Shown here: positions 1 through 64,000 of the stretch, one piece after another
Numbering within the stretch: the stretch's first letter is position 1
Layout of the letters: the number at the start of each line of letters is the position of its first letter
NCBI GenBank assembly: GCA_028279755.1
Contig: JANQNB010000018.1
Coordinates: forward strand, 260,611-324,610
Direction: 5' to 3'
DNA: 64,000 nt
Origin: Candidatus Nanoarchaeia archaeon
GTDB lineage: Archaea > Nanobdellota > Nanobdellia > Woesearchaeales > UBA525
Made by a program: the position numbers and the translations under genes
Notes under the pieces: generated by a model
Told to the model about the DNA's origin: nothing
Database searches by the model: none
What the model saw: only the letters and a program-made list of their open reading frames with translations

Positions 1-1
1 A

Positions 2-613
2 CTCGGCATCGTTCTTACGGTGATCGCTGCTTCCTGCAACCATCTCCATCCAGGCGGCGTGACCAAGCAGGACCGGGCTGAGGCAGCCAACGATCCCAGC
101 ATCTGCCTGAAAGCGTCAGTGCCTGACGTCTGCCTCGCGGGCGTCGCCATTGTTAACTGCAACGCCCAAGCCTGCGAGATGATTGCTGATCCACAATCCA
201 AGACCCTGTGCCTCAGCAGGATGGACGGCTGCGCACCTGAAAAAGATGATGAAGAGTATGGCATTATCGAGAGGGACGGCAATCTCTATCTTAATTCCAA
301 ACCAGGAGAGGTACTTTCTATAAAGACCGAGGACCTGCCAGCATGGGCGCGCGGGCAGATAGCCACTGTGGGCGCCACGATCGCTGTGGTCGGAACCCCG
401 GATTCGATCGTGGAAGGGGATAGCAATGTCCTTCTTGATGGCCTCCCTATCGCGAGACTGGGAGACGCGACTGCGCACGGCGGGGAGATCGTCGAAGGCT
501 CGGACAGGATCTTCGTGAACGGACAGCCAGTGGCATTCATCGGTGGACAAGCAGTGGACCCTATGATTTCAGGCACGGTGCCGAACGTCGGCGGACCGAT
601 AACGCACAACTGA
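2..613 (+). CDS. PAAR-repeat lipoprotein, 5' end outside window
   Basis: The frame is open to the left edge, so the real start is outside the window; 203 codons are visible. The first visible residues are hydrophobic and end in IAASC, which fits a lipobox, so I infer an externally anchored lipoprotein. A Cys-rich segment (about residues 22-75) follows, and the last 80 residues hold a PAAR-like unit: LGDATAHGG, GSDRIFVNGQP and a final GPITHN. In bacteria PAAR proteins cap the spikes of contractile injection machines; whether this lipid-linked form does anything similar is unknown, and no injection genes are visible beside it. It converges on the next gene with a 21-base gap. Confidence 0.75.
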   Translation, partial: LGIVLTVIAASCNHLHPGGVTKQDRAEAANDPSICLKASVPDVCLAGVAIVNCNAQACEMIADPQSKTLCLSRMDGCAPEKDDEEYGIIERDGNLYLNSKPGEVLSIKTEDLPAWARGQIATVGATIAVVGTPDSIVEGDSNVLLDGLPIARLGDATAHGGEIVEGSDRIFVNGQPVAFIGGQAVDPMISGTVPNVGGPITHN

Positions 614-634
614 CCTGAGACTGCCAGAAACCGT

Positions 635-1105
635 CTACACCTTCGCGAACAACACCACGTAGTTCTTGCCGTAGTACTTGGCGCATTTCGGACACGTTGT
701 ATAGAAGAAGTAGAGCTTCTTCACTTTCTTTTTCTTCGCCGCAACGTACGTGTCCATTCCTGCGATCCATTGCTTCATGTCCTTGAACGGGCCTTCGAAC
801 ACTTTCGCGAGGAAGGTTCCAGAGATCGTCGCCACCTCCCCACCCGGCACTTTCTTTGTGACAGCGACGTACAGGTCGCTGCCCCAGGGCGATTTCTCGT
901 CTGACAAGCAGAGGATCTGCTTGGGTTCGGCCTTCGCCTTCTTCACTTTTGTCCAGACCCGCGTGATCACCTTGCCGAAGTTGATCGGGATGTGGAACAG
1001 TGCTGTGATGTGGTCTTTCACGAACAGCTTGTTCTTCCATTTGAAGGTCTTTCCGTCCCAGGGCTTGGGATCAAAACGCGGGCAGCAACCAGTCTCGTTT
1101 TCCAT
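635..1105 (-). CDS. conserved 156-aa protein of a family often labelled hydrolase
   Basis: I recognise the family from the N-terminal GCCPRFDPKPWD and the C-terminal YTTCPKCAKYYGKNYVV. It is found in bacteria and archaea and is often named hydrolase without experimental support, so I assign no reaction. Cys pairs at both ends (CC and CPKC) could bind metal or be redox active, but this is inference. The protein is soluble and basic, with no signal peptide. The ATG at 1105 has GGTGA about seven bases upstream, and a TATA-like cattaaatacc lies near 1140, so this mRNA probably has a short leader. Confidence 0.75.
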   Translation of the reverse strand: MENETGCCPRFDPKPWDGKTFKWKNKLFVKDHITALFHIPINFGKVITRVWTKVKKAKAEPKQILCLSDEKSPWGSDLYVAVTKKVPGGEVATISGTFLAKVFEGPFKDMKQWIAGMDTYVAAKKKKVKKLYFFYTTCPKCAKYYGKNYVVLFAKV

Positions 1106-1197
1106 CGAACATCACCATTCTCCACAGAATTGTTCGGGTATTTAATGCTTTTCCATCAACATAACCATTTTATAGGCCAGGCCATCGCCTACACCAT

Positions 1198-1752
1198 ATG
1201 AAGTCTGTGACTGTGAAAACATCCAAGCAATTGCATGCCTGGTTCGACAAGCACCACGCCACTGAATCAAAGGTCTTCCTGATCTCGTGGAAACGCCATA
1301 CCGGCAAGCCCTTTCTCACGCATCGCGAACAGATGGAAGAAGCGATCTGCTGGGGCTGGATCGACACGACACTCAAACGGATCGATGACGATCGGTATGG
1401 TCGCACTTTTGTCAAACGCGGCCCGAAAGGGAAATGGAGCACGAACACGATGGGCTATGCAAAGCAGCTCATCAAAGAAGGAAGGATGCAGCCAAGCGGC
1501 CTGCGAGCCTATGAGCGAGGCCTGAAACAGCCGATCGCAGACTCCTCAGAAGGGAAAAACATGACGATGCCTCCGGAACTGAAAAAAGCCCTTGCAACAG
1601 ACGCTGTGGCCAAGAAGAATTTTTCCTTGTACCCACCCTCGACAAAGAAAGTCTTCTATGCCTGGATCGCGAGAGCCAAGCGTCCGGAGACAAAGAAAAA
1701 AAGGCTCGCCGCCTCCCTTGACCTGGCACGGAAAAAACAGAAACCATTCTGA
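1198..1752 (+). CDS. YdeI/OmpD-associated family protein
   Basis: The 184-aa product has the YdeI-family layout: an N-terminal WFDKHHATESKVFLISWK segment, the family hallmark EAICWGWIDTTLKR near residue 60, then RGPKGKWS and a Lys/Arg-rich helical C-terminus. Bacterial members are linked to resistance to cationic peptides, but the biochemical activity is not established. Length matches the family and there is no signal peptide. A TATA-like ttttata near 1168-1174 sits about 26 bases before the ATG, which fits a leaderless mRNA. Confidence 0.85.
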   Translation: MKSVTVKTSKQLHAWFDKHHATESKVFLISWKRHTGKPFLTHREQMEEAICWGWIDTTLKRIDDDRYGRTFVKRGPKGKWSTNTMGYAKQLIKEGRMQPSGLRAYERGLKQPIADSSEGKNMTMPPELKKALATDAVAKKNFSLYPPSTKKVFYAWIARAKRPETKKKRLAASLDLARKKQKPF

Positions 1753-1802
1753 ATCAGAGTTTCTAGATAAAACATAAAAAGGGTGTAAGCGAGGAAAGGG
1801 CT

Positions 1803-3782
1803 ATGAGGTGGACAGTCCTTCTCCTATTGCTACTGCTCCCGAGCGTCCTTGCAGACACTGCACCAGACCAGGAACTCTATGATTTCGACAGGCTCACGCT
1901 CAAGCTCGAGCTGGGCAACCAGCTCACCATCGTGCCGGAAGGCGCGGGCATGCGCATCGACGAAGTCACTGCAGACCTGAGCTGGTTCCCCAGGGACACG
2001 TATCGCCAGGACGTCGTCGACATCGGCACCAATCCCTATGCAGAACTGATGGAGGACTCGTACCAATACGCCTGGGACGAGCCGCGAAGCACGACACTCA
2101 ACTTCGGACTCAACGCCATCATCGAAACCAGCAACGAACCATTGCCAGTCAGTCAAAAGGTACCCTTTCCCATCACCAGCCTGCCAGGCGAGATCGCCTA
2201 TTTCCTCCAACCCGGAGAGCTCATCGACACGAACCGAGACATCGAACGCAAGGCCATGGAACTCGCAGCAGGCAAGGACGACCTGTTCGAAGTCGTCTAT
2301 GAGGTAGCGGACTGGGTCACGACCAACATCGAATACAACCTGACAACACTGACGGCGACCGCGAGCCAGCCGAGCACCTGGGTGTATGCGCAACGCGAAG
2401 GCGTGTGCGACGAGATGACCTCATTATTCATCAGCATGCTCCGCTCGCTAGGCATCCCGGCACGCTTTGTCAGCGGGGTCAGCTACACCAACCTGCCCGA
2501 ATTCGCAGAGCCCTGGGGCGGCCACGGCTGGGCAGAAGTCTACTTCCCAGGCACGGGCTGGGTCCCCTTCGACGTCACCTACGGCACCTACGGCTACATC
2601 GACGCCACACACATTAAATTAAAAGACAGCCTTGACGCTGGCGGCAGCAGCGTCGACTTCACCATGCTGGCACGCGACGCCAACCTGCTCACAAGATCGC
2701 TCGACATCGACGTCGAGGTCACAGGCAAGCAACGCCAGCAGCAGGAACTGTTCACTGTCACACTCACGCCTTTCGACGATCTCGTCGACCTGAACAGCTA
2801 CAATCTTATTACTGCGACAGTGAAGAACAACCAGCGCCAATACGTCAGCGCGCGATTGCAACTGGCACGAACCGAAAACCTCGAACTGCTTGGCCCGACA
2901 GAACGCAACATCCTGCTCAAGCCCTTGCAGACAAAGAAACTCTACTTCCTCATGCAGACAGAAGGATTGCGTGAAGGCTACCGCTACGAGTTCCCGGTCA
3001 AGATCTACGCCGGCTTCCGCGAGCTCGCAGACACGAGCTTCGAAGCGCGCCAGGGCTTCGCAGTCTATGACAAGACCTTTTTCAGCGAATACATGGACAT
3101 CGAGGAGGAGAAGCCCTACAACGACTACGCACGCATCGGCTGCACTGTCGACAACGATGCAGTGTATGTCGGCGAGGACGTCACTATCGACTGCAGCTTG
3201 GAGAACATCGGGCCAGTCACGCTGAGCCTGGTGACAGGCTGCATCAACGGCGAGTGCACGCGCTTAGAACTGGAACGGGGCGAGACCGCCAGCTTCAGCG
3301 CGACCAAAACCTGCGATACTGGCGGCACAAAGACGCTCCTGGCCACAGCGGAAAACCGGGAGATCAGCACCTTCACGCTCGTGCGCTACGACTGCCTCGA
3401 CGAAGCGAATGTGCTGATCCTCGACCTGGAATACCCGGCAAGCCTCGGCTTCCACGAGCAAGGAGAAATAAAATTCATGATCAGGAAAGAGAGCGAGACT
3501 GTGCCGGAACAGGCGCGCGTCGCGATCAGCCACGACAATTTCGAGCAATGGTGGGACGTGGAAGAAATACTCCAGCCGCAGAAGTTCAGCCTGGCACTGC
3601 TCGGCGAGAACCTCGACAACAGGGACAACGAGGTCGCGATCACGATCGACTACCAGGACCAGCTCGGCAACACATACCAAACCCGGGAAACCTTCATCAT
3701 CGAGGCGCGCGACTTCAGCTTCTTCCAGAAAGTGCAAGTGGGACTGCTGAATGCGGAACGATGGCTGGAAGGATTGTTCTAG
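1803..3782 (+). CDS. secreted transglutaminase-like protein
   Basis: The 659-aa protein starts with a typical signal peptide (run of leucines, then PSVLAD). A transglutaminase/protease core lies at about residues 150-270 with the Cys-His-Asp triad visible: Cys in GVCDEM (about 201), His in GGHGWAEVYF (about 240) and Asp in VPFDVTYG (about 256). The remaining 380 residues are beta-rich, with a Cys-containing Ig-like segment around 450-530 (CTVDNDAVYVGEDVTIDC). No C-terminal membrane anchor is visible, so it should be free outside the cell or loosely attached. Substrate is unknown; cell-surface proteolysis or crosslinking is inferred from the fold. Its last four bases overlap the convergent gene. 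A second, shorter secreted transglutaminase is at 34862. Confidence 0.85.
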   Translation: MRWTVLLLLLLLPSVLADTAPDQELYDFDRLTLKLELGNQLTIVPEGAGMRIDEVTADLSWFPRDTYRQDVVDIGTNPYAELMEDSYQYAWDEPRSTTLNFGLNAIIETSNEPLPVSQKVPFPITSLPGEIAYFLQPGELIDTNRDIERKAMELAAGKDDLFEVVYEVADWVTTNIEYNLTTLTATASQPSTWVYAQREGVCDEMTSLFISMLRSLGIPARFVSGVSYTNLPEFAEPWGGHGWAEVYFPGTGWVPFDVTYGTYGYIDATHIKLKDSLDAGGSSVDFTMLARDANLLTRSLDIDVEVTGKQRQQQELFTVTLTPFDDLVDLNSYNLITATVKNNQRQYVSARLQLARTENLELLGPTERNILLKPLQTKKLYFLMQTEGLREGYRYEFPVKIYAGFRELADTSFEARQGFAVYDKTFFSEYMDIEEEKPYNDYARIGCTVDNDAVYVGEDVTIDCSLENIGPVTLSLVTGCINGECTRLELERGETASFSATKTCDTGGTKTLLATAENREISTFTLVRYDCLDEANVLILDLEYPASLGFHEQGEIKFMIRKESETVPEQARVAISHDNFEQWWDVEEILQPQKFSLALLGENLDNRDNEVAITIDYQDQLGNTYQTRETFIIEARDFSFFQKVQVGLLNAERWLEGLF

Positions 3783-4759
3783 CGCTTGCGCATGATTCCT
3801 TTCACTGCGTCGACTTCGACAAGATCGCCATCTTTGAAGACTTGCGTCGCGGTCTGGGTCCCGATGATGCAGGGCTTCGCCATTTCTCGAGCAACAATGG
3901 CTGCATGGCAAAGCATGCCACCTGCGTCTGTCACGATCGCACCTGCTTTCTTCATCTGCGGAAGAAAATCTGGACGTGTCATGCCTGTGACAAGAATATC
4001 TCCTTCTTCCAAATCCTGCTCAAAAGGATTCATGATGATCCTTACCTTGCCCTTTGCTTTACCTTTGAACGCGACAGTGCCTTGCACAAAGCCTCGCTCT
4101 TTGATATTTAGTGTTTGATCAAACAATTCTTTCGCTGGCTCGTCACAAAGGACTTTTGTTTCATCAGGCGTGATAACAAGGGCTGTGAAAGATGATCTCT
4201 CAGCGAGTTTCTGCTTGTTGAGGGAATCCAATTCTCCGTCAATCATGTTCCCTGCTTCTTCCGGCGCAACACCAATATGCTGTCCGAGCACCTCTTTGAT
4301 TTTTTTATCTACTTCTTGATGGATTGTCTCTCCTGCAAGCCTCGCTTTGGTCAGATCCTCCTTGAAATCGTCGAACTTACCAGAAAAATCGGCGATATGA
4401 CGCGGAGTGACATGGTAGATGTTGTATTCGAAAAATACCTTTCTTAAGTGTTCGTAGTCATTGATGGTGAATTTTGCCGCCGTGGTGCGAAGCTCTTCCA
4501 TCTTCTCCTTGAGTTCTATGCAGAACTTCTTGATTGTATTCTGGTCTTGAGCGAAGCGTTTGATGACATCTTGCGCAAAGGCCTTCCTGTCCTGCTTTTT
4601 CAGATAGCAAGTTGTGTTTCCTTGTGTTCTAAAGATCCGTGCTTCACTGAATCTGTGAAATCCCTGAGCAGGAAAGTGCTCAGTATACAAGTGTCCTAGC
4701 ATCGACGCCATTGTCAATGAGAGGTCCACTGTCCAGAATTTTTCCCACTCGTTCTCCAT
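3779..4759 (-). CDS. stand-alone PEP-utilising mobile-domain protein
   Basis: The C-terminal 110 residues match the swivelling phosphohistidine domain of PEP synthase and pyruvate phosphate dikinase, with the catalytic segment TDAGGMLCHAAIVARE and the helix of GDILVTGMTRPDF. The N-terminal 200 residues are helical; the ATP-grasp and TIM-barrel domains of full-length enzymes are absent. Such short proteins are frequent in archaea and bacteria, probably as accessory phosphotransfer parts, but the partner is unknown. I chose the ATG at 4759 because a TATA-like ccttatatta is centred 27 bases upstream; an upstream TTG at 4768 would fall too close to it. It is divergent from the TrmB regulator. Confidence 0.75.
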   Translation of the reverse strand: MENEWEKFWTVDLSLTMASMLGHLYTEHFPAQGFHRFSEARIFRTQGNTTCYLKKQDRKAFAQDVIKRFAQDQNTIKKFCIELKEKMEELRTTAAKFTINDYEHLRKVFFEYNIYHVTPRHIADFSGKFDDFKEDLTKARLAGETIHQEVDKKIKEVLGQHIGVAPEEAGNMIDGELDSLNKQKLAERSSFTALVITPDETKVLCDEPAKELFDQTLNIKERGFVQGTVAFKGKAKGKVRIIMNPFEQDLEEGDILVTGMTRPDFLPQMKKAGAIVTDAGGMLCHAAIVAREMAKPCIIGTQTATQVFKDGDLVEVDAVKGIMRKR

Positions 4760-4800
4760 ACGCGACAAGAGTGCTCTTCACCTTATATTATCTATTGTCA

Positions 4801-4853
4801 CCCTGGGGGGTCGTAGTTAGAAAGATTTTTATAGGTCCGACGCTTCCCAGGGG
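4801..4853 (+). promoter_or_regulatory. TrmB-gene promoter with flanking CCCWGGG palindromes
   Basis: A TATA-like tttttata (4826-4833) is centred about 26 bases before the TrmB ATG, indicating a leaderless mRNA. Two short palindromic sites, CCCTGGG (4801-4807) and CCCAGGG (4846-4852), lie on either side of the box, the second just before the start codon. That arrangement is what an autoregulatory operator would look like, but binding is inference. Confidence 0.45.
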
Positions 4854-4855
4854 TT

Positions 4856-5602
4856 ATGGAGCTCTCCTTGCAGGAAATTGGCCTCACAGAAGGCGAGACA
4901 AAGGTCTACCTTGCCTTGTTAGGCCTTGGGGCAACGAAGACCGGTCCTTTAGCTGCCAAAGCGGGGGTATCCTCCTCCAAAGTGTACAAGATCCTTGATC
5001 GACTGGAGAAAAAAGGCCTTGCTGGCCACGCACTTAAAGGAAAAACAAAATACTATAGCGCTCTAGAAACAAAACGAATTATTGAATATATCGAAACGCA
5101 AGAACGACAACTACAAGTGAAGAAACAGCATATGCAAGAGTTGCTTCCGCAATTAGAGGCTGAAAGGCTGCTGTCTGGTCAGAAGACTGAAGCGGTCATC
5201 TACGACGGCCTGAAAGCGATCAAAGGATTCTTCCTCAACATTCTCGACGACCTCAAGGCAGGAGAGACCTACTACGTGCTCGGCGCGCATTATGGAGAAG
5301 GAAAAGGGACACGAGCGTTCTTCCATAATTATCACAATCAGCGCGCCAAGAAGAAGATCAGGGTGAAGATGCTCGCCAATCATGAGACGCGCGACAATCT
5401 CGAGCCGAGCACATATAAGAACGCCTCAGTCCGCTTCCTCCCCCAGTATCTCATGACTGACATGATCATTGTTGTCTACAAGAACAAGAGCTTCATGTTC
5501 CTCTTGACCAAGGATCCGAAAGGCTTCCTGATCCAGAGCAAAGAAGCAGCGACAAGCTTCAAGACATATTTCGATACCTTGTGGAAGATGGGGGCTAATT
5601 GA
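4856..5602 (+). CDS. TrmB-family transcriptional regulator
   Basis: The N-terminal 75 residues form the TrmB winged helix (LTEGETKVYLALLGLG, then SSSKVYKILDRLEKKGL). A coiled-coil linker (about 80-110) leads to a C-terminal ligand or dimerisation domain of the kind seen in short TrmB proteins without a sugar-binding module. Members repress or activate sugar and central metabolism genes in archaea; the effector here is not readable. The gene lies divergent from a PEP mobile-domain protein, a possible target through the shared intergenic region. Its 3' end overlaps the convergent peptidase gene by eight bases. Confidence 0.88.
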   Translation: MELSLQEIGLTEGETKVYLALLGLGATKTGPLAAKAGVSSSKVYKILDRLEKKGLAGHALKGKTKYYSALETKRIIEYIETQERQLQVKKQHMQELLPQLEAERLLSGQKTEAVIYDGLKAIKGFFLNILDDLKAGETYYVLGAHYGEGKGTRAFFHNYHNQRAKKKIRVKMLANHETRDNLEPSTYKNASVRFLPQYLMTDMIIVVYKNKSFMFLLTKDPKGFLIQSKEAATSFKTYFDTLWKMGAN

Positions 5603-6602
5603 GCATGCCCAAGTCCTCGACAGCGACTCGTCCTATGAACAAGGCGTCGATGTCGTCAACGTTCTTGACCAATTCCAGGCCTTTGAGATAGATGTGGTCT
5701 TTGGTGAACGCGCCAGGCATGCCTGTATCGCCCAAGCCACGCTTCGCTTTCGTGACGAGTCGGAACGCGCTCTCTGCTGGAAAGTATTCCTTGATCAGAT
5801 CGTATATTTTCCTGAAGCCGTGCTGCAACGCGCTATCGACAATCACGACAAGAGCTCCTTTGCGCTTCATTGATCGTTGTGTCGACAAGCCAGCGCTCTC
5901 CTCGACAAAACCGGCAAGCCCTTCCTCTGTGGCTTCATACAAGGCAGTGCCCATCAGGAACAACTTGAAATGCTGCTCTCGCCCGTTCTCAGCACGACGG
6001 GCATGCACACCCAGCTCGTGCACCGCCAGCTTCATGATATCCTTTTCTGAGAATTTCGCGTCTTCGCGGATGTACAAGGTCTTTTCTGGAATCACGCAGT
6101 CAGCGCGCGAGCCCAATTCCTTCTTCGCGACAACTTTCCAGTCGAGCAGCATGTCCTTGGCGGCCTGCTGTAGTTTTGGTATCGCGTCCTTTGCTGTCAA
6201 AGGCTGTTCTTCAGCTGAATCGTCAAGTTCGAGAAGTTCTTTGGCTTTCGTTACGAGCCGTTCATCTGGTTTGCCATAGTATTCCAGGGAGTATTGGGTA
6301 AATTCCTTTTTCCCTCTTGACTTCAACATTCCCAACCAGTCGAGCAACTTGTCGATCTTATGCAATAGAAGGATGCCGACCTTGTCTTTGGTATTTGCCA
6401 ACTCCTTCTTGAGATCCTGCAATTGCTGCACGTATTCGTCAGCGTCAAAATCCAGTTCCTTGTACTCGAACTGCGGCTCGTAATCATCAGACGCCAGGAA
6501 TTTCTTCATCTCTTCATCCTGGTTGACTGGACGCAGCCAGGCAAGGCTCCAGATGCGCTCCCAGATGGTGTAAACTGCCTGATCGATGTCTTCGAGCTTC
6601 AT
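5595..6602 (-). CDS. DUF1704/MATCAP-like zinc carboxypeptidase
   Basis: The 335-aa protein carries HELGVH at residues 195-200 and a downstream Glu in EATEEGLAGF (about 226), the zinc-peptidase pattern of Pfam DUF1704. In animals this family includes the tubulin tyrosine carboxypeptidase MATCAP; prokaryotic members are uncharacterised. The N-terminal 120 residues are helical and acidic. No signal peptide is present, so it acts in the cytoplasm. A TATA-like ctttttaag centred about 27 bases upstream of the ATG at 6602 supports the start. Substrate is unknown; the FtsZ in this window ends in EIVH, not a tyrosine. Confidence 0.8.
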   Translation of the reverse strand: MKLEDIDQAVYTIWERIWSLAWLRPVNQDEEMKKFLASDDYEPQFEYKELDFDADEYVQQLQDLKKELANTKDKVGILLLHKIDKLLDWLGMLKSRGKKEFTQYSLEYYGKPDERLVTKAKELLELDDSAEEQPLTAKDAIPKLQQAAKDMLLDWKVVAKKELGSRADCVIPEKTLYIREDAKFSEKDIMKLAVHELGVHARRAENGREQHFKLFLMGTALYEATEEGLAGFVEESAGLSTQRSMKRKGALVVIVDSALQHGFRKIYDLIKEYFPAESAFRLVTKAKRGLGDTGMPGAFTKDHIYLKGLELVKNVDDIDALFIGRVAVEDLGMLN

Positions 6603-6635
6603 AGAAATGACAAGCCTGGAATGGCTTAAAAAGGT

Positions 6636-7082
6636 TTACTTGACGCCGCACCAGATCTCCATCTCCGAATCTGCAGAGTCTTCCTTGAAGCGCTCGTCAT
6701 AGCGTTCGAACCAGGTGCCGTTCTCTTCCAGGCCGGCCTTCGGGATGGCTTCCATGAGCTGGCCGTAGAACGCAGCCAATCCGGACATCAAGCCCTTATA
6801 GGTATAGACTGCGTACTTGCCTGCAGGAATGGTCTTTGCGACAAGGCCTTCCAGTGCCTCAGCGTCCTCAGCCACTTCGCGGCCGGCAGTATAGGTGAAA
6901 TCGCACTCGCCGGTCGTCTCTGACAAGCCGAACCAGCGCTCATTGGCTTTCTCGATCTGTTCATCGACCGTGCAGATGTCCATCCATAAGGCCTTGCAGT
7001 CTGCAGGCGCTTTCTCCACGCTCGTGTCCACGCTCTTGCCGATGATCCGCTTCGCTTCGATCTCTTCAATACGATGTTCCAT
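6636..7082 (-). CDS. GyrI-like (AraC effector-binding fold) protein
   Basis: About 148 aa with the GyrI/Rob effector-binding pattern: an N-terminal IEEIEAKRIIGKSV strand, a central FGLSE and the C-terminal IPAGKYAVYTYKG followed by WFERYDERF. Proteins of this stand-alone fold bind small cationic or hydrophobic molecules; the ligand here is unknown. I chose the ATG at 7082 because GGTGA sits seven bases before it and a TATA-like ttttatacg lies near 7117; a start at 7106 would include the ribosome site within the gene. Confidence 0.8.
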   Translation of the reverse strand: MEHRIEEIEAKRIIGKSVDTSVEKAPADCKALWMDICTVDEQIEKANERWFGLSETTGECDFTYTAGREVAEDAEALEGLVAKTIPAGKYAVYTYKGLMSGLAAFYGQLMEAIPKAGLEENGTWFERYDERFKEDSADSEMEIWCGVK

Positions 7083-7124
7083 TGTATCACCTTTTCGCCA
7101 CCACAAGGCTGTCGTATAAAAGCC

Positions 7125-7634
7125 TTACGCGCGCCTGGCCAGTGCGTAATCTCTGACTCGCTTGAGCGCGACAGCAAAATTGACGAGCAGCGTCAGGATT
7201 ATAAGCGGCCAAAGCCCAGGAAGATCGAGCATCGCCCAGGGCACGAGCAGGAAGAGGAGTATGCCTGAGGACTTGCTGAACAGGCTTGACGGCCATGGCT
7301 GCTTGCGCCGGTACACGAGCAGCATGCACGCGCCTCTGATGAGTCCTGCCAAGAGGAAGAGCAAGAGAACCACGAGCGAGAACCTGTCAAGAAGGACAAG
7401 AGCGAGCAGGACACCTCCTGAAAGAACGCCGTCTGCTACGGGATCGAGAGCAGTGCCGAGTTTTGACACACTCCCTGTCTTGCGCGCCACCCACCCATCG
7501 AGATCAGTCAGGACTGCGATCAGATAGACAATGAGTGCGGCAGTCTCACGGCTAGTGAATACTAGCATGCAGATGGGAATCGTGAGGACGAGCCGTGTCA
7601 CGGTCAATATGTTCGGCACTGCTGTCCACCGCAT
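7125..7634 (-). CDS. CDP-alcohol phosphatidyltransferase
   Basis: The 169-aa integral membrane protein has the family signature in order: DLDGWVAR, then GTALDPVADG, which supply the metal- and CDP-binding aspartates. About five membrane helices are visible. It joins a CDP-activated lipid to an alcohol such as glycerol phosphate or inositol phosphate at the cytoplasmic membrane; the particular alcohol cannot be told. Short length is normal for archaeal PgsA-like enzymes. A TATA-like tcttaaagtc 26 bases upstream supports the start at 7634. The next upstream membrane protein is 24 bases away on the same strand. Confidence 0.88.
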   Translation of the reverse strand: MRWTAVPNILTVTRLVLTIPICMLVFTSRETAALIVYLIAVLTDLDGWVARKTGSVSKLGTALDPVADGVLSGGVLLALVLLDRFSLVVLLLFLLAGLIRGACMLLVYRRKQPWPSSLFSKSSGILLFLLVPWAMLDLPGLWPLIILTLLVNFAVALKRVRDYALARRA

Positions 7635-7658
7635 GCTGGGAACGAGACTGCCTTGACT

Positions 7659-8009
7659 TTAAGAACTTGGTGATTTGGCAAGGAAGAGTCCGCCCACGAC
7701 AAACACTGGCAGGGAGATCAGGAGAAACACCACAAGGTCCTGATAGGTCTTGAAGAAGATCGTGAAGATCACGCCGAGGACGAGGAAGGCGATGCCGCCC
7801 CAACGCGGCCATTTCCAGGCGACAACAAGCAGCGCAATCAGCACCAGGCTCGGGATGAGATGCATGAAGAGTCCAATGAGCACTTCTGGAAAGCCGTAGC
7901 CTTCGCCGAACACATCAAAGGCGAACATGCTGAGGAAGAGGATATAGATAATCACGAGAATACGCGGGGTCCACAACAGCCAGTCGAATCGCTTCTTCCG
8001 CTTTGCCAT
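7659..8009 (-). CDS. small four-helix membrane protein
   Basis: This 116-aa protein begins with a basic KRKKRFDWLLW stretch followed by four hydrophobic helices with WGGIAFLVLGVIFT in the third. I recognise it as the small DUF-type membrane family (RILVIIYILFLSMFALDVF type) common in bacteria and archaea, with no known function. The ATG at 8009 is favoured over one at 8027 because the TATA-like ttttttata is centred 25 bases upstream of it. A far longer open frame continues upstream but is antisense to the PIN-ATPase gene and is not real. Confidence 0.75.
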   Translation of the reverse strand: MAKRKKRFDWLLWTPRILVIIYILFLSMFAFDVFGEGYGFPEVLIGLFMHLIPSLVLIALLVVAWKWPRWGGIAFLVLGVIFTIFFKTYQDLVVFLLISLPVFVVGGLFLAKSPSS

Positions 8010-8028
8010 ATCAGGCCTGCGCGCCATG

Positions 8029-8066
8029 TCATATAAAAAACTATTCCTAGCAGAAATCATATAAAC
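8029..8066. promoter_or_regulatory. divergent promoter pair
   Basis: Two TATA-like boxes face opposite ways: tatataaaaa (about 8030-8040) serves the leftward membrane protein and tcatataaac (8057-8066) serves the rightward PIN-ATPase. Their distances (25 and about 30 bases) set the starts at 8009 and 8091. Confidence 0.6.
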
Positions 8067-8090
8067 CCTGCCAGAATGCGTGCCTCCATG

Positions 8091-9737
8091 CCGAAATCTA
8101 TCGTGCCAGACACGAGCGTGCTCATCGAAGGCCTGCTTTCGAAGCAATTGAGCAAGCTCAAGGCGCCGAATGTGATCATCCACGAAGCGAGCATTGCAGA
8201 GCTCGAGCACCAGGCGAACAAAGGCCAGGAAAAGGGCTATCTCGGCCTGGACGAGATTGGCGCCTTGCAAGTGCTTGCTGGCAAGAAGAAGCTTTCTTTG
8301 AGCTTCAAAGGCGAACGCCCGAACGAATGGGAGATCATGGAAGCCAAGCGAGGCGCCATTGACAGTGTCATTCGCGAACTCGCGCTCACAGAGAAAGCAA
8401 CGTTGTGGACTGCTGACAAGGTGCAAGCCAGCGTGGCAGAAGCCAAAGGCATCCCGGTCGAGTTCCACGAGATGGTGGCAGAGTCTGAGATGGAGATCGA
8501 ACAGTTCTTCACGCCTGACACGATGAGCGTGCACATCAAGGAGAACTGCTTCATCCATTCCAAGCGCGGCAAGCCAGGCACATGGAAATTCGATACTGTC
8601 ACGAAGAAGAAGAGCACGCGCGCTGAGATCGAGCGCTACGCAAAGCAGATCGTCGAGACAGCGCAGATGCGACGTGACGGCTTTGTCGAGATCGAACGGC
8701 CGGGCAGCACGATCTGCCAGGTCGGCAAGTACCGCATCGTCATCACGAGGCCGCCATTCAGCGACGGCTACGAGATCACGGCTGTGCGCCCGGTGAAACA
8801 TCTCAGCCTCGCTGACTACCAATTGAGCAGCAAGCTCAACGAACGCCTGGACACGCAGGCAGAAGGACTCCTCATAGCTGGTTCGCCAGGCCATGGTAAG
8901 TCAACGTTCGCGCAAGCCTTGGCTGAACATTACGCGACAAAGGACAAGATCATCAAGACAGTGGAAGCGCCGCGCGACCTCATCCTCGCAGACGACATTA
9001 CACAGTATGCGATCAGCCACGGCAGCGCTGAAGAGATCCACGACATCCTCCTCTTGTCGCGACCTGACTACACAATCTTCGATGAAATGCGGAACACTGA
9101 TGACTTCTCCTTGTTCGCGGACATGCGCTTGTCCGGAGTCGGTATGATCGGCGTGATGCACGCGACGAAAACCATCGACGCGATCCAACGCTTCCTGGGA
9201 AGAATCGAGTTGGGGGTTATCCCGCATGTCGTCGACACAGTCGTTTTCATCAAGGACGGTGGCATCGGCGAAGTCTACGCCATCAGGATGACAGTGAAGG
9301 TCCCGTCGGGAATGACGGAAGCAGACCTTGCACGACCTGTTGTCGAGGTCCACGAGTTTGAAAGCGGAAAACTCGTCTTCGAACTCTACACCTACGGAGA
9401 GCAGACTGTTGTCATTCCGGTCACAGAGCAGGCAACAAAGAAAAGCCCTGTCAACAAGTTCATCGCCAAAGGCGTCAAGGAATATTTCCAGAACTGGACA
9501 CAGCACGCGGAAGTCGAGATGCAGAACGGCAACCGCGCTACTGTCTACGTGCCGGCTGATCTCGTGCCTGAGCTCATCGGCCGTGGCGGCGAGAACATCC
9601 GCGAGATCGAGAAAGAGCTTGGCGTGAAGATCGATCTCAAAGAGCGTTCAGGCTATGACGAATTCTATACTTCCCGCCGACGCAAGAAGCAAAAACTCGG
9701 CGGGAAAGGCGGCAAAAAAGGACGTAAGCGTCGTTAA
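8091..9737 (+). CDS. PIN-ATPase-KH protein (archaeal PilT-like ATPase)
   Basis: Three domains are readable in the 548-aa product: an N-terminal PIN nuclease domain (IVPDTSVLIEG at residue 5, acidic IAELEHQAN near 38), a central type II/IV secretion-like ATPase with Walker A GSPGHGKST near residue 264 and FDEMRNTDDF near 335, and a C-terminal KH domain with LIGRGGENIREIE near 490, ending in a Lys/Arg tail. This architecture is conserved across archaea and points to RNA binding and processing, but the substrate is unknown. The ATG at 8091 is favoured over 8076, because the TATA box would be only 15 bases from the latter. Confidence 0.9.
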   Translation, partial: PKSIVPDTSVLIEGLLSKQLSKLKAPNVIIHEASIAELEHQANKGQEKGYLGLDEIGALQVLAGKKKLSLSFKGERPNEWEIMEAKRGAIDSVIRELALTEKATLWTADKVQASVAEAKGIPVEFHEMVAESEMEIEQFFTPDTMSVHIKENCFIHSKRGKPGTWKFDTVTKKKSTRAEIERYAKQIVETAQMRRDGFVEIERPGSTICQVGKYRIVITRPPFSDGYEITAVRPVKHLSLADYQLSSKLNERLDTQAEGLLIAGSPGHGKSTFAQALAEHYATKDKIIKTVEAPRDLILADDITQYAISHGSAEEIHDILLLSRPDYTIFDEMRNTDDFSLFADMRLSGVGMIGVMHATKTIDAIQRFLGRIELGVIPHVVDTVVFIKDGGIGEVYAIRMTVKVPSGMTEADLARPVVEVHEFESGKLVFELYTYGEQTVVIPVTEQATKKSPVNKFIAKGVKEYFQNWTQHAEVEMQNGNRATVYVPADLVPELIGRGGENIREIEKELGVKIDLKERSGYDEFYTSRRRKKQKLGGKGGKKGRKRR

Positions 9738-9738
9738 A

Positions 9739-9782
9739 AGAGGGGCAGCGGCTCCATGGAGAGACGCGCACGCCACCCCTCT
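9739..9782 (+). terminator. hairpin after the PIN-ATPase gene
   Basis: AGAGGGG (9739-9745) pairs with CCCCTCT (9776-9782), and GCG with CGC inside, separated by a symmetrical CA/CA internal loop; the apical part contains the palindrome CTCCATGGAG. It begins two bases after the stop codon. No T-run follows, so it may be a 3' end stabiliser or processing site rather than an intrinsic terminator. Confidence 0.4.
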
Positions 9783-9880
9783 GCGCAGATATCTTTTCCG
9801 CTAGAAATGATGCCTGCACATAGCGTTTGAATTTCACACAGCATTAGCTTTTCTCCATGTATGATGGTGATAACGTACAC

Positions 9881-10246
9881 TTACGCTTCAACTGTCGGCA
9901 CCATTGAGATGTTCTGGCTGGCAGGCTCGACTACATACACGAATACTGAACGACCATCGTTGTCAAGGCGTTGGCAGCTCACCTTGCCGCGGATGGCGAG
10001 ATCCTTGCGCAACTGCCGTGGTATCAGGAAGTACTTCGTTGCCTCGTTCTTGCCTCGCAAGGACACTCTGCTGGGCACGTGGGACACGCGTTCAGCAAAG
10101 AGATGCACGTCGTTCATCTCTCCCCGCAATTGCTTCATCTCCTCGTTCTTCATCAGCAGTTCTACGACCACCCGGTCCCCATCAGCGTCGTGCCGTCGGG
10201 AACTCAATATTATACCCACTCCAATCACCCCGCTTTTTTTATCCAC
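9881..10246 (-). CDS. unrecognised 121-aa protein
   Basis: The frame reads as a genuine soluble basic protein (GVGIILSSRRHDADGDRVVV, then KNEATKYFLIPRQLRKDL) with no signal peptide or membrane segment. I do not recognise a domain with confidence; the RLRGE..HLF and LRGKNEATKYFLIP segments look like conserved cores of a small archaeal family. The start used is GTG at 10246; a TATA-like caatattatcc is nearby but only about 20 bases off, so the start is uncertain. It stands alone, convergent with the PIN-ATPase gene and divergent from the HD gene. Confidence 0.55.
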   Translation of the reverse strand: MDKKSGVIGVGIILSSRRHDADGDRVVVELLMKNEEMKQLRGEMNDVHLFAERVSHVPSRVSLRGKNEATKYFLIPRQLRKDLAIRGKVSCQRLDNDGRSVFVYVVEPASQNISMVPTVEA

Positions 10247-10397
10247 ATTCTTTAGAATGGGATAATATTGCAGCCTGAGATATCCTGATTTATATTTTAT
10301 TCACACATGTTCAACAATTGTATGTACATAACCATTATCGTTATTAATACAGTATATTTCGCAAAGTATTTAAGAACCGCCAGTTGACCCCTTTCGA

Positions 10398-11012
10398 ATG
10401 GACACACGGGAAGCGCAACTCTGGCACACAGTCAAGCCATTGCTGCGACAGGGGCGCGCGTGGGATCTTGTCCACATCAAAACCTGCATAAAACACGCCG
10501 AGCACGTGCTTGCTGCAGGAGATATTCCGGAAGAACTCCGGGACTGCTATCTTCCAGCAGTCATGCTGCACGATATCGGCTGGGCCTTCATGCCTCACGA
10601 AGCAAAAGCGATAGGCGCGTATTCCCAACCTGCATCGCGTGAAGCGCACATGCGCATCGGCGCAGAGAAAGCAGCACAACTCCTCAAGACTGCAGGCTAC
10701 GACGAACAGGCGATCGCAACCATCTGCACCATGATCGGCGAGCACGACAACCCCTACCTGGGGAAGCCCTTCAGATCGCACTACACCAAATACCTGCGCG
10801 AAATCGACCTGCTCTGGCGTGTCACTGAAGAAAACTTCTGGAAGGTCGTCAAGCTCAAGCAGATTGAGCCGGAAAAACTCTTAGCAAAGCGCCTGCAGTC
10901 ATTCACCGACGCTATTGTCACGCCGACAGGGCAGCTCATCTTCGAAGAACTCGAACGGCAACTCGAAGCGAGAATCATGCGTCGGGAACGTTGTATCAAG
11001 GAGGTTGTATGA
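10398..11012 (+). CDS. HD-domain hydrolase
   Basis: The 204-aa protein shows the HD metal-binding order: HAEHVL (about 36), LHDIGW (about 63), HMRIG and IGEHDNP. The family hydrolyses phosphate esters of nucleotides or second messengers; the substrate is unknown. A TATA-like gtatttaag centred 26 bases upstream supports a leaderless start. Its stop overlaps the ATG of the PhoU-type regulator (ATGA), so the two are co-transcribed and probably act in one response. Confidence 0.82.
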   Translation: MDTREAQLWHTVKPLLRQGRAWDLVHIKTCIKHAEHVLAAGDIPEELRDCYLPAVMLHDIGWAFMPHEAKAIGAYSQPASREAHMRIGAEKAAQLLKTAGYDEQAIATICTMIGEHDNPYLGKPFRSHYTKYLREIDLLWRVTEENFWKVVKLKQIEPEKLLAKRLQSFTDAIVTPTGQLIFEELERQLEARIMRRERCIKEVV

Positions 11013-11920
11013 TGAAACGACGAGTCGTCCAGCACGGGCCCAGCACCCTGACAATTTCCCTGCCTTCGCGATGGATCAAGGAATGGGGCATCAAGAAAGG
11101 CCAGGAACTCACGATCGAGCCGCTTCATAACGGCCTGTTCATACACGCAGGACCGCGACGGAGCTATGAGACAAAACAGATCTCAGTCAAAGGGCTCTCC
11201 ACAATCGTCACCAAGGCGATCGCTGCGCTCTACAAGTACGGCTATGACGAGATCATCGTGGAATACGGCTCGCCCGAAGAGCTCGAGAAGATCCACGAGA
11301 TCATCCAGAACGGGTACATCGGCTATGAGATCGTCGACGAGACCAAGAACACGGTCCAGATCAGGAAAGTGAGTGAACCACAGGAAGAGGAATTCAAGAC
11401 ACTCTTTCGCCGGATTTTCTACTTCCTCCTCTCGTACTCGACAGAAACCCTCGCTGCGATGAAACAGCATAACCGGCTGAGCTACGAAAAACTGATCCTG
11501 CGGGACAAGAACATCGACAAGCTCGCTGACTTCTGTCGCCGCGTCGTGAACATCGGCGGACAAACCACCTACCGGAGCGACACCGCGCTCTATCACCTGC
11601 TCGAGCAGCTCGAACGGCTTGGCGACGATTTCAAAAACATCAACAAGTTCATGCTGAAGAAACGCCACGCCTGCTCTCCGAAGATACTGGCCTACTTCGA
11701 AGAGATCGACCAGCTGCTCAAGGAATTCGAACGGCTCTTCTTCAATTTCTCGCTCCCGGCGATGAACGCCTTTGTCATCCGCTACAAAGAACTCTGCGAA
11801 CAACGGCAGTCCAAGACCCAACGCCTGTCGAACGAGGACATTAACATCTTCTTCCTGCTAAATGGGGTTTCACTGAAGCTCTACAACCTCAGCGGCGTCA
11901 CAATGATGCTCTGGCTCTAG
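11009..11920 (+). CDS. phoU: AbrB-PhoU phosphate-uptake regulator
   Basis: The N-terminal 50 residues form a SpoVT/AbrB DNA-binding fold (RRVVQHGPSTLTISLPSRW) and the remaining 250 residues are PhoU-like helical repeats (ETLAAMKQHN, LGDDFKNINKF). This fusion is the usual archaeal PhoU type, thought to sense phosphate-transport state and regulate transcription, though no phosphate transporter is visible here. GGAGGT at 11000-11005 precedes the ATG at 11009, which beats the upstream TTG. The 3' end overlaps the convergent kinase-like gene by 51 bases, an unusually long overlap. Confidence 0.85.
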   Translation: MMKRRVVQHGPSTLTISLPSRWIKEWGIKKGQELTIEPLHNGLFIHAGPRRSYETKQISVKGLSTIVTKAIAALYKYGYDEIIVEYGSPEELEKIHEIIQNGYIGYEIVDETKNTVQIRKVSEPQEEEFKTLFRRIFYFLLSYSTETLAAMKQHNRLSYEKLILRDKNIDKLADFCRRVVNIGGQTTYRSDTALYHLLEQLERLGDDFKNINKFMLKKRHACSPKILAYFEEIDQLLKEFERLFFNFSLPAMNAFVIRYKELCEQRQSKTQRLSNEDINIFFLLNGVSLKLYNLSGVTMMLWL

Positions 11921-13105
11921 TTCCCAGGCAGGCGCTTGCTCGGGCAGCGCCTTGAGGGCAGCGACAAAAGGTATATCCAGTTCACTCTTCTCGCATTCTG
12001 TGCGAAGCGACTTGTAGAACCGCTTGTAACGCCGTTTCTCCACAACATTCCAGTCTGCGTATGGCTGTGATGGCCCTCTGCTGAGCAGCGCGACCTGGCG
12101 GGTGAGATAATAGAAGACGCTGAGCCGCGTGCTCACCTCGCGCTCTGGCGTCAGCAAACCCTCTTCCCTCAGCAATCGTTCCCTTGTTTCCCATGGAAGA
12201 TTCCAGCTCGGATCATAGAAAATGTGTGCGAGGTTGTGTGCATACGTGATGTTTCTGTCCATCTTGTCAGCGTCGACGATGTGATATTGGTGATCATGAA
12301 TGAAGCGTTCAAGCGAACCGCTTGCTGGCAAGAGAATATTTGCTGTCTTCAGATCAGTGAAGGGAACGAGTTCCTCTCCAGCATAAACCCTGGCGTCGAT
12401 CATGTCAGCCTTAGGCAAGGATCGTAGCAAAGTGATACCATCACCCCATCGCATCATCCTCGCGAGCTGCTTCAGACTCTCGCGAAGCCTTTCACCATAA
12501 CTCTTCGAATACATATTGATGCCAATCTTTCGCATCGTGTCCCGTGTGAATGGAATCAGAGACCGATTCGTTTCCCTGAGGATGTCAACAGCCTGTGTCG
12601 CGATCGCTTCAAGCGCTGTTCCCGGAACATCATAGCAGAGGTTGCCACCCTCGAACTGGAGCGAAAGGAGATATTCCTCTGTACGCGCGACGATCTCGCC
12701 AGCAGGCAAGGCAGGATTGTGCTCCCTGACTGCAGCAAGCTCATGCCAGTAGTCGCAGAGCCATTGCACTTTCTCTTTTTTGATGAATCTTTTGATGGCC
12801 AGCCTGACGCCTGTTTCTTTCGCGAAGAAGTCCTCGATGTCCTTGTCAATATAGAAGATCTGCTTGTCTCTCCCTTCGACAAACATCACTCTGCTAAAAC
12901 GGGACGATTGATCGAGACGCTCTACCAGGGAATTGAGTTCTTCATCAGCACGACCGAGTCTGTTTTGAATGATGGCTCGCAAGGCTGCATAGAGTCGCGC
13001 GTTCACCTCTCCTTCGGTCTGGGCCACAGAACCTTCCAGCTCCGGGAACTGTTGCGGGGCCAGATGCCTGACCAGGAGTTGCATTCCGGATAACTCTGTC
13101 GTCAT
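11870..13105 (-). CDS. divergent protein-kinase-fold protein
   Basis: The 411-aa protein is not a clear member of any family, but TDLKTANILL (D251, K253, N256) followed 27 residues later by HIVDADKMD matches the catalytic loop and metal-binding loop of the kinase/aminoglycoside-phosphotransferase fold, and RLAIKRFIKK near 105 could supply the ATP-binding lysine. The canonical glycine-rich loop is not obvious. It lacks a signal peptide and membrane segment. The ATG at 13105 lies 28 bases from a TATA-like cttaagtacc. Next to a secreted repeat peptide and a membrane kinase, it may belong to a signalling set, which is inference. A lipid or small-molecule kinase is an alternative. Confidence 0.55.
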   Translation of the reverse strand: MTTELSGMQLLVRHLAPQQFPELEGSVAQTEGEVNARLYAALRAIIQNRLGRADEELNSLVERLDQSSRFSRVMFVEGRDKQIFYIDKDIEDFFAKETGVRLAIKRFIKKEKVQWLCDYWHELAAVREHNPALPAGEIVARTEEYLLSLQFEGGNLCYDVPGTALEAIATQAVDILRETNRSLIPFTRDTMRKIGINMYSKSYGERLRESLKQLARMMRWGDGITLLRSLPKADMIDARVYAGEELVPFTDLKTANILLPASGSLERFIHDHQYHIVDADKMDRNITYAHNLAHIFYDPSWNLPWETRERLLREEGLLTPEREVSTRLSVFYYLTRQVALLSRGPSQPYADWNVVEKRRYKRFYKSLRTECEKSELDIPFVAALKALPEQAPAWELEPEHHCDAAEVVELQ

Positions 13106-13128
13106 TTTTATCCTAACCTTGTCGCCCG

Positions 13129-13147
13129 GTACTTAAGCGATATACAT
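13129..13147. promoter_or_regulatory. divergent promoters of kinase-like protein and repeat peptide
   Basis: ggtacttaag (13129-13138) reads leftward as a TATA box 28 bases from the kinase-like ATG; gatatacat (13139-13147) reads rightward for the secreted peptide, which also has AGGGGTGA (13168-13175) before its ATG. The boxes are adjacent, so one factor could control both genes. Confidence 0.5.
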
Positions 13148-13180
13148 TCACATACTTACAAACTGGTAGGGGTGAGTCGA

Positions 13181-13417
13181 ATGAAACTGATAGTATTGTT
13201 AGCAGTGCTGCTGCTTATCGGCGCCAGCCTCGGCGCAGTCGCGATGGCTGATGGTGGACCACCGATTCCGCCACCGTGCGATCCGAACGTGAATCCCTTT
13301 TGCGGAAGCTCGAGTTCTGCATGCGATCCCAATGTGAATCCGTACTGCGGGAGTGCTGCAATGGAAGGTGTGGGACCGGATAACGATTGTGATCCGAACG
13401 TGAACCCGTTTTGCTGA
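13181..13417 (+). CDS. secreted mini-protein with three CDPNVNPxC repeats
   Basis: A signal peptide (KLIVLLAVLLLIGASLGAVA) is followed by a mature part of about 50 residues holding three copies of CDPNVNP(F/Y)C, spaced by Gly/Ser-rich linkers; the last copy ends the protein. The six cysteines could form three C-x7-C loops. I know no family with this repeat. The ATG at 13181 has AGGGGTGA just upstream. The gene lies between a kinase-like gene and a membrane Ser/Thr kinase, so an extracellular signal or surface role is possible, but nothing proves it. Confidence 0.7.
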   Translation: MKLIVLLAVLLLIGASLGAVAMADGGPPIPPPCDPNVNPFCGSSSSACDPNVNPYCGSAAMEGVGPDNDCDPNVNPFC

Positions 13418-13430
13418 TCTGAAACCTTTT

Positions 13431-15953
13431 TCATTTTTCTCTACCCAATAGCGCTAGCGGTTCCCAACCGCCGCTCCAATAGCCTTTCCAATCCGCTACG
13501 AACCCCGGACCGATGAAGGGTTGGTCCAGGCCGCCAGACAGCAAGCCTGGACGCAAGGGGTAGTGATCGAGAGACCAATAATCATGGAGCACTGACCACC
13601 GCAAGGGGCGGAGCCAGTCAAGATCTGCTTTCGGGACCTGACCGCTCTCAATAAGGAGATCGGTCGCCACAAGAAGATGTTTTTTCGTTGTTGTCTCATG
13701 AAATAGCTTGGTGTTTCTGATGAGTTCGATATCCATCAGGTACAGTTCCTGCGCAAGCGCATCGAGCTCATCCAAGGCTCCTTCCTGCTGCAATGCTTGA
13801 TAGTAGCTCTGGTGTGGCGTGCCTTCCTGGCGAAGCGCCCAGTATGTCGCAAGGGTTCTGCTGGCTGCGTACGCCAGGCCTGAGCGTATCACTTCTGCAC
13901 GCTCCCCACTGAGATAGGAGCGTTTTGTCCCATTCGCGCTGATGGTGGCTTGGACTGCCACCTGCTCTTCATCGGCCAATGCCTGTATCGCATTACGGTT
14001 AACGAGCAGCAGCGCATGAAAAAAATCGCTGACAGTCCACGCTTTCGGCTGGACGATCGACTCGAGATCACTGGAACGCGGGATGTCCTCGAACTCTGGC
14101 AGAAACTGTCCCTTGCTTTCAGAAAGATGCTCGGTGCTGTACTCCACCTGACATTCTGGCAATACCTCGAAGACGCGCTGGCTTGCATCTTCAGCGAAGA
14201 GTTCTTCAGGCGAATAGTAGAGCGGCACTTCTGCCGCGAACATCATCAAGTAGAGCATGCTCAGCGAATGCACTGTCGAGGAACCTGCCTGCCGCGTATC
14301 TGGCCGGTCAAAGGTCATCGTTTCCTGGTTGAGCCAGCCGTCCATCAGCAAACGAGTTGCGAGGATTGGACGACGCAGACTCCAGTACAGGCCGGCGCCT
14401 TCCACATTCTCCAGATCTCGAACTTCCTTCTCCAGCGACTTGAGCGTGAGCAGCCCCCTGAACCGGCCGAGCCGGTACTCTGACAGCTCCTCACCGTCAC
14501 TGCTGAAATCAAAACGGAGATGCTGGGCCACATCTGCGTAGTATCGGAGGGCTTCGTGATATTGCTCCTGCCATGAATCGTCAGTGGCTGCGAATTCCCG
14601 CGCCGCCAGGACAGCTTGCGAGAGATCGGTGAGATACTGTCCTGCTCCCTGATTGTTGCCAGACGTGCTGATAACGTCATTATTCTCCTCCCGATGGCCG
14701 ATATGGAACGGGCGCTCGACCCGCTCTGCCGCCAATTGCGATGCCATCCTCAGGAAGTCTTGTGTCAATGCCCGCTTCAACGCTCCTGCGTCCGCACGGA
14801 ATGGTTCGGAGAGTTCGTACCGCGCCAGTTCGTCGACAGCGGTCGGCAGGATAACGCTCGCTTGCTGGATGCCGAGGCCGAGGGCGCCGGTCGCGAGCAC
14901 GAAGGGACTTGCCGCCAGTGCCGTGAGCGCGTTCCCTCGCAGCTGACCTTTTCGATACCACCACGAGCGCTTGTTCCGCGGATGGTGCAGGGTTCGCAGC
15001 CGTTGCCCGTTCCCTGCCATGATGAGTGCGAGATCCGTTACGATATCTCTGCCGCGCTGATAATTGCGGCGGAGCGAGACCGGTTCTGTCAAGCGAATGA
15101 CGACCCGGTCAAGGCCTGGAAGGCCGAGCTCGTCGCACATCTCCTGTACGCGGCCTCTGCGCCGAAACAGGCCATACTCCCGGAAGATTGTTTTTGAGAT
15201 CGCATCATCAGAGATTTCGATCCCCAAGATGTTGTACGCGATGATCATGCCAAGCCCGTAGAAATCTCCCTGATACCTGCCGTCGCCGAGAATCTTGTCA
15301 GGATCGTTCCAGATGAGCGGATGACAGTAGTAGATGCTTCCCATGATACCGCCAGCCTTGATAAGGTCCTGGGTCGCGGTCTGTGCTCCTCCATGCACCA
15401 TGTCCCAGCCAGTCAGATCAAAGTCGATGAGCGCTTCCCGGGTTGACTTCAGCCGATCATCGTAGTTGACAACGACATTGAGGGTCTTGACATCGCGATG
15501 GACAAACCCTGCCTGGTGCATCGCGGTCATGCCCCCCGCGACACCGAGAATGACTTTCATGATGTTCTGTGCAGCTTCCCGCGCTGAGAGCTCTGACTTG
15601 ACCATGGCGGCATAGTCCACAAGATTGACCATAAAACGCGGGTAGAGAATGACGAGCTCGTCGCTGCACTCGTAACCGAGCGGGAGAGCCAGATTCTGAT
15701 GCGTTTGCAATGCTGCGTGCTGTGCGAGCCTGAACGGCTGTGCCAGGCGCCGAACACGGCCTTCTGCCCGTTCACCTGTCAGTTTCTCTCTGCGGATGAC
15801 TTTGGCAGCGACGGGTTCGCCGTGCAGTCTCGCTGCCCGGACTACAGCCATGTCGCCTTCGCCCAGCAGCTCGTCTGACAGCTGCAGTTCGTGCGGCAGG
15901 AAACGACGAGCTCCTACCTCTGCAAACTGCTGCGCAATGGTTTGTTCCAGCAT
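13431..15953 (-). CDS. membrane Ser/Thr protein kinase with large C-terminal region
   Basis: An 840-aa Hanks-type kinase: Gly-rich LLGEGDMAVVRA (29-40), ATP lysine in VAAKVI (51), catalytic HRDVKTLN (152-159) and IDFDLTG in place of the usual DFG (177-179). The kinase domain ends near 310; a hydrophobic segment near 345-375 (ALTALAASPFVLATGALGLG) is a membrane or hairpin segment, and about 460 helical residues follow with no recognised domain. That layout suggests a sensor kinase, topology inferred. The ATG at 15953 fits a TATA-like gttttaaaaac 38 bases upstream plus GGGGG; the ATG at 15974 would lie upstream of the expected transcript start. Confidence 0.8.
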   Translation of the reverse strand: MLEQTIAQQFAEVGARRFLPHELQLSDELLGEGDMAVVRAARLHGEPVAAKVIRREKLTGERAEGRVRRLAQPFRLAQHAALQTHQNLALPLGYECSDELVILYPRFMVNLVDYAAMVKSELSAREAAQNIMKVILGVAGGMTAMHQAGFVHRDVKTLNVVVNYDDRLKSTREALIDFDLTGWDMVHGGAQTATQDLIKAGGIMGSIYYCHPLIWNDPDKILGDGRYQGDFYGLGMIIAYNILGIEISDDAISKTIFREYGLFRRRGRVQEMCDELGLPGLDRVVIRLTEPVSLRRNYQRGRDIVTDLALIMAGNGQRLRTLHHPRNKRSWWYRKGQLRGNALTALAASPFVLATGALGLGIQQASVILPTAVDELARYELSEPFRADAGALKRALTQDFLRMASQLAAERVERPFHIGHREENNDVISTSGNNQGAGQYLTDLSQAVLAAREFAATDDSWQEQYHEALRYYADVAQHLRFDFSSDGEELSEYRLGRFRGLLTLKSLEKEVRDLENVEGAGLYWSLRRPILATRLLMDGWLNQETMTFDRPDTRQAGSSTVHSLSMLYLMMFAAEVPLYYSPEELFAEDASQRVFEVLPECQVEYSTEHLSESKGQFLPEFEDIPRSSDLESIVQPKAWTVSDFFHALLLVNRNAIQALADEEQVAVQATISANGTKRSYLSGERAEVIRSGLAYAASRTLATYWALRQEGTPHQSYYQALQQEGALDELDALAQELYLMDIELIRNTKLFHETTTKKHLLVATDLLIESGQVPKADLDWLRPLRWSVLHDYWSLDHYPLRPGLLSGGLDQPFIGPGFVADWKGYWSGGWEPLALLGREK

Positions 15954-16090
15954 GACAACCCCCTGTTTGTGCAAACCCCAAGATCGTTTTTAAAACTTTA
16001 TGTGGATTTCCGACGATTATCCATACTTCTGTCGACAATAATCCTGCACCGAGGAGAATCTTTAAAAGCACATTCAGGACTTATCGCCCT

Positions 16091-17383
16091 ATGCTTGATG
16101 CGAAATACGTCCGGGAACACGCTGAGGAACTCAAGGAGACGATCAAGCGCCAGAAGCGCGAGAAAGAGCTCCAGCCAGTGCTTTACGAGGTCCTGGAAGA
16201 GGAGGAGAAATGGCGCAAGCTCAAATACGAAGCTGACGGGCTGCGGAAGCAGCGCAATACGCTGAGCCAGCAGATCAACGAGGCCAAGAAGAAAGGCGAC
16301 GACGCCATCCCCTTGCTCAAAGAGGCACAGGCCATCCCTGACAAGATCAAGGCAGTCGAGGAACGCATGCGCAAGCTCGAAGCAGAGTTCCTCACGCCAA
16401 AGCTGCGCAAGCTGCCGAATGTCATGCATCAGGACGTGCCGTATGGCAAGGACGACACTGAGAATCCGGAAGTGAAGAAATGGGGCGATCCCAGGAAATT
16501 CGATTTCCCGGTCAAGAACCATGTCGAGCTGTGCGAGGCATTGGGACTCGCTGACTTTGATGCCAGCGCAAAAACCAGCGGCAACGGCTTCTACTTCCTG
16601 AAAGGCGACTTGGCCTTATTGCAGCAAGCCTTGATCCGCTTTGCCATCGACAAGATGACAAGCAAAGGCTATGTCTATGTCGAACCACCCCTGATGGTGC
16701 GGAAGCACGTCCTCGACGCGGCGATGGACAGCGAGGGCTTCGACCAATCCATCTACAAAATCGTGGAGAAGAGCGACGATCCCCTGTGCATGATCGGCAC
16801 AGCGGAACACGTCATCCTGGGCATGCACGAAGGCGAAACCATCAAGGAAGAAGACCTGCCCAAGAAATACGCCGGTTATTCCATGTGCTTCCGCCAGGAG
16901 ATCGGCAGCCACGGCATCAACGAGAAAGGACTGTGGAGAACCCACCAGTTCAACAAGGTCGAGCAATTCATCTTCTGCACGCCAGAACAGAGCTGGGAAC
17001 TCTACGACGAGCTCATGCAGAACAGCGAAGAGATACTGCAGGAGCTGGAGATCCCCTATCGGATCATCGAGATCTGCACTGGCGACCTCGCGTTGTGGAA
17101 AGCCAGGAGCCACGACCTCGAAGTCTGGCGACCGACGACAGAGAGCTACGGCGAGGTCATGAGCCTGTCCAACTGCACAGTCTACCAGGCCATGGATTTA
17201 GGCACGCGCTTTGTGCGCAAGAACGGCGAGCGCGGCGTGGTGCACACCCTGAACAACACGGCGCTGGCAAGCTCGCGTATCATGGTCGCCATCCTGGAGA
17301 ACAACCAGAAGAAGGACGGCAGCGTGACCATCCCGAAAGTTCTCAGGCAGTACATGGGTGGAAAGGAGATCCTCAATGGATGA
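16091..17383 (+). CDS. serS: seryl-tRNA synthetase
   Basis: The 430-aa enzyme charges tRNA-Ser. The N-terminal 110 residues form the antiparallel coiled-coil arm that grips the long variable arm of the tRNA; class II motifs follow (motif 2 in CFRQEIGSHG..GLWRTHQFNKVEQF, motif 3 in ALASSRIMVAILENNQ). It is the common bacterial/archaeal type, not the methanogen zinc type. A TATA-like ctttaaaag 27 bases upstream of the ATG indicates a leaderless mRNA. It heads an operon with a zinc-finger protein (8-base overlap) and a HAD phosphatase. Confidence 0.95.
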   Translation: MLDAKYVREHAEELKETIKRQKREKELQPVLYEVLEEEEKWRKLKYEADGLRKQRNTLSQQINEAKKKGDDAIPLLKEAQAIPDKIKAVEERMRKLEAEFLTPKLRKLPNVMHQDVPYGKDDTENPEVKKWGDPRKFDFPVKNHVELCEALGLADFDASAKTSGNGFYFLKGDLALLQQALIRFAIDKMTSKGYVYVEPPLMVRKHVLDAAMDSEGFDQSIYKIVEKSDDPLCMIGTAEHVILGMHEGETIKEEDLPKKYAGYSMCFRQEIGSHGINEKGLWRTHQFNKVEQFIFCTPEQSWELYDELMQNSEEILQELEIPYRIIEICTGDLALWKARSHDLEVWRPTTESYGEVMSLSNCTVYQAMDLGTRFVRKNGERGVVHTLNNTALASSRIMVAILENNQKKDGSVTIPKVLRQYMGGKEILNG

Positions 17384-17609
17384 GCCGGAAATCAAGGACC
17401 ATCTCGACCCTGATGTCAAAACCCAATGCGCGTATTGCGGCAGGACGTTCGACATCGACGAGGTCGTGATCGAGAAGGAGATCAACGGCCGCGCGTGGAA
17501 ATTCTGCAACGATCGTTGCTACCAGGAATTCCAGGACGCGCTCGACTACCGCGACGAGGAATTCGGCGACGAGGAAGAAGGGCCGCGTCTTCCTGGAGAA
17601 GAAGAATGA
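17376..17609 (+). CDS. small TRASH-like zinc-finger protein
   Basis: The 77-aa acidic protein has a CAYCGRTF..KFCNDRCYQEF arrangement that fits a single treble-clef/TRASH-type zinc site. Such proteins often sense or carry metal, but this one could also be a ribosome- or synthetase-associated zinc protein. AAGGAGA before the ATG at 17376 decides the start. It overlaps serS by eight bases and its stop overlaps the next ATG (ATGA), so translation is coupled within the operon. Confidence 0.78.
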   Translation: MDEPEIKDHLDPDVKTQCAYCGRTFDIDEVVIEKEINGRAWKFCNDRCYQEFQDALDYRDEEFGDEEEGPRLPGEEE

Positions 17610-18196
17610 GCTGGGTGGTCTTCGACATCTTCGGCGTGCTTATCACCGAAGGGCATATCATACACCACGGCTTCCTGCCCTTGCTGAAAGATCCGCCAAG
17701 CGAGGCTGACGTGAAGCGCGCTTATGAGCTTTACACCAACGGCGAGATTGCCACAGAGGAATTCTGGCAACGCTTGAATGCGACACCAGAGCTGGAAGAA
17801 AAATACCTCGCGCAGTTCAAGCTCGATCCTGACGAGCACACAGTGCTGCACGAGCTGAAGAATAAAGGGGTGAAGATAGGAGTTATCTCGAACGTGACAC
17901 GGCCATGGTTCGAAGCGCTGAGCAAGCAGCTCGAGCTGGACACGCTCGCAGACTTTATCGACATCAGCGCGGACGCGCATGTCAGCAAGCCGGACAGGAA
18001 AATCTTTGACATCTTCCTCGAGCAGACAGGCGCTGATCCCGCTTCCTGCCTGTTTGTCGACGACAAGAAAGAGAATCTTGCGAGCGCTGCCAGTGACGGC
18101 TTCAGAACCTGCTGGTTCAAGCGCGAAGAGGACACGCACGCATTCGAGCCAGACCACACGATCACGCACTTGCAAGAACTGCTGGATCTGGTCTAG
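17606..18196 (+). CDS. HAD-family phosphatase
   Basis: The 196-aa protein has the four HAD motifs: FDIFGVL (motif I, second Asp replaced by Phe), VISNVT (II), Lys in SKPDRK (III) and FVDDKKEN (IV). A helical cap lies between motifs I and II. Loss of the second motif-I aspartate is seen in some members, so activity as a general acid/base phosphatase is doubtful; the substrate is unknown. The start overlaps the preceding stop as ATGA and GGAGAAG lies upstream. It ends 13 bases from a convergent tiny gene. Confidence 0.82.
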   Translation: MSWVVFDIFGVLITEGHIIHHGFLPLLKDPPSEADVKRAYELYTNGEIATEEFWQRLNATPELEEKYLAQFKLDPDEHTVLHELKNKGVKIGVISNVTRPWFEALSKQLELDTLADFIDISADAHVSKPDRKIFDIFLEQTGADPASCLFVDDKKENLASAASDGFRTCWFKREEDTHAFEPDHTITHLQELLDLV

Positions 18197-18209
18197 CGCC
18201 GCGGTGATG

Positions 18210-18368
18210 CTACCGTTTCTTCTTGCCTTCCTTGACCTGCTTCTCTATCAGAATATCGCTGTGTTCAGGATCCTCAAAGTGCTCATGCAGCTCGTCGAGA
18301 TCTTCTGTGTGATCCCCGCGGCGCTTGCGGAAGCGGCGCAAGAGCTCACGCTCATCCTTCATATCCAT
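18210..18368 (-). CDS. 52-aa charged mini-protein
   Basis: A short frame missed by usual length cut-offs: 52 residues, opening MDMKDERELLRRFRKRRGD and ending KEGKKKR, with an acidic His-rich middle. It has no cysteines or membrane segment. Support comes from a clear TATA-like catatata (18390-18397) centred 25 bases before the ATG, the leaderless spacing seen throughout the window, and from using the gap between two genes fully. Function unknown; the basic ends could bind nucleic acid. Confidence 0.65.
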   Translation of the reverse strand: MDMKDERELLRRFRKRRGDHTEDLDELHEHFEDPEHSDILIEKQVKEGKKKR

Positions 18369-18454
18369 AGAAAGCCCTTGATTTCATGCTATATATGTTT
18401 ATCCAAAAAATACCTTTTTAAAGTCTGCAGGCTGTGAACACCTGAGGTGAGCAT

Positions 18455-18778
18455 GTGGCGAAGATCCCTGGCTGGGCATACGGCGCTGTCGGCATTCTCA
18501 TAGCAGTCTACTCCAAATTCATCTCCTCGCGTAGCGAGGGCGGCAATACGGTAATGAGCATCTTCTTCTGGGTCGGCATCCTCCTCCTGGCGATCGGCGT
18601 GTTCAAGACCGTGGTGAACTACCTCACTGGCGAGAACAAGATGAAGAAGGCACGGAACGTTAACCGGGATGCTGGCGGCCGGCCAGTGCACGCACGCGAC
18701 TTCCTCGTCTGCCCGCGCTGCAACGCCAAGCTCCACGGCCAGAGCAAATACTGCAACTGGTGCGGCACAGAGCAATAG
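18455..18778 (+). CDS. two-helix membrane protein with C-terminal zinc ribbon
   Basis: The 107-aa product has two hydrophobic helices (about 8-22 and 33-52), a basic linker and a C-terminal zinc ribbon (CPRCNAKL..CNWCGTEQ) that should lie in the cytoplasm. Such small proteins are common in archaea and have no known role. The start is GTG, set by GAGGTGAG about six bases upstream; a TATA-like tttttaaag lies near 18420, giving a short leader. Confidence 0.7.
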   Translation: MAKIPGWAYGAVGILIAVYSKFISSRSEGGNTVMSIFFWVGILLLAIGVFKTVVNYLTGENKMKKARNVNRDAGGRPVHARDFLVCPRCNAKLHGQSKYCNWCGTEQ

Positions 18779-18815
18779 CGTTAAGTTTATATTTCCCAGA
18801 CATGACTCCTACGCT

Positions 18816-19607
18816 GTGATCGATCTCTTCGTCGTCAAGCTCATCCTCTCCTTTCTTATCGGCGGACTCTGGGTGACGTTTGTGACTATCATTGCTGAGA
18901 AGTACGGAACGAAAAAAGGTGGTATTGTTGTCGGGTTTCCCTCGACTGCGCTCTTTTCCCTTTTCTTCATCGCTTGGACACAATCACCTTCTGCTGCAGT
19001 TGAAGCAACAACTATCATGCCTGCAGTGGGTGGTATTGTGTGTCTTTTTATCCTCTGCTATAGTGCGTGCTATAAGAGAAATTTCTGGCTGGCAATCGGA
19101 CTTTCACTCTGTGTTTGGGCTGGGCTTTCGATCGCCCTGATAGCCTTCCAACTCGACAACTTCTTGGTCTCACTGCTTATCTACGCGCTTCTTTTTGGGA
19201 TTTGTTTGTATCTTCTCGAACGATGGATCACTATCTCTTCCCAACCGAGGCGTAGCATGCAGTACAATTTCAAGCTGCTGCTATTCAGAGGAGTGCTCAG
19301 CGGGCTTGTCGTCGCAACTGCCGTCGTATTGAGCAAACTTCTGGGTCCGGTCTGGGGCGGTCTCTTTGCCATGTTTCCCGCTGCCATGCTCGGAGCCCTC
19401 TTGCTGATCTATTTTGTCCATGGCGAAGAATTCTCGTCTGCAGTCCTGAAAACATCCATGCTCGGGGCAGTAAGCGTCGTTGTCTATGCGATCTGCGTCC
19501 GTTATACGTATGCCGCGCTTGGCCTTTGGTATGGCACGCTTGTATCAGTCATAGTTTCTCTCTTCGTGTCGTATGTTATGCACGAAATTGCAAGAAGGAT
19601 GCGCTAG
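18816..19607 (+). CDS. multi-pass membrane protein, DUF3147-like
   Basis: About eight membrane helices in 263 residues arranged as two similar halves; each half has a Gly-rich entry (KKGGIVVGFPSTA, and PVWGGLFAMFPAAMLGAL), an inverted-repeat feel that fits small transporter or DUF3147-like proteins. No substrate can be named. The start is GTG at 18816 because a TATA-like tttatat (18786-18792) sits 27 bases upstream; the longer frame would overlap the preceding zinc-ribbon gene. Codons end in T more often than in neighbours, hinting at different origin. It overlaps the convergent reductase by four bases. Confidence 0.65.
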   Translation: MIDLFVVKLILSFLIGGLWVTFVTIIAEKYGTKKGGIVVGFPSTALFSLFFIAWTQSPSAAVEATTIMPAVGGIVCLFILCYSACYKRNFWLAIGLSLCVWAGLSIALIAFQLDNFLVSLLIYALLFGICLYLLERWITISSQPRRSMQYNFKLLLFRGVLSGLVVATAVVLSKLLGPVWGGLFAMFPAAMLGALLLIYFVHGEEFSSAVLKTSMLGAVSVVVYAICVRYTYAALGLWYGTLVSVIVSLFVSYVMHEIARRMR

Positions 19608-20305
19608 CCCCAGCTCTCGTGCAGGATCTTGTCTTCGGGAACGCCTGCTTCTTTCAGCATGTCCATCATAGCGTTCACCATCTTGTCAGGGCCGCAGGTG
19701 CAGAACAGCTTATTGTCGAAATGCTCCAGATGCTTGAGCAGCAGGTCCTTGTTGAAATGCCCGAGCTCGTGGTCCCACCCGGGCGGCTGCTCGCGCGTCA
19801 AGGTAAACACGACATTGCAATGATCGTTCTCGTCGTGCAACGCACGTAATTCGTCCTGGAGCACGATGTGCTCCTGTGTTCGGCAGGAATAGAACAGCCA
19901 GAACTGGCGGTCAGTCAGCTTGGCATCGCGTGCATGGCGCATCAGGCTCAGGAAGGGTGTGACCCCGACGCCGCCGGCGATCATGACAATGTCGCCCTTG
20001 AGTTCCTGCATGAACCTGCCCAGCGGGGCGAGGCTCTCCAGCTGCGTGCCTTCCGCGCTCTCGAACAGCTTTGTGGTGAACTCGTGCTCCTTCTTCACCA
20101 CGAGCTCGATCTCGCCTTTCACTGCAGGCGAGGACGCGATGCTGAACGCGTGATAGCGCTGCTCGCCAGGAAAACGGAGGTCGACATACTGGCCAGGGAA
20201 GAAGTCGATGGGCTCGCTCAGGCCGAGCCGGAACCATTTGATCTCGTCAGTGAAGCTCTGCGTTGCAGTGATTGTCGCTGTCAGGTGCTTTGGAGGGACT
20301 ACCAT
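19604..20305 (-). CDS. ferredoxin-NADP reductase-type flavoprotein
   Basis: The 233-aa protein has the FNR fold: FAD-binding RYHAFSIASSP near 70, NAD(P)-binding GGVGVTPFLSLM near 115, and the CGPDKMVNAM C-terminal motif. No 2Fe-2S domain is attached, so it should transfer electrons between NAD(P)H and a separate carrier such as ferredoxin or flavodoxin. The ATG at 20305 is supported by a TATA-like cgtttaaaaa (read leftward) 25 bases away; the longer frame upstream is antisense to the signal peptidase gene. Confidence 0.88.
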   Translation of the reverse strand: MVVPPKHLTATITATQSFTDEIKWFRLGLSEPIDFFPGQYVDLRFPGEQRYHAFSIASSPAVKGEIELVVKKEHEFTTKLFESAEGTQLESLAPLGRFMQELKGDIVMIAGGVGVTPFLSLMRHARDAKLTDRQFWLFYSCRTQEHIVLQDELRALHDENDHCNVVFTLTREQPPGWDHELGHFNKDLLLKHLEHFDNKLFCTCGPDKMVNAMMDMLKEAGVPEDKILHESWG

Positions 20306-20325
20306 GCGATTCTTTGCCAGAGCCG

Positions 20326-20370
20326 CGTTTAAAAATATTTCTCTGAGGTTTATTGAGAAAACTTTTAAAG
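20326..20370. promoter_or_regulatory. divergent promoters of reductase and signal peptidase
   Basis: cgtttaaaaa (20326-20335) faces left and cttttaaag (20362-20370) faces right, 25 and 27 bases from their respective ATGs. Both transcripts should be leaderless. Confidence 0.6.
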
Positions 20371-20392
20371 GCCCTGACGTGCCGTCGCAGGC

Positions 20393-21025
20393 ATGGCAAA
20401 GGGGAAGAAACCGGCGAAACCATGGGCCGAACTCTCGTGGAAAGAGCGCTGGCAGCGCGTCTGGCACTTCATCTGGTACGAAGACAGCCTCGCCTCTTGG
20501 CTGGTCAACATCGTTCTCGCGTTTGTCCTGATAAAGTTCATCCTCTACCCTGGGCTCGGCCTCGCGCTCGGTACGCAATTCCCGGTCGTGGCAGTCGTTT
20601 CGAGCTCGATGGAGCACCATCCTGCTGATTTCGACGAGTGGTGGATGGCGAACGAGGACTTCTACCTGAGCAAGAACATCACCAAATTCGACTTCATGAC
20701 CTATCCGTTCAAGAACGGCTTCAACAAGGGCGATATCATGATCCTGCGGGGCGTGGATCCTGAGGAAGTCGAGCCAGGTACAGTCATCGTGTACTGGAGC
20801 AGGAAGCCCTACCCAATCATCCACCGCTACGTTGGCTCGTACACTGAGGGCGAGCAGGTGTTCTTGACGAGCAAGGGGGACAATAATCCTGCTATGGTGC
20901 AGACCTTTGACCTGAACGAGTTCCGGATCATGCCCGAGCAGGTCGTGGGCCAGGCAGTGCTCCGGATTCCTTATCTTGGCTATGTCAAGATCTGGGCTGT
21001 TGAACTGCTTGGCCTCTTGTTCTAG
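20393..21025 (+). CDS. signal peptidase I, archaeal/ER type
   Basis: The 210-aa membrane protein cleaves secretory signal peptides outside the membrane. The catalytic Ser lies in VVSSSMEHH (about 67) and the general base is the His of PIIHRYVG (about 144), as in Sec11-type enzymes, not the Lys of bacterial ones; SKGDNN follows near 162. Two membrane helices are visible, one N-terminal and one C-terminal. Many exported proteins in this window would be clients. The stop codon TAG is part of the inverted repeat that follows. Confidence 0.9.
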   Translation: MAKGKKPAKPWAELSWKERWQRVWHFIWYEDSLASWLVNIVLAFVLIKFILYPGLGLALGTQFPVVAVVSSSMEHHPADFDEWWMANEDFYLSKNITKFDFMTYPFKNGFNKGDIMILRGVDPEEVEPGTVIVYWSRKPYPIIHRYVGSYTEGEQVFLTSKGDNNPAMVQTFDLNEFRIMPEQVVGQAVLRIPYLGYVKIWAVELLGLLF

Positions 21026-21126
21026 CTCCAGCGCCGCCTTGGCAGCTTCTCTAAGCGACTGACGTGCTCACCGAATCAGACGCTCAGCGGCAGCACTAGC
21101 TAGTAGCTGCCGCTGCGCTGGAGCTA
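21023..21126. repeat. structured repeat A1 (long type) at the signal peptidase stop
   Basis: A perfect 12-bp terminal inverted repeat TAGCTCCAGCGC/GCGCTGGAGCTA (21023-21034, 21115-21126) includes the stop codon of the signal peptidase gene. Inside, GGCAGCT (21041-21047) pairs with AGCTGCC (21105-21111). CTT (21038-21040) is unpaired on one side. The core CACCGAATCAGA (21069-21080) is shared with A2 at 57718. It ends about 40 bases before the TFS start. Confidence 0.75.
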
Positions 21127-21166
21127 AACGCAATCTTTTTAAACAAACCCCGAGCTGTGCCGCCCT

Positions 21167-21478
21167 ATGTTGTTTTGTCCGAAATGCAGCGCCATCCTGA
21201 AGCCCAAACAGGAGAAAGGCAAGCGCTTCCTCGCGTGCAACTGCGGCTATACGAACCGGAAGGAGAAAGCCACGATCAGCGAGAAGGTCGGTGCGGCAGA
21301 AGAGATCCCTGTTGTGGAGGAAGACGACCAGAAGCTGCCGACCATGGAAGTTGAATGTCCGAAGTGCGGCCATGACAAGGCTGGCTACTGGACTGCGCAG
21401 ATGCGTGGCGGCGACGAGCCGGAAACGAAATTCATGAAGTGCGAGAAGTGCAAGCACATCTGGCGTGACCAGGACTAG
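21167..21478 (+). CDS. tfs: transcription factor S (TFIIS-like)
   Basis: TFS restarts stalled RNA polymerase by stimulating transcript cleavage. The 103-aa protein has two zinc ribbons: FCPKCSAIL..CNCGY at the N-terminus and CPKCGHDKAGYWTAQMRGGDEPET..CEKCKHIW at the C-terminus; the acidic DE of RGGDE inserts into the polymerase active site in known homologues. A TATA-like tttttaaac 28 bases upstream supports the start. It is followed after three bases by a DUF167 gene. Confidence 0.95.
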   Translation: MLFCPKCSAILKPKQEKGKRFLACNCGYTNRKEKATISEKVGAAEEIPVVEEDDQKLPTMEVECPKCGHDKAGYWTAQMRGGDEPETKFMKCEKCKHIWRDQD

Positions 21479-21481
21479 CTC

Positions 21482-21727
21482 ATGGATATCCTTCACCTCC
21501 TTCGCAATAAAGAACGTATTCTTGTGAATGTAAAACCTAATAGTTCAAAAACTGAAATACTGAATTATATTCAAGACCAGGATATCGTTGTCATTGCAGT
21601 GAAAGCCGTTCCTGTCGATGGAAAAGCGAACCAGGAAATCGAGAAGTTTTTCTCTAAACTCCTCAAGAAAAAGGTCACAATCAAGTCAGGTCGTTCCAGT
21701 AAAAAGAAAACTCTGATCATCAACTAA
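21482..21727 (+). CDS. DUF167/YggU-family protein
   Basis: The 81-aa protein matches the DUF167 fold: VNVKPNSSKTEIL at the start, VKAVPVDGKANQEIEKFFSKLL in the middle and KSGRSSKKKTLII at the end. The family is widespread and may bind RNA, but no activity is established. It lies three bases after tfs and is probably co-transcribed. Codons are AT-richer than in tfs. Its end overlaps the convergent deaminase by four bases. Confidence 0.85.
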   Translation: MDILHLLRNKERILVNVKPNSSKTEILNYIQDQDIVVIAVKAVPVDGKANQEIEKFFSKLLKKKVTIKSGRSSKKKTLIIN

Positions 21728-22257
21728 CGCGCGTGCTCGTACTCTTGTTCTTCGTCGTGGACGACTTCAAGCTTGACACCAGCCTCTTTGAGCATCTCGC
21801 GGCTGTCATGACTCGCATGATAGCGTTTGAAAGCCACGACGCGCTTAATTCCCGCATTAATCAGGAGCTTACAGCAATCGAGACAGGGTTCCATCTGACA
21901 ATAGATCGTGCCGCCATCGCATGAGATGCCACGCTTCGCTGCTTGCGCAATCGCGTTCGCTTCTGCATGCGTTGTTCGCACGCAGTGCTTATGCTTCCCT
22001 CCCCGCTCGTCGTAGACTTCTTTGATTAAGTGACCTACCTCATCACAGGTGGGTAAGCCGGCAGGGGCACCGATGTAGCCAGTCGCGATTATCTGTTTAT
22101 CCTTCACGAGAACTGCACCAGAACGTGTCCGGTCACAGCTCCCGCGCTTCCCGACTGTATGCATGATCTCGATGAAGTACTCATCCCAATCCGGGCGCTT
22201 GTGATCCGGGTTCTTGCCGTAGATTTTGCCGTCTTTGTCTTTGATCGTCTTAGCCAT
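21724..22257 (-). CDS. dCMP deaminase
   Basis: The 177-aa enzyme turns dCMP into dUMP for thymidylate synthesis. The zinc site is visible as THAEANAIAQ and MEPCLDCCKLLI, and the extra HKHCVRTT segment is typical of dCMP deaminases. The start at 22257 lies inside the end of the upstream kinase-like gene, with AGGATT as a weak ribosome site; translational coupling is likely. Together with the kinases on both sides it forms a nucleotide-metabolism neighbourhood. Confidence 0.9.
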   Translation of the reverse strand: MAKTIKDKDGKIYGKNPDHKRPDWDEYFIEIMHTVGKRGSCDRTRSGAVLVKDKQIIATGYIGAPAGLPTCDEVGHLIKEVYDERGGKHKHCVRTTHAEANAIAQAAKRGISCDGGTIYCQMEPCLDCCKLLINAGIKRVVAFKRYHASHDSREMLKEAGVKLEVVHDEEQEYEHAR

Positions 22258-22828
22258 GCGGAATCCTCTCGAGGAATGATTCAACCTGCTGCTTTAGCTC
22301 TTCCAGTGATCCTTCATTATTTATCAAGTGATCGGCCATGGCGATCGGGCCGCCCTTGTCGCTGATCTCGATCTCTGCCTTATCACGAGCGGCAGATTCT
22401 TCAGGCGACATATGCCGGTTCCGCAAGTCCGTGTCCTCAGACGCAAGCTTCCGATTGTCCAGGCGTTCATATCGCGTCTTCGGCGAGGCGTACACCGCGA
22501 GCACGACAAGCTGCTCGCCGAACTTCTCCTTGAGTACCTTATACTCAGCCCAGGAATACAAACCATCAGCAACGACATTTCCTTTCTGAAACAATGCTTC
22601 AATCTTGGGCATGTTGAGGATGGCGAATGCCGCAGGCCCGTGCTCTTTGCGCAGGCCGTCCCTGATTGGGCGCTCGTTCGCTTCTGTCGGTTCCAGGCCC
22701 TGGCGTTTCACTTCATCCAAGGCGACCTGGCCGAAGCGGAGAAAGTGGTAGCCATGATCGACAAGCATGTCAGCGACAACGCTCTTTCCCGCACCACACA
22801 TACCGACGACAGCAACGATCTGAGGCAT
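22250..22828 (-). CDS. UPF0200-family nucleotide-kinase-like protein
   Basis: The 192-aa P-loop protein opens with VAVVGMCGAGKSVVADML (Walker A) and has the family segment GLEPTEANERPIRDGLR. It resembles dephospho-CoA kinase and nucleotide kinases and is conserved in archaea as UPF0200; the acceptor is not known. A TATA-like box (22848-22857, read leftward) centred 25 bases away fixes the ATG at 22828. It leads an operon with the deaminase. Confidence 0.82.
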   Translation of the reverse strand: MPQIVAVVGMCGAGKSVVADMLVDHGYHFLRFGQVALDEVKRQGLEPTEANERPIRDGLRKEHGPAAFAILNMPKIEALFQKGNVVADGLYSWAEYKVLKEKFGEQLVVLAVYASPKTRYERLDNRKLASEDTDLRNRHMSPEESAARDKAEIEISDKGGPIAMADHLINNEGSLEELKQQVESFLERIPHG

Positions 22829-22847
22829 GGAGACAGCGCTCTGGCGA

Positions 22848-22883
22848 CGTTTAAATGTTTTTTCGGTGCAAAAACTATATAAT
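22848..22883. promoter_or_regulatory. divergent promoters of two kinase-like genes
   Basis: cgtttaaatg (22848-22857) faces left and aactatataat (22873-22883) faces right, each about 25-28 bases from a start codon. Both genes handle nucleotides, so coordinated expression is plausible. Confidence 0.6.
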
Positions 22884-22905
22884 CCCGGCACGTTCCTCAC
22901 GCAGC

Positions 22906-23631
22906 ATGCGCGGCAAGTTCATGATCCTCGACGGGCTCGACGGGATCGGCAAGGGCGTCTATCTTGACGCGATGAAGGCTGAGGCTGAGCAAGAGGGCAA
23001 GCGCATCCTTGATCTCCACGAGTACTGGCGGCAGCATGGTTCGCATCCTGACGAGCACGAGCTGAGCGAAGTCGACCTCGTGCTGAGCAGCGAGCCCACA
23101 TACGTCGGCTGGGGTGCGAAGATTCGCCAAGAGCTGATCAGGGCTGACAAGGAGTATCCTGCGAAAGAGATCGCTGAAGCTTATTCAAAGGATCGCATGG
23201 AACTCTACCAAGCGGTCATTATCCCAGCCCTGAAGAACGGCATCGACGTGATCCAGAGCAGGGGCGTGACGACCTCGCTCGTGTACCAGCCGCTTGATGC
23301 GAAGAAGAAAGGGGAAGCGCTCTCGCTTGCAGATGTGAAGGAGCTTGAAGGCAATGCCTTCTGCTTGAAGAAAGAAGTGATGCCAGACATGATCGTCATC
23401 CCGACAGTGAGCGATGTCAAGGAAGTCATCAGGCGTCTGGCAGCACGGGACAAGCAGGACAACGCAAGCTTCGAACGCTACGAATTCCAGCTCGAGGCCA
23501 AGAAAGGCTTCGAGAGCGAGGCATTCAAACAAAGCTTTCCCGGCGTGCCGGTCATCTATGCGGATGCAGAAACCAGTGTCGAGCATTCCAAGAAAGAGGC
23601 GGCGCGCCTGTATCATGAACTCTTTGGCTAG
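22906..23631 (+). CDS. thymidylate-kinase-like P-loop protein
   Basis: The 241-aa protein begins FMILDGLDGIGKGVYLDAMK, a thymidylate-kinase-type P loop, although the usual GxxxxGKS/T ends in GKG. SSEPTYVGWGAKIRQELI resembles the TMP-kinase DR/EPT motif and lid, and QSRGVTTSLVYQ the substrate arginine loop. The protein is longer than typical TMP kinase, so it may be a divergent dTMP kinase or a related nucleotide kinase. Its position beside dCMP deaminase supports the pathway. The start is fixed by the TATA box 28 bases upstream. Confidence 0.78.
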   Translation: MRGKFMILDGLDGIGKGVYLDAMKAEAEQEGKRILDLHEYWRQHGSHPDEHELSEVDLVLSSEPTYVGWGAKIRQELIRADKEYPAKEIAEAYSKDRMELYQAVIIPALKNGIDVIQSRGVTTSLVYQPLDAKKKGEALSLADVKELEGNAFCLKKEVMPDMIVIPTVSDVKEVIRRLAARDKQDNASFERYEFQLEAKKGFESEAFKQSFPGVPVIYADAETSVEHSKKEAARLYHELFG

Positions 23632-23633
23632 TG

Positions 23634-24344
23634 CTACTGACCCACCAGCACATTCACGTTCGGATATTCTTTCCTGATGAAGCCTGCGAGCGTGTCGATG
23701 AACTTTGTCGTCGGCGGCGCCACGCCGCGCAGTGCCGGATCGAGGGTGATGCTCGGGTCGAAAGGCAAGAGGTGCCATTCAGCGTCGAAGTTCTGCAAGA
23801 GGCGAGCGAGTTCAAGCAGGTCTTCCTTTTTGTAGACAAGACCTGGAACAATGAGGGTAGTAAAAGATAAGGCTATGGTGTTCTGGTTCTTTTCCAGAAT
23901 CTTCAAGGACTCCTTAAACTCATTGAACAATTCTGCTGCTGGCTTGAAGAATGTGCCTGCTTTGGTCGCCTGGGCAAAGCCCGCAAGCGGCGCTTTCACG
24001 TCGACGTGGAACTCGTCGACCAGCTTCCCTTCGACAAGGCTCTGCACCGCTTCTGGCTTGCTCGCGTTGGTATCCACTATGGTGCGGTAGCCCTTTTTCC
24101 TGCAATGGCGCAGCAATTCCAACAAGGCCTGCCGCTGCAGGAGCGGCTCGCCGCCAGTGAACTTGACGCGGTCCTTGCCCAGCTCGTCTATCAGTCGTGC
24201 CGCTTCACGCGTGTCGAGCAGCTCGCCTGTCTGGAACTCTACCAGGCCGGGCGTGTTGCAATTCGGGCAGCGATAGTCGCAGCCGCTGAACCTGACGATG
24301 ACCATATCATGGCCAAGAAGTATCTCATGAATGTACGCATCCAT
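23634..24344 (-). CDS. radical SAM activating-enzyme-like protein
   Basis: The 236-aa protein has the 4Fe-4S/SAM signature FSGCDYRCPNC (CxxxCxxC) at 20-30 and TGGEPLLQ near 63, followed by DVKAPL and a half-barrel. It is like pyruvate-formate-lyase or anaerobic ribonucleotide-reductase activating enzymes; the glycyl-radical partner is not in the window. A TATA-like gttttaaac 26 bases upstream of the ATG supports the start. It converges with the kinase-like gene, two bases apart. Confidence 0.87.
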   Translation of the reverse strand: MDAYIHEILLGHDMVIVRFSGCDYRCPNCNTPGLVEFQTGELLDTREAARLIDELGKDRVKFTGGEPLLQRQALLELLRHCRKKGYRTIVDTNASKPEAVQSLVEGKLVDEFHVDVKAPLAGFAQATKAGTFFKPAAELFNEFKESLKILEKNQNTIALSFTTLIVPGLVYKKEDLLELARLLQNFDAEWHLLPFDPSITLDPALRGVAPPTTKFIDTLAGFIRKEYPNVNVLVGQ

Positions 24345-24376
24345 CGAGGCCGAGAAGCCCGCGGATGTTTAAAACC

Positions 24377-24475
24377 TTACTCTTCATCCTCGAAGAATGA
24401 GTTGAGACTGGCGCTTTTGATCTTCGCTTCGTAGCTGATTTCCTTTCCCATCATAAACCCCTGTTTCTGTCCCAT
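24377..24475 (-). CDS. 32-aa mini-protein
   Basis: A short frame of 32 codons (ends SLNSFFEDEE) between a TATA-like tttatata (24491-24498) and the promoter of the radical SAM gene. The distance from box to the first ATG is about 20 bases, slightly short; an internal ATG at 24454 preceded by AGGGG is an alternative start giving 25 residues. No domain is recognisable. It may be a stand-alone peptide or a leader for the downstream gene. Confidence 0.45.
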   Translation of the reverse strand: MGQKQGFMMGKEISYEAKIKSASLNSFFEDEE

Positions 24476-24618
24476 ATTCAATCTCACTTCTTTATATAGA
24501 CTGTGGCGAGCCAATGTATAGCAGGCGAACTAGAATCATGAATCTATACACCCCTAAGCCGAGACCATGACGTATATGACATAGCTGCTGAAAACAAAGA
24601 TTATCGTCGAGAAACAGC

Positions 24619-25125
24619 CTATTTCGTCTTACCTTCGTCACTCTGTCGGAGGCTCAGGATCGAGCGCATCGTGTGCGAAATCAGCTCGCCGGAAGCGGCG
24701 TCGATGCGCGCATTGAGGATGTTGAAATGGTCTGTCACCAAGGTGATATTATATACTTGAACATCGAGGTTCTGGACAATGATTATGATTTTGGTGACTG
24801 TCTCGTTCGGATATTTCTCCTTCAGGAAGTCCAGCGCCTGCTGCTCTGCTGCGCTGCATTGTACTGTGACCTTGTCCGGATCCAATGCTTTCACTGTGCC
24901 TTCCTTGTTGAAGGCCTGGTCATCGGGCAGGCGCTTGACAGGATCGACAGTGAAGACCGTGATCAGGCCAGTGCTGGGACAGAAATAGCCGAGCTGGTAG
25001 TCATACTCGCCAGGCTTGCTGTGCATGGTGAAGCCGTGTGCGAGATACTTGTCCGCGTGCTCCTGTGCGAACTCCTTGAATTCTTTCGAATCCTCAACCT
25101 TTTTCAGAATCTCCTTGAACTCCAT
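24619..25125 (-). CDS. PepSY-like conserved protein
   Basis: The 168-aa cytoplasmic protein begins with a helical FKEILKKVEDSKEFKEFAQEH and ends in a strand-rich part, ITLVTDHFNILNARIDAASGELISH, whose shape resembles a PepSY-type domain (inhibitor or regulatory modules). There is no signal peptide, so this is only a structural likeness. The ATG at 25125 is placed by a TATA-like gttataaag 27 bases upstream; the TTG at 25128 is not preferred. Confidence 0.6.
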   Translation of the reverse strand: MEFKEILKKVEDSKEFKEFAQEHADKYLAHGFTMHSKPGEYDYQLGYFCPSTGLITVFTVDPVKRLPDDQAFNKEGTVKALDPDKVTVQCSAAEQQALDFLKEKYPNETVTKIIIIVQNLDVQVYNITLVTDHFNILNARIDAASGELISHTMRSILSLRQSDEGKTK

Positions 25126-25161
25126 CAAGGCTTTCCCGAAGACAGCGCTTTATAACAATTC

Positions 25162-25791
25162 TCATTTCTTTTTTTGACGCAACACTTTCAGATCATAGAG
25201 CTTGCCCTTTGGCCCCGGATTCTCAACAATGGTCTTGCCGATCGTGTCGCTCGTCTCGAAGCACTCGTGGATGTGTCCTGCGAGCACGAGCAGAGGCTTA
25301 TGTTTCTTGACGAGTTTTGTCAGGGTTTTGCTGCCGACATGCCATGCTTCCTCAAGCTCGCCGACATCATCTAGACTCGTGCCATGCGGTGGCGCGTGGC
25401 TGAGGAAGATCGTGTGTTCCCAATCAAGCTCTTTCCATTCCTTTCGCTTCAGCAAGGCTTCGAGCTCGGGATAATGATCATCGAAGCCGCCACCCCCGAA
25501 CGCGGCAAAGGTCCAGCCGCCGAGCTGCAATACCTCCTTGTGCAGAAAGGTAATTTTGGGGAACTGCCCGCACAAGGCGCGGATGCGGTCCTCCTCCTCG
25601 TGGTTGCCGTGCAGCATCACCACTGGCGGGCCGAACATGTTCACCCGGCTGAGCAAGGCCTTCAGCTCATGCTCGAACACAGAAAGGTCGCCAGTGCAGA
25701 TGACCAGATCAGGCTTGTGCTTCCGCACTTCCTGCTTGACATGCGCCAGGCTCTTGGTATTGCCGTGCGTGTCAGTGAACGCATAGATACG
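25162..25791 (-). CDS. calcineurin-like metallophosphoesterase
   Basis: The 209-aa enzyme shows the metallophosphoesterase metal ligands in order: FTDTHGN (8), CTGDLS, LHGNHEEE, LSHAPPHG and AGHIHE. It hydrolyses a phosphomonoester or diester of unknown identity. The start at 25791 is fixed by a TATA-like tatttatt 28 bases upstream. A second phosphoesterase of the same fold but different subgroup is at 38993. Confidence 0.87.
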   Translation of the reverse strand, partial: RIYAFTDTHGNTKSLAHVKQEVRKHKPDLVICTGDLSVFEHELKALLSRVNMFGPPVVMLHGNHEEEDRIRALCGQFPKITFLHKEVLQLGGWTFAAFGGGGFDDHYPELEALLKRKEWKELDWEHTIFLSHAPPHGTSLDDVGELEEAWHVGSKTLTKLVKKHKPLLVLAGHIHECFETSDTIGKTIVENPGPKGKLYDLKVLRQKKK

Positions 25792-25855
25792 CATAGACGG
25801 TGAGAACAGAACTCCAATAAATACTTTTCCTACAAGCACGGCACAATACCCACAG

Positions 25856-25908
25856 GCACATTGCCGCCTTGGCGCGGCGTGCGTAGCGTGAGCGCCGCGG
25901 CAATGTGC
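25856..25908. repeat. structured repeat B1 (short type) at the VWA stop
   Basis: A perfect 12-bp stem GCACATTGCCGC/GCGGCAATGTGC (25856-25867, 25897-25908), a one-sided CTT bulge (25868-25870), and an inner GGCGC/GCGCC stem (25871-25875, 25892-25896). The last base is the first base, on the plus strand, of the VWA gene stop codon. Related copies are at 42449 and 57123. Confidence 0.75.
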
Positions 25909-27116
25909 TAGAGCGCGTCGTAATCCTCGAGGATAATACTATCCAGCTCTTCCAGGTCCTTGACACGATACAAGCGGCCTTCGCCGATCTCGACAAGCTG
26001 CTTCGCGAGCTTCTCCCCATCCTTGTCGAGATTGAAGCCGACAACGCTGATCGTGATGCCATGATCGCGCGCAAGGCTCGCTGCCTCCAAGGTCTCCTTG
26101 CCCGGATCCTTGCCCCGCGTCGGCAGCGCATCCGACAGCAGGAGGAGGTGCTTGGTGCAGTCCTGCTTGGTGAAGAGCTCGGTGCTCTGCAGAATCGTCT
26201 TTGCCAGGTCAGTCTCTTTCCCGGCGCGGATCGTGGTGAGCTCGCCGAGGAGCTCGCGGAAGTCGCGCGTCGGCGGGATGGCGCGCTCGATCCTGCTCGA
26301 GAAGACGATCAGGCCAACCTCGTTCTGCTCCTCGATCGCACGGTATGCGAGCGCGATGCCGGCCCGTTTGGCCATGCCGATCTTCTCGCCGCGCATGCTG
26401 CCGGATGCGTCCATCGCATACACGACCTGGATCCTGCCTTTATGCTCGCGCCGGTACGCGCGCAGGTCGTCAGCCTGCACTTTCGCATGGCCGCGCTTGA
26501 TGGCAGTGGTGACGCTGCGCTTCATCGCGATGTCGCGGAAACGGAACCGGCCGCGACGGAAGGGTAAGAGCTCCTCTTTCTCGCCGTAGGAGTCGCGCTC
26601 GCGCACCTCCTTCTTGCCCAGGCCTTTCGTGACCAGCGCGTCGAGCTCTTTCGTGTACAGCACGAGCGAGGCGAGCTTGTAGGCATGCTTGGTGAAGAAG
26701 CCGTGTTCGTCGAGCACGCCACGCTCCTTCAGCTCGTCGACGCGCTCGCTCAGGCGCTGCTGCAGCGCACCTTGGAATTCGGGGATCGTGACATTCTTCT
26801 TGATATAATCGGGAGAGTATTCAGTCAAGGCTCTGATAAGGGTCTCGCCATACAAGCGCTTGGCATTGCGGAAATTCTCGACAAGGTTCTGGAACATGAC
26901 ATCAGGGGTGAAGCTGCCCACGCTTTGGTTGATCGCTTCAGCGACGAGCGAACCCTCGTTCACAGTCTCCTCGTCGTTCTCCATGACCGAGCGCATCAAC
27001 CGTTCTTCGTCAGGACTGGAGGCGAGCTTGCCGGTCATTTCCTCAGCTTCAGAGAACTCGCCGTCGAGATCAACCCGCTCCTCGCTCGCTGGTTGGTGCT
27101 GACTGTCACCCGTCAC
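25908..27116 (-). CDS. VWA-domain protein, MoxR partner
   Basis: The 402-aa protein has a helical N-terminal 220 residues and a C-terminal von Willebrand A domain with the metal-ion site VYAMDASGSMRG near 240, the threonine of KETDLAKT and LLLLSDALPT. VWA proteins of this type act with MoxR AAA ATPases as insertion or activation chaperones. The GTG at 27116 is in frame just before the MoxR stop, an 11-base overlap that couples the pair. Its stop abuts repeat B1. Confidence 0.82.
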   Translation of the reverse strand: MTGDSQHQPASEERVDLDGEFSEAEEMTGKLASSPDEERLMRSVMENDEETVNEGSLVAEAINQSVGSFTPDVMFQNLVENFRNAKRLYGETLIRALTEYSPDYIKKNVTIPEFQGALQQRLSERVDELKERGVLDEHGFFTKHAYKLASLVLYTKELDALVTKGLGKKEVRERDSYGEKEELLPFRRGRFRFRDIAMKRSVTTAIKRGHAKVQADDLRAYRREHKGRIQVVYAMDASGSMRGEKIGMAKRAGIALAYRAIEEQNEVGLIVFSSRIERAIPPTRDFRELLGELTTIRAGKETDLAKTILQSTELFTKQDCTKHLLLLSDALPTRGKDPGKETLEAASLARDHGITISVVGFNLDKDGEKLAKQLVEIGEGRLYRVKDLEELDSIILEDYDAL

Positions 27117-28116
27117 CGCCAAGATGGTCCTGGCGGAACTCCTCGAACTTCTCCTCGACATACTCCTCGACACTCTCGAGATACTTCACGCTCGGCTTCA
27201 GGGAAAGGCGGTGGCTCAGCACCGAGATGATGACTGCCCTGATGTCGTCGACCGTCACGCGTTTCCCGCCACGCACCACGCATGTTGCCAGCGCACGGTC
27301 GATGATGCCCAACGTTGCTCGCACGCTCGGCCGCTTCTCGATATTCGAATCCTCGCGGAGCTGCCGCACGAAGGTGATCACGCCATGCTTTAAGCCTTGC
27401 GGGAATTCAACATCGTCTTGCCAGGTGGCTTTCTGGTCAACAATGAGCTCCTCGATCTCCTGGCTTTCCGGATAGCCCATGGCGATCAGGTCGAAACGGT
27501 CGAGGAAGACATCGCTCAGCTTCTCAGTGCTCGTGTCTTCCGGATTCATCGTGCCGATGAACAGGAAATTCGCGTCGATATCCACATCGTAGCTGCCGAT
27601 CGTCACCTTGCGCTCTTCGAGCACTTGCAAGAGCGCGTTCTGCAGCTTGTCGCTGCACCGGTTGATCTCGTCGAAGAAGAGGATGCCGTTGTTCGCCCTG
27701 AAGATCTTGCCAGGCGTGAAGGCCTCCATGCTCAAGGGGCCGAACTCCAGGGCCTTGATCGGATCAATATCGCCGATCAGGTCTTCAGCCGTGAGGTCAG
27801 GCGAACCCTGTACGCGGATGAAGCGCGCCTCGCCTGGCAGCTGCTTGGTGCCCTTGGTCTGGCCTTCCTTGCAGCCTGGACAGCACGGCTCGCCCGGCAG
27901 GCAGTTGAAGCTGCAGGCCATGAGTTCCTGCGCCGGCAGGAGCTTGCTGACGTTCTTCGCTAGGGTGGTCTTGCCGATTCCTGGTGGACCGACCAGGATG
28001 GCGTTGCGGCCGATCAGCAAGGCGCTCTTCAGCGCGACCTTGACCGGGTCCTGGCCCAGGATGTCGTTGAGTTCGCTCGCCGCGAGGCTGTTCCGGAAGC
28101 TATGGTCGATTTTCAT
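27106..28116 (-). CDS. MoxR/Mg-chelatase-type AAA ATPase
   Basis: The 336-aa ATPase has Walker A GPPGIGKTT (43-51), Walker B GILFFDEIN near 148, sensor-1 FLFIGTMNPED and an arginine-finger LDRFD. A Cys-rich insert, CNCLPGEPCCPGC region near 68-82, may bind a metal and is seen in related ChlI-like archaeal ATPases. It is expected to form hexamers that remodel a target through the VWA partner. A TATA-like cttataaatc 28 bases upstream supports the ATG at 28116. It diverges from the pilin-like cluster, so its client could be a surface structure. Confidence 0.88.
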   Translation of the reverse strand: MKIDHSFRNSLAASELNDILGQDPVKVALKSALLIGRNAILVGPPGIGKTTLAKNVSKLLPAQELMACSFNCLPGEPCCPGCKEGQTKGTKQLPGEARFIRVQGSPDLTAEDLIGDIDPIKALEFGPLSMEAFTPGKIFRANNGILFFDEINRCSDKLQNALLQVLEERKVTIGSYDVDIDANFLFIGTMNPEDTSTEKLSDVFLDRFDLIAMGYPESQEIEELIVDQKATWQDDVEFPQGLKHGVITFVRQLREDSNIEKRPSVRATLGIIDRALATCVVRGGKRVTVDDIRAVIISVLSHRLSLKPSVKYLESVEEYVEEKFEEFRQDHLGGDG

Positions 28117-28195
28117 AAGCCCAACGGTAAGGCAGGCACGATTTATAAGACTTCGTTTCCAAAACTATAAAAACCCTGAAGAGCGGGATTCTCCT

Positions 28196-30961
28196 GTGGA
28201 GGTGGGCCCTGTCAAGCGCGCGCAAATCAGTCTCGAATACATCATGGTGATCGCGTTCACCTTCGCGATCATCATCCCCGGCATCTATTTTTTCTACACG
28301 TACAGCCAGAGCTCTGCGGCAAGCCTGTCAGCAGCCCAGTACGACAAGCTCGGGCAGGAGATGATCACCAGCGCGGTGCAGACCCTGGCCCAGGGCAAGG
28401 GCAGCTACCTCACCCTCGACCTGCTCATCCCGGGCAATGTGGAGAACATCACAGTCAGCGAGAACGGGAATGAGCTGATCATCACGTATATGACACCATA
28501 CGGGCCCACAGAAGCGGTCTTCTTCAGCGATGAGGCTCCGCTGAAAGGACTGGGCAATCCTGATGACAATGCCATCTTTGTGAGCGACCCCCACGGCGGA
28601 CGCATCACGTTCCGCTTTGTCGCGGGCGAGCTCGGCGACGTGGGCGTGCTCGAAGACACTGGCGATTTCACCCCGCCGGTCTGGGACGAATGCGAAGAAG
28701 TTGGACAGTGCGACGATCCCAAGATCAAAGGCGGCACCTGCTACTACGATGTCAAAGCGTGCGAAGATGGCATCTGCGTGTACTTCAATGACGACGAGTA
28801 CCCGCCGAACTGTGACGGGACCGATAATTGGCAGTCGAACGTCTGCAAGTACAGCCCGGCTGTTGATCCGACCTGCACGCTCACTGGCTGGGACTGCCAG
28901 TATAGCGAGCAGAGCGAGCCCTGCTATGCGCCAGGCGAGAACGTCCTTGGCGAATGCTGGACAGGAACGTGCAGCTCGGACTGTTGCGACTCCTCAGGAT
29001 GCCTCGCAGTCAATCAAGGGACTCGTCCTGAATGGTGCCCCAGCGCGTTCTGCGACCTCGCGACCGGCTGGGACACGAGCTCATGCGGTCCTGACGAATG
29101 CGGCGACGCTGGGTTGGATCCTGGCGAGTTCTGCGACGACGGCAACACTCTTGATGGGGACGGCTGCAGCTATGACTGCAAAGTGGAGCCGATGTGCGTG
29201 GACGACGATAGCGGCATCCATGTCGACATCTGGGGCAACACCACCTTCGGCAACGACAGCGCGACCTTCAACGACACGTGCGCGGTCAACCTGACAGACC
29301 TGGTCTATACGCCGCAAGCCCGCTTTGGCGACGTCCCAGCCACGAACTGGGCAGAACCAGCCATCACCCTTGGCCGCGGCTTCAGCATCACTGCAGGATG
29401 CGGCACTGACATTTATTGCCCGGCGCAGAACATCACCCGGGCTGAGACAGCGGCATTCCTCTACGCAGCCTTCCAGGTGCCGGAATACTCACCTGGCACA
29501 CCGACGTTCGCCGACGTGCCCACTGAGTACACTTACTTCGTCGCGATCGAATCAGTCTACCACGACAACATCATGGAGCCGCCCAACTACAAGACGCCCC
29601 TGCGCTTCCGCCCAGACTGGAACATCAACCGGTCAGAGTTCGTCGCGTCTGTGGTCAAAGCCCGAGGCATTCTCACTGTGGGCTGCCAGGGCGACGTCTT
29701 CAACGACGTCGACCACACGAACAGCTATTGCGCAGAGATCGAAGCGGCGTATGAACACAACATCACGACAGGCTGCGGCAGCGGCAATTTCTGCCCGCGG
29801 GACAACGTCACGCGCGACACAGCCATGGTGCTGATCGTCAATGCCCTGCTCAATCGTGCTGGCAATGACTGCGAAGGCGACTCGTGCAATATCATCGAGT
29901 ACGGTTGCGACGGCTACAACTACACAGTCGAGCTCATCCCCTGCCCGTATGGCTGCAGCGCTGGCGTCTGCACCACAGGCTGCCCGTGCAGCGGCTACTC
30001 GCCATGGTATGACTATAACGACGACCAGGTGTTGGACAACGCGGACCAAATCAGCCTGGAATACATGGTCGGCGTGGGCACCTGCACAGCCCCGCTCCAG
30101 ATCTGCGATGTGGACGGCAATGGCGCGCTTGAGGAAAAGGACGTCGAGGCATTGGTCGCCTACTACAGCTCCTGCCCTGGCGCCGAGCTCTGCGGCGACT
30201 GGTATGACAACGACTGCGACGGCGCGATCGACATGCAGGACAGCGACTGCAATGGCGCGTGCTTCCCATATTATGAAGACTATGATTACAACAAGTTCGG
30301 CTTGGGGGCGCTGGACGATAAGATCCTGAACACGACAGACCTGGACTTGCTGGAGTACCGATTGATGAAAGGGCTTGGCCCGTATGACGACGAACTCTGC
30401 GCCCTTCTCGGCGATGGCACTGTGCCGAGCCCTGACGGGCTGAACACCTGCACGTGCGACAGCGGCACACTCAAAGGCTGCACAACGAACGGGCCTGTCG
30501 TGGGCACGACCTGCTATAATTCCCGGGAATGCGACGTCGATGGCAGTGGTGATGCTGCTCAACTGGACTGGGCTGCGCTCACCCAGATCATCAACGGCAG
30601 GCTCGACGACGGAGAGGTCTGCGATGACACTGTCGACAACAACTGCGATGGCCTGACCGATCTCGATGACCCTGTCTGCGCCGTGTGCGGCGACGGCACG
30701 CCGAGCGGTGATGAAGAATGCGACGGCTCTCCTGACGTCTGCCCTGGCAAATCAATGATCTGCGGCGATCCCGGAACGCCGGAAGAATGCACATGCGTCT
30801 CCTGCATTTCCGACGGGACCTGCTTTGCAAGCTGCGGCGCAAGCGATCCTGACTGCACAGCATGCGGGGGTGAAGGCGCGGCATGCTGTTCAAAGGTGCC
30901 GATGTGCAATTCTGGCTTGACCTGCTGCCCGGACGACATCTGCCGCAGCAAATGTGAATGA
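28196..30961 (+). CDS. 921-residue surface mosaic with class III signal peptide
   Basis: The N-terminus KRAQISLEYIMVIAFTFAIIIP is a class III (pilin/archaellin-type) processing site and core helix. The body is Cys-rich and modular: a CDDGNTLDGDGCSYDC repeat near 320, three S-layer-homology-like units at about 370-425, 432-490 and 500-555 (RFGDVP, PTFADVP, DVFNDVD starts), two dockerin-like EF-hand pairs (about 606-660 and 695-800), MopE-like DNNCDG turns near 675 and 810, and a Cys-knot end. I read it as a giant surface or filament adhesin; calcium binding is likely from the Asp-rich loops. The GTG at 28196 lies 29 bases from a TATA-like actataaaaac. Its stop overlaps the next gene. Confidence 0.7.
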   Translation: MEVGPVKRAQISLEYIMVIAFTFAIIIPGIYFFYTYSQSSAASLSAAQYDKLGQEMITSAVQTLAQGKGSYLTLDLLIPGNVENITVSENGNELIITYMTPYGPTEAVFFSDEAPLKGLGNPDDNAIFVSDPHGGRITFRFVAGELGDVGVLEDTGDFTPPVWDECEEVGQCDDPKIKGGTCYYDVKACEDGICVYFNDDEYPPNCDGTDNWQSNVCKYSPAVDPTCTLTGWDCQYSEQSEPCYAPGENVLGECWTGTCSSDCCDSSGCLAVNQGTRPEWCPSAFCDLATGWDTSSCGPDECGDAGLDPGEFCDDGNTLDGDGCSYDCKVEPMCVDDDSGIHVDIWGNTTFGNDSATFNDTCAVNLTDLVYTPQARFGDVPATNWAEPAITLGRGFSITAGCGTDIYCPAQNITRAETAAFLYAAFQVPEYSPGTPTFADVPTEYTYFVAIESVYHDNIMEPPNYKTPLRFRPDWNINRSEFVASVVKARGILTVGCQGDVFNDVDHTNSYCAEIEAAYEHNITTGCGSGNFCPRDNVTRDTAMVLIVNALLNRAGNDCEGDSCNIIEYGCDGYNYTVELIPCPYGCSAGVCTTGCPCSGYSPWYDYNDDQVLDNADQISLEYMVGVGTCTAPLQICDVDGNGALEEKDVEALVAYYSSCPGAELCGDWYDNDCDGAIDMQDSDCNGACFPYYEDYDYNKFGLGALDDKILNTTDLDLLEYRLMKGLGPYDDELCALLGDGTVPSPDGLNTCTCDSGTLKGCTTNGPVVGTTCYNSRECDVDGSGDAAQLDWAALTQIINGRLDDGEVCDDTVDNNCDGLTDLDDPVCAVCGDGTPSGDEECDGSPDVCPGKSMICGDPGTPEECTCVSCISDGTCFASCGASDPDCTACGGEGAACCSKVPMCNSGLTCCPDDICRSKCE

Positions 30962-31413
30962 TCATGAAAGCGCAGATGAGTGTGGAACACCTGCTCCTCG
31001 TGGCCTTTGCTCTCGCCATCCTCGTTCCTGGCATCTATTTTTTCTACACGTACAGCCAGACGTCGGAGACAAGCCTGTCTGGTGCGCAGTACGCAAAGCT
31101 CGGCCAGGAGATGCTCAGCGTGGCGGGCAAAGTGAGAGCGCAAGGCACCGGCTCGTGGATCACCCTCGACACCAACCTGCCGACGACAGTCACTGACATC
31201 AGGGTGGCGGGCGCAGGCACTGAGATCGTGATGAGCTATACCACAGGCGTGGGAGACACCTCGGCAGTGTTCTTCAGCGACGTCATCGAGCTGAGCAACG
31301 GCACCGGTCTTGACGGCACGATCTTCACGACAGCGCCGCACGGCGGCAGGGCGAGCTTCCGTTTCTGGGTGAACGAGACTGGTGTCGTGCATATTGCCGA
31401 ATGGTACGGGTGA
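30958..31413 (+). CDS. class III signal-peptide pilin-like protein
   Basis: The 151-aa protein has MKAQMSVEHLLLVAFALAIL as a class III signal and core helix, then a beta-rich head. Its first 130 residues resemble the start of the preceding 921-residue protein (IPGIYFFYTYSQ, LGQEM, DPHGGR/APHGGR), so the two are paralogous and may sit in the same filament. Translation overlaps the upstream stop (ATGA). Confidence 0.78.
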   Translation: MIMKAQMSVEHLLLVAFALAILVPGIYFFYTYSQTSETSLSGAQYAKLGQEMLSVAGKVRAQGTGSWITLDTNLPTTVTDIRVAGAGTEIVMSYTTGVGDTSAVFFSDVIELSNGTGLDGTIFTTAPHGGRASFRFWVNETGVVHIAEWYG

Positions 31414-31417
31414 GACA

Positions 31418-31897
31418 ATGCGAGGCCAAAGCGGGATCGAATTCATCGTGCTCCTCGGATTCCTCATCCTGGTCTTCCTCGGCTTCAGCTTCGTGATCAA
31501 CGCGAAGATCAACGAGCAGCACGAAGCGAACCGGCAGGATCTCTACGCCCAGCTGGCTGACAAGATCGAACGGGAAGTGCTGCTCGCAGCTCGCGTGCGC
31601 CCTGGCTATTCGCGACAGTTCACCCTGCCCATGACCCTTGACGGCGAGCTGTACGAGGTCCACCTCGAAACAAAAGACACACTGGTGATCATCCTGTCGA
31701 CCAGCGCGAACGAATACCTGCGCTTCCTCAGCGTAAACGTCACGCTGTACGAGAACCCTGGACCTGGCGGCACGAACATCTTCCCAGATGTCAACGAGCG
31801 GGACGTGATCATCCAGAAGAACGAATGGGGCGAGCTCTTCATGAACCGCGGCTGCGTCCGGCAGGACGTCGCTGCGCCGGATTGCAAAATCCCATAA
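31418..31897 (+). CDS. third class III signal-peptide protein
   Basis: The 159-aa protein starts RGQSGIEFIVLLGFLILVFLG, again a class III signal with the conserved Glu after the cleavage site. The head is short and ends with one Cys pair. I chose the ATG at 31418 because GGTGAG lies just before it, four bases after the previous stop. It is likely a minor pilin of the same machine; no class III peptidase or secretion ATPase is in the window. Confidence 0.76.
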   Translation: MRGQSGIEFIVLLGFLILVFLGFSFVINAKINEQHEANRQDLYAQLADKIEREVLLAARVRPGYSRQFTLPMTLDGELYEVHLETKDTLVIILSTSANEYLRFLSVNVTLYENPGPGGTNIFPDVNERDVIIQKNEWGELFMNRGCVRQDVAAPDCKIP

Positions 31898-31953
31898 TCG
31901 GAATCTTTAAATACTCCCTGCCCGGGGGGTACAAGTGTGGATAGGTGGAGTAT

Positions 31954-32607
31954 ATGATCAACGTCTTCAAGAAATTCCTTAATCGCTTCTTCAAAGACCT
32001 GTTCAAGGAGAAGGGCCAGGTCAAGCTCGGGCTCTACGGGCCGCCCAACGGGGGCAAGACCACCTTGGCGAACAAGGTGTGCAAGGACTGGCTGGGCGAG
32101 GAGATGGGCCGCGCCTCGAAAGTGGCGCACGAGACCCGCGAAGTGCAGATCAAGGAGCAGATCACGATCAAGCGCGACGGCAAGGAGCTCACGTTCAGCC
32201 TCGTGGACACGCCTGGCATCGCCACGAAGATCGATTATGAGGAGTTCATCAAGTCAGGTATGAAGGAGAAGGAAGCCAAGGGCCGTGCCAAGGAAGCCAC
32301 GAAGGGCGTGATCGACGCGATCAAATGGCTCGACGACATGGACGCGGTCATCGTCGTCCTCGACGGAACAAAGGATCCGTACACGCAAGTCAACATCACG
32401 ATCATCGGCAATCTGGAAGCCAGGAACATTCCCGTGTTGTTGGTGGCGAACAAGATGGACCTGAAGAAGGCAGACCTGAAGCATGTGCAGGCAGCCTTCC
32501 CGCAATACGAGGTCATCGGCATCAGCGCCAAGACGAGCGAAGGTATCGACGGCCTGTACGAAAAGCTCTTTGAACTCCGCAAGAAAGCCCTGAAGCGGAA
32601 GAAGTAA
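31954..32607 (+). CDS. Era-like small GTPase
   Basis: The 217-aa protein has G1 GPPNGGKTTL, G3 VDTPG, G4 ANKMDL and G5 ISAKTSEG. It belongs to a conserved archaeal Era/HflX-like group always found next to DUF2073 and a zinc-ribbon gene, which also follow here. A role in ribosome assembly or transcription is inferred from the GTPase class. The ATG at 31954 has AGGTGGAG before it; an in-frame GTG at 31945 is less likely. Confidence 0.88.
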   Translation: MINVFKKFLNRFFKDLFKEKGQVKLGLYGPPNGGKTTLANKVCKDWLGEEMGRASKVAHETREVQIKEQITIKRDGKELTFSLVDTPGIATKIDYEEFIKSGMKEKEAKGRAKEATKGVIDAIKWLDDMDAVIVVLDGTKDPYTQVNITIIGNLEARNIPVLLVANKMDLKKADLKHVQAAFPQYEVIGISAKTSEGIDGLYEKLFELRKKALKRKK

Positions 32608-33018
32608 ATGGCAGCTAAAAAGAGGAAGAGGAATATGCTCACACTCCAGTTCATCCCGTATGCTGATATCGACCGCCTGAGCAGCGAGAAACGGATCGAG
32701 AAACTGCTCAAGATCGTCAAGGACGAGAAGATCATCCTGCTCGAAGGCAAGCTCCGCGCTGAAGAAGAAGCGTCGCTGATCCAGCGCACGATGGAGGAGA
32801 TCAGCAAGAGCTTCAAAGGCATCGAGATCAGCCCGCTCAACGTGCACCGCAAGGAAGACATGGCTTTCTTCCAGAAGATCAAAGGGCGGCTCATCAACTT
32901 CCTGCTCGGCAGCAGGCAAGGCCTGACAATCATCGGACCCGCGACCATTGTGAAAGAGATCAGACAGGATCCTGACAAGATCGAACTGTTCACCACGACG
33001 GCGCGGAAGAGGAAGTAA
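32608..33018 (+). CDS. DUF2073 protein
   Basis: The 136-aa basic protein matches the DUF2073 family, which is specific to archaea and travels with the upstream GTPase. The IPYADIDRLSSEKRIEKLLKI start and the GSRQGLTIIGPATIVKEI segment are the recognisable parts. Function is unknown; it may be a GTPase cofactor. Start and upstream stop touch (TAA then ATG), indicating coupling. Confidence 0.82.
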   Translation: MAAKKRKRNMLTLQFIPYADIDRLSSEKRIEKLLKIVKDEKIILLEGKLRAEEEASLIQRTMEEISKSFKGIEISPLNVHRKEDMAFFQKIKGRLINFLLGSRQGLTIIGPATIVKEIRQDPDKIELFTTTARKRK

Positions 33019-33020
33019 TC

Positions 33021-33404
33021 ATGCCCCACCAATGCGTGAAATGCGGAGCGTTCTACGAAGACGGTTCGAATGAAATATTGAAAGGGTGCAGCTCGTGTTC
33101 CGGCAAGCTCTTCTTCTATGTCAAGAAAGGCAAGGAGCAATTGATGGAAGAGAAAGCGCCGGTTTCCTTGTCGAAGAAAGAACGCGAGCAGATCGAAGAG
33201 GACGTGTACGACATCATCGGCAACGAGATCGACAGGAACAAGCCGGTCGTGCTGGACATCGAATCCATCAAGATCCTCAAGCCTGGCAAATACGAGCTCG
33301 ACCTGGTGCACCTGTTCAAGGATAAAGAGCCCCTTGTCTATCGGCTCGAGGACGGCAAGTACATGGTCGACCTTGTGGAAACGTTCAAGAAATTGAAGTC
33401 GTAA
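33021..33404 (+). CDS. archaeal zinc-ribbon protein (DUF2072 type)
   Basis: The 127-aa protein opens with a zinc ribbon HQCVKCGAFYEDGS..CSSCSGKLFFYVKK and ends in a small strand-helix domain (IKILKPGKYELDLVHLF). This is the third member of the GTPase operon. In archaea the trio is strongly conserved; an RNA or ribosome link is plausible, unproven. It begins two bases after the DUF2073 stop. Confidence 0.82.
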   Translation: MPHQCVKCGAFYEDGSNEILKGCSSCSGKLFFYVKKGKEQLMEEKAPVSLSKKEREQIEEDVYDIIGNEIDRNKPVVLDIESIKILKPGKYELDLVHLFKDKEPLVYRLEDGKYMVDLVETFKKLKS

Positions 33405-33436
33405 TCCATATAAACCCCTGCTTTTCTCAGCAGCGC

Positions 33437-34222
33437 ATGATCCTTGTAGACGTACACGCGCATCTCGACTTTCCAGAATTTGATAAGGACCTCAAGCAAG
33501 TATTGCAGCGAGCGAAGAACGCAGGCATGGCAGCAGTGATCTCACAAGGCGTGCACCACGCGAGCAACAAGAAGACCTTGGAGCTCGCGGCACAGCATGA
33601 CATTGTGCAAGCAGCGCTCGGCCTGTATCCCCTGAACGCGCCGAACGTTGTCGTGCCGGAGGAGGAGAACGACGATTATGATCGAAGCACAGTGGGTGTT
33701 GACGAGACATTGAAGTTCATCCGGCAGCACGCCAAGGAAATCGTTGCGATCGGCGAAGTCGGGATCGATCTGCAGTTTAGCGACGACGAGAAGAACCAGG
33801 TGAACAACTTCACGAAGATCCTGCAGCTCAGCAACGCGGTCAAGAAACCAGTCATCATCCATTCCCGCAAAGCAGAGAAGCTCGTCTTGGACTTGCTTGA
33901 GGATGCAAAACATAAGCAAGCAGTGCTGCACTGCTACGGCGGCGGGAAGAAACTGATCAAGCGCGCGGTCGAGATGAACTTGCCCTTGACTGTGACAAGC
34001 AATGCGCAACGGGCGCAGCATTTCCAGATGGTGGCGCGCGAAGTGCCATTGAGTCAGTTGCTGACAGAGACAGATGCGCCCTTGCTCGGCCCTGTCGTCG
34101 GCGAGCGCAACGAGCCGCAGAACGTGCAGCACGCCATCGACGTCATCGCGAAGCAGAAAGGCCTCTCAGCGCAGGAAGTCGCGCGCAATGTGTACATGAA
34201 TTATCAACGGATATTCTTATAA
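33437..34222 (+). CDS. tatD: TatD-family metal-dependent hydrolase
   Basis: The 261-aa TIM-barrel enzyme carries VHAHLDFPEF near 6, GEVGIDL near 110, IIHSRKAE, LHCYGG and the last-Asp ETDAPLLGP. The family includes 3'-5' DNases and other metal hydrolases. A TATA-like ccatataaac 28 bases upstream gives a leaderless start. The usual 260-residue length is kept. Confidence 0.9.
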   Translation: MILVDVHAHLDFPEFDKDLKQVLQRAKNAGMAAVISQGVHHASNKKTLELAAQHDIVQAALGLYPLNAPNVVVPEEENDDYDRSTVGVDETLKFIRQHAKEIVAIGEVGIDLQFSDDEKNQVNNFTKILQLSNAVKKPVIIHSRKAEKLVLDLLEDAKHKQAVLHCYGGGKKLIKRAVEMNLPLTVTSNAQRAQHFQMVAREVPLSQLLTETDAPLLGPVVGERNEPQNVQHAIDVIAKQKGLSAQEVARNVYMNYQRIFL

Positions 34223-34259
34223 CAACATTCTTATATAGGAGTACTTGTGAAGAGTAGCT

Positions 34260-34592
34260 ATGGTTATCATCAATATCGACACGTCCAAGGACTCGAAGGA
34301 AGAGATCCGGCAGACGATCAAGTACCTGCAGACGCTCGTCGATGATGTGCCGCAAGAAAGCGGTTTCTCGAACATCTTCGCAGAGAACGAATCGAGTGGG
34401 ACTTCGAGCGAGCCGAGCGAATCGAGCGGTGGCATGATGGGCATGTTCGACAATCCCTTCCAGCCCAGCGAAGAGTCAAGCGATGCGAGCAGCCTGATCG
34501 ATGCTTCTGATACCTCAGACGATCCAAGCGATGATCCTGAAGTCGTCGACGAGCAGGAAGACGCGTTCATCGAGATCGTAGAATATGAATAA
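34260..34592 (+). CDS. 110-aa acidic Ser-rich protein
   Basis: The first 30 residues (INIDTSKDSKEEIRQTIKYLQTL) form an amphipathic helix and appear conserved; the remainder is Ser/Asp/Glu-rich (SSLIDASDTSDDPSDDPEVV) and probably disordered. It resembles small archaeal proteins of unknown role. A TATA-like cttatatagg is centred about 28 bases before the ATG. The acidic tail may interact with basic partners. Confidence 0.6.
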   Translation: MVIINIDTSKDSKEEIRQTIKYLQTLVDDVPQESGFSNIFAENESSGTSSEPSESSGGMMGMFDNPFQPSEESSDASSLIDASDTSDDPSDDPEVVDEQEDAFIEIVEYE

Positions 34593-34600
34593 AAGCTGTT

Positions 34601-34786
34601 TTATTTCTCCCGGAACTTCGGACGCCCATCGGTCGGCGGGAATCCGTCATCCTCTTCTTCTTCTGGCGGCATCTCGCCTTCCTGGTCTGGCGTCTCGTCG
34701 TCAACCTCTTCGATACGTTCGCACGCAGTCGTGAACAGAAGCGCAAGCACCAGAACGAGCAATACCACCGCTACTAGTCTCTTCAT
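34601..34786 (-). CDS. small acidic lipoprotein
   Basis: A 61-aa secreted lipoprotein with a Leu/Val-rich signal ending in FTTACE, a lipobox; the mature part is Glu/Asp/Pro-rich. The start at 34786 lies 29 bases from a TATA-like attatataaac; an in-frame start at 34828 would lie upstream of it. The small acidic exported body may bind cations; no family is recognised. It diverges from the transglutaminase gene. Confidence 0.65.
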   Translation of the reverse strand: MKRLVAVVLLVLVLALLFTTACERIEEVDDETPDQEGEMPPEEEEDDGFPPTDGRPKFREK

Positions 34787-34861
34787 GGTACTGAGATGCA
34801 ATGTATGCCCGTTTATATAATTTCGCAAAATCTTTAAAAACGCTTTCTCTCCACTCGCCCT

Positions 34862-36241
34862 ATGGTGAAGTGGGGGACGCTATTCATTGTTCTGCTCTGT
34901 TGCGCAATGGTATCAGCAGAGACAGATGCCATCACTGGATCGTTCCTTGTCATGGACAAGCAGGGCGTGACCAGCGACGCGACGCGCATCGTGTATGACG
35001 AGCCGCCGGAACTGCAGGAACCGGCGCCGACAGGCGAAGATTTCAGCCTTGACGAGGGAGTGCCTGAGGAAGAGTTTCCAACGCTCTTCGAGGAGAAGGC
35101 GACTGCTGACGAGCCCTTGCTCACTGAAAAGCATCAGGCTCTCCTGGACGATCCGGAAGAACAGGCTGAATCCCAACGACTGGTCGACACGATCAATAAC
35201 GAAGAGCCGGTTGAGATGATCAAGCAGCTCTCGAAAAGCAAGATGCAACGCTTCCTGGTCCAGTTCAAACGCAGCTGCGACCTCAGCGGGATTCCCGAGC
35301 CTGCGGTCAAGCGGCGCATCGACACCGACAATTACGTCTTCATGGCGCTCCTCATGCCCCGCGCGCTCTTGCGACCATTCATCGAGAACGGCTGCGTGGT
35401 GAAGATCGCAGATCCGGAGAACAAGGAAGCATTCTTCGAATACGCGAAAAACGTCATGCGCGAGGAAGCGATGGAACGCGCACTGCTTTTGGAATTGCAC
35501 AAGTCAAGCAATGATGTCACTGCATACGGCGACCTTGTCGGCCAGCTCGACGACGCGTGGGACCGGGCGATGGGAAAGCACTCGCCCTTGCAGCAGTATG
35601 TCACGCCGAAAGCGGCGCCAGTGCAACGGCTCGCAGGCGCCTTGGAACGCGACGCACTCTACGCGCGTGCGTCCGGCTGGCTGTGGATCAGCGACGATGC
35701 GCTCTGGCAGGAAAGCGAGAAATGGCTCACGCCTGCAGAGTTCCTGGCAAGCACGCCCAGCCACGACGATAATCCCTTAGTAGGTACGCCAGCGAGCGAT
35801 TGCTCAGAACAGGCGAATACACTCGTCTCGCTGCTGCGCGCCAGCGGGGTCTCACCGAAGAATGTCAGGGTCGCGATGGGCGAAGTCGAGTTCTTCGACG
35901 GCACAAGCGGCGGGCACGCCTGGGTTGAGGTGCGCATCGACGGCACCTGGATCGTCCTCGACCCGACAGTGGGCTCGTATTACGACGACGAGACTGGTGA
36001 GCTTGCGGAACGCGAAGGCTTACCAGTCAGCTACTGGCACTACCATCCCTTCCCGATCAACGAAGTATGGTCGTACTACAACGACAAGTACTTCCTGGAC
36101 ATGCGCGAGGACCACGCACCAAAATCTTGGGACCAGGATGCTGACACGCTGCTCGGCAAAGAGCTCAGCGAGGGGCTCCACCAAGGCTTCTGGGAAAAAC
36201 TCATGCTGCTCGTGATCAGAGTGATCGGCGCGTTCGCCTAG
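34862..36241 (+). CDS. secreted transglutaminase-like protein, second copy
   Basis: The 459-aa protein has a signal peptide (FIVLLCCAMVSAET). An acidic linker occupies 25-110 and a helical domain 110-300. The transglutaminase core ends the protein, with Cys in ASDCSEQANTL (about 313), His in SGGHAWVEV (about 351) and Asp in IVLDPTVGS (about 366). It differs from the 1803 copy in having the catalytic part at the C-terminus. A short hydrophobic end (LMLLVIRVIGAFA) could be a membrane anchor or hairpin. Confidence 0.8.
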   Translation: MVKWGTLFIVLLCCAMVSAETDAITGSFLVMDKQGVTSDATRIVYDEPPELQEPAPTGEDFSLDEGVPEEEFPTLFEEKATADEPLLTEKHQALLDDPEEQAESQRLVDTINNEEPVEMIKQLSKSKMQRFLVQFKRSCDLSGIPEPAVKRRIDTDNYVFMALLMPRALLRPFIENGCVVKIADPENKEAFFEYAKNVMREEAMERALLLELHKSSNDVTAYGDLVGQLDDAWDRAMGKHSPLQQYVTPKAAPVQRLAGALERDALYARASGWLWISDDALWQESEKWLTPAEFLASTPSHDDNPLVGTPASDCSEQANTLVSLLRASGVSPKNVRVAMGEVEFFDGTSGGHAWVEVRIDGTWIVLDPTVGSYYDDETGELAEREGLPVSYWHYHPFPINEVWSYYNDKYFLDMREDHAPKSWDQDADTLLGKELSEGLHQGFWEKLMLLVIRVIGAFA

Positions 36242-38949
36242 CGTATGGTCTGCACAACGCGTTCGCGGGCTGCTGTTGCTTCTTCTGCTAGCGAGCCAAA
36301 GCCTTCTTCGCGTGCGCGCATCCCTGCTTTGACGTACCACCCCAAAGCCTCGCTTGGAAGATCCCGCGCTTCGCGCACACGGCCTTTGCCCATCATTGCC
36401 ATGAACTCGTTGTACACATCCCGAGGAATGCCCTTGTCCGGTACGCCGAGACTGAGCGTGTAGGCTTCATCGAACAAGGCGCTGGCCGCGTCCACCTGTC
36501 CGAGTGCGAGCTTGACTTCGCCGTGCATCGCGAGGGTGTACACCCGGATCGGATCGTGCACCTGGGCTCTCATCAGATCACGGGCGCGAGCGTACTGCGC
36601 ATCTGCCTTATGGAACAAGTCCTGGAAATAAAATGATTCTGCGATCACGCTGATGCAGAGCCCTTCATAGTACTGGTCGCCGAGTTCTGCAGCATAGCGA
36701 GCCCCGCGCTGCAGCCAGGCCTGGCCTTCTGCGTGCTTCTTGTAGATCACCAAGCCGTTACCGATGGTGTAGCAAGCGTCGCGCAGTCCCCAGAGGTCAT
36801 TATTGTTCTCAGCGATGGCGATTGCGAGTTCCGCATCTGCTACCGCAGCTTCGAGATCGCCGAGCTCGACATTCAGGCCAGCGCGGAGTTCGTAGGCATA
36901 GCCGAGTCCGCCGATCCTGCTCTGACTGGGATCGACACCATGACCTGTTTCCTTCTCTTCCCATGCGATGAGCCAATCGATTGTCTGGCTGAGTCTGGAG
37001 ACTGCGGATTCGAACTCGCCCTTATTTGCCTCCAGCACTGCCAGGTAGCGATCGATCCTCGCAGTGAGATTGATATTACCTTGCGCCATCGAAGTGGCGC
37101 GTGCATTGTTGTAAGCAGTGACTGCGTCGTCATACTTGCCAGTCTTGCGCAGGATCCTGCCGCGCTCGACCTGGAGCAAGGCGATGTTTGCTTGCGCCTC
37201 TGGTGTGGGATGTCCCACAGCCTCTGCAGTGAGTGCGATAGCCTGGTCAAGGACTGCGAGCGCGGCTTCCTGCTGCTGCAGGCCCTCTTCTTCAGGCAGG
37301 TGTTCTGCTTGTGTCGAGAGCAGGTCTGCCAAGGAGTACGCCGCTGCCGGCTCCTGGGTCTGCTGCCAACGTTGCTGTAAGAGCCGCTTTGCCTCTTCTA
37401 GATCAGGGGCTTTCTCCGTTGTCCCGACTTCTGCACGCCTGGCAGCGAGATACAACGCTGCGCTGTGATCATCGTTTGGCAGGAAGCGCTCGGCACGTTC
37501 ATAATGGTCGCGAGCAAGTTCTGGCTGGTCACGGCGCCGCGCGACTTCACCAAGCCCCATGGCTGTCGAATGCTTTGCTGCATTGACCCGTCCACGCCTG
37601 AATACCGGTATGAAAACGCGACCCAAGTATTGCTCTGCCTCGTGCAAGTGCCTGCTAGCGGTCACAACATCTCCAACCTCCTGGAATGCTCCTGCTTGCA
37701 ACAATGTCCTTTCTGCATCTCTCAATGCGAGTGGATTCCATATTGCGTAGACGCCGATAGTGCCCAAGACAGTCGCTGCCCCTGCGACGCCGACAATGCC
37801 TCCTGTTCTTCGATGTCCGCGAGCAGCAAGCTTCGCCTGTTCGTCACGATATTCGTCGAGCGCGTTAGGAATTTCCATGACATCCTGCAGACGCGCATCA
37901 GGATTCGGGTGCAGTCCCTTGAATGCCAGATTCCAGAGGACCTGCTCTTCAGATTGTTCCTGTCCTTGGAGTGGAATCTTGTACTCTTCCCTGAGTTCCT
38001 GGACTCGGCTTTCGTACAGTTCGATGAACTCCTCGAGCGGGGCTTCCGTCTGTTCGCTGCCGGTCATGCGCCGAATTCCACTGGTGCGCAATTGATCGAT
38101 CGTGGTCAGCATCCCTGGCGTGACGAATTTTGGATCAGCCTCGCCGACACGCAGGAGCTCTATGATGCTCGCGCTCAGGCTGTAGATGTCTGTGCGATGA
38201 TCCACTGGCTGGTGCAGCAATTGCTCCGGTGGCATGTATGGCGGGGTGCCGCCCATCGCCTTGACGGTCTTTCCATCTGCAGCGATCTCTGCAAGGCCGA
38301 AGTCGATGATCTTGACAGCGCCGCCTTCGTCAGCTGACATATCAGAGCGGAGCATGGTGTTCGCGAGCTTGAAATCCAGGTGACGAAGCCCTCTGCTGTG
38401 CATCGCGTTGAAGCCCTCGCAGAGCTGCATGACTATCTCAACACAGTGTTCTTGCACGCGCTGATCCGACTCCTTGACTGCTTTGTGCAACGTGTCACCT
38501 TCAACATACTCTTGGACAAGGACACGCTCCTCTTCGTAGAAGTGAATGATTGAGGCGATGTTCGGATGATTGATTTCCGCCATCATCTTGGCTTCGCGTC
38601 TGAGAGACTGTAGTTCGTGCCGATCCTGAACTGTGACGACCTTGATGGCACGCGGCAAGTTGAGAACTGTGTCGAAGGCCTTGTAGACCATTCCCATGCC
38701 GCCCTGGCCAATGCATGCTTCAATCCGGTAATCTGTAGCGACGATTGCTCCGGGCTCGAACCGCGAGTTGCTCACTCGAGCCTCAAGGCTTGGCGCTTTG
38801 ACCTGGCCTTTCCGTGTCTGTGCTTCGTCAAACTCGCCAGTATCTACAACGTCGGGCTGGGTCGCGCCTTTCTCGAAATCGCCTGGCTGGGTTCCTGCAT
38901 CCGCTGGCTGTGTCACAGGTTCCTCAGGTCGCGTCGGTTCGTCAACCAT
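36238..38949 (-). CDS. TPR-bearing membrane Ser/Thr protein kinase
   Basis: The 903-aa protein has a Thr/Gln/Pro-rich N-terminal 60 residues with repeated TQP. The kinase domain follows: IGQGGMGMVYK (80-90), AIKVV with K103, HLDFKLAN (190-197, Arg of HRD replaced) and IDFGLAE (D216). A membrane segment near 395-415 (VGVAGAATVLGTIGVYAIW) separates it from about 480 residues of TPR-like helical repeats. The design mirrors bacterial PknB-TPR kinases. The TQP repeats could be autophosphorylated docking sites, an inference. Start is 32 bases from a TATA-like tttttaaatg. Confidence 0.82.
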   Translation of the reverse strand: MVDEPTRPEEPVTQPADAGTQPGDFEKGATQPDVVDTGEFDEAQTRKGQVKAPSLEARVSNSRFEPGAIVATDYRIEACIGQGGMGMVYKAFDTVLNLPRAIKVVTVQDRHELQSLRREAKMMAEINHPNIASIIHFYEEERVLVQEYVEGDTLHKAVKESDQRVQEHCVEIVMQLCEGFNAMHSRGLRHLDFKLANTMLRSDMSADEGGAVKIIDFGLAEIAADGKTVKAMGGTPPYMPPEQLLHQPVDHRTDIYSLSASIIELLRVGEADPKFVTPGMLTTIDQLRTSGIRRMTGSEQTEAPLEEFIELYESRVQELREEYKIPLQGQEQSEEQVLWNLAFKGLHPNPDARLQDVMEIPNALDEYRDEQAKLAARGHRRTGGIVGVAGAATVLGTIGVYAIWNPLALRDAERTLLQAGAFQEVGDVVTASRHLHEAEQYLGRVFIPVFRRGRVNAAKHSTAMGLGEVARRRDQPELARDHYERAERFLPNDDHSAALYLAARRAEVGTTEKAPDLEEAKRLLQQRWQQTQEPAAAYSLADLLSTQAEHLPEEEGLQQQEAALAVLDQAIALTAEAVGHPTPEAQANIALLQVERGRILRKTGKYDDAVTAYNNARATSMAQGNINLTARIDRYLAVLEANKGEFESAVSRLSQTIDWLIAWEEKETGHGVDPSQSRIGGLGYAYELRAGLNVELGDLEAAVADAELAIAIAENNNDLWGLRDACYTIGNGLVIYKKHAEGQAWLQRGARYAAELGDQYYEGLCISVIAESFYFQDLFHKADAQYARARDLMRAQVHDPIRVYTLAMHGEVKLALGQVDAASALFDEAYTLSLGVPDKGIPRDVYNEFMAMMGKGRVREARDLPSEALGWYVKAGMRAREEGFGSLAEEATAARERVVQTIR

Positions 38950-38992
38950 TTCTACTACTCAGTAACGACTATTCATTTAAAAAGGTCACTGC

Positions 38993-39595
38993 TCAGATGT
39001 CGAGAATAAAGCCTTTCCTGCCCACGTTGATCACACGGGTCTTGCCGACCTGCTCTTCCAGGCCCTCTGCCTCGTGCACGTGACTGCAGAACGCGATGTC
39101 AGGCTTGAGCTCTTCGATGGCTTTGCGCACGCCTGTGCTGCCTGGAAAGAATTTGGTCATCTTCTCCATGACAGTTCCTGATGGATGCACGTGGGTCACC
39201 ATGATGCGCTTCTTGAGATAGCCGATACGCTTATGCGCTTCTCGCAGCGTGTCTTCGATCTCGTCTTCATCGAGCCGTTCAGTGCCGATGTTCGCCTTGC
39301 CGCAGCCGAAGATGCCGATGTCGTCGTACTTGACGCTGTAGCCGTGGATGTTCTTCACTGGATAGGTCTTGGTCAGGACATCGCTTGTTGCGAAACTGTC
39401 GTGATTGCCTGGGATGAAGAGGACTTTCTGGTGCTGCTCGAGAAAGGGACCGATGATGCCTTTTGGTTCCTCGTCGAAATAGGTGAAGTCGCCGCAGATC
39501 ACGACAAGATCGACATGCTCCTTCTTCGCGCGTTTCGCCAATCGTTCTGCCAAAGAGCGGTCGCCGTGCAAGTCGCCCACGCTGAGAATCTTCAT
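38993..39595 (-). CDS. metallophosphoesterase (YfcE/MJ0936-like)
   Basis: Metal ligands appear in order as VGDLHGD (8), VICGDFT, IPGNHDSF, VTHVHPSG and CSHVHEAEG. The 200-aa length and the pattern suit archaeal phosphodiesterases of the MJ0936 type; the physiological substrate is unknown. Its ATG overlaps the stop of the Sua5-like gene (ATGA), so it is the second gene of a two-gene operon. Confidence 0.88.
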   Translation of the reverse strand: MKILSVGDLHGDRSLAERLAKRAKKEHVDLVVICGDFTYFDEEPKGIIGPFLEQHQKVLFIPGNHDSFATSDVLTKTYPVKNIHGYSVKYDDIGIFGCGKANIGTERLDEDEIEDTLREAHKRIGYLKKRIMVTHVHPSGTVMEKMTKFFPGSTGVRKAIEELKPDIAFCSHVHEAEGLEEQVGKTRVINVGRKGFILDI

Positions 39596-40164
39596 CGTTC
39601 CTGCACTTCCAGTTCGTCCTTGTCCAGCCTGATAAGCGTGCTCGGACTGCCTTTCAATTCGCCGATATAGAAGATGTGCTGCACATTCTTCTTGATCACC
39701 GGATGCAGGTCGTCCAACGAGGTCATGTGATCATGCCCTGTCAGGTTCGCGCTTGTCGTCACCACGGGCACGCCGAGTTCCTCAACGACTTCGCTGAACC
39801 AGCTGTCAGGAATGCGCACGCCGAGCGTGTCCAGTCCCATGTTCACCGCGCTGGGAAACGTGTCTGCATTCTTCAGGCGGAGCACAAGGGTGTAGGGTCC
39901 TGGCAGCTTGTTGAGCCATTCTTCCGCTTTCTCAGTGATCTCGCAATGCTCCCTGATCCACTCCTTGCTCGGCGCGATCACGCTGAACGGCAGGTTGTGG
40001 CGCTTCTTGACATCGCGCACCTTATGCACGAGTTCCTCGTCCAGAGCGTTGCAGCCGATGCCGTAGATCGTGTCTGTCGGGTAGATGAACAGCCCTTTCT
40101 TTATGTCACGAAGCAAGGCCGCTTTTTTCGCGGTAAACTCGTCCTTGTTATGGATCATGGTCAT
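39592..40164 (-). CDS. Sua5/YrdC threonylcarbamoyl-AMP synthase
   Basis: The 190-aa protein makes threonylcarbamoyl-AMP for the t6A modification of ANN-decoding tRNAs. YPTDTIYGIGCNA, KKRHNLPFSVIAPS, PGPYTLVL and VVTTSANLTGHD are the YrdC motifs. It is the short YrdC form without the Sua5 C-terminal domain. The ATG at 40164 lies 25 bases from a TATA-like box in the atttatttaaat stretch; earlier in-frame starts would lie within the promoter. Confidence 0.9.
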   Translation of the reverse strand: MTMIHNKDEFTAKKAALLRDIKKGLFIYPTDTIYGIGCNALDEELVHKVRDVKKRHNLPFSVIAPSKEWIREHCEITEKAEEWLNKLPGPYTLVLRLKNADTFPSAVNMGLDTLGVRIPDSWFSEVVEELGVPVVTTSANLTGHDHMTSLDDLHPVIKKNVQHIFYIGELKGSPSTLIRLDKDELEVQER

Positions 40165-40242
40165 GTTATGGAGGAAGTCAACATGATTTAAATAAATGGC
40201 GGACAATGAATTTTATATAGGACCTCGTGTTGCAGACGCGCC

Positions 40243-40884
40243 ATGGCGTGGGATGCGAAGAAGAAACTGGCGTTCAAGACCGATTTCCTTTTGGGTTTGT
40301 TTGTCACCTCGTTGATTCTCGCGAATTTACTGGGCACAAAGATCACGACGCTCTTTGGCATCCGTGTTTCTGTCGGCATCTTCTTCATGCCGATACTGTT
40401 CCTGGTGACAGATGTCGTCGCTGAGGTGCATGGCAAGGAGAAGGCCCGCAACTTTGTCATGGTGACGACGATACTTCTTGTGTTCCTGTTCTTCATGATG
40501 TGGCTGTCCATTGCTCTGCCGCCCAACGAGACCTGGGGCAACCAGGAAGCGTACGCGAACATCTTCGGCGGCTCGCTGCGCATCGTTGCTGCGAGCCTGA
40601 TCGCGTTTGCGGTGAGCCAGTTGCACGACGTGTGGAATTTCGACTTCTGGAAACGCAAGACGCACGGCAAGTTCCTCTGGCTGCGCAATAACGTGAGCAC
40701 GATGGTGAGCCAGCTCATTGATACTGTCCTGTTCATGTTCATCGCGTTCTACCAGGTGACGCCGAAGTTCACGGTCGGTTTCATCATCACCCTGATCATC
40801 CCGTATTATCTCTTCAAGATCGGTTTCGCGCTTGTCGACACGCCGCTGTGCTATCTCGGCGTGAAGTGGCTGCGGGGGAAGTAA
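40243..40884 (+). CDS. queuosine-precursor transporter, VUT family
   Basis: The 213-aa protein has six membrane helices and the family marks LVTDVVAEVHG and LRNNVSTMVSQLIDTVLF. Homologues (YhhQ) import the 7-deazaguanine precursors of queuosine; in archaea they could feed archaeosine synthesis. A TATA-like ttttatata 27 bases upstream indicates a leaderless mRNA. A Nudix gene follows after one base. Confidence 0.88.
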   Translation: MAWDAKKKLAFKTDFLLGLFVTSLILANLLGTKITTLFGIRVSVGIFFMPILFLVTDVVAEVHGKEKARNFVMVTTILLVFLFFMMWLSIALPPNETWGNQEAYANIFGGSLRIVAASLIAFAVSQLHDVWNFDFWKRKTHGKFLWLRNNVSTMVSQLIDTVLFMFIAFYQVTPKFTVGFIITLIIPYYLFKIGFALVDTPLCYLGVKWLRGK

Positions 40885-40885
40885 G

Positions 40886-41269
40886 ATGCGAAAGGACTGC
40901 GCTAGCGTCATCATCGAGAAAGACGGCAAGATCCTTCTGAATCAACGCGGGTATGAGCCTGCGAAAGGGAAATGCGATTTTGTCGGCGGCAAGGTCGATC
41001 CTGGCGAGAGCATCGAAGAAGCTGCGATACGCGAGGCAAAGGAAGAGACTGGCTATGATGTTGTCTTAGGGGAGAAGTTCATCACTTTCGACTCTGACGA
41101 CAATGGTCCGGAACGCCTCCACATTTTCTTGGCTGAGATAGCTGGCGGTGAAGAGCTTTCCTCTGAGGAAGGCTGTCCTGTGTGGCTTGCTGCAGAAGAA
41201 TTTACCGAAGAGAATCTCGCCTTTCCGCATACGCACGAGATCTTCAAGAAATATTTTAATCAAGGCTGA
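40886..41269 (+). CDS. Nudix hydrolase
   Basis: The 127-aa protein has a complete Nudix box, GGKVDPGESIEEAAIREAKE followed by ETGYDV. It probably removes a nucleoside-diphosphate derivative; DCASVIIEKDGKILLNQRG at the start is MutT-like. It is coupled to the transporter, one base away, and overlaps the convergent folC by 14 bases. Confidence 0.9.
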   Translation: MRKDCASVIIEKDGKILLNQRGYEPAKGKCDFVGGKVDPGESIEEAAIREAKEETGYDVVLGEKFITFDSDDNGPERLHIFLAEIAGGEELSSEEGCPVWLAAEEFTEENLAFPHTHEIFKKYFNQG

Positions 41270-42410
41270 GTGCTTTGCGAGCTTCGCTCACCGTAAAGAT
41301 GGAACCCGTGATGAGTATTAAATCTTTCTCTCCTGCACGCTTCATCGCGTCTGTCACCGCCTGTTCCACGTCGGGGATGATGGTTGGGTTGTCGAAGAAT
41401 TCTGCGATCTCTTCCGGCGCTGCTGCGCGGTCCCATTTTGGTTGTGTAATAATAACCTCGTCCGCAATGGGCTTGATGATTTGACACATCTTTTTGATTT
41501 CTTTATCCCTCATGATACCTAGAACTAAAACTATTTTTTTGTAATTGTTTTTTTTGAGTTCAGTGACGAGGACGTCGAATGCAGCAGGATTGTGCGCCAC
41601 GTCGGTGAGCACGTTTGGCTTGACAAAGTCGAAACGGCCTGCCCATTTGGTTTCTTTCAGCGCTTTCTTGATGATAGCTTCGTCGATGCCGAGCTTTCGC
41701 AAGACAGCAGCGGCGAGACGCGCGTTCTCCTGCTGGAATTCGCCCTTGAGGCTGAGCTCGAAGCGTTCTTGTTCTGGAATATATAGTTTTGAATTATTAT
41801 TTTTAGCCACTCTTTCAATGACGTCGAGACCATCAGTCGCCAGCGTAAAAACTGGCACGTTTTCTTTTACAATCCCTGCTTTCTCAGCAGCAATCTTCTC
41901 GATCGTGTCGCCAAGCCAGGCGCTATGGTCCATGCTGATGTTGGTGATGACGCTCACGACAGGCACGACAACGTTGGTGCAGTCTAAACGGCCGCCCATG
42001 CCGGTCTCGAGCACGACATAGTCGACGTCCTGTTCCTTGAAGTAGAGATATGCGGCTGCTGTCAGGAATTCGAAAAATGTTGTTGGGATGCGATGCTTCT
42101 CGCTCACCTCACGCACCTGTTTCAGCAAGCGTTCCAGATCCTCTTTAGGAATGTCTGTGCGATCGATCTGGATGCGTTCGGTAATCCGGTCAAGGTACGG
42201 CGAGGTGTACAAGCCAGTCCTGTTACCAGCTTCCTGCAGTCCCTGCGCGATCATGGCGCTTGTGCTGCCTTTCCCGTTCGTACCAGCGATATGGACGCAG
42301 CGAAGGCTGTCTTGCGGATCGCCAAGCTTTGCGAGGAGTTCGATGAAGTGCTCGAGCTTGTATTCCTTGATGATCTCCGGCAAGTGCATCAAGCGCTGGA
42401 TCTCGTTCAT
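41256..42410 (-). CDS. folC: folylpolyglutamate synthase/dihydrofolate synthase
   Basis: The 384-aa Mur-ligase fold enzyme adds glutamate to a folate-like or related cofactor. The P loop GTNGKGSTSAMIAQ is near 45, TSPYLDRITERI near 70, and ETGMGGRLDCTNVV near 140. In an archaeon the true substrate may be tetrahydromethanopterin or a polyglutamylated cofactor. A TATA-like ttttatatacc about 24 bases upstream fixes the ATG at 42410. Confidence 0.87.
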   Translation of the reverse strand: MNEIQRLMHLPEIIKEYKLEHFIELLAKLGDPQDSLRCVHIAGTNGKGSTSAMIAQGLQEAGNRTGLYTSPYLDRITERIQIDRTDIPKEDLERLLKQVREVSEKHRIPTTFFEFLTAAAYLYFKEQDVDYVVLETGMGGRLDCTNVVVPVVSVITNISMDHSAWLGDTIEKIAAEKAGIVKENVPVFTLATDGLDVIERVAKNNNSKLYIPEQERFELSLKGEFQQENARLAAAVLRKLGIDEAIIKKALKETKWAGRFDFVKPNVLTDVAHNPAAFDVLVTELKKNNYKKIVLVLGIMRDKEIKKMCQIIKPIADEVIITQPKWDRAAAPEEIAEFFDNPTIIPDVEQAVTDAMKRAGEKDLILITGSIFTVSEARKALSLD

Positions 42411-42448
42411 GGTTGAGCGGCGAAGAAAGAGGTATATAAAAGTTTGGC

Positions 42449-42527
42449 GCACCGCCGCGGCGCTCTTACTTCGTATGGTTTGTGCTGCGGCCCTCTCGCT
42501 ACGCATGCCGCGCCAAGGCGGCGGTGC
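42449..42527. repeat. structured repeat B2 (extended short type) at a micro-gene stop
   Basis: Terminal arms GCACCGCCGC/GCGGCGGTGC (42449-42458, 42518-42527), the CTT bulge (AAG at 42515-42517 on the plus strand) and inner GGCGC/GCGCC. Compared with B1 and B3 it carries about 30 extra bases inside, which look like a partial second copy of the core (ATGCGTAG and ATACGAAGTAAGA). Its last base is the first base (plus strand) of the stop codon of the 38-aa micro-gene. Confidence 0.72.
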
Positions 42528-42643
42528 TATAGATTGGCAATGGAGGCTTCTCTGACGGATTGCCGCCAGAAGAGCTCGTCTATCTGGTTCACGTATGCTT
42601 CGTATTCCTGCCAGTCCATGTAATGCTTTTTCTTGAAGAGCAT
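42527..42643 (-). CDS. micro-protein C of a three-gene operon, 38 aa
   Basis: 38 residues, aromatic- and charge-rich (opens MLFKKKHYMDWQEYEAYVNQ). GGGGGTGG is eight to fifteen bases upstream of the ATG, and the preceding stop TAA is one base from it. No family is recognised; the amphipathic sequence would form one helix. Being last in a chain of tightly coupled tiny frames makes chance unlikely. Confidence 0.6.
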   Translation of the reverse strand: MLFKKKHYMDWQEYEAYVNQIDELFWRQSVREASIANL

Positions 42644-42644
42644 C

Positions 42645-42761
42645 TTACCACCCCCTGAGGTAATGCTTCATCTCATCTTCGTCTGCGATGAGTCCCTGCC
42701 TGCTCAGCAGGCTGCTGACTTGTTCTGCGTATCTGTCCCTGTCCTGAAATGCTGCTGTCAT
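42645..42761 (-). CDS. micro-protein B of a three-gene operon, 38 aa
   Basis: 38 residues (opens MTAAFQDRDRYAEQVSSLLS; ends KHYLRGW) with a predicted helix-turn-helix-like helical hairpin shape. GGAGGT lies five bases before the ATG, a nearly perfect Shine-Dalgarno. It sits one base after the stop of micro-protein A and just before micro-protein C. No homologous family is known to me. Confidence 0.6.
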   Translation of the reverse strand: MTAAFQDRDRYAEQVSSLLSRQGLIADEDEMKHYLRGW

Positions 42762-42762
42762 G

Positions 42763-42846
42763 TTATACCTCCGCGCCAAGCGTGACGCGCTTCATCTGCT
42801 GGAAAAAGAGTTCTTCGATGAATGTCTGGTTCTCGTGGGCTTTCAT
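42763..42846 (-). CDS. micro-protein A of a three-gene operon, 27 aa
   Basis: 27 residues (MKAHENQTFIEELFFQQMKR at the start). GAGGTG (42853-42858 on the opposite strand) lies six bases upstream of the ATG, and a TATA-like box (42889-42900) predicts transcription start near 42868, giving a leader of about 22 bases. A longer in-frame start at 42978 lies upstream of this promoter and is unlikely. Confidence 0.58.
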   Translation of the reverse strand: MKAHENQTFIEELFFQQMKRVTLGAEV

Positions 42847-42888
42847 GTGATTCACCTCTGTCGCTCTGACAGGCCTTGATGTGGCAGA

Positions 42889-42900
42889 GTATTTAAGCGC
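42889..42900 (-). promoter_or_regulatory. promoter of the micro-gene operon
   Basis: gcgcttaaatac read leftward is a TATA-like box about 48 bases before the first micro-gene ATG, consistent with a short leader carrying GAGGTG. The opposite strand promoter of the AT-hook gene lies about 100 bases further right. Confidence 0.5.
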
Positions 42901-43080
42901 CACGGGTGAATGTCCAGTGCTCTTCTCGACGATAGACACGGGCCAGTGGGTGTGCACGAAAAACTCGTTTTTTTCCACTTCAAGACTAGTTTTTTAAACA
43001 ACAAAACTATACCTAAGACAGCAACGCAGCGACTTCTGTATACGCATGACGTGCAGAGCTTGCTGCCTGAGGTGACAAAA

Positions 43081-43320
43081 ATGGTAAAGAAACGAGGTCG
43101 CGGCCGTCCACGCGGTTTTGGCAGCGTCCCCCGCTCATACAAGGATCGATTCCAGAAGTTCTACTACGAGCACCGCGCTCGCCTGAACCAGGAACGGCGC
43201 AAACTGTACGAGGAACGCAAGGCGAAAGGGCTGTGCGTTCGCTGCGGCAAGATCGCGGTGAAGGGTAGTGTGTTCTGCCGCTCGCATCTTGACATGAGCC
43301 GCAAGTACAACAAGAACTAA
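43081..43320 (+). CDS. AT-hook and zinc-binding small protein
   Basis: 79 residues: an AT-hook-like KKRGRGRPRGFG at 3-14, a basic helix, then CVRCGKIAVKGSVFCRSH, a possible Cys3His zinc site. It should bind AT-rich DNA in the minor groove. GAGGTGA six bases before the ATG at 43081 decides the start; longer in-frame starts lie within the promoter area. It sits convergent to Orc1/Cdc6. Confidence 0.75.
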   Translation: MVKKRGRGRPRGFGSVPRSYKDRFQKFYYEHRARLNQERRKLYEERKAKGLCVRCGKIAVKGSVFCRSHLDMSRKYNKN

Positions 43321-43358
43321 AACATATCTATTCTCAAATATATTATTTATTATATCTA

Positions 43359-44414
43359 TCAGAAATCCGTGATTTTCTTGTTCACGATGGTGGTATTGCC
43401 GCCTTCGCCTTTCTTGCGTTCGAGCGTGACAAACTTGCCTTCGTCGAGCGCTGCGAGCTTCCGCTGGAAGGTCTTATAGCTCACTTTGCCGCCTTCCTTC
43501 TTGTAGAGATTGTAGAGTTCGCCGATCTTCTTGCCGTCGTGCTGCTTGATCACGTCGTAGATGAAGCGTTCTTCTTCAGTGAGATCCTCGCTGCTCTTGA
43601 TCGTGAACTCGTCCATGTTGCCCAACGCGGCGTTGACATGCTCAGCAGTGACTTTCTGGCTTGCTGCATCCTCTGCTTTCAACGTGGCCTGCCGCATCAC
43701 GTACAAGCCGGTGCGGATGTCCTTTGCGCCTGCCGCTTTCTCGACGACAAGGTCGAAGGCTTTCGGCTCCCAGACGCCAGTGATGAACGCGTATTCTGAA
43801 CGCTGTTCGAGAATGCCGCGTGTTTCCTTGTCGTTGTACTGCTTGAACTCGATCAGCTCTGGCGTGAGCCGTGATTTTATGCGTTCGTCGAGCTCGATGA
43901 GCCAGCTCTTGTAGTTGGTGATGACAATGATGCTCTTCTTGAACAGTTCTTCGAGCAAGGAGTAGAGGAAATCGAACTCTTCTGCTTTGTCGATCTCGTC
44001 GAAGACAATGACTGCGCTTTTCTTGTTCACCATCGACGCGATGACCTTGATCAATTCCTGGCTGTTCTTGTTCTGCGTGAACTTGAAGCCGAGGAGCTCG
44101 CAGAGTTCTAACAAGACTTTGTAGGTGGTGTTGGCTTGCCAGCAGTTCACATAGCAGACTTCCACGTCATCAGTGCGTTCTTCGAGGTCGCGGAGGACGA
44201 ATCTGGCTGCTGCGGTTTTGCCGATGCCGGGTGCGCCGTGGATGAGCGCGTTGCGGCCGTTGCGTCCTTCGAGCAAAGGCGCGATCAGTCTCGCGAGCTC
44301 CTTTTGTTCCCGTTCGCGATACGGCAAGAGCTTTGGCAGGAACTCGTATTCGAGCGCGTCCTCGTTCTTGAAGAGCGATTCGCCAGCATTGAGAACATCG
44401 TCGAAGAGGCCCAT
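43359..44414 (-). CDS. cdc6: Orc1/Cdc6-type AAA initiator
   Basis: The 351-aa AAA+ protein has Walker A HGAPGIGKTAAARF (59-72), Walker B AVIVFDEIDKAE near 135, the sensor loop IITNYKSW and a C-terminal winged helix (GELYNLYKKEGGKVSYKTFQRKL). This is the Orc1/Cdc6 origin-recognition protein that loads MCM. The ATG at 44414 lies 26 bases from a TATA-like box in the ccataaatacc stretch. Archaeal origins commonly lie next to the gene, making the AT-rich intergenic region to its right an obvious candidate. Confidence 0.85.
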   Translation of the reverse strand: MGLFDDVLNAGESLFKNEDALEYEFLPKLLPYREREQKELARLIAPLLEGRNGRNALIHGAPGIGKTAAARFVLRDLEERTDDVEVCYVNCWQANTTYKVLLELCELLGFKFTQNKNSQELIKVIASMVNKKSAVIVFDEIDKAEEFDFLYSLLEELFKKSIIVITNYKSWLIELDERIKSRLTPELIEFKQYNDKETRGILEQRSEYAFITGVWEPKAFDLVVEKAAGAKDIRTGLYVMRQATLKAEDAASQKVTAEHVNAALGNMDEFTIKSSEDLTEEERFIYDVIKQHDGKKIGELYNLYKKEGGKVSYKTFQRKLAALDEGKFVTLERKKGEGGNTTIVNKKITDF

Positions 44415-44561
44415 GGGATGTGAGCGAGGGCCTGGTGGTATTTATGGCTAGTGGTGGAATGGTCATTATTTTTCCATATAGTCAAAATTACTATATTTTA
44501 TAACTACTAATTGGTGGTTAAAATAGAAAATTATTTAAACTCGAATTATTCATACGTGCCT
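44415..44561. other. AT-rich intergenic region beside Orc1/Cdc6
   Basis: The stretch 44461-44560 is strongly AT-rich compared with the GC-rich surroundings, with long A/T runs (gtcaaaattactatatttta). It holds promoters for both flanking genes. GGTGG-containing motifs occur at 44434, 44451 and 44513, but I found no convincing origin-recognition-box pair. Confidence 0.4.
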
Positions 44562-45290
44562 ATGCAAATCCGTGATTTGGTGGCGCAATGTGCCTTGACG
44601 AAGAAAGAAGCGCATCTTCTTGAGGATCTCCTTCACCTTATTGAGCTGCATCCCAGTCTTGAAGAAGGAATGATTGATGGTGGTGTTGGCACGAAAATAT
44701 ACATTGATCCTCGCTATCGACACCTCAACACTCGTTCCTGGGATATTGACATGGTTTTCCCCGAACTTCCGGCAGATTTACTGCCTCACTTACGGCCGAT
44801 CACGGTAATCGAACGTGAAAGAATCGTCTATAAAATGTACGAAGTTGATATCACTTGCGTACCGGGAAAATTCACTGGACACAATCTTTATGTCCCAGGA
44901 TACACGGACATTGACATAGCTGTCGGTGCGATTGCAGATATTGCCGTTCCTGAAGATGTGGATCCACTGATCATACCGCTTCAGCATGATGAGGGTCCTG
45001 AACGTCAGATTCGTTTTGTTCATCCTGGTGTTTTGATAGCTACTCAGCTCAAACCGCAAGGCTATAAATGGCAACGAGCCAACCGGGCACGTCTATTGTA
45101 CCGATCCTTTGCCGAGGGAAGTCGGTTCGGATACACGCTCGGAGACGTTGAGGAGGTCTGCGCTTATGTTCTCAAGGAGAGCGGACTTGTCGGGACGTCG
45201 ACCACAGATCATTTGCACAGACTGCGTGTAGATTTTGCGTCACGTGATGTTCCCTTCCGAAAGTTCGCTGAACGCGTTCTGAAAGGCTAG
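44562..45290 (+). CDS. nucleotidyltransferase-like protein (AbiEii-like)
   Basis: The 242-aa protein has GGVGTKIYIDPRYRHLNTRS followed by WDIDMVF, resembling the Gly-Gly then Asp-x-Asp catalytic pair of the nucleotidyltransferase fold used by AbiEii-type toxins and other nucleotidyltransferases. No antitoxin-like gene (AbiEi) is beside it, so a toxin role is not supported. The ATG at 44562 is 25 bases from a TATA-like ttatttaaac; the TTG at 44511 is unlikely. Codons are more A/T-rich than in neighbours. Confidence 0.55.
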   Translation: MQIRDLVAQCALTKKEAHLLEDLLHLIELHPSLEEGMIDGGVGTKIYIDPRYRHLNTRSWDIDMVFPELPADLLPHLRPITVIERERIVYKMYEVDITCVPGKFTGHNLYVPGYTDIDIAVGAIADIAVPEDVDPLIIPLQHDEGPERQIRFVHPGVLIATQLKPQGYKWQRANRARLLYRSFAEGSRFGYTLGDVEEVCAYVLKESGLVGTSTTDHLHRLRVDFASRDVPFRKFAERVLKG

Positions 45291-45310
45291 CTCTCACGTA
45301 GCTCTTGGTC

Positions 45311-47020
45311 TCACAGAAAGTCTTCGATGTTCGCAGCTTCTGAGAATTCTGCACGCAAGGATGCAAGACGGGCATCGTCAATACCTTCGTACAACCGCTG
45401 CGGCTGTCCGATCTGATGATCGGTAGAAATTCCGACCTGGCTGGCCTCGTCCCACCGTCCAGGAGCGCCGACTTCTCCCTCGAAGTTGAGCTGCTCGCTC
45501 CACAACTCTTGCATGCTACGTGGCAGGAAAGGTGCTGCCACGATCGCAAGACTGCGTCCAAGATTCAGCGCGAGGTTGAGGGAGCGTCGTGCATCTTCGG
45601 TGCGGCCTTCCCGTACGGCTGTCCAGGGCGCGGTTCGCTCGAGATACACGTTCCCGACGCTGGCAAACTCCATGACTTGGCGGTAGGCCTCACGGAACTC
45701 TGCGCGTGACAAGCGCTCTCCGATCTGCACCGGGAAACTGGCGATGTCTTCCATGAGAAAGCGGTCACTATCTGTGAGGTCGCTGAGTTCGCCCCCGACG
45801 CGGCCGTCGAACTTCTTCCGGATCTGGCTTAAGGTCCTGTTGAAAAAATTCCCAAGCTTGCCGATGAGCTCGCTGTTGACATGCGCCTGCATCTGGCTCC
45901 ATTTGAAGTCAGTGTCCCGTGCTTCAGGAATCGTCGTCGTCAGATAGGCACGCAACACGTCTGGATGAAGATCACTCGTGAGTATGTGATGGGCGAACAC
46001 GCCGATGTTCTTGCTCTTCGAGAACTTCTGCCCTTCGAATGTCAAGTAGTTCAACCCGACGATGTTGGTCGGCAGCTGGATGTCCCTGTGGGCCATGAGC
46101 ATGCCTGGCCAGAAGATCGTGTGGAACGGGATGTTGTCTTTTCCGAGGACGTGGATTCGTTCAGCATCTGAATTGAGCCAGTATTTTGCGAAGGCGTCAC
46201 TGCCGAGCTCGTGTGTGAAACTCAGGTAGCCGATCGGCGCTTCGAACCAGACATAGAAGACCTGGTCTTGCACGCCGTCATGATTGACCGGGATTCCCCA
46301 GGAGAGATCTCGCGTGATAGAGCGAGAGCGGAGGCCGTCTGCCAGCCACCGACTCGCTTCCCCGGAAACGTGGGGACGCCACACATCTCGCTGACTCTTG
46401 ATCCATCTGCCCAGATCACCGCGTACTCTGGGAAGGTCGAAGTAGAGCTGCGGCATCGCCCTCACGGTCAGTGCTTCTCCAGTGTTTGTACTGCGCGGGT
46501 TGACGAGCTCACCTGGCTCGAGCGGCCTGCGACAGCCGTCACACTGATCACTATAGGCTTCTTCATACCCGCAATCTGCTTGTGGACAAGTGCCTGTTAC
46601 ATAGCGGTCAGTGAGGAAATGTCCTTGTTCTGGAGAGAAATACATTGCTTCAACAGCCTGATGGATGAAGCCTTCTCTGTCAAGCGCGTCAAAGAACTGT
46701 CCTGTCATTCGATGGTGTTCGGGGCTTGAGGTTCGTGAGTAGTTTGTGTAACCGATTCCCATGGCTTCGTAGATTCTGCGGTGGGCGTCGTGGAGACGTT
46801 CGGTCAGTTCCGCTGTCGGGATGCCGAGTCGCTCGGCTGCCATCATTGCGGGCGCGCCGTGCTCGTCTGAACCACCGACGAGAACACTGTCCCGGCCCTG
46901 TGCTGTGTAGAACCTGTGCAGTATGTCGGCTGGCAGGTGCGAACCGACGATATTGCCGCAGTGCGGAAGATTATTGATGTACGGCAACGCCGCAGTAATC
47001 AGTACTGGTGGTTTGCTCAT
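45311..47020 (-). CDS. metG: methionyl-tRNA synthetase
   Basis: The 569-aa class I enzyme charges tRNA-Met. AALPYINNLPHCGN corresponds to the HIGH region, KFSKSKNIG to KMSKS, and CPQADCGYEEAYSDQCDGC is the zinc-knuckle connective domain, so it is the zinc form. The C-terminal dimerisation/tRNA-binding domain is absent; the protein ends after the anticodon domain. The ATG at 47020 is 27 bases from a TATA-like tttataaat. It diverges from the DNA ligase. Confidence 0.94.
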   Translation of the reverse strand: MSKPPVLITAALPYINNLPHCGNIVGSHLPADILHRFYTAQGRDSVLVGGSDEHGAPAMMAAERLGIPTAELTERLHDAHRRIYEAMGIGYTNYSRTSSPEHHRMTGQFFDALDREGFIHQAVEAMYFSPEQGHFLTDRYVTGTCPQADCGYEEAYSDQCDGCRRPLEPGELVNPRSTNTGEALTVRAMPQLYFDLPRVRGDLGRWIKSQRDVWRPHVSGEASRWLADGLRSRSITRDLSWGIPVNHDGVQDQVFYVWFEAPIGYLSFTHELGSDAFAKYWLNSDAERIHVLGKDNIPFHTIFWPGMLMAHRDIQLPTNIVGLNYLTFEGQKFSKSKNIGVFAHHILTSDLHPDVLRAYLTTTIPEARDTDFKWSQMQAHVNSELIGKLGNFFNRTLSQIRKKFDGRVGGELSDLTDSDRFLMEDIASFPVQIGERLSRAEFREAYRQVMEFASVGNVYLERTAPWTAVREGRTEDARRSLNLALNLGRSLAIVAAPFLPRSMQELWSEQLNFEGEVGAPGRWDEASQVGISTDHQIGQPQRLYEGIDDARLASLRAEFSEAANIEDFL

Positions 47021-47124
47021 ATCTACACAGAGACTTTCATCATTTATAAATCTTTTGTTACTACATAGTGAATACATCCAACGCGGCCAAAACTTTATAT
47101 TTCTGGCGTCTCCCTGTGCCTTCC

Positions 47125-48888
47125 ATGCATTACTCTTCCCTCGTGGACGTCTACGAAGCGCTCGAAGCCACTTCTAAGAGGCTTGAGAAGACGCACGTCT
47201 TGGCCGAGTTTCTGAAGCAAGTGCCTGAGCCTGAGCTTGAGCGCGTGATCCTCTTGCTCCAAGGCAGGCCGTTTCCGCCCTGGGATAGGCGAACGTTGGG
47301 TTTCTCGTCGAAGTTGGCAGTGAAGGCGGTTGCTGTCGCCTCAGGCGAGAGTGAGAAAAAGGTCACAGAAAGCTGGAAGCACGAGGGCGACTTGGGCAAG
47401 GTGGCAGTGACGCTCGTGGGCAAGAAAAAGCAAGCGACGCTGGTCTCGCAGGACCTGACTGTGAAGGAAGTCTTTGACACCCTGCAGAAGCTGCCTGCGA
47501 TGGAAGGCCTGGGGTCGACTGACCGCAAGGTGAAGACCATCGCCGCTTTGCTAGGCCACGCAACCGGCAATGCTGCGCTCTACCTGCTCAGGACAGTGCT
47601 CGAGACCTTGCGCGTGGGTGTTGCTGAAGGCACCTTGCGCGACGCGATCACGTGGGCCTATCTGCAGCCTCAAATAAACTACAATATGGAAAAGAATGAT
47701 ATCGAGTTCCATGAAGACAGCGACAGGGAAGCCTACAACAAGCTCACTCAGGCGGTGCAGAAAGCCTATGATCGCTGCAATGACTTCAGCCATGTGGCAG
47801 CAACAGCCAAGCAAGGCGGCACAGCGGCATTATCTAAGATCTCCTTGGAATTAGGCACGCCCATCAGGGTCATGCTCAGCCAGCGAGAGCCCACGGTAGA
47901 AGCAGGAATGCAGCGTGTGGGCACGCCAGCAGCCCTGGAATTCAAATACGACGGCTTTCGCATGCAGGTGCACAAGGACAAGGACACGGTGACTATCTAC
48001 ACACGGCGCTTGGAGAACGTCACCACGCAGTTCCCGGACGTAGTGGATGCAGTGAAGGCTCACGTGAACGCCAAAACCGCCTTGCTGGACTGCGAAGCAG
48101 TGGGCTATGACAAGAAAACCGGGAAATACACGCCCTTCCAGCACATCAGCCAGCGGATCCGGCGCAAATACGACATCGACAAGCTCAAGGAGCAACTCCC
48201 GATCGAGCTCAACGTGTTCGACATCCTCTATCTCGACGGCAAGGAATTGCTCGACTTGTCTTTCCACGAGCGGCGAAAACTGCTGGAAAAAACGGTGAAA
48301 AACGTTCCGAAAGCTATAGTTTACAGTTCATATATCGCTACCGATAGTATTCCTGACGGCGAACGATTCAACGCCAAAAGTCTTGGTGCAGGCAACGAAG
48401 GCATCATGTGCAAAGCCCTCGATGGCGTCTACAAGCCAGGGAGCCGTGTCGCCACGTGGGTCAAGGTCAAGCCTGTTTTAGATACGATGGATCTTGTCGT
48501 GGTAGCTGCTGAGTGGGGTGAGGGCAAGCGCTCTGGCTGGCTCACAAGCTTCACTGTCGCATGCAAAGGCGATGAAGGCGACTATGTCACGATCGGCAAG
48601 GTCGGCACTGGCTTGAAAGAGCTTGAACAAGACGAGGGTGTGACGTTCAACCAAGTCACAGAGCTGCTCAAGCCCCATATTGTTCAGGAGAAAGGCCGGG
48701 ACGTTGTTGTGAAGCCTGATCTCGTGTTCGAGCTCGCGTTTGAAGAGATCCAGCAGAGCCCGAGTTATGAAAGTGGCTACGCACTGCGATTCCCAAGAGT
48801 TCTCCGCGTCAGAGACGACCGTGACCCAGAAGAGATCACAACCCTGGAAGAAGTCCGGGTAGCGTTCGAGCACCAGCGCGGCAGATGA
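47125..48888 (+). CDS. lig: ATP-dependent DNA ligase
   Basis: The 587-aa enzyme seals nicks in lagging-strand DNA. The adenylated lysine lies in EFKYDGFRMQVH near 272, with LDCEAVGYD, the GIMCKALDGVY motif IV, and VKVKPVLDTMDL motif V. The N-terminal 200 residues form the DNA-binding domain. A TATA-like tttatat (47092-47098) 29 bases upstream sets the ATG at 47125; the longer frame from 47068 is not supported. Confidence 0.94.
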   Translation: MHYSSLVDVYEALEATSKRLEKTHVLAEFLKQVPEPELERVILLLQGRPFPPWDRRTLGFSSKLAVKAVAVASGESEKKVTESWKHEGDLGKVAVTLVGKKKQATLVSQDLTVKEVFDTLQKLPAMEGLGSTDRKVKTIAALLGHATGNAALYLLRTVLETLRVGVAEGTLRDAITWAYLQPQINYNMEKNDIEFHEDSDREAYNKLTQAVQKAYDRCNDFSHVAATAKQGGTAALSKISLELGTPIRVMLSQREPTVEAGMQRVGTPAALEFKYDGFRMQVHKDKDTVTIYTRRLENVTTQFPDVVDAVKAHVNAKTALLDCEAVGYDKKTGKYTPFQHISQRIRRKYDIDKLKEQLPIELNVFDILYLDGKELLDLSFHERRKLLEKTVKNVPKAIVYSSYIATDSIPDGERFNAKSLGAGNEGIMCKALDGVYKPGSRVATWVKVKPVLDTMDLVVVAAEWGEGKRSGWLTSFTVACKGDEGDYVTIGKVGTGLKELEQDEGVTFNQVTELLKPHIVQEKGRDVVVKPDLVFELAFEEIQQSPSYESGYALRFPRVLRVRDDRDPEEITTLEEVRVAFEHQRGR

Positions 48889-48930
48889 TTCCCATAAGCT
48901 ATTTAAGATGACGCTCACTCTTCGGCAGTG

Positions 48931-49725
48931 ATGACGCGGCGAAAGCGACGTAAGGACTGGGAGCCGACTGTGCCCCTTGCCTCGGGTGGGCCGACGCGTG
49001 TCATGCAAACGCGTACACGAACACGGCGACTTGAACATCTGACGCAACTTCAGCGAGAGCACCTCCTGTTCCTGGCACGACAACACGGTGTCGAGCGTGA
49101 CGTGGCCGAGTTTGAGCCGCCATTCTGCGATGAGGTCCGCTCAATTGTTGCAGAAGCAAACAGACCGGGGATTCAGGCAGTACATGGGACCTCGCACGCA
49201 TTCCTGTACCATCGCCATTTCTATCATCTGCTGGCAAGCCCGTGCGGGCCGGTCACGACGATCAGTGCGAGCGCACCTGTTGTCCTTGTCGGCAGAATTG
49301 GCCCGTATGCTGGCGCTGTCTTTCAAGTGAAAGGACCGGATTTCCAGAAAGCAGCACAACGCTTTGCAGGCCACTGTAATGTACTCTGCTCGATCCTGGA
49401 TCGCCAACTCGACCGTGGCGATTATTATCACGAGTCAGATCTCCTTGCCATTGAATTGAAGCCGAGTCCGCAATTGTTCAATGAAGTCTGCTACTGGTTC
49501 TCGCACAACGCTCCGCAGGTATTCAGACCAGCAGCGCATATGTTTCCCAGGAGAGGAGAAGAGAATGGAAATCGTGTCTATTGCAACTCCGATCTTAAGC
49601 GGTTTGTGGAGCGGCCTACTGCCATCACTCTTGACCAGAAGGCACTTGCTGGCCCGCAGCGTGGTCCGCGACTGGTGGATGCAGCTGCGCCTGATACCTA
49701 TTACGTGCTGCCCTTCCAGCGATGA
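48931..49725 (+). CDS. unrecognised 264-aa protein
   Basis: A basic N-terminus (TRRKRRKDWEP) leads to a globular body with several Cys/His (FCDEVRS, HGTSHAFLYHRHFYHLL, CNVLCSILDRQLD). No signal peptide or membrane helix. I do not recognise a family; the HxxxH-type clusters might bind metal, but nothing fixes that. A TATA-like ctatttaag is 27 bases before the ATG at 48931, so it is transcribed on its own after lig. Confidence 0.55.
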   Translation: MTRRKRRKDWEPTVPLASGGPTRVMQTRTRTRRLEHLTQLQREHLLFLARQHGVERDVAEFEPPFCDEVRSIVAEANRPGIQAVHGTSHAFLYHRHFYHLLASPCGPVTTISASAPVVLVGRIGPYAGAVFQVKGPDFQKAAQRFAGHCNVLCSILDRQLDRGDYYHESDLLAIELKPSPQLFNEVCYWFSHNAPQVFRPAAHMFPRRGEENGNRVYCNSDLKRFVERPTAITLDQKALAGPQRGPRLVDAAAPDTYYVLPFQR

Positions 49726-49837
49726 TTATAAAGGATTGTTCCACGCCTTCTCGATTCTGGCTCCACACCAGTATAGATTCTTGCACATTGAAACTTGACC
49801 CCCCTCGGTTTCCTGTGGAAAAGAGATGTTTCACAAA

Positions 49838-49870
49838 TGGAACAGTGTTCCAAAAACGATAAGTATAAAT
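49838..49870 (+). promoter_or_regulatory. candidate operator and promoter of the HTH regulator
   Basis: TGGAACAGTGTTCCA (49838-49852) is a perfect inverted repeat (TGGAAC, AGT, GTTCCA) ending about ten bases before the TATA-like agtataaat (49862-49870). The box is about 28 bases from the start codon at 49894. A repressor or activator bound here would control its own gene; a further TTGTTCCA half-site lies near 49737. Confidence 0.55.
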
Positions 49871-49893
49871 AATACAAAGCTTTCACGGTTCGT

Positions 49894-50448
49894 ATGGCAG
49901 AACATGCAGTGGAACCGGCAAAGCTCCTCGAAGGCCTGTTCGACCGCAAGAAGATGGTGGTGATCAAGCACTTGCTGGACCACAATGAGCAGGATTTCGG
50001 CGTGAGAGAGCTTGCGAAAGCAACACGCGTGCCGGTCGCGACCACGCATCGGATCCTGCAGACCCTGCTCAAGATGGGGATTGTCGAAGACCGAAAAGTC
50101 AAGCACACCAAGTTCTATCGATTAAGCCAAAGCAAGGCAACTGCCTTTCTTGACGAGCTCTTGGCAGTGAAGAAAAGCGCGATCGAAGAGTTTGTCGAAG
50201 CAGCAAGCAAACTGCCTGAAGTACGCGAAATCCTGCAGCACGGCAAGCCGAGCAAGGAGAAAGCGAATCTCCTGGTGATCGGCCAGGGCATGGATGCAGC
50301 AGCACTCTCCAAGATCGTTGGCGAGATCAAAGACCGATACAAATTCACCATATTGCATATGACGCTGAGCCAGGAACAGTATGATCAGATGCTTTCCATG
50401 GGGCTCTACGCTGGCGAGAAACTCACCTTGTATCGTCGAGAAGGGTAA
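49894..50448 (+). CDS. winged-helix transcriptional regulator
   Basis: The N-terminal 75 residues form a winged helix (VIKHLLDHNEQDFGVRELAKA, then VATTHRILQTLLKMGIV). A coiled linker and a ~90-residue C-terminal domain (NLLVIGQGMDAAALSKIVG) follow, possibly for ligand or dimer contacts. The fold is ArsR/TrmB-like but I cannot name the family. It may be autoregulated through the palindrome upstream. Function of the C-terminal domain is unknown. Confidence 0.72.
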   Translation: MAEHAVEPAKLLEGLFDRKKMVVIKHLLDHNEQDFGVRELAKATRVPVATTHRILQTLLKMGIVEDRKVKHTKFYRLSQSKATAFLDELLAVKKSAIEEFVEAASKLPEVREILQHGKPSKEKANLLVIGQGMDAAALSKIVGEIKDRYKFTILHMTLSQEQYDQMLSMGLYAGEKLTLYRREG

Positions 50449-50513
50449 TTATTTTCCTATTGTTATTTTCTCCAGATACTATTAAAAAGAATATACATTG
50501 AAGAACGAGAACA

Positions 50514-50523
50514 TTTATATATA
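50514..50523 (+). promoter_or_regulatory. ftsZ promoter
   Basis: tttatatata is a strong TATA-like box about 190 bases before the ftsZ ATG; initiation near 50543 would give a leader of about 165 bases, far longer than elsewhere in this window. Confidence 0.55.
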
Positions 50524-50542
50524 AGTGCCAACTAAAAATGAC

Positions 50543-50707
50543 TAAAAGGTTTTGGCGAGAACTAAACATTCTTCCGGGCCCGAGGTGGGGCGTGGAAGGC
50601 TGAGCGTTTCGGCGCTCATGGTAGGGACGACACACGTAGTTAGCAGGCTCTACCGCTCCCAGCCTTTACAGTGACGACAAAACAGCAACGACAAAGGGGG
50701 AAGGAAC
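50543..50707 (+). ncRNA. structured ftsZ leader (possible RNA element)
   Basis: GC-rich pairing islands sit in an A-rich setting. AAGGCT (50596-50601) pairs with AGCCTT (50661-50666); GAGCG (50602-50606) pairs with CGCTC (50613-50617); GGTAG (50620-50624) pairs with CTACC (50650-50654), forming a three-way junction. GAGCG can instead pair with CGCTC at 50654-50658, so two folds are mutually exclusive. It matches no RNA family I know. It ends with GGGGGAAGG before the ftsZ ATG. Confidence 0.5.
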
Positions 50708-51781
50708 ATGGACTTTATCGTGAACCGCGCTGTGGAACAGCAAGAAGAGGCGGCAACGCCAGGATTTGAAGTCGGCCAGGCAATGATCAAAGTGATCGGC
50801 GTGGGCGGCGCAGGCAACAACATGGTGAACTGGCTCTATAACAAGGGAGTCAAGGGCGCCGAGATCATGGCCTGCAACACCGACAAGCAGCACATCGACA
50901 TGGTCGAAGCTGATAGCAAATTCTTGATCGGCAAGGACACGACGCGTGGCCTTGGCTGCGGCGGGTTCCCGGAAAAGGGCGCGGAGGCAGCCCAGGAAAG
51001 CCTCCAGGAATTCAAGGAACATCTCAGAGACGCAGACATGTGCTTTGTCTGCGCAGGCATGGGTGGCGGCACCGGCACAGGAGCCGCGCCAGTCGTGGCG
51101 CAGGTGGCACGCGATGCTGGCTCGATTGTCATTGGCACCGTAACCATGCCATTCAAGATCGAGCGCGCGCGCGTCGACAAGGCAGAATTCGGCCTGCAGC
51201 AGCTCAGACAAGTCTCTGACACCGTCATTGTCATCGACAACAACCGCTTGGTGCAGATCGCAGGCAACCTCCCAGTGCAGCAAGCGTTTGCCGTCGCGAA
51301 CGAGCTCATCGCCACGATGATCAAAGGCATTGTCGAGATCATCGCCGTGCCAAGTCTCGTGAACCTCGACTATGCAGATGTCAAGGCCATCATGACAGAC
51401 GGCGGCGTCGCGGCAATCGGCGTGGGCGCAAGCGACACCAACAACCGCGTGGAAGAAGCAGTCAAAGGCGCACTGGCGAATCCCCTTCTGGAGATCAGCT
51501 ATGAAGGCGCTACCGGCGCGATCATCCACGTGACAGGCGGCCCGGACATGACCCTCGACGAGATTTCCCGCGTAGGCGAGCTCGTCACAGAGAGCATGGA
51601 CACAGATGCCAACGTCATCTGGGGCGCGCGCGTTGACGAGCACATGAAGGGCAAAGTCACAGTGATGACCATCATCACTGGTGTGCAAAGCCCGTGGATC
51701 CTCGGCAAGGAAAGCTCGAAGGACCGCGAAGTGGCTCGCCAGCAATTAAGTGAGGATCTCGGCATCGAGATCGTGCACTAA
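50708..51781 (+). CDS. ftsZ: cell-division GTPase FtsZ
   Basis: FtsZ polymerises into the division ring. The 357-aa protein has VGGAGNNMVNWL near 27, the tubulin signature GGGTGTGAAP near 119, NNRLVQIAG and the T7 loop NLDYADVKAIMTDGG near 220. The C-terminus ends EIVH without the bacterial FtsA-binding tail. GGGGGAAGG precedes the ATG. The SecE/Spt5 genes that often follow ftsZ in archaea are not here. Confidence 0.96.
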   Translation: MDFIVNRAVEQQEEAATPGFEVGQAMIKVIGVGGAGNNMVNWLYNKGVKGAEIMACNTDKQHIDMVEADSKFLIGKDTTRGLGCGGFPEKGAEAAQESLQEFKEHLRDADMCFVCAGMGGGTGTGAAPVVAQVARDAGSIVIGTVTMPFKIERARVDKAEFGLQQLRQVSDTVIVIDNNRLVQIAGNLPVQQAFAVANELIATMIKGIVEIIAVPSLVNLDYADVKAIMTDGGVAAIGVGASDTNNRVEEAVKGALANPLLEISYEGATGAIIHVTGGPDMTLDEISRVGELVTESMDTDANVIWGARVDEHMKGKVTVMTIITGVQSPWILGKESSKDREVARQQLSEDLGIEIVH

Positions 51782-51817
51782 ACGCTTTTTCACGATCACC
51801 TTATCGGTGGTGACAAA

Positions 51818-51886
51818 GGGATCGACAGCGACTACAGAAACTGCCTTCGCAGCAAACAGTGACAACCGATCCCGATTAACTTTTTT
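51818..51886 (+). terminator. hairpin plus T6 after ftsZ
   Basis: GGGATCG (51818-51824) pairs with CGATCCC (51867-51873), with an internal CTGC/GCAG hairpin, and is followed seven bases later by TTTTTT (51881-51886). It would serve as a terminator or 3' structure for ftsZ. Confidence 0.45.
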
Positions 51887-51940
51887 CACAACGGCTCGGG
51901 TGGAGCCTCACGTTCACTTCTTCCTGAAGTGATTTCTCTG

Positions 51941-52006
51941 CCTTCACGGTGCCGTTCTCACACCCCCAACACCCCCCAACCCTCGCACCGTGGAGGAATT
52001 TTTTTT
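51941..52006 (+). terminator. 12-bp hairpin with C-rich loop and T8
   Basis: CCTTCACGGTGC (51941-51952) pairs with GCACCGTGGAGG (51985-51996), one G-T wobble. A run of eight T follows at 51999-52006. The 32-base loop is full of C tracts (CCCCCAACACCCCCCAACCC), so the opposite strand is a potential G-quadruplex. It lies just before the promoter of the Cys-rich micro-gene. A small hairpin CACTTC/GAAGTG (51915-51931) precedes it. Confidence 0.5.
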
Positions 52007-52052
52007 CAACTCCGGCGCAAGCCTTATATAGTATGAGTGAATTTCAATTCAC

Positions 52053-52214
52053 ATGTCATACTGTTGCGGTGGCGGTTGCCAGGAATACGCAAGCACCAAG
52101 CAGGAGCCGGTGAGTTCCAGCTATCAATCCTCTGCAGAGCCGGTGCGCGTGATCGGCTGCACCTGCGGCGGCGCTGGTCCATGCCGAGGCACGTGCAGGA
52201 TGCCTGCACCATAA
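52053..52214 (+). CDS. 53-aa Cys-rich micro-protein
   Basis: Seven cysteines in two clusters: YCCGGGC at the start and CTCGGAGPCRGTC at the end. The Ser/Gln-rich middle is probably flexible. There is no signal peptide, so the Cys groups may bind metal in the cytoplasm (a metallothionein-like or zinc role, unproven). A TATA-like cttatata (52023-52030) 26 bases before the ATG shows a leaderless mRNA. It is too short for most gene finders. Confidence 0.68.
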   Translation: MSYCCGGGCQEYASTKQEPVSSSYQSSAEPVRVIGCTCGGAGPCRGTCRMPAP

Positions 52215-52282
52215 TTCTTGTTTTCACTCTATAGTTAAGCAAAACCTAGGTTTTTTTATACTCGACCAATTTTCTCGAACAA

Positions 52283-53056
52283 ATGACAGTTGAACCTGTG
52301 AAGCTTTATTCTTGGTTTAATGTTTCACCGGATCTTATCGGATCATCAGTGAAGCTTATTGCACGCGACCTGGGTCGCCGTCGAGTTTCGTTTACAGGTC
52401 AACTCTTTGACTATGAAGTTAATCCTGGTACGCAACCAAGGATTAACCTTCCCCAGGATGGTTATGGGCAGCTCGATCCTTCTGCTCGCTCGATGCTTCG
52501 ACTTGGTGAACCAAATCTCGAATGCGCTTGTGGGGAGATGAATGTGACCACTTTCTTGCTTGGAAGAGGCTGGTGGGAGGCGAGTCCCCGCGATAGCGTC
52601 TATTCAGGGGCTTTCACTCTTGCAAGAAGTGAGACTGCGTCCATGCCAAAGGCTGAGTATGACGAGCAGCTGCTGCTCAATCAGTCACGTTACGCCGCTG
52701 GAAGCTCTGTTCCAGAGATATCTGCTCTGGCGACTGCTGGGGTAATTGGGGGAGCTATGACGTGCATACCTGATGCTGGCGTGGTGGTAGCTTCTCAGCT
52801 TATCTCAGGTGAAGCTCTCTTTCTTACAGGCATAGGTCTTCTCACTGTTGACGCTGTCGCCCTCGCTGCAAGGTCAGGATACAGGAGTGAACAGTTTGAT
52901 CTTCGACATGGAACGCTTGATAGTGGCAGCACGATAGCAGAACCTGTTGTTTCCTTAGCGTTGCCATTCGTCGCTGCAGTTGCAAGTGGCATCGGCACGC
53001 ATCTGGCCAAACCGTATGTGGCTGCTGCGTATGAGGCAGTGAAAGCACTCTTCTGA
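52283..53056 (+). CDS. unrecognised 257-aa protein with hydrophobic C-terminal half
   Basis: The N-terminal 110 residues are soluble (SPDLIGSSVKLIARDLGRRR, CACGEMNVTTFLLG). Three hydrophobic stretches follow (about 145-165, 170-195 and 225-245). VTTFLLGRGWW suggests a small beta domain. No family is recognised. Codon use is T-rich compared with neighbours, suggesting a different history. A TATA-like ttttttata is 27 bases before the start. Confidence 0.5.
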   Translation: MTVEPVKLYSWFNVSPDLIGSSVKLIARDLGRRRVSFTGQLFDYEVNPGTQPRINLPQDGYGQLDPSARSMLRLGEPNLECACGEMNVTTFLLGRGWWEASPRDSVYSGAFTLARSETASMPKAEYDEQLLLNQSRYAAGSSVPEISALATAGVIGGAMTCIPDAGVVVASQLISGEALFLTGIGLLTVDAVALAARSGYRSEQFDLRHGTLDSGSTIAEPVVSLALPFVAAVASGIGTHLAKPYVAAAYEAVKALF

Positions 53057-53124
53057 TTCTTGATTTGGGTTGTGCCACTCTGACGAGCAACATCTTTATA
53101 AACGCCCTGCCTGTTCCGACGATA

Positions 53125-54417
53125 ATGCCTGCGAAGACTGCTGCGAAAAAGACAGCGAAGAAAACAAGCACCAAGAACGAGCCAGTCCAGCCAGCCATGA
53201 ACATCGGCCTGGTCGGCCATGTCGACCACGGGAAGACGACGCTGACTGAACGTCTCTCTGGCAAGTGGACAGACACGCACTCTGAAGAGATCAAGCGCGG
53301 CATCACCATTCGCCTGGGCTATGCTGATACCACATTCTACACGATTCCCGGGAAGAAAGGGGAAGAACAATACACGACGAAAAGCATGGATGCTGAGACC
53401 AAGAAGGCGAACACGCCAGTCGTGAAACTCAGCTTTGTCGACGCGCCAGGCCACGAATCCCTGATGGCCACGATGTTGAGTGGCGCTACGATCATGGACG
53501 GCGCCCTGCTCATCGTCGCGGCGAACGAAGCCTGCCCGCAGCCGCAGACCCGAGAGCACTTGATGGCCTTGGAGATCAGCGGTATCGAGAAAGTCGTTGT
53601 CGTGCAGAACAAGATCGACCTCGTCAACAAAGAACGGGCGATGCGCAACCATCAACAGATCAAGGACTTCCTTGCCGAGACCAAGTTCAAGGACGCGCCG
53701 ATCGTGCCGATCAGCGCGCAGCGCGGCGTGAACATCGACGTGCTCATCAAGACAATGCTCGACACGTTCACTGTGCCGGAACGGGATCCCAAAGCAGAGC
53801 CAGTCATGGTCGTCGCACGATCATTCGACATTAACAAGCCAGGAACAAAGGCAGCGAAACTAAACGGCGGTATCCTCGGAGGCGCCCTGAAGCAAGGCAA
53901 GCTGAAAGTCGGGGATAAGATCGAAATTCGCCCGGGTAGAATCGTCGAGGAAGCGAACAAGATCAAAGGCAAGCCACTCTTCGCGACGATCGAAGGATTG
54001 ATGACTGGCGGCGAGCCGGTCGACGAAGTGACACCAGGCGGCTCGATCGCAGTCATGACAACCCTGGATCACGCTGTTGTACGTTCCGACATGCTCACTG
54101 GCAGCGTTGTCGGCCATCCTGACAAGCTGCCGCCGGTGTGGGATAATCTTCGCTTGGATCCGACTTTGCTTGAGCGTGTCGTCGGCAGCCAGGACGAATT
54201 GAAAGTGAATCCGCTCACCTCGAATGAGATCCTTATGCTCAATGTGAACTCAGCCGCGACCGTTGGCATTGTCAGCGAGCTCGGCAAGAAGCGCGTCACG
54301 TGCAAGCTCAAGAAGCCCATCTGTGCAGAAGTCGGTTCACGAGTGACGATCTCGCGCCGTGTGGGAACACGCTTCCGCCTCATCGGCTATGGTACGATTG
54401 AGGAATTGAAGAATTAG
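53125..54417 (+). CDS. eif2g: translation initiation factor aIF2 subunit gamma
   Basis: The 430-aa GTPase carries initiator tRNA to the ribosome. G1 GHVDHGKTT, switch 1 ITIRLGYAD, G3 DAPGHES, G4 QNKIDL and ISAQRGVN are visible, then domains II and III. The family usually has a Cys4 zinc knuckle after switch 1 (CPxCG pairs), but here that region (FYTIPGKKGEEQYTT) has no cysteine. A Lys/Ala-rich N-terminal extension (AKTAAKKTAKKTSTKN) precedes the G domain. The ATG at 53125 lies 27 bases from a TATA-like ctttataaac. Confidence 0.93.
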   Translation: MPAKTAAKKTAKKTSTKNEPVQPAMNIGLVGHVDHGKTTLTERLSGKWTDTHSEEIKRGITIRLGYADTTFYTIPGKKGEEQYTTKSMDAETKKANTPVVKLSFVDAPGHESLMATMLSGATIMDGALLIVAANEACPQPQTREHLMALEISGIEKVVVVQNKIDLVNKERAMRNHQQIKDFLAETKFKDAPIVPISAQRGVNIDVLIKTMLDTFTVPERDPKAEPVMVVARSFDINKPGTKAAKLNGGILGGALKQGKLKVGDKIEIRPGRIVEEANKIKGKPLFATIEGLMTGGEPVDEVTPGGSIAVMTTLDHAVVRSDMLTGSVVGHPDKLPPVWDNLRLDPTLLERVVGSQDELKVNPLTSNEILMLNVNSAATVGIVSELGKKRVTCKLKKPICAEVGSRVTISRRVGTRFRLIGYGTIEELKN

Positions 54418-54818
54418 CCCTTTACCTTACTGCTTTTGTATTTCTCTGGCTTGAATGCGATCGCGCGCTTGATCTCCGGCTCGAAGCCGCGTTTCTTCAG
54501 AAGCCCTTGCAGTTCCTCGTCATCGAACGTCACCTGGTCGTAGCCGAGAATGATCACATCCGGCTTGTGCTCGATGATGACTTTCAGCATGTCGTCAAGC
54601 TCGCCGAGCACAGCGCGATCGACCAAGGGCTCGTTCTGTACATGAGAAAGGCGGTCCTCTTCGAGCGAGCGTGGCGTATGCCCTTTCACTTTCCGGATGC
54701 GATCGTCGCGCGCCACCACCACGACAAGCTCCTCGCCATGCCGCCGAGCCTGTCGGAAGAGCGAGCGATGTCCCTCATGCAAGGGATCGAACGCGCCGAA
54801 GACCATCACTGTCTGCAT
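54414..54818 (-). CDS. FAD synthetase/cytidylyltransferase-family protein
   Basis: The 134-aa protein has the nucleotidylyltransferase signature FGAFDPLHEGHRSLF, and ILGYDQVTFD with a C-terminal KPEKYKSSK that replaces the ISTSxxR motif. It resembles archaeal RibL (FAD synthetase) and glycerol-3-phosphate cytidylyltransferases; length suits both. The ATG at 54818 is 24 bases from a TATA-like acttaaaatgg. It overlaps eif2g by four bases. Confidence 0.82.
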   Translation of the reverse strand: MQTVMVFGAFDPLHEGHRSLFRQARRHGEELVVVVARDDRIRKVKGHTPRSLEEDRLSHVQNEPLVDRAVLGELDDMLKVIIEHKPDVIILGYDQVTFDDEELQGLLKKRGFEPEIKRAIAFKPEKYKSSKVKG

Positions 54819-54998
54819 ACATTCTCCTGGCGCTACTCCATTTTAAGTATTGTGTTTGAGGCTTAGACCAGAAAGGGTGACACTGGTGACAAACGAGCTT
54901 TTTTTTCCCTATTCCCGAACTATACGTCCTGAAATGCTACAATTCTTCAAGATAATATTTATATATGAAAAAGTGTGATGGGCTCCTAGGTGGTGTAG

Positions 54999-55073
54999 AT
55001 GGCCTGGACCGTCGATCACAACGGCGACCTCGTGGAAGACGAGAGCCCTGAGGACGTCGAAGAGGAACCATAG
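54999..55073 (+). CDS. 24-aa acidic micro-protein
   Basis: 24 residues (opens MAWTVDHNGDLVEDESPED). A strong TATA-like atatttatatatg near 54956-54968 and AGGTGGTG just before the ATG at 54999 support expression. The peptide is highly acidic and may be a binding partner or leader. It converges with rps27ae. It is far below usual gene-finding limits. Confidence 0.5.
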   Translation: MAWTVDHNGDLVEDESPEDVEEEP

Positions 55074-55161
55074 CCTTCGGGTATGACACTCATTCTGATA
55101 TGGCGAAGTGCGCTCTCAGGATTTGGCTTGCTGCCGCATAGCCAAGAAAGTGTAAAACGTT

Positions 55162-55356
55162 TTACTCGGACTTCTTTTCCATGTAGCCGCACTTGCCGCA
55201 CTGGACCCGGTCCTTGTGGTTCGCGAGAAAGGTGCCCGGGCCGCACTTCGGACAGTTCTTGTTCTTCCGCTTGAGCCCGTCGCCGCTGACCTCGTAGCAC
55301 GTGCTCTTCTTCGAAGAGGCCTTCTTGGGTTTTTCCTCGGCTTTCTTGTCGGCCAT
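55162..55356 (-). CDS. rps27ae: ribosomal protein S27ae
   Basis: 64-aa small-subunit protein with a zinc ribbon (CPKCGPGTFL..CGKCGYMEK). The ATG overlaps the stop of rps24e by one base, showing translational coupling. The N-terminal 20 residues are Lys/Glu-rich. The stop codon is part of a 14-base palindrome (GTAAAACGTTTTAC, 55152-55165) that may be a terminator. Confidence 0.94.
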   Translation of the reverse strand: MADKKAEEKPKKASSKKSTCYEVSGDGLKRKNKNCPKCGPGTFLANHKDRVQCGKCGYMEKKSE

Positions 55357-55913
55357 TATGCATCACCCTCCTTCTTCTCTTCGGGTTTTGCTTCTTCCTT
55401 TTTCTCAGCAGGAGACTCGGCAGGTTTTTCCTCTTCCTTAGGAGATTCTTCTTTTGGAGCATCTTCCTTTTTCTCTTCAGGCTTCGCTTCTTCTTTTGGA
55501 GTTTCAGGACTTTCTTCCTTAGGAGCGTCTTCTTTCTTTTCTCCTTCAGCAACTGGCTCTTCTGCTTTTTCTCCTTCAGCTGGCTTCTCAGCCGGTGCTT
55601 CAGCAGGCTTGTCACCCTCGGCTGCTTTCTTCTTGGCTTCGAAGTCGTGCTTCTTGATCATGCTTGCGCGCTCGAGCAGTTCCAGGCTCTTGCGGTCCTT
55701 GTAGACCATGGCCTGCACCTTGCCGGATTGGTTGCCGTAATCGGTCGCGACCTCGCGCACGATCACGAGCTCAGGCTTGGCCTTCAGCTCTTTCGCCAAG
55801 GCAGCATGCACGACTTCCTTGCTCGGCGTCGCGCCTTCAAAGGTAATGCGAGCCTCGACCTCTGTCAGGTTCAGGAGGGGCTTCGCTTCTTTCGTGAGTA
55901 TCTCAAGATTCAT
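55356..55913 (-). CDS. rps24e: ribosomal protein S24e with long charged tail
   Basis: The first ~100 residues are S24e (LEILTKEAKPLLNLTEVEARI, VYKDRKSLELLERASMIKKH). They are followed by about 85 residues of Glu/Lys/Ala/Pro repeats (KPEEKKEDAPKEES occurs twice), far beyond the family's usual ~100 aa. The tail is probably disordered. The ATG at 55913 has GGTGA six bases upstream, and the GTG at 55922 lies inside spt4. Confidence 0.9.
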   Translation of the reverse strand: MNLEILTKEAKPLLNLTEVEARITFEGATPSKEVVHAALAKELKAKPELVIVREVATDYGNQSGKVQAMVYKDRKSLELLERASMIKKHDFEAKKKAAEGDKPAEAPAEKPAEGEKAEEPVAEGEKKEDAPKEESPETPKEEAKPEEKKEDAPKEESPKEEEKPAESPAEKKEEAKPEEKKEGDA

Positions 55914-55918
55914 TGTCA

Positions 55919-56104
55919 TCACCGTACTTTCAATGCGTATTCGCCAGTCTTCTCCACACCCATCTTGTGCGCGATCAGGCTCTTGTCAGTATCCAGGAAC
56001 ACGATGCGGCCCTGCCAGTTCGTGCTCAGGTTCGTGGTCTTGCACAACGGGCATTGGTCGCCTTCGACGAAGATCTTGCAGCTCTTGCATGCCTGTTTTC
56101 TCAT
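55919..56104 (-). CDS. spt4: transcription elongation factor Spt4
   Basis: 61 residues with a zinc site (ACKSCKIFVEGDQCPLC) and the Spt4 core NWQGRIVFLDTDKSLIAHKMG. It pairs with Spt5 to keep RNA polymerase processive; Spt5 is not in the window. Start overlaps rpo7 (ATGA). Confidence 0.95.
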   Translation of the reverse strand: MRKQACKSCKIFVEGDQCPLCKTTNLSTNWQGRIVFLDTDKSLIAHKMGVEKTGEYALKVR

Positions 56105-56664
56105 TTTGCCGTCCTCGTCTTCTTGTCGCCGCTCAGGTCTTCAGTCACCCATTCGGGCTTGCCGAGACCTTCCTGGCGCATTGTCAATCCGAATTTCGGG
56201 TTCGCGCGGTCCTTGTAGCTGATCGCGACCATGCGCGCGACGCACTGGTCGCCGACCTTCAGGACGCGTCCGCTCTCTTTCCCTTGCAGGACCTTCTCCT
56301 TTGTCACCGAGACGAAGTCGTTCATGGTCTGCGACACGTGGATCATGCCGTCGATCGGCCCGAGATTCACGAACGCGCCGAAGTCTGCGACATCGCGCAC
56401 GATGCCTGGCAGGACTTCCTGCATCTCTGGCACATAGCTGAGCAGCTCGAAATCAGTCTCGTAATAGTTCGCGCCATCGCCTGGGATGATGATCCCGTCG
56501 TTGATCTGCGTGACATCAAGCACGTCGATGACAATGCCCAATTCCTTGCTGATGAACCCAGTGTACTGCTCTCTGACTGAGTTGACGATCGCTTCTTTCA
56601 GGTCGAGGCCGAACATACTCGGCGACACTCGCACATGGTCTTTGACTTTCATCGCGTAAAACAC
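56101..56664 (-). CDS. rpoE: RNA polymerase subunit Rpo7 (E')
   Basis: 187-aa stalk subunit of RNA polymerase. The N-terminal RNP-like domain (KVKDHVRVSPSMFGLDL) is followed by an S1 RNA-binding domain (VRDVADFGAFVNLGPIDGMIH). The GTG at 56664 gives the family-typical FYAMKVKDHVRV start and has GAGGTG six bases before it. It is next to the PIN gene in the conserved archaeal order. Confidence 0.94.
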   Translation of the reverse strand: MFYAMKVKDHVRVSPSMFGLDLKEAIVNSVREQYTGFISKELGIVIDVLDVTQINDGIIIPGDGANYYETDFELLSYVPEMQEVLPGIVRDVADFGAFVNLGPIDGMIHVSQTMNDFVSVTKEKVLQGKESGRVLKVGDQCVARMVAISYKDRANPKFGLTMRQEGLGKPEWVTEDLSGDKKTRTAK

Positions 56665-56666
56665 GA

Positions 56667-57086
56667 TCAGCACCTCTCGAATCTCTTGCCTGTGAGTTTC
56701 AACACGCCAATGCTCTTTTTCAGAAGACGACGCTGCAACGCCTTGTCCAATGTTGCGACGATTGCGCCGTCCTCGGCAATCCTGAGGATTGCGTCATCAG
56801 CATGCGTCTCGGAGCACGGAACCGTTTTTAAAGGTATCTCTTTGTTGCCGAAGAGCAAACGGGCCATCAAGGGCTGTTTCTGGAGTTTCCGCTGCACAAT
56901 GGCATAGCCGAGCTTTGCCGCACGGCCGTCCTTGCTCTTCTTCGCAGCGAGCGCTTCAAGCTCTTTCAACACGAGCTCAGGAACAACGAATGAGAATTTC
57001 TCGTCCATCGCTGCCGCTATCTCACTGAAGACGTCGATGCCCTGCCCGAAGAGCAAGAGCACATTCGTGTCGAGGACGACTTTCAT
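56667..57086 (-). CDS. PIN-domain protein, Fcf1/Utp24-like
   Basis: The 139-aa protein has VVLDTNVLLLF, VPELVLKELEALAA and HADDAILRIAEDG, carrying the PIN acidic catalytic residues. Archaeal members of this position in the rpo7 operon resemble Fcf1/Utp24, which cleaves pre-rRNA, so an rRNA-processing role is plausible. A TATA-like gttataaac 26 bases before the ATG marks the operon promoter. Confidence 0.88.
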   Translation of the reverse strand: MKVVLDTNVLLLFGQGIDVFSEIAAAMDEKFSFVVPELVLKELEALAAKKSKDGRAAKLGYAIVQRKLQKQPLMARLLFGNKEIPLKTVPCSETHADDAILRIAEDGAIVATLDKALQRRLLKKSIGVLKLTGKRFERC

Positions 57087-57122
57087 GCAAAAAAGAGAAG
57101 TGAATTTGTTTATAACATTGTC

Positions 57123-57171
57123 GCGCTGCTGCGGCGCTCTTACTGCGTATGCCGCGCCAAGGCAGCAGCGC
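57123..57171. repeat. structured repeat B3 (short type) next to a stop codon
   Basis: Arms GCGCTGCTGC/GCAGCAGCGC (57123-57132, 57162-57171), a one-sided CTT bulge (AAG at 57159-57161 on the plus strand), inner GGCGC/GCGCC and the shared core CATACGCAGTAAGA, all read leftward. It ends one base before the stop codon of the small membrane protein. Confidence 0.75.
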
Positions 57172-57411
57172 TCACTTCGATGTCTTGTTGTAGACCCACG
57201 CGATCAGCGCGCCACCGATGGCGCCGTCGACAAAACCCCAGAGGGCGCCGATGATGCCGCCGAGGAAGGTTGCGTCGTAGCCGAGGTAGATGCTACTGAG
57301 CCCGGTGAAGCCAGTGCCGTAGCCGAGCCAGCCGGCCCAGCCGAGCAAGAGCACGCCAAGGCCCCAAGTGACGCCCAAACCAAGCGCAAGTCCTTTCACA
57401 CTCAATGTCAT
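57172..57411 (-). CDS. small holin-like membrane protein
   Basis: 79 residues, two hydrophobic segments, Gly-rich. The pattern VKGLALGLGVTWGLGVLLLGW..GYDATFLGGIIGALWGFVDG matches small proteins often labelled bacteriophage holin, found in many genomes with no phage around. There is no phage gene here, so lysis is not supported. The ATG at 57411 is 27 bases from a TATA-like tttttaac. Confidence 0.68.
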   Translation of the reverse strand: MTLSVKGLALGLGVTWGLGVLLLGWAGWLGYGTGFTGLSSIYLGYDATFLGGIIGALWGFVDGAIGGALIAWVYNKTSK

Positions 57412-57442
57412 GAGACAATCTGAAGAAGGGCAGGTTAAAAAG

Positions 57443-57664
57443 TTATCGAGCAACACGCCACTGCCACTTGCCGCTGGGGTGCTGGCGCAGTACGTGCGCT
57501 TTCTCGTCGAGCTTGTTCGTCTTCGCCCACTCCTTGGCTTTCTCCTCGCTCGCGAAGCTCTTCATCCGCTTCCGGCCATCCTGGTTGCCTTTCCAGAAGC
57601 GGTGCTTCTGCGAGGATGCGCCGACTGCTTTGTAGCGTTTCTGGCGTGTGTGGAATTTTCCCAT
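57443..57664 (-). CDS. small basic conserved protein
   Basis: 73 residues, Lys/Arg-rich (GKFHTRQKRYKAVGASSQKH; SGKWQWRVAR), with no recognised domain. The TRP-rich end suggests nucleic-acid contact. A TATA-like ctttttatagg 26 bases upstream supports the start. It sits in a row of short genes on this strand. Confidence 0.6.
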   Translation of the reverse strand: MGKFHTRQKRYKAVGASSQKHRFWKGNQDGRKRMKSFASEEKAKEWAKTNKLDEKAHVLRQHPSGKWQWRVAR

Positions 57665-57717
57665 AGCTGCTGGCGTTTTCCGACCCTATAAAAAGCTTGC
57701 GCTCAGTAGCGCCTACA

Positions 57718-57817
57718 GCTCCAACGCCGCCTTGGTGGCCTCTCCAGTGCACTGACAGATTCACCGAATCAGATACAGCGCGATAGCCACGTCGAATGGC
57801 CACCGCTGCGTTGGAGC
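57718..57817. repeat. structured repeat A2 (long type) next to a stop codon
   Basis: Terminal arms GCTCCAACGC/GCGTTGGAGC (57718-57727, 57808-57817), inner GGTGGCC/GGCCACC (57734-57740, 57798-57804), CTT bulge (57731-57733) and core CACCGAATCAGA (57762-57773). Compared with A1, changes in the arms are compensated on the other side. It ends one base before the stop codon of the 309-aa membrane protein. Confidence 0.75.
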
Positions 57818-57818
57818 G

Positions 57819-58748
57819 CTACAGCTTCTTCAGTTCAGAAGTGATCCGAGAGCAGAAATCCATCGCGCCGAGGTAGTAATCCTCGACCGGGTCGCTGTCG
57901 TTAACGCTCAGGACGTCAAGAATCCGATCCTTGCCATGCCCGTCGCGTTCCAGGTTCTTCAGGCCTTTGATATCCTCGTGGACAAAGACGTCTTTCTCCG
58001 GCTTGAGCAGGCTGTGCAGCCGTTCTTGGATGCGCTGCAGGAGCTCGATCGCCTTATGGCTCTGCTCTTTCGCCTCGTCTGGCGGGATGGCGTTGAACTC
58101 GTTGTACCACTCGCTCGGCACCTTGATCTGCTCGCGCATCTCCTTTGTGCCGCCATTCGAAGCGCGATACACGCGGCCGATCACGAAATTCAATGCTTTG
58201 CACTTGTCCTCGATCGTGTGGATGTAGCGATGCAGCTCTTCCGGCTTGAATTCGTCAAGCTCTGCCAGCGTCGCCTGCTTCTCGCCCTGGTATTCGATCA
58301 GGCTCATGATCGCCAGGATGACATACGCGAGGATCAGGTTCACGCCAGTCAAGACGGGAATGTCGAGCTGGTCGCCGATCATGCTGTTCAGCGAGGTGCC
58401 GAGCACAAGGAAGAGAAAGCACACTACGAGGGGCGTGAGCCAGAACAGCACGTCCTTGAACTCGCCTTCGAGCAGGCCGATATAGATGAGGACACACAAT
58501 AATGTTGGTCCAAAGCCGAGAAAGGCGTAGGCCATGCTGCTATTGGTCATGACTGCGCTGATTAACGCGATAAAGAGCGTGATAAGAATGCTGGCGAACA
58601 GCCAGGCCTTACTCCCCTTGACATGGCGCGCCATGACATGCTCGAGCTGCTCCTCCTGCTCGTCCTGTTCTTCTTCAGTCAGGAGCTGCGCCACTTCCTG
58701 ATCAAGGCCAGCACGATCCGCCTCAGATTCCTCTCTCACCTCACCCAT
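57819..58748 (-). CDS. membrane protein with long cytoplasmic helical tail
   Basis: Charged, coiled N-terminus (EVAQLLTEEEQDEQEEQLEH), four hydrophobic helices (about 47-145) and then 150 soluble helical residues rich in Lys/Glu (AIELLQRIQERLHSLL). No recognised family. The charged ends could form a cytoplasmic coiled bundle. A TATA-like atttaaac 25 bases before the ATG supports the start. Confidence 0.65.
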   Translation of the reverse strand: MGEVREESEADRAGLDQEVAQLLTEEEQDEQEEQLEHVMARHVKGSKAWLFASILITLFIALISAVMTNSSMAYAFLGFGPTLLCVLIYIGLLEGEFKDVLFWLTPLVVCFLFLVLGTSLNSMIGDQLDIPVLTGVNLILAYVILAIMSLIEYQGEKQATLAELDEFKPEELHRYIHTIEDKCKALNFVIGRVYRASNGGTKEMREQIKVPSEWYNEFNAIPPDEAKEQSHKAIELLQRIQERLHSLLKPEKDVFVHEDIKGLKNLERDGHGKDRILDVLSVNDSDPVEDYYLGAMDFCSRITSELKKL

Positions 58749-58791
58749 GGCCAGAATTCACGAGAGAACGTTTAAATAATTTTCGTCGAGA

Positions 58792-59781
58792 CTAAGCATT
58801 CTTCGGATACACGCCTGGCTGCATGAAGACCTGTCCGGTCCTGATGGCAATGCCCTTCTCGCCGAGCAATTGCTCGCTCGTCAGCCGCGCTTCGCCAGTG
58901 AGGATGGCCTCGTCCTTCAGGGTCATGACTGCGACGTGGTCGCCCACCTGGATGTTGTCATGCAGCTTCGCGATGCCTGGCACTTTCAATTGCACGCCCT
59001 GGCACAAGGACTCGACTGCTGAATCCAGCACCCAGATCTTCTTCAAGTGGGCAAGGCCTGCTTCTGCCGGCAGGATCGCTTTCCTGATGGCAGTTTCGTC
59101 GCCTTCCTGCCAGTAATGGAACGCATCTGCAAGATCCTGCAGCGTGACCAATTGATCTTCAGTGAACGGGCCTGCTTTTGTCCGCCGCAATTCATCCATG
59201 TGCGCGCCGACCTTCTCGCCGTCGATCTTTGTCAGGCCCATGTCGTGGCAGAGCTTCCGGATGTAGGTGCCGGCCTGGGTGCCTGCTGTGAACAGGACGT
59301 CCTGGCCGGCAAGATCGAGGAATTCGAGATAATAGATCGTGCGTTCCCGCTCTTGTCGCTTCACTGCGCTCTTGACTGGCGGCAGTTGCGTGATCTTGCC
59401 TTCGAAGTCAGACAGGAGCTTTCGCACCTGGTATTCTTCCAGCTCCTTATGCAAGTGCATGATCGTGATGTATTCTTTGCCAGCTGTCAGGAGACTGTGA
59501 ACGACACGCGTGGCTCTGCCTAAGGCCACTGGCAGCACGCCAGTCACTTTCGGATCGAGTGTGCCGGAATGCCCTGCTTTTGTGATGCCAAGGATCTTCT
59601 GCACATAGGCAGAGACTTGATGACTGCTCGGCCCTGGCGGCTTGTCCAAGGGAACGATGCCGAAATCGAGCAGTTCCTTGACAGAACGCTCTTCCGGGCG
59701 TTTGCCGTACTTGCTCGAGCTTGGCGCGTCGCGACGCACGACAACATTTCGTTCTTCCAGTTCAAACGGGAGTTTTCCCAT
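58792..59781 (-). CDS. cbf5: tRNA/rRNA pseudouridine synthase Cbf5
   Basis: 329 aa; catalytic Asp in AGHSGTLDPKVTGVL near 93, KRQERERTIYYLEFLD, and a PUA domain at the C-terminus. In archaea Cbf5 is the catalytic subunit of H/ACA guide ribonucleoproteins and also acts on tRNA position 55. Gar1 and Nop10 are not in the window. A TATA-like ctttaatt 26 bases before the ATG is present. Confidence 0.94.
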   Translation of the reverse strand: MGKLPFELEERNVVVRRDAPSSSKYGKRPEERSVKELLDFGIVPLDKPPGPSSHQVSAYVQKILGITKAGHSGTLDPKVTGVLPVALGRATRVVHSLLTAGKEYITIMHLHKELEEYQVRKLLSDFEGKITQLPPVKSAVKRQERERTIYYLEFLDLAGQDVLFTAGTQAGTYIRKLCHDMGLTKIDGEKVGAHMDELRRTKAGPFTEDQLVTLQDLADAFHYWQEGDETAIRKAILPAEAGLAHLKKIWVLDSAVESLCQGVQLKVPGIAKLHDNIQVGDHVAVMTLKDEAILTGEARLTSEQLLGEKGIAIRTGQVFMQPGVYPKNA

Positions 59782-59878
59782 GGGAAGAGAGGTATTGAGA
59801 AGGTAATTAAAGATTGTGATTTACTGAAACATCGAAGAATCGAGCAATCATTTAATGGAGTGAATGTTTCCGCCTGAG

Positions 59879-60541
59879 ATGAAGCTCTCGATCATCCTGC
59901 CGGTGCTGAATGAAGAACATCACGGATTCCTCAAGCAGAGCTTGCCACTGCCGCACGAACTCATCATTGTGGATGGAGGAAGCACTGACAACACTGTAAC
60001 TCTCTGCAGGCAGCACGCGACAAAATTCATTTCTCTGCCGAACTCGAACCGTGCGCAACGAATCAATGCAGGCATCAAAGCAGCAAGCGGGAAGATGCTC
60101 TTGCTTCATCATCCCCGGAGTTTCCTCGAACCCCGCGCTCTCGAACAGATTCCAGAGACTGGGTGGGGTGGCTTCACGCTCGCTTTTGACAACACAGGCG
60201 TGCCGTATCGTCTCCTTTCATGGTGGTCGAATAACATCCGTGCCAAACGCCGTCGTATCCTCTACCTTGACCATTGCATCTTCGCAGAAAAAGCACTGCT
60301 CCAAGACATTCCGGAGGTCGATGTCTTTGAAGATACGCTCCTGTCACGTCAGCTCAGAACAATCACACAACCGGTCTTGCTCCCCGGTATCTCGACAACA
60401 AGCAGCGTGCGCTTCAGGAAGCGATTCTTACGACAATGGCTGAAGAACCAAGTCATCAAGACAGGGTTTTTTCTGGGAATCCCGCCAAACCGAATCAACC
60501 GTTTCTACGAACGCGGTTTCTGGCTGAACTCCAAACGCTAA
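59879..60541 (+). CDS. family 2 glycosyltransferase
   Basis: The 220-aa protein has LSIILPVLNEE, IIVDGGSTDNTV and KMLLLHHPRS in place of the usual DxD. It could add a sugar to a membrane or soluble acceptor. No membrane helix. The ATG at 59879 lies 23 bases from a TATA-like catttaatgg; the ATG at 59864 would be within the promoter. Its stop overlaps the convergent Nudix gene by four bases. Confidence 0.82.
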   Translation: MKLSIILPVLNEEHHGFLKQSLPLPHELIIVDGGSTDNTVTLCRQHATKFISLPNSNRAQRINAGIKAASGKMLLLHHPRSFLEPRALEQIPETGWGGFTLAFDNTGVPYRLLSWWSNNIRAKRRRILYLDHCIFAEKALLQDIPEVDVFEDTLLSRQLRTITQPVLLPGISTTSSVRFRKRFLRQWLKNQVIKTGFFLGIPPNRINRFYERGFWLNSKR

Positions 60542-60924
60542 AGAATGACATGCCCATCGCGGAGCTGCGCTGCGAGGTTCTGCATGTTGGGCGACAAGGT
60601 GTGCTTGTCCAGCTCGTCCAGTGGAATGCGCTTGAAGTGATCGAAAACTTCGGGTTCGCCGACGACTGGCGTGCCGTCCATCGTGGCAAGCAACCAGTTG
60701 TATTCCATCGTACGCCCGTCTTCATCGAATGCTTTTGTGCCCAGCGCTTTCACAATCTCGATTTCCACGCCGAGCTCTTCGAGCAACTCACGCTTCGCCG
60801 TATCTTCGACACTTTCTCCTGGCTTCATCTTCCCGCCAGGAAGCTCGTACCAGTCCCGCGAGATACGATGCAACAAGAGAATACCATCGTCGTCAACAAG
60901 CACACACCCAGCAAGACGGATCAT
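60538..60924 (-). CDS. Nudix hydrolase, second
   Basis: 128 aa with the Nudix box GGKMKPGESVEDTAKRELLE then ELGVEIE. The N-terminal LAGCVLVDDDGILLLHRISRD is MutT-like. A TATA-like ttttttaag 27 bases upstream supports the start. The substrate cannot be told; it is not closely similar to the Nudix at 40886. Confidence 0.9.
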   Translation of the reverse strand: MIRLAGCVLVDDDGILLLHRISRDWYELPGGKMKPGESVEDTAKRELLEELGVEIEIVKALGTKAFDEDGRTMEYNWLLATMDGTPVVGEPEVFDHFKRIPLDELDKHTLSPNMQNLAAQLRDGHVIL

Positions 60925-60959
60925 GGTGGTGGTGGGAAAGATAGAGCTTAAAAAAATTC

Positions 60960-61460
60960 CTACAAAGTCTCAAGATAATCCAATGCTTCGTCAATTATGG
61001 AGATAGTTTTGATCCTGCCTTTCAGGAGATTATCCTTCACTGTCTCGACATCCTTGATGTCTTCGATGATTGCGTCTGAGAATGAATGGATGAAGGGGTG
61101 GATCCAGTCCTTGACAGTCGAACCGTTGAACACAACATTCTGGCGACGGTGATATGTGTCCTTCGGCAACACGGTGAGGACTGGCTTGCTGAAGTACTTG
61201 GCAACCACCATCTCTTGCGACGTTCCAACACCAAGCCTGTTCTCGGCATATACTACGATGAGATCGCTGTCTTTGATATGTTTGCAATCGACCCCAAATA
61301 CCTGCAAAAAATCACTTTCATCAAGCTTGCGATCATACGGATCGATGAACGAAGCATCGAATACCTTGCCCAAGACTTGCTGATATCGCTCGCGCCAATT
61401 ATCGAACTTGGCGGCTTCTGCATCACCTTTCGGCACGCTTCCAGCCAGATAGATTTTCAT
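60960..61460 (-). CDS. nucleoside 2-deoxyribosyltransferase-like protein
   Basis: The 166-aa protein matches the fold of nucleoside 2-deoxyribosyltransferase: IYLAGSVPKGD, DPYDRKLDESDF, DSDLIVVYAENRLGVGTSQEM. The Glu of GTSQEMV is the likely catalytic residue. It may break or swap the N-glycosidic bond of deoxynucleosides or nucleotides. A TATA-like ttttttaaac is 26 bases before the ATG. Confidence 0.85.
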   Translation of the reverse strand: MKIYLAGSVPKGDAEAAKFDNWRERYQQVLGKVFDASFIDPYDRKLDESDFLQVFGVDCKHIKDSDLIVVYAENRLGVGTSQEMVVAKYFSKPVLTVLPKDTYHRRQNVVFNGSTVKDWIHPFIHSFSDAIIEDIKDVETVKDNLLKGRIKTISIIDEALDYLETL

Positions 61461-61496
61461 GCGAACGAGCGAGTCTGAAGACGTTTAAAAAATTAC

Positions 61497-62327
61497 TCAC
61501 ACCTTCTCGATCCTGAAGCGCATCGCGCCGTTCTTCTTCATGGTGTCGCCTTCTTTGACGTCTTCACAGTCGAACATGCCGAACGCGCTGCCTTGATCAA
61601 TGATGCTGATGTCGGTTTCCAACGTCCTGTCGCCGATGCGCAGCAAGGAAACGCGCACGCTCTTGCTCTCGTCGTCATTCTCATACAACAGATCAAGGTA
61701 ATGCGTGCCTTTGGGCAGGTATAGCGAGGTCTTGTAGATGGTGTCTTCCTCTTCGCTGATAATGTACTGTTCGATCACCGTGCCATCGACCAGCAAGGTC
61801 AGTTCCGGCCATTCTTCGTCCTTCACACCGGCGGCGATCACCACGATCTCGACTTCTTCTTTTGGTGTCTGTACCACTTTGGTCGTTGGGATACAGGTAT
61901 CGGTCACAAAGCCCTGCGTGCTGTAAGTGAGCCAGACATTCTCATCAGGCAAACGCTTGACATCAGACGCCCGCCCGAAGGTCCTCGGTTCTGAAGCATT
62001 CGTCTCGTTACCCGCTGCCTGCATCCCATACTCGATCTGCTGGATGCGACCGAGCGCGCGCGCATCAGCCAAAGCAATCTCATAGGCCTGCTTGTAATGC
62101 TCCAGCTCAGACTCGACAAAGGCGAGCTCTGTCTGCGTCGCCTGGTGCTCTTTCTGCAGATCCTTCACAGTGCCGAAATGGCCGATGATGATCGCGAGAA
62201 TGACTATCACCAGCAATACTATCACAATATAGAATCCCTTGTTCGTATGATGCCCGAGCAGCTTGCCCTGCTTGCGCAGCTTGCGCTTATAGTATTGCCG
62301 CATTCGTGCCAGGTCGCGCGTGCTCAT
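61497..62327 (-). CDS. membrane-anchored protein with beta-rich extracellular domain
   Basis: Basic start (RMRQYYKRKLRKQGK), one membrane helix (FYIVIVLLVIVILAIIIGHFG near 35-55), a coiled-coil (about 60-90), then a beta-rich ~170-residue part (LTLLVDGTVIEQYII, LDLLYENDDESKSVRVSLL) that looks like a carbohydrate-binding or jelly-roll fold. Topology predicts the last part outside the cell. The ATG at 62327 lies about 29 bases from a TATA-like gctttaag. Confidence 0.6.
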   Translation of the reverse strand: MSTRDLARMRQYYKRKLRKQGKLLGHHTNKGFYIVIVLLVIVILAIIIGHFGTVKDLQKEHQATQTELAFVESELEHYKQAYEIALADARALGRIQQIEYGMQAAGNETNASEPRTFGRASDVKRLPDENVWLTYSTQGFVTDTCIPTTKVVQTPKEEVEIVVIAAGVKDEEWPELTLLVDGTVIEQYIISEEEDTIYKTSLYLPKGTHYLDLLYENDDESKSVRVSLLRIGDRTLETDISIIDQGSAFGMFDCEDVKEGDTMKKNGAMRFRIEKV

Positions 62328-62534
62328 GGACAAGGGAAATGCACTACTCTCTCTTAAAGCTTTCACAAAGTGCCCATTTTCGTCTCAACTTGGTGACGAA
62401 TTCAAAATGTACTTGCCGTCGAGTAGTTTATATACGAAATATTTAAATAAAATCTGGGCTTCCGCTACTATTCCCGAGTACTAGGGGGTGCTCTGGGAAT
62501 GAGGATCAACAATCCGAAAATGGGGGGATTGGTT

Positions 62535-64000
62535 ATGAAAAAGAGAGTTCTTGCTGTACTATTGATAGTGCTGTCACTTGTGATGGCGACCAACGCACTG
62601 GCATCAAGCATCGACTTCCCGAGCGCAGTCTTTGTGGACCAGGATTTCAAGCTCCAACAGAATTCCGGCAGTGTCGACTGTGACATGCCGAGCGGGGGCG
62701 GCAACTATTGCCTTGTCGCGTGGACAAGCCCGGACGGGAGCGACGACGGGTCGTTCAACGAGAACCCGGCGAATCCTGATCCCGCGGCTGCTGACCGCTG
62801 GCAGAAATACACAGTGGTCGGCACCTACACTGTCACGATCACCGAATGCGTCGCCGGCAATTGCTCTGTGAACGCTTCCGATACCGACACGGTCGAAGTG
62901 CTCGACCCGGCGACGATCGACGGCGAGATCAGCGCTGGCTATTATTTCGAAACACAGACTGACTGGCTCCAAGTACGAGGTTACGCGCAAGCGAACGCGC
63001 AGAGCGCCCGTGCAGTCTGGCAAGGCGACGACGGCACGCGCATCACGCAATGCGCAGCCGTGAACCAAGGCAATAATCCTGAATTCACGCACACCTGGGG
63101 AAGCGTCAGCAGCACATGGACGCACCAGAGCTACATGCTCTTCATCAATTACTTCCAAGGCCCAGGATGCGTTGGCCTGGACTCGTATCCTCATTACTGG
63201 GTCGGCGACTTTGACCTGCTCCAGATCAGAGCGATTCTCAACGACCTCGACGCACTCAGCGCCGCGCTGAACAGCACGAACGCCACCCTCCAGGCGCAAA
63301 TCGATGATCTGTACAGCCAAGTCGGCAACATGAGTGCGAACCTGACTGCTATCGAAGCACAGGTTGATGACTTGTGGGACCTTGTCAACCTGATGAACCA
63401 CGGCACGATCAACCTTGAGTTCATCAACAACGAAGTCACTGTCTACGGCGAAGCGCCGGTCGGCGCCGCCATAGCTGACGTTGAATTCTACGACAGCGAC
63501 GGCACGCTCGTGCACAGCTTCACTGTCGGCGTGGACGTGGACAGCACCTACACGCTTACCGAGGATACGAGCGCGTGGGACGAGATCCGGTACACGGTCA
63601 GGGTCACGTTCTACGACAGCAGCAGCGTGGTGATCAGCCAGGCAATGAAGCTGCACGGTCTCATCCTCGCTGCTGACCAACTCGTGGACACGCAGAACGG
63701 CGATGGCGGCTGGCCATGGACCATCCCGCCAGGAGGCTCAAGCCCTGCCAACATCATCGGCGAAGTGGCTGTTGGCCTTGTTGGCGCCTATGAGAAGACC
63801 GGCGACGCTGCATACCTCGCAGCGATCGACGACGCCTACCTCTTCATCAATAACACGAACAATTCGCGCTCGTGTTCAGTCTACAGTTTCCTCGTCAAAG
63901 CAAGCGAGGCGACTGGCGACGCCAAGTACGCAACGCTCGCACAGAACCGCTGGGATGCGCGCAAGGCAGGCTACGGCGACGCTGACGCATGGGCAGCCGC
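62535..64000 (+). CDS. secreted protein with coiled coil and alpha-toroid-like region, 3' end outside window
   Basis: 488 codons remain open to the right edge. A signal peptide (KKRVLAVLLIVLSLVMATNALA) is followed by a beta-rich domain with cysteine pairs (about 20-210), a coiled coil near 230-295 (LNDLDALSAALNSTNATLQA) and a region that begins QNGDGGWPWTIP near 390 and has Ala/Gly helical repeats, like the alpha/alpha toroids of prenyltransferases or polysaccharide lyases. The ATG at 62535 has GGGGGGA before it; an in-frame ATG at 62499 also has a ribosome site, and I prefer 62535 because the signal peptide starts there. Confidence 0.7.
   Translation, partial: MKKRVLAVLLIVLSLVMATNALASSIDFPSAVFVDQDFKLQQNSGSVDCDMPSGGGNYCLVAWTSPDGSDDGSFNENPANPDPAAADRWQKYTVVGTYTVTITECVAGNCSVNASDTDTVEVLDPATIDGEISAGYYFETQTDWLQVRGYAQANAQSARAVWQGDDGTRITQCAAVNQGNNPEFTHTWGSVSSTWTHQSYMLFINYFQGPGCVGLDSYPHYWVGDFDLLQIRAILNDLDALSAALNSTNATLQAQIDDLYSQVGNMSANLTAIEAQVDDLWDLVNLMNHGTINLEFINNEVTVYGEAPVGAAIADVEFYDSDGTLVHSFTVGVDVDSTYTLTEDTSAWDEIRYTVRVTFYDSSSVVISQAMKLHGLILAADQLVDTQNGDGGWPWTIPPGGSSPANIIGEVAVGLVGAYEKTGDAAYLAAIDDAYLFINNTNNSRSCSVYSFLVKASEATGDAKYATLAQNRWDARKAGYGDADAWAA

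Follow-up and report, generated by a model that had tools for sequence, protein, structure and literature searches.

Three adjoining microprotein genes of a woesearchaeal genome share a promoter element with DNA-repair genes and may form one unit of an SOS-like regulon

The window, i.e. the complete analysed stretch of 64,000 nucleotides, contains on its minus strand three very short genes in direct succession: mp1 (42763-42846; 27 aa, MKAHENQTFIEELFFQQMKRVTLGAEV), mp2 (42645-42761; 38 aa) and mp3 (42527-42643; 38 aa). The gaps between mp1 and mp2 (taaCatg) and between mp2 and mp3 (taaGatg) comprise exactly one base each, and every frame is preceded by a ribosome site of its own on the same strand, i.e. 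GAGGTG at 42853-42858 for mp1, GGAGGT at 42767-42772, positioned within the 3' end of mp1, for mp2, and GGGGGTGG at 42648-42655, positioned within the 3' end of mp2, for mp3. All these figures were correctly given in the initial annotation (27, 38 and 38 codons, one-base gaps, individual ribosome sites behind one TATA box), from which the strand was missing. The only TATA-like box of the operon (TTAAATA; 42890-42896, minus strand) is located in the mp1 promoter; a second element of this promoter, the box CACTGGACA (42911-42919, minus strand), starts 23 bases ahead of the TATA box and was absent from the earlier observations. At the other end of the operon, the mp3 stop codon overlaps by its final base (42527) with the end of an inverted repeat (42449-42458/42518-42527; no strand), so that the described contact between the final stop and a hairpin indeed exists. 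As an RNA, however, this hairpin was unexceptional (z = -1.6), the Rfam search revealed no match between 41 and 45.5 kb of the window, and a 30-base piece of the GC-rich palindromic element recurs at 25869-25898 (3 mismatches; chance expectation 0.00). Because its core is repeated elsewhere, the inverted repeat is probably a dispersed intergenic repeat and not part of the operon, and a functional hairpin following mp3 was rejected.

Profile searches detected mp1 in 236 of 353 genomes of the order (158 of 220 genera), usually as one copy per genome, and mp3 convincingly in about 80 of the 353 genomes (112 at E<=0.1). Within the genus of the window, mp2 was present in four genomes and relatives of mp3 were found by tblastn in two of five (51-62% identity); the latter also occur in many other families of the order. 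The approximately 80 loci that were fetched agree in strand and in the gene order mp1-mp2-mp3, and a GAGGTG-type ribosome site is present ahead of nearly every mp1. Some genomes retained mp1-mp2 alone, and many of those with mp1-mp2 either lack mp3 or contain it in unrecognised form; at loci without mp2 according to the first profile, the gap is usually filled by a diverged mp2 that ends with DDEISxxEEGFMxGYLxA. The members from the window are themselves deviating: mp1 is shorter than most of its relatives, whose ends read SFDxQxSDxW, and mp2 of this genus has the diverged ending EMKHYLRGW in place of the DDEISxxEEGFMxGYLxA of relatives elsewhere. Residues W11, Y14, Q28 and R31 of mp3 are conserved. 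Most codon differences affect third positions, with synonymous sites near saturation, and uncorrected pN/pS values ranged from 0.38 to 0.60 in the genus and from 0.19 to 0.42 in family f41; this substitution pattern and the pN/pS values of 0.19-0.60 indicate constraint at the protein level. Disrupted frames in relatives or the lack of coding constraint had been named beforehand as observations that would refute the proposed genes; the respective comparisons demonstrated that the frames are kept and constrained. The view that the frames are not due to chance is likewise borne out by homologues in dozens of genomes with conserved order, strand and ribosome sites and with differences mostly at third codon positions. 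Comparative genomics thus supports a micro-operon of three translated genes under a promoter of their own, and there is hardly any doubt that mp1, mp2 and mp3 are real genes. In a sister order, an mp1-like stretch and mp2 are present in one frame (G414, L136), probably an mp1-mp2 fusion, that is followed by a phosphoesterase-like gene.

As had been stated for all three peptides, no known family could be assigned: Searches of mp1-mp3 against Pfam, NCBIfam and PHROGs as well as PDB sequence searches yielded nothing significant. The suggestion of small helical proteins is supported for mp3, for which AlphaFold2 predicted one helix (residues 11-37, mean pLDDT 91, 51 relatives). A paralogy of mp1 and mp3, considered on the basis of a shared ELF(F/W)xQ, was rejected in view of a weak profile comparison (hhalign probability 2%). 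A sample of 371 genomes from across the phylum contained the mp2-type domain (DDEISxxEEGFMxGY), a motif not described so far, in 233 cases, frequently with several small proteins of this type in one genome; the genome of the window encodes a further copy of 82 aa (L159, G000:C23:371692). These uncharacterised "EEGFMxGY" small proteins are alignable with mp2, which is detected by their profile with an E value of 1.9e-10 in the genome of the window, but the other copies sit elsewhere in the genomes and the mp2 ending of the window's genus is diverged. Since bacteria possess SOS-linked small toxins, the small size and the overlapping order of the genes might also be taken to indicate a toxin-antitoxin-like module. 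This is very improbable: mp1-mp3 are usually single-copy genes at a fixed locus throughout the order, neither patchy nor mobile, they match no family of Pfam, NCBIfam or PHROGs, their sequences are without apparent membrane helix, and mp1-mp2 represents a core to which mp3 is an optional addition.

An orc1/cdc6 initiator-family gene (43359-44414, minus strand) is located upstream of the micro-operon, and 46 of about 79 loci have orc1 at this place and in the same orientation. The interval between orc1 and mp1 harbours on the plus strand (43081-43320) the gene of a protein of about 80 aa whose N-terminus resembles an AT hook (RGRGRPRGFG) and whose C-terminus reads CxxC...C..H; among the loci, matches to it were confined to the window's genus, with two tandem copies in G002 (L002 2119-2406 and 2488-2739). 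On the downstream side, tsaC (Sua5/YciO/YrdC) comes next after mp3 or mp2 in most loci, and a metallophosphoesterase-like gene, assigned by sequence only, follows tsaC across the order (about 53 of about 79 loci). The window deviates in that three genes, folC among them, separate mp3 from tsaC (39592-40167, minus strand), which is thereby displaced by about 2.4 kb, and the phosphoesterase-like gene is located behind tsaC at 38993-39595 (minus strand). A further frame, of 903 aa (36238-38949, minus strand), resembles, from the look of its sequence, a protein kinase of the Ser/Thr type whose C-terminal part is rich in repeats; such a protein is unusual for this kind of archaeon. Nearly everywhere, tsaC has a TATA box of its own about 30 bases ahead of its ATG and is therefore regarded as a separate transcription unit; co-transcription with the micro-operon was rejected for this reason. 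The position directly upstream of tsaC in most loci could suggest that mp1-mp3 are partners or regulators of TsaC in the t6A modification of tRNA; considering the separate tsaC promoter, the distance in the window and the grouping of the mp1 promoter with repair genes (see below), such a role is improbable. Even less can be said for a role as mere leader peptides, by which translation or transcription further downstream would be regulated without a protein function. The frames are indeed very short and each stop adjoins the next start, but the residue conservation in mp3, the low pN/pS values, the mp1-mp2 fusion, the separate tsaC promoter and the absence of tsaC directly behind the mp genes of the window render this explanation highly improbable.

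The box CACTGGACA was found ahead of the TATA box upstream of mp1 in most relatives (41 of 63 loci with at most one mismatch, compared with 1.6% of random windows); about a third of the mp1 loci lack it. The consensus reads CACTGG(A/T)CA, and the distance from box start to TATA start amounts to 22-26 bases in most of the 63 sites. The pattern CACTGGACA-N12-18-TWTAA is present in approximately 173 of 193 genomes of the order (our count from the results table), across which the reversed control gave 9 hits in total, whereas 149 genomes of sister orders had no more than background (16 hits versus 8 control hits). Being common in the order and at background level in its sisters, the box is a lineage-specific promoter element. 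In several genera (four further loci), it is preceded by a palindrome-like (T)CTCGTCGAGA stretch, situated in the window at about 42938-42927 (minus strand). Another subclade (nine loci) exhibits in place of the box a hairpin, GGCAGGA..(TTCACCCC)..TCCTGCC, with a T-rich run just before the mp1 ribosome site; this hairpin might function in attenuation or else terminate transcription of the preceding gene.

Scanning of the window's own genome with the pattern CACTGGNCA revealed 12 distinct sites (16 overlapping pattern hits) ahead of genes or operons; the reversed control gave none. Besides mp1-mp3, the genes concerned encode a Rad3/XPD-type helicase, Hef (above the curated cut-off), Lhr (PRK13767), DNA polymerase II, a VRR-NUC nuclease with weak Hjc similarity, an RNase-H-like exonuclease (RNase_H_2), an XhoI-type enzyme, a LAGLIDADG protein, a 51-aa zinc-finger-like protein, a 201-aa protein without assignment and the C-terminal half of Hel308 without helicase domain 1 (L334, G000:C23:38226), for which no N-terminal half was found upstream within the locus. 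Leaderless members have their ATG at a distance of about 51-57 bases from the box start, as expected from the TATA position. A set of 98 first genes from about 22 other genomes and the own genome included Hef (8), Bro-N (12), Lhr-like (4), RNase_H_2 (3), XseA (2), DNA methylase (3), Cas4/Dna2-like (1), LAGLIDADG (4) and radical SAM genes (3, one of them TIGR03916, DNA modification/repair) and, in about a dozen cases, members of a family of about 100 aa without known function; TnpB and integrase genes also carry the box. In the reverse direction, 13 of 30 genomes showed the box (at most one mismatch) at Hef promoters, at positions -48 to -61, with a chance expectation of 0.4%. The members hence have a promoter element in common more often than expected by chance, as required of a regulon. 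Judged by the assigned families, the members would be mainly genes of DNA repair, recombination or polymerases, accompanied by mobile-element genes; a background test is available for Hef only.

Two small proteins of unassigned role recur behind the box. The family of about 100 aa (twelve loci) has the sequence KFRAGxxSATIW...TVSFERxYKDKxGNWQTTNSLR and is predicted to form a beta sheet with a long C-terminal helix; it matched no family, and a Foldseek search gave nothing reliable. In one genome (G018, L152), its gene comes after an mp2-like frame. A zinc-finger-like protein of about 50 aa (CPxC...CVYC) was seen at the leaderless position in five loci, the own genome included. The number of sites is far higher in some genomes (G280, with 29 sites, G102 and G001), where most of them precede genes for Bro-N proteins and other accessory genes; this looks like a takeover of the promoter by mobile elements.

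Owing to the shared box before repair genes, the micro-operon is interpreted as one unit of an order-wide, SOS-like DNA-repair regulon: Its membership in the CACTGGACA regulon is very probable, and it is likely that this regulon serves DNA repair or the response to damage, the induction being inferred from gene content only, in the absence of expression data. A real regulon could instead be devoted to defence or the control of mobile elements, with the microproteins as defence regulators; this role remains possible, since the box is also present at Bro-N, LAGLIDADG, XhoI-type, TnpB and integrase genes, but it has little likelihood in view of the recurrence of Hef, Lhr, Pol II, Rad3/XPD-type and XseA genes, which make up much of the own-genome set. 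The repair regulon resembles the bacterial SOS (LexA) regulon, in which one promoter element likewise serves repair helicases, nucleases and a Pol II-type polymerase, and the micro-operon would add small proteins to the response as do the SulA- and SidA-type proteins of bacteria. It differs from bacterial SOS in its archaeal TATA promoters, in the box CACTGG(A/T)CA, which differs from the E. coli SOS box, and in the presence of three unrelated microproteins of less than 40 aa in one operon. To our knowledge, no SOS-like regulon as described here is known from DPANN archaea, and none was found in literature searches; the element points to a damage response of this kind that is new for these archaea.

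The nearest archaeal precedent is the damage response of Sulfolobales, which is controlled by the Orc1-family protein Orc1-2 via the DDRE motif ANTTTC (PMC9738581). Similarly, orc1 adjoins the micro-operon here, but the box is different and binding of Orc1 has not been shown; upsA, cedA and tfb3 were not noticed among the motif-downstream genes (the DDRE itself was left out of the scan). Two orc1 paralogues exist in the own genome (the second at G000:C6:36215-37240), and the orc1 of G102 carries the box. Reversed, the box (TGTCCAGTG) has TCCAGTG in common with the archaeal origin recognition box (ORB), the consensus of which is TCCA[CG]T[TG]GAAA... (PMC4164010, Table 1). The ORB criterion, i.e. 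a dyad TCCA..TGGAAA followed by a G-string, is not met: Both the GAAA half and the G-string are lacking, and the box occurs at promoters with fixed TATA spacing, in contrast to the ORB clusters at the origin. These seven common bases are weak evidence for Orc1. No good full ORB was present near orc1 of the window; since only a weak site (3 mismatches, at 42971) was found there, Orc1 as the regulator stays a lead. That an Orc1/Cdc6-family protein is the master switch of the regulon, reading TGTCCAGTG next to the TATA box as an ORB-like half-site, and that mp1-mp3, induced by damage, bind Orc1 to halt replication initiation during repair is an unlikely proposal; Orc1 as either target or regulator is doubtful as well.

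According to the preferred reading, DNA damage would cause an unidentified regulator to act at the box, whereupon expression of the polymerase and of the helicases and nucleases of repair would be induced along with that of mp1-mp2-mp3, the latter being transcribed jointly from one regulon promoter; damage induction is inferred from the genes concerned, which are those expected of a DNA-damage response. The microproteins could subsequently cooperate as adaptors, helical or with acidic tails, through which a protein of replication or repair is bound and held back or, alternatively, recruited; the first candidate for this target is the Orc1/Cdc6 initiator, whose gene lies nearby. A function as adaptors or inhibitors in the damage response is considered somewhat more plausible than not. 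The conserved order and the probable mp1-mp2 fusion fit the earlier proposal of one complex or a larger partner; no partner has been shown. As a whole, the micro-operon within an SOS-like regulon with the microproteins as joint adaptors is given a probability of roughly 0.6, with induction, regulator, joint complex and target being inferred.

One short element thus links Hef, Lhr, Pol II, XPD/Rad3-type helicases, Hel308 and several nucleases across a largely uncultured order, and yields a list of testable members for each genome. If the Orc1 proposal were true, it would amount to a replication checkpoint made of three peptides of less than 40 residues. Micro-operons of less than 40 codons per gene can stay in order across a whole archaeal order, and a process has been assigned to three microprotein families that are too short for standard annotation.
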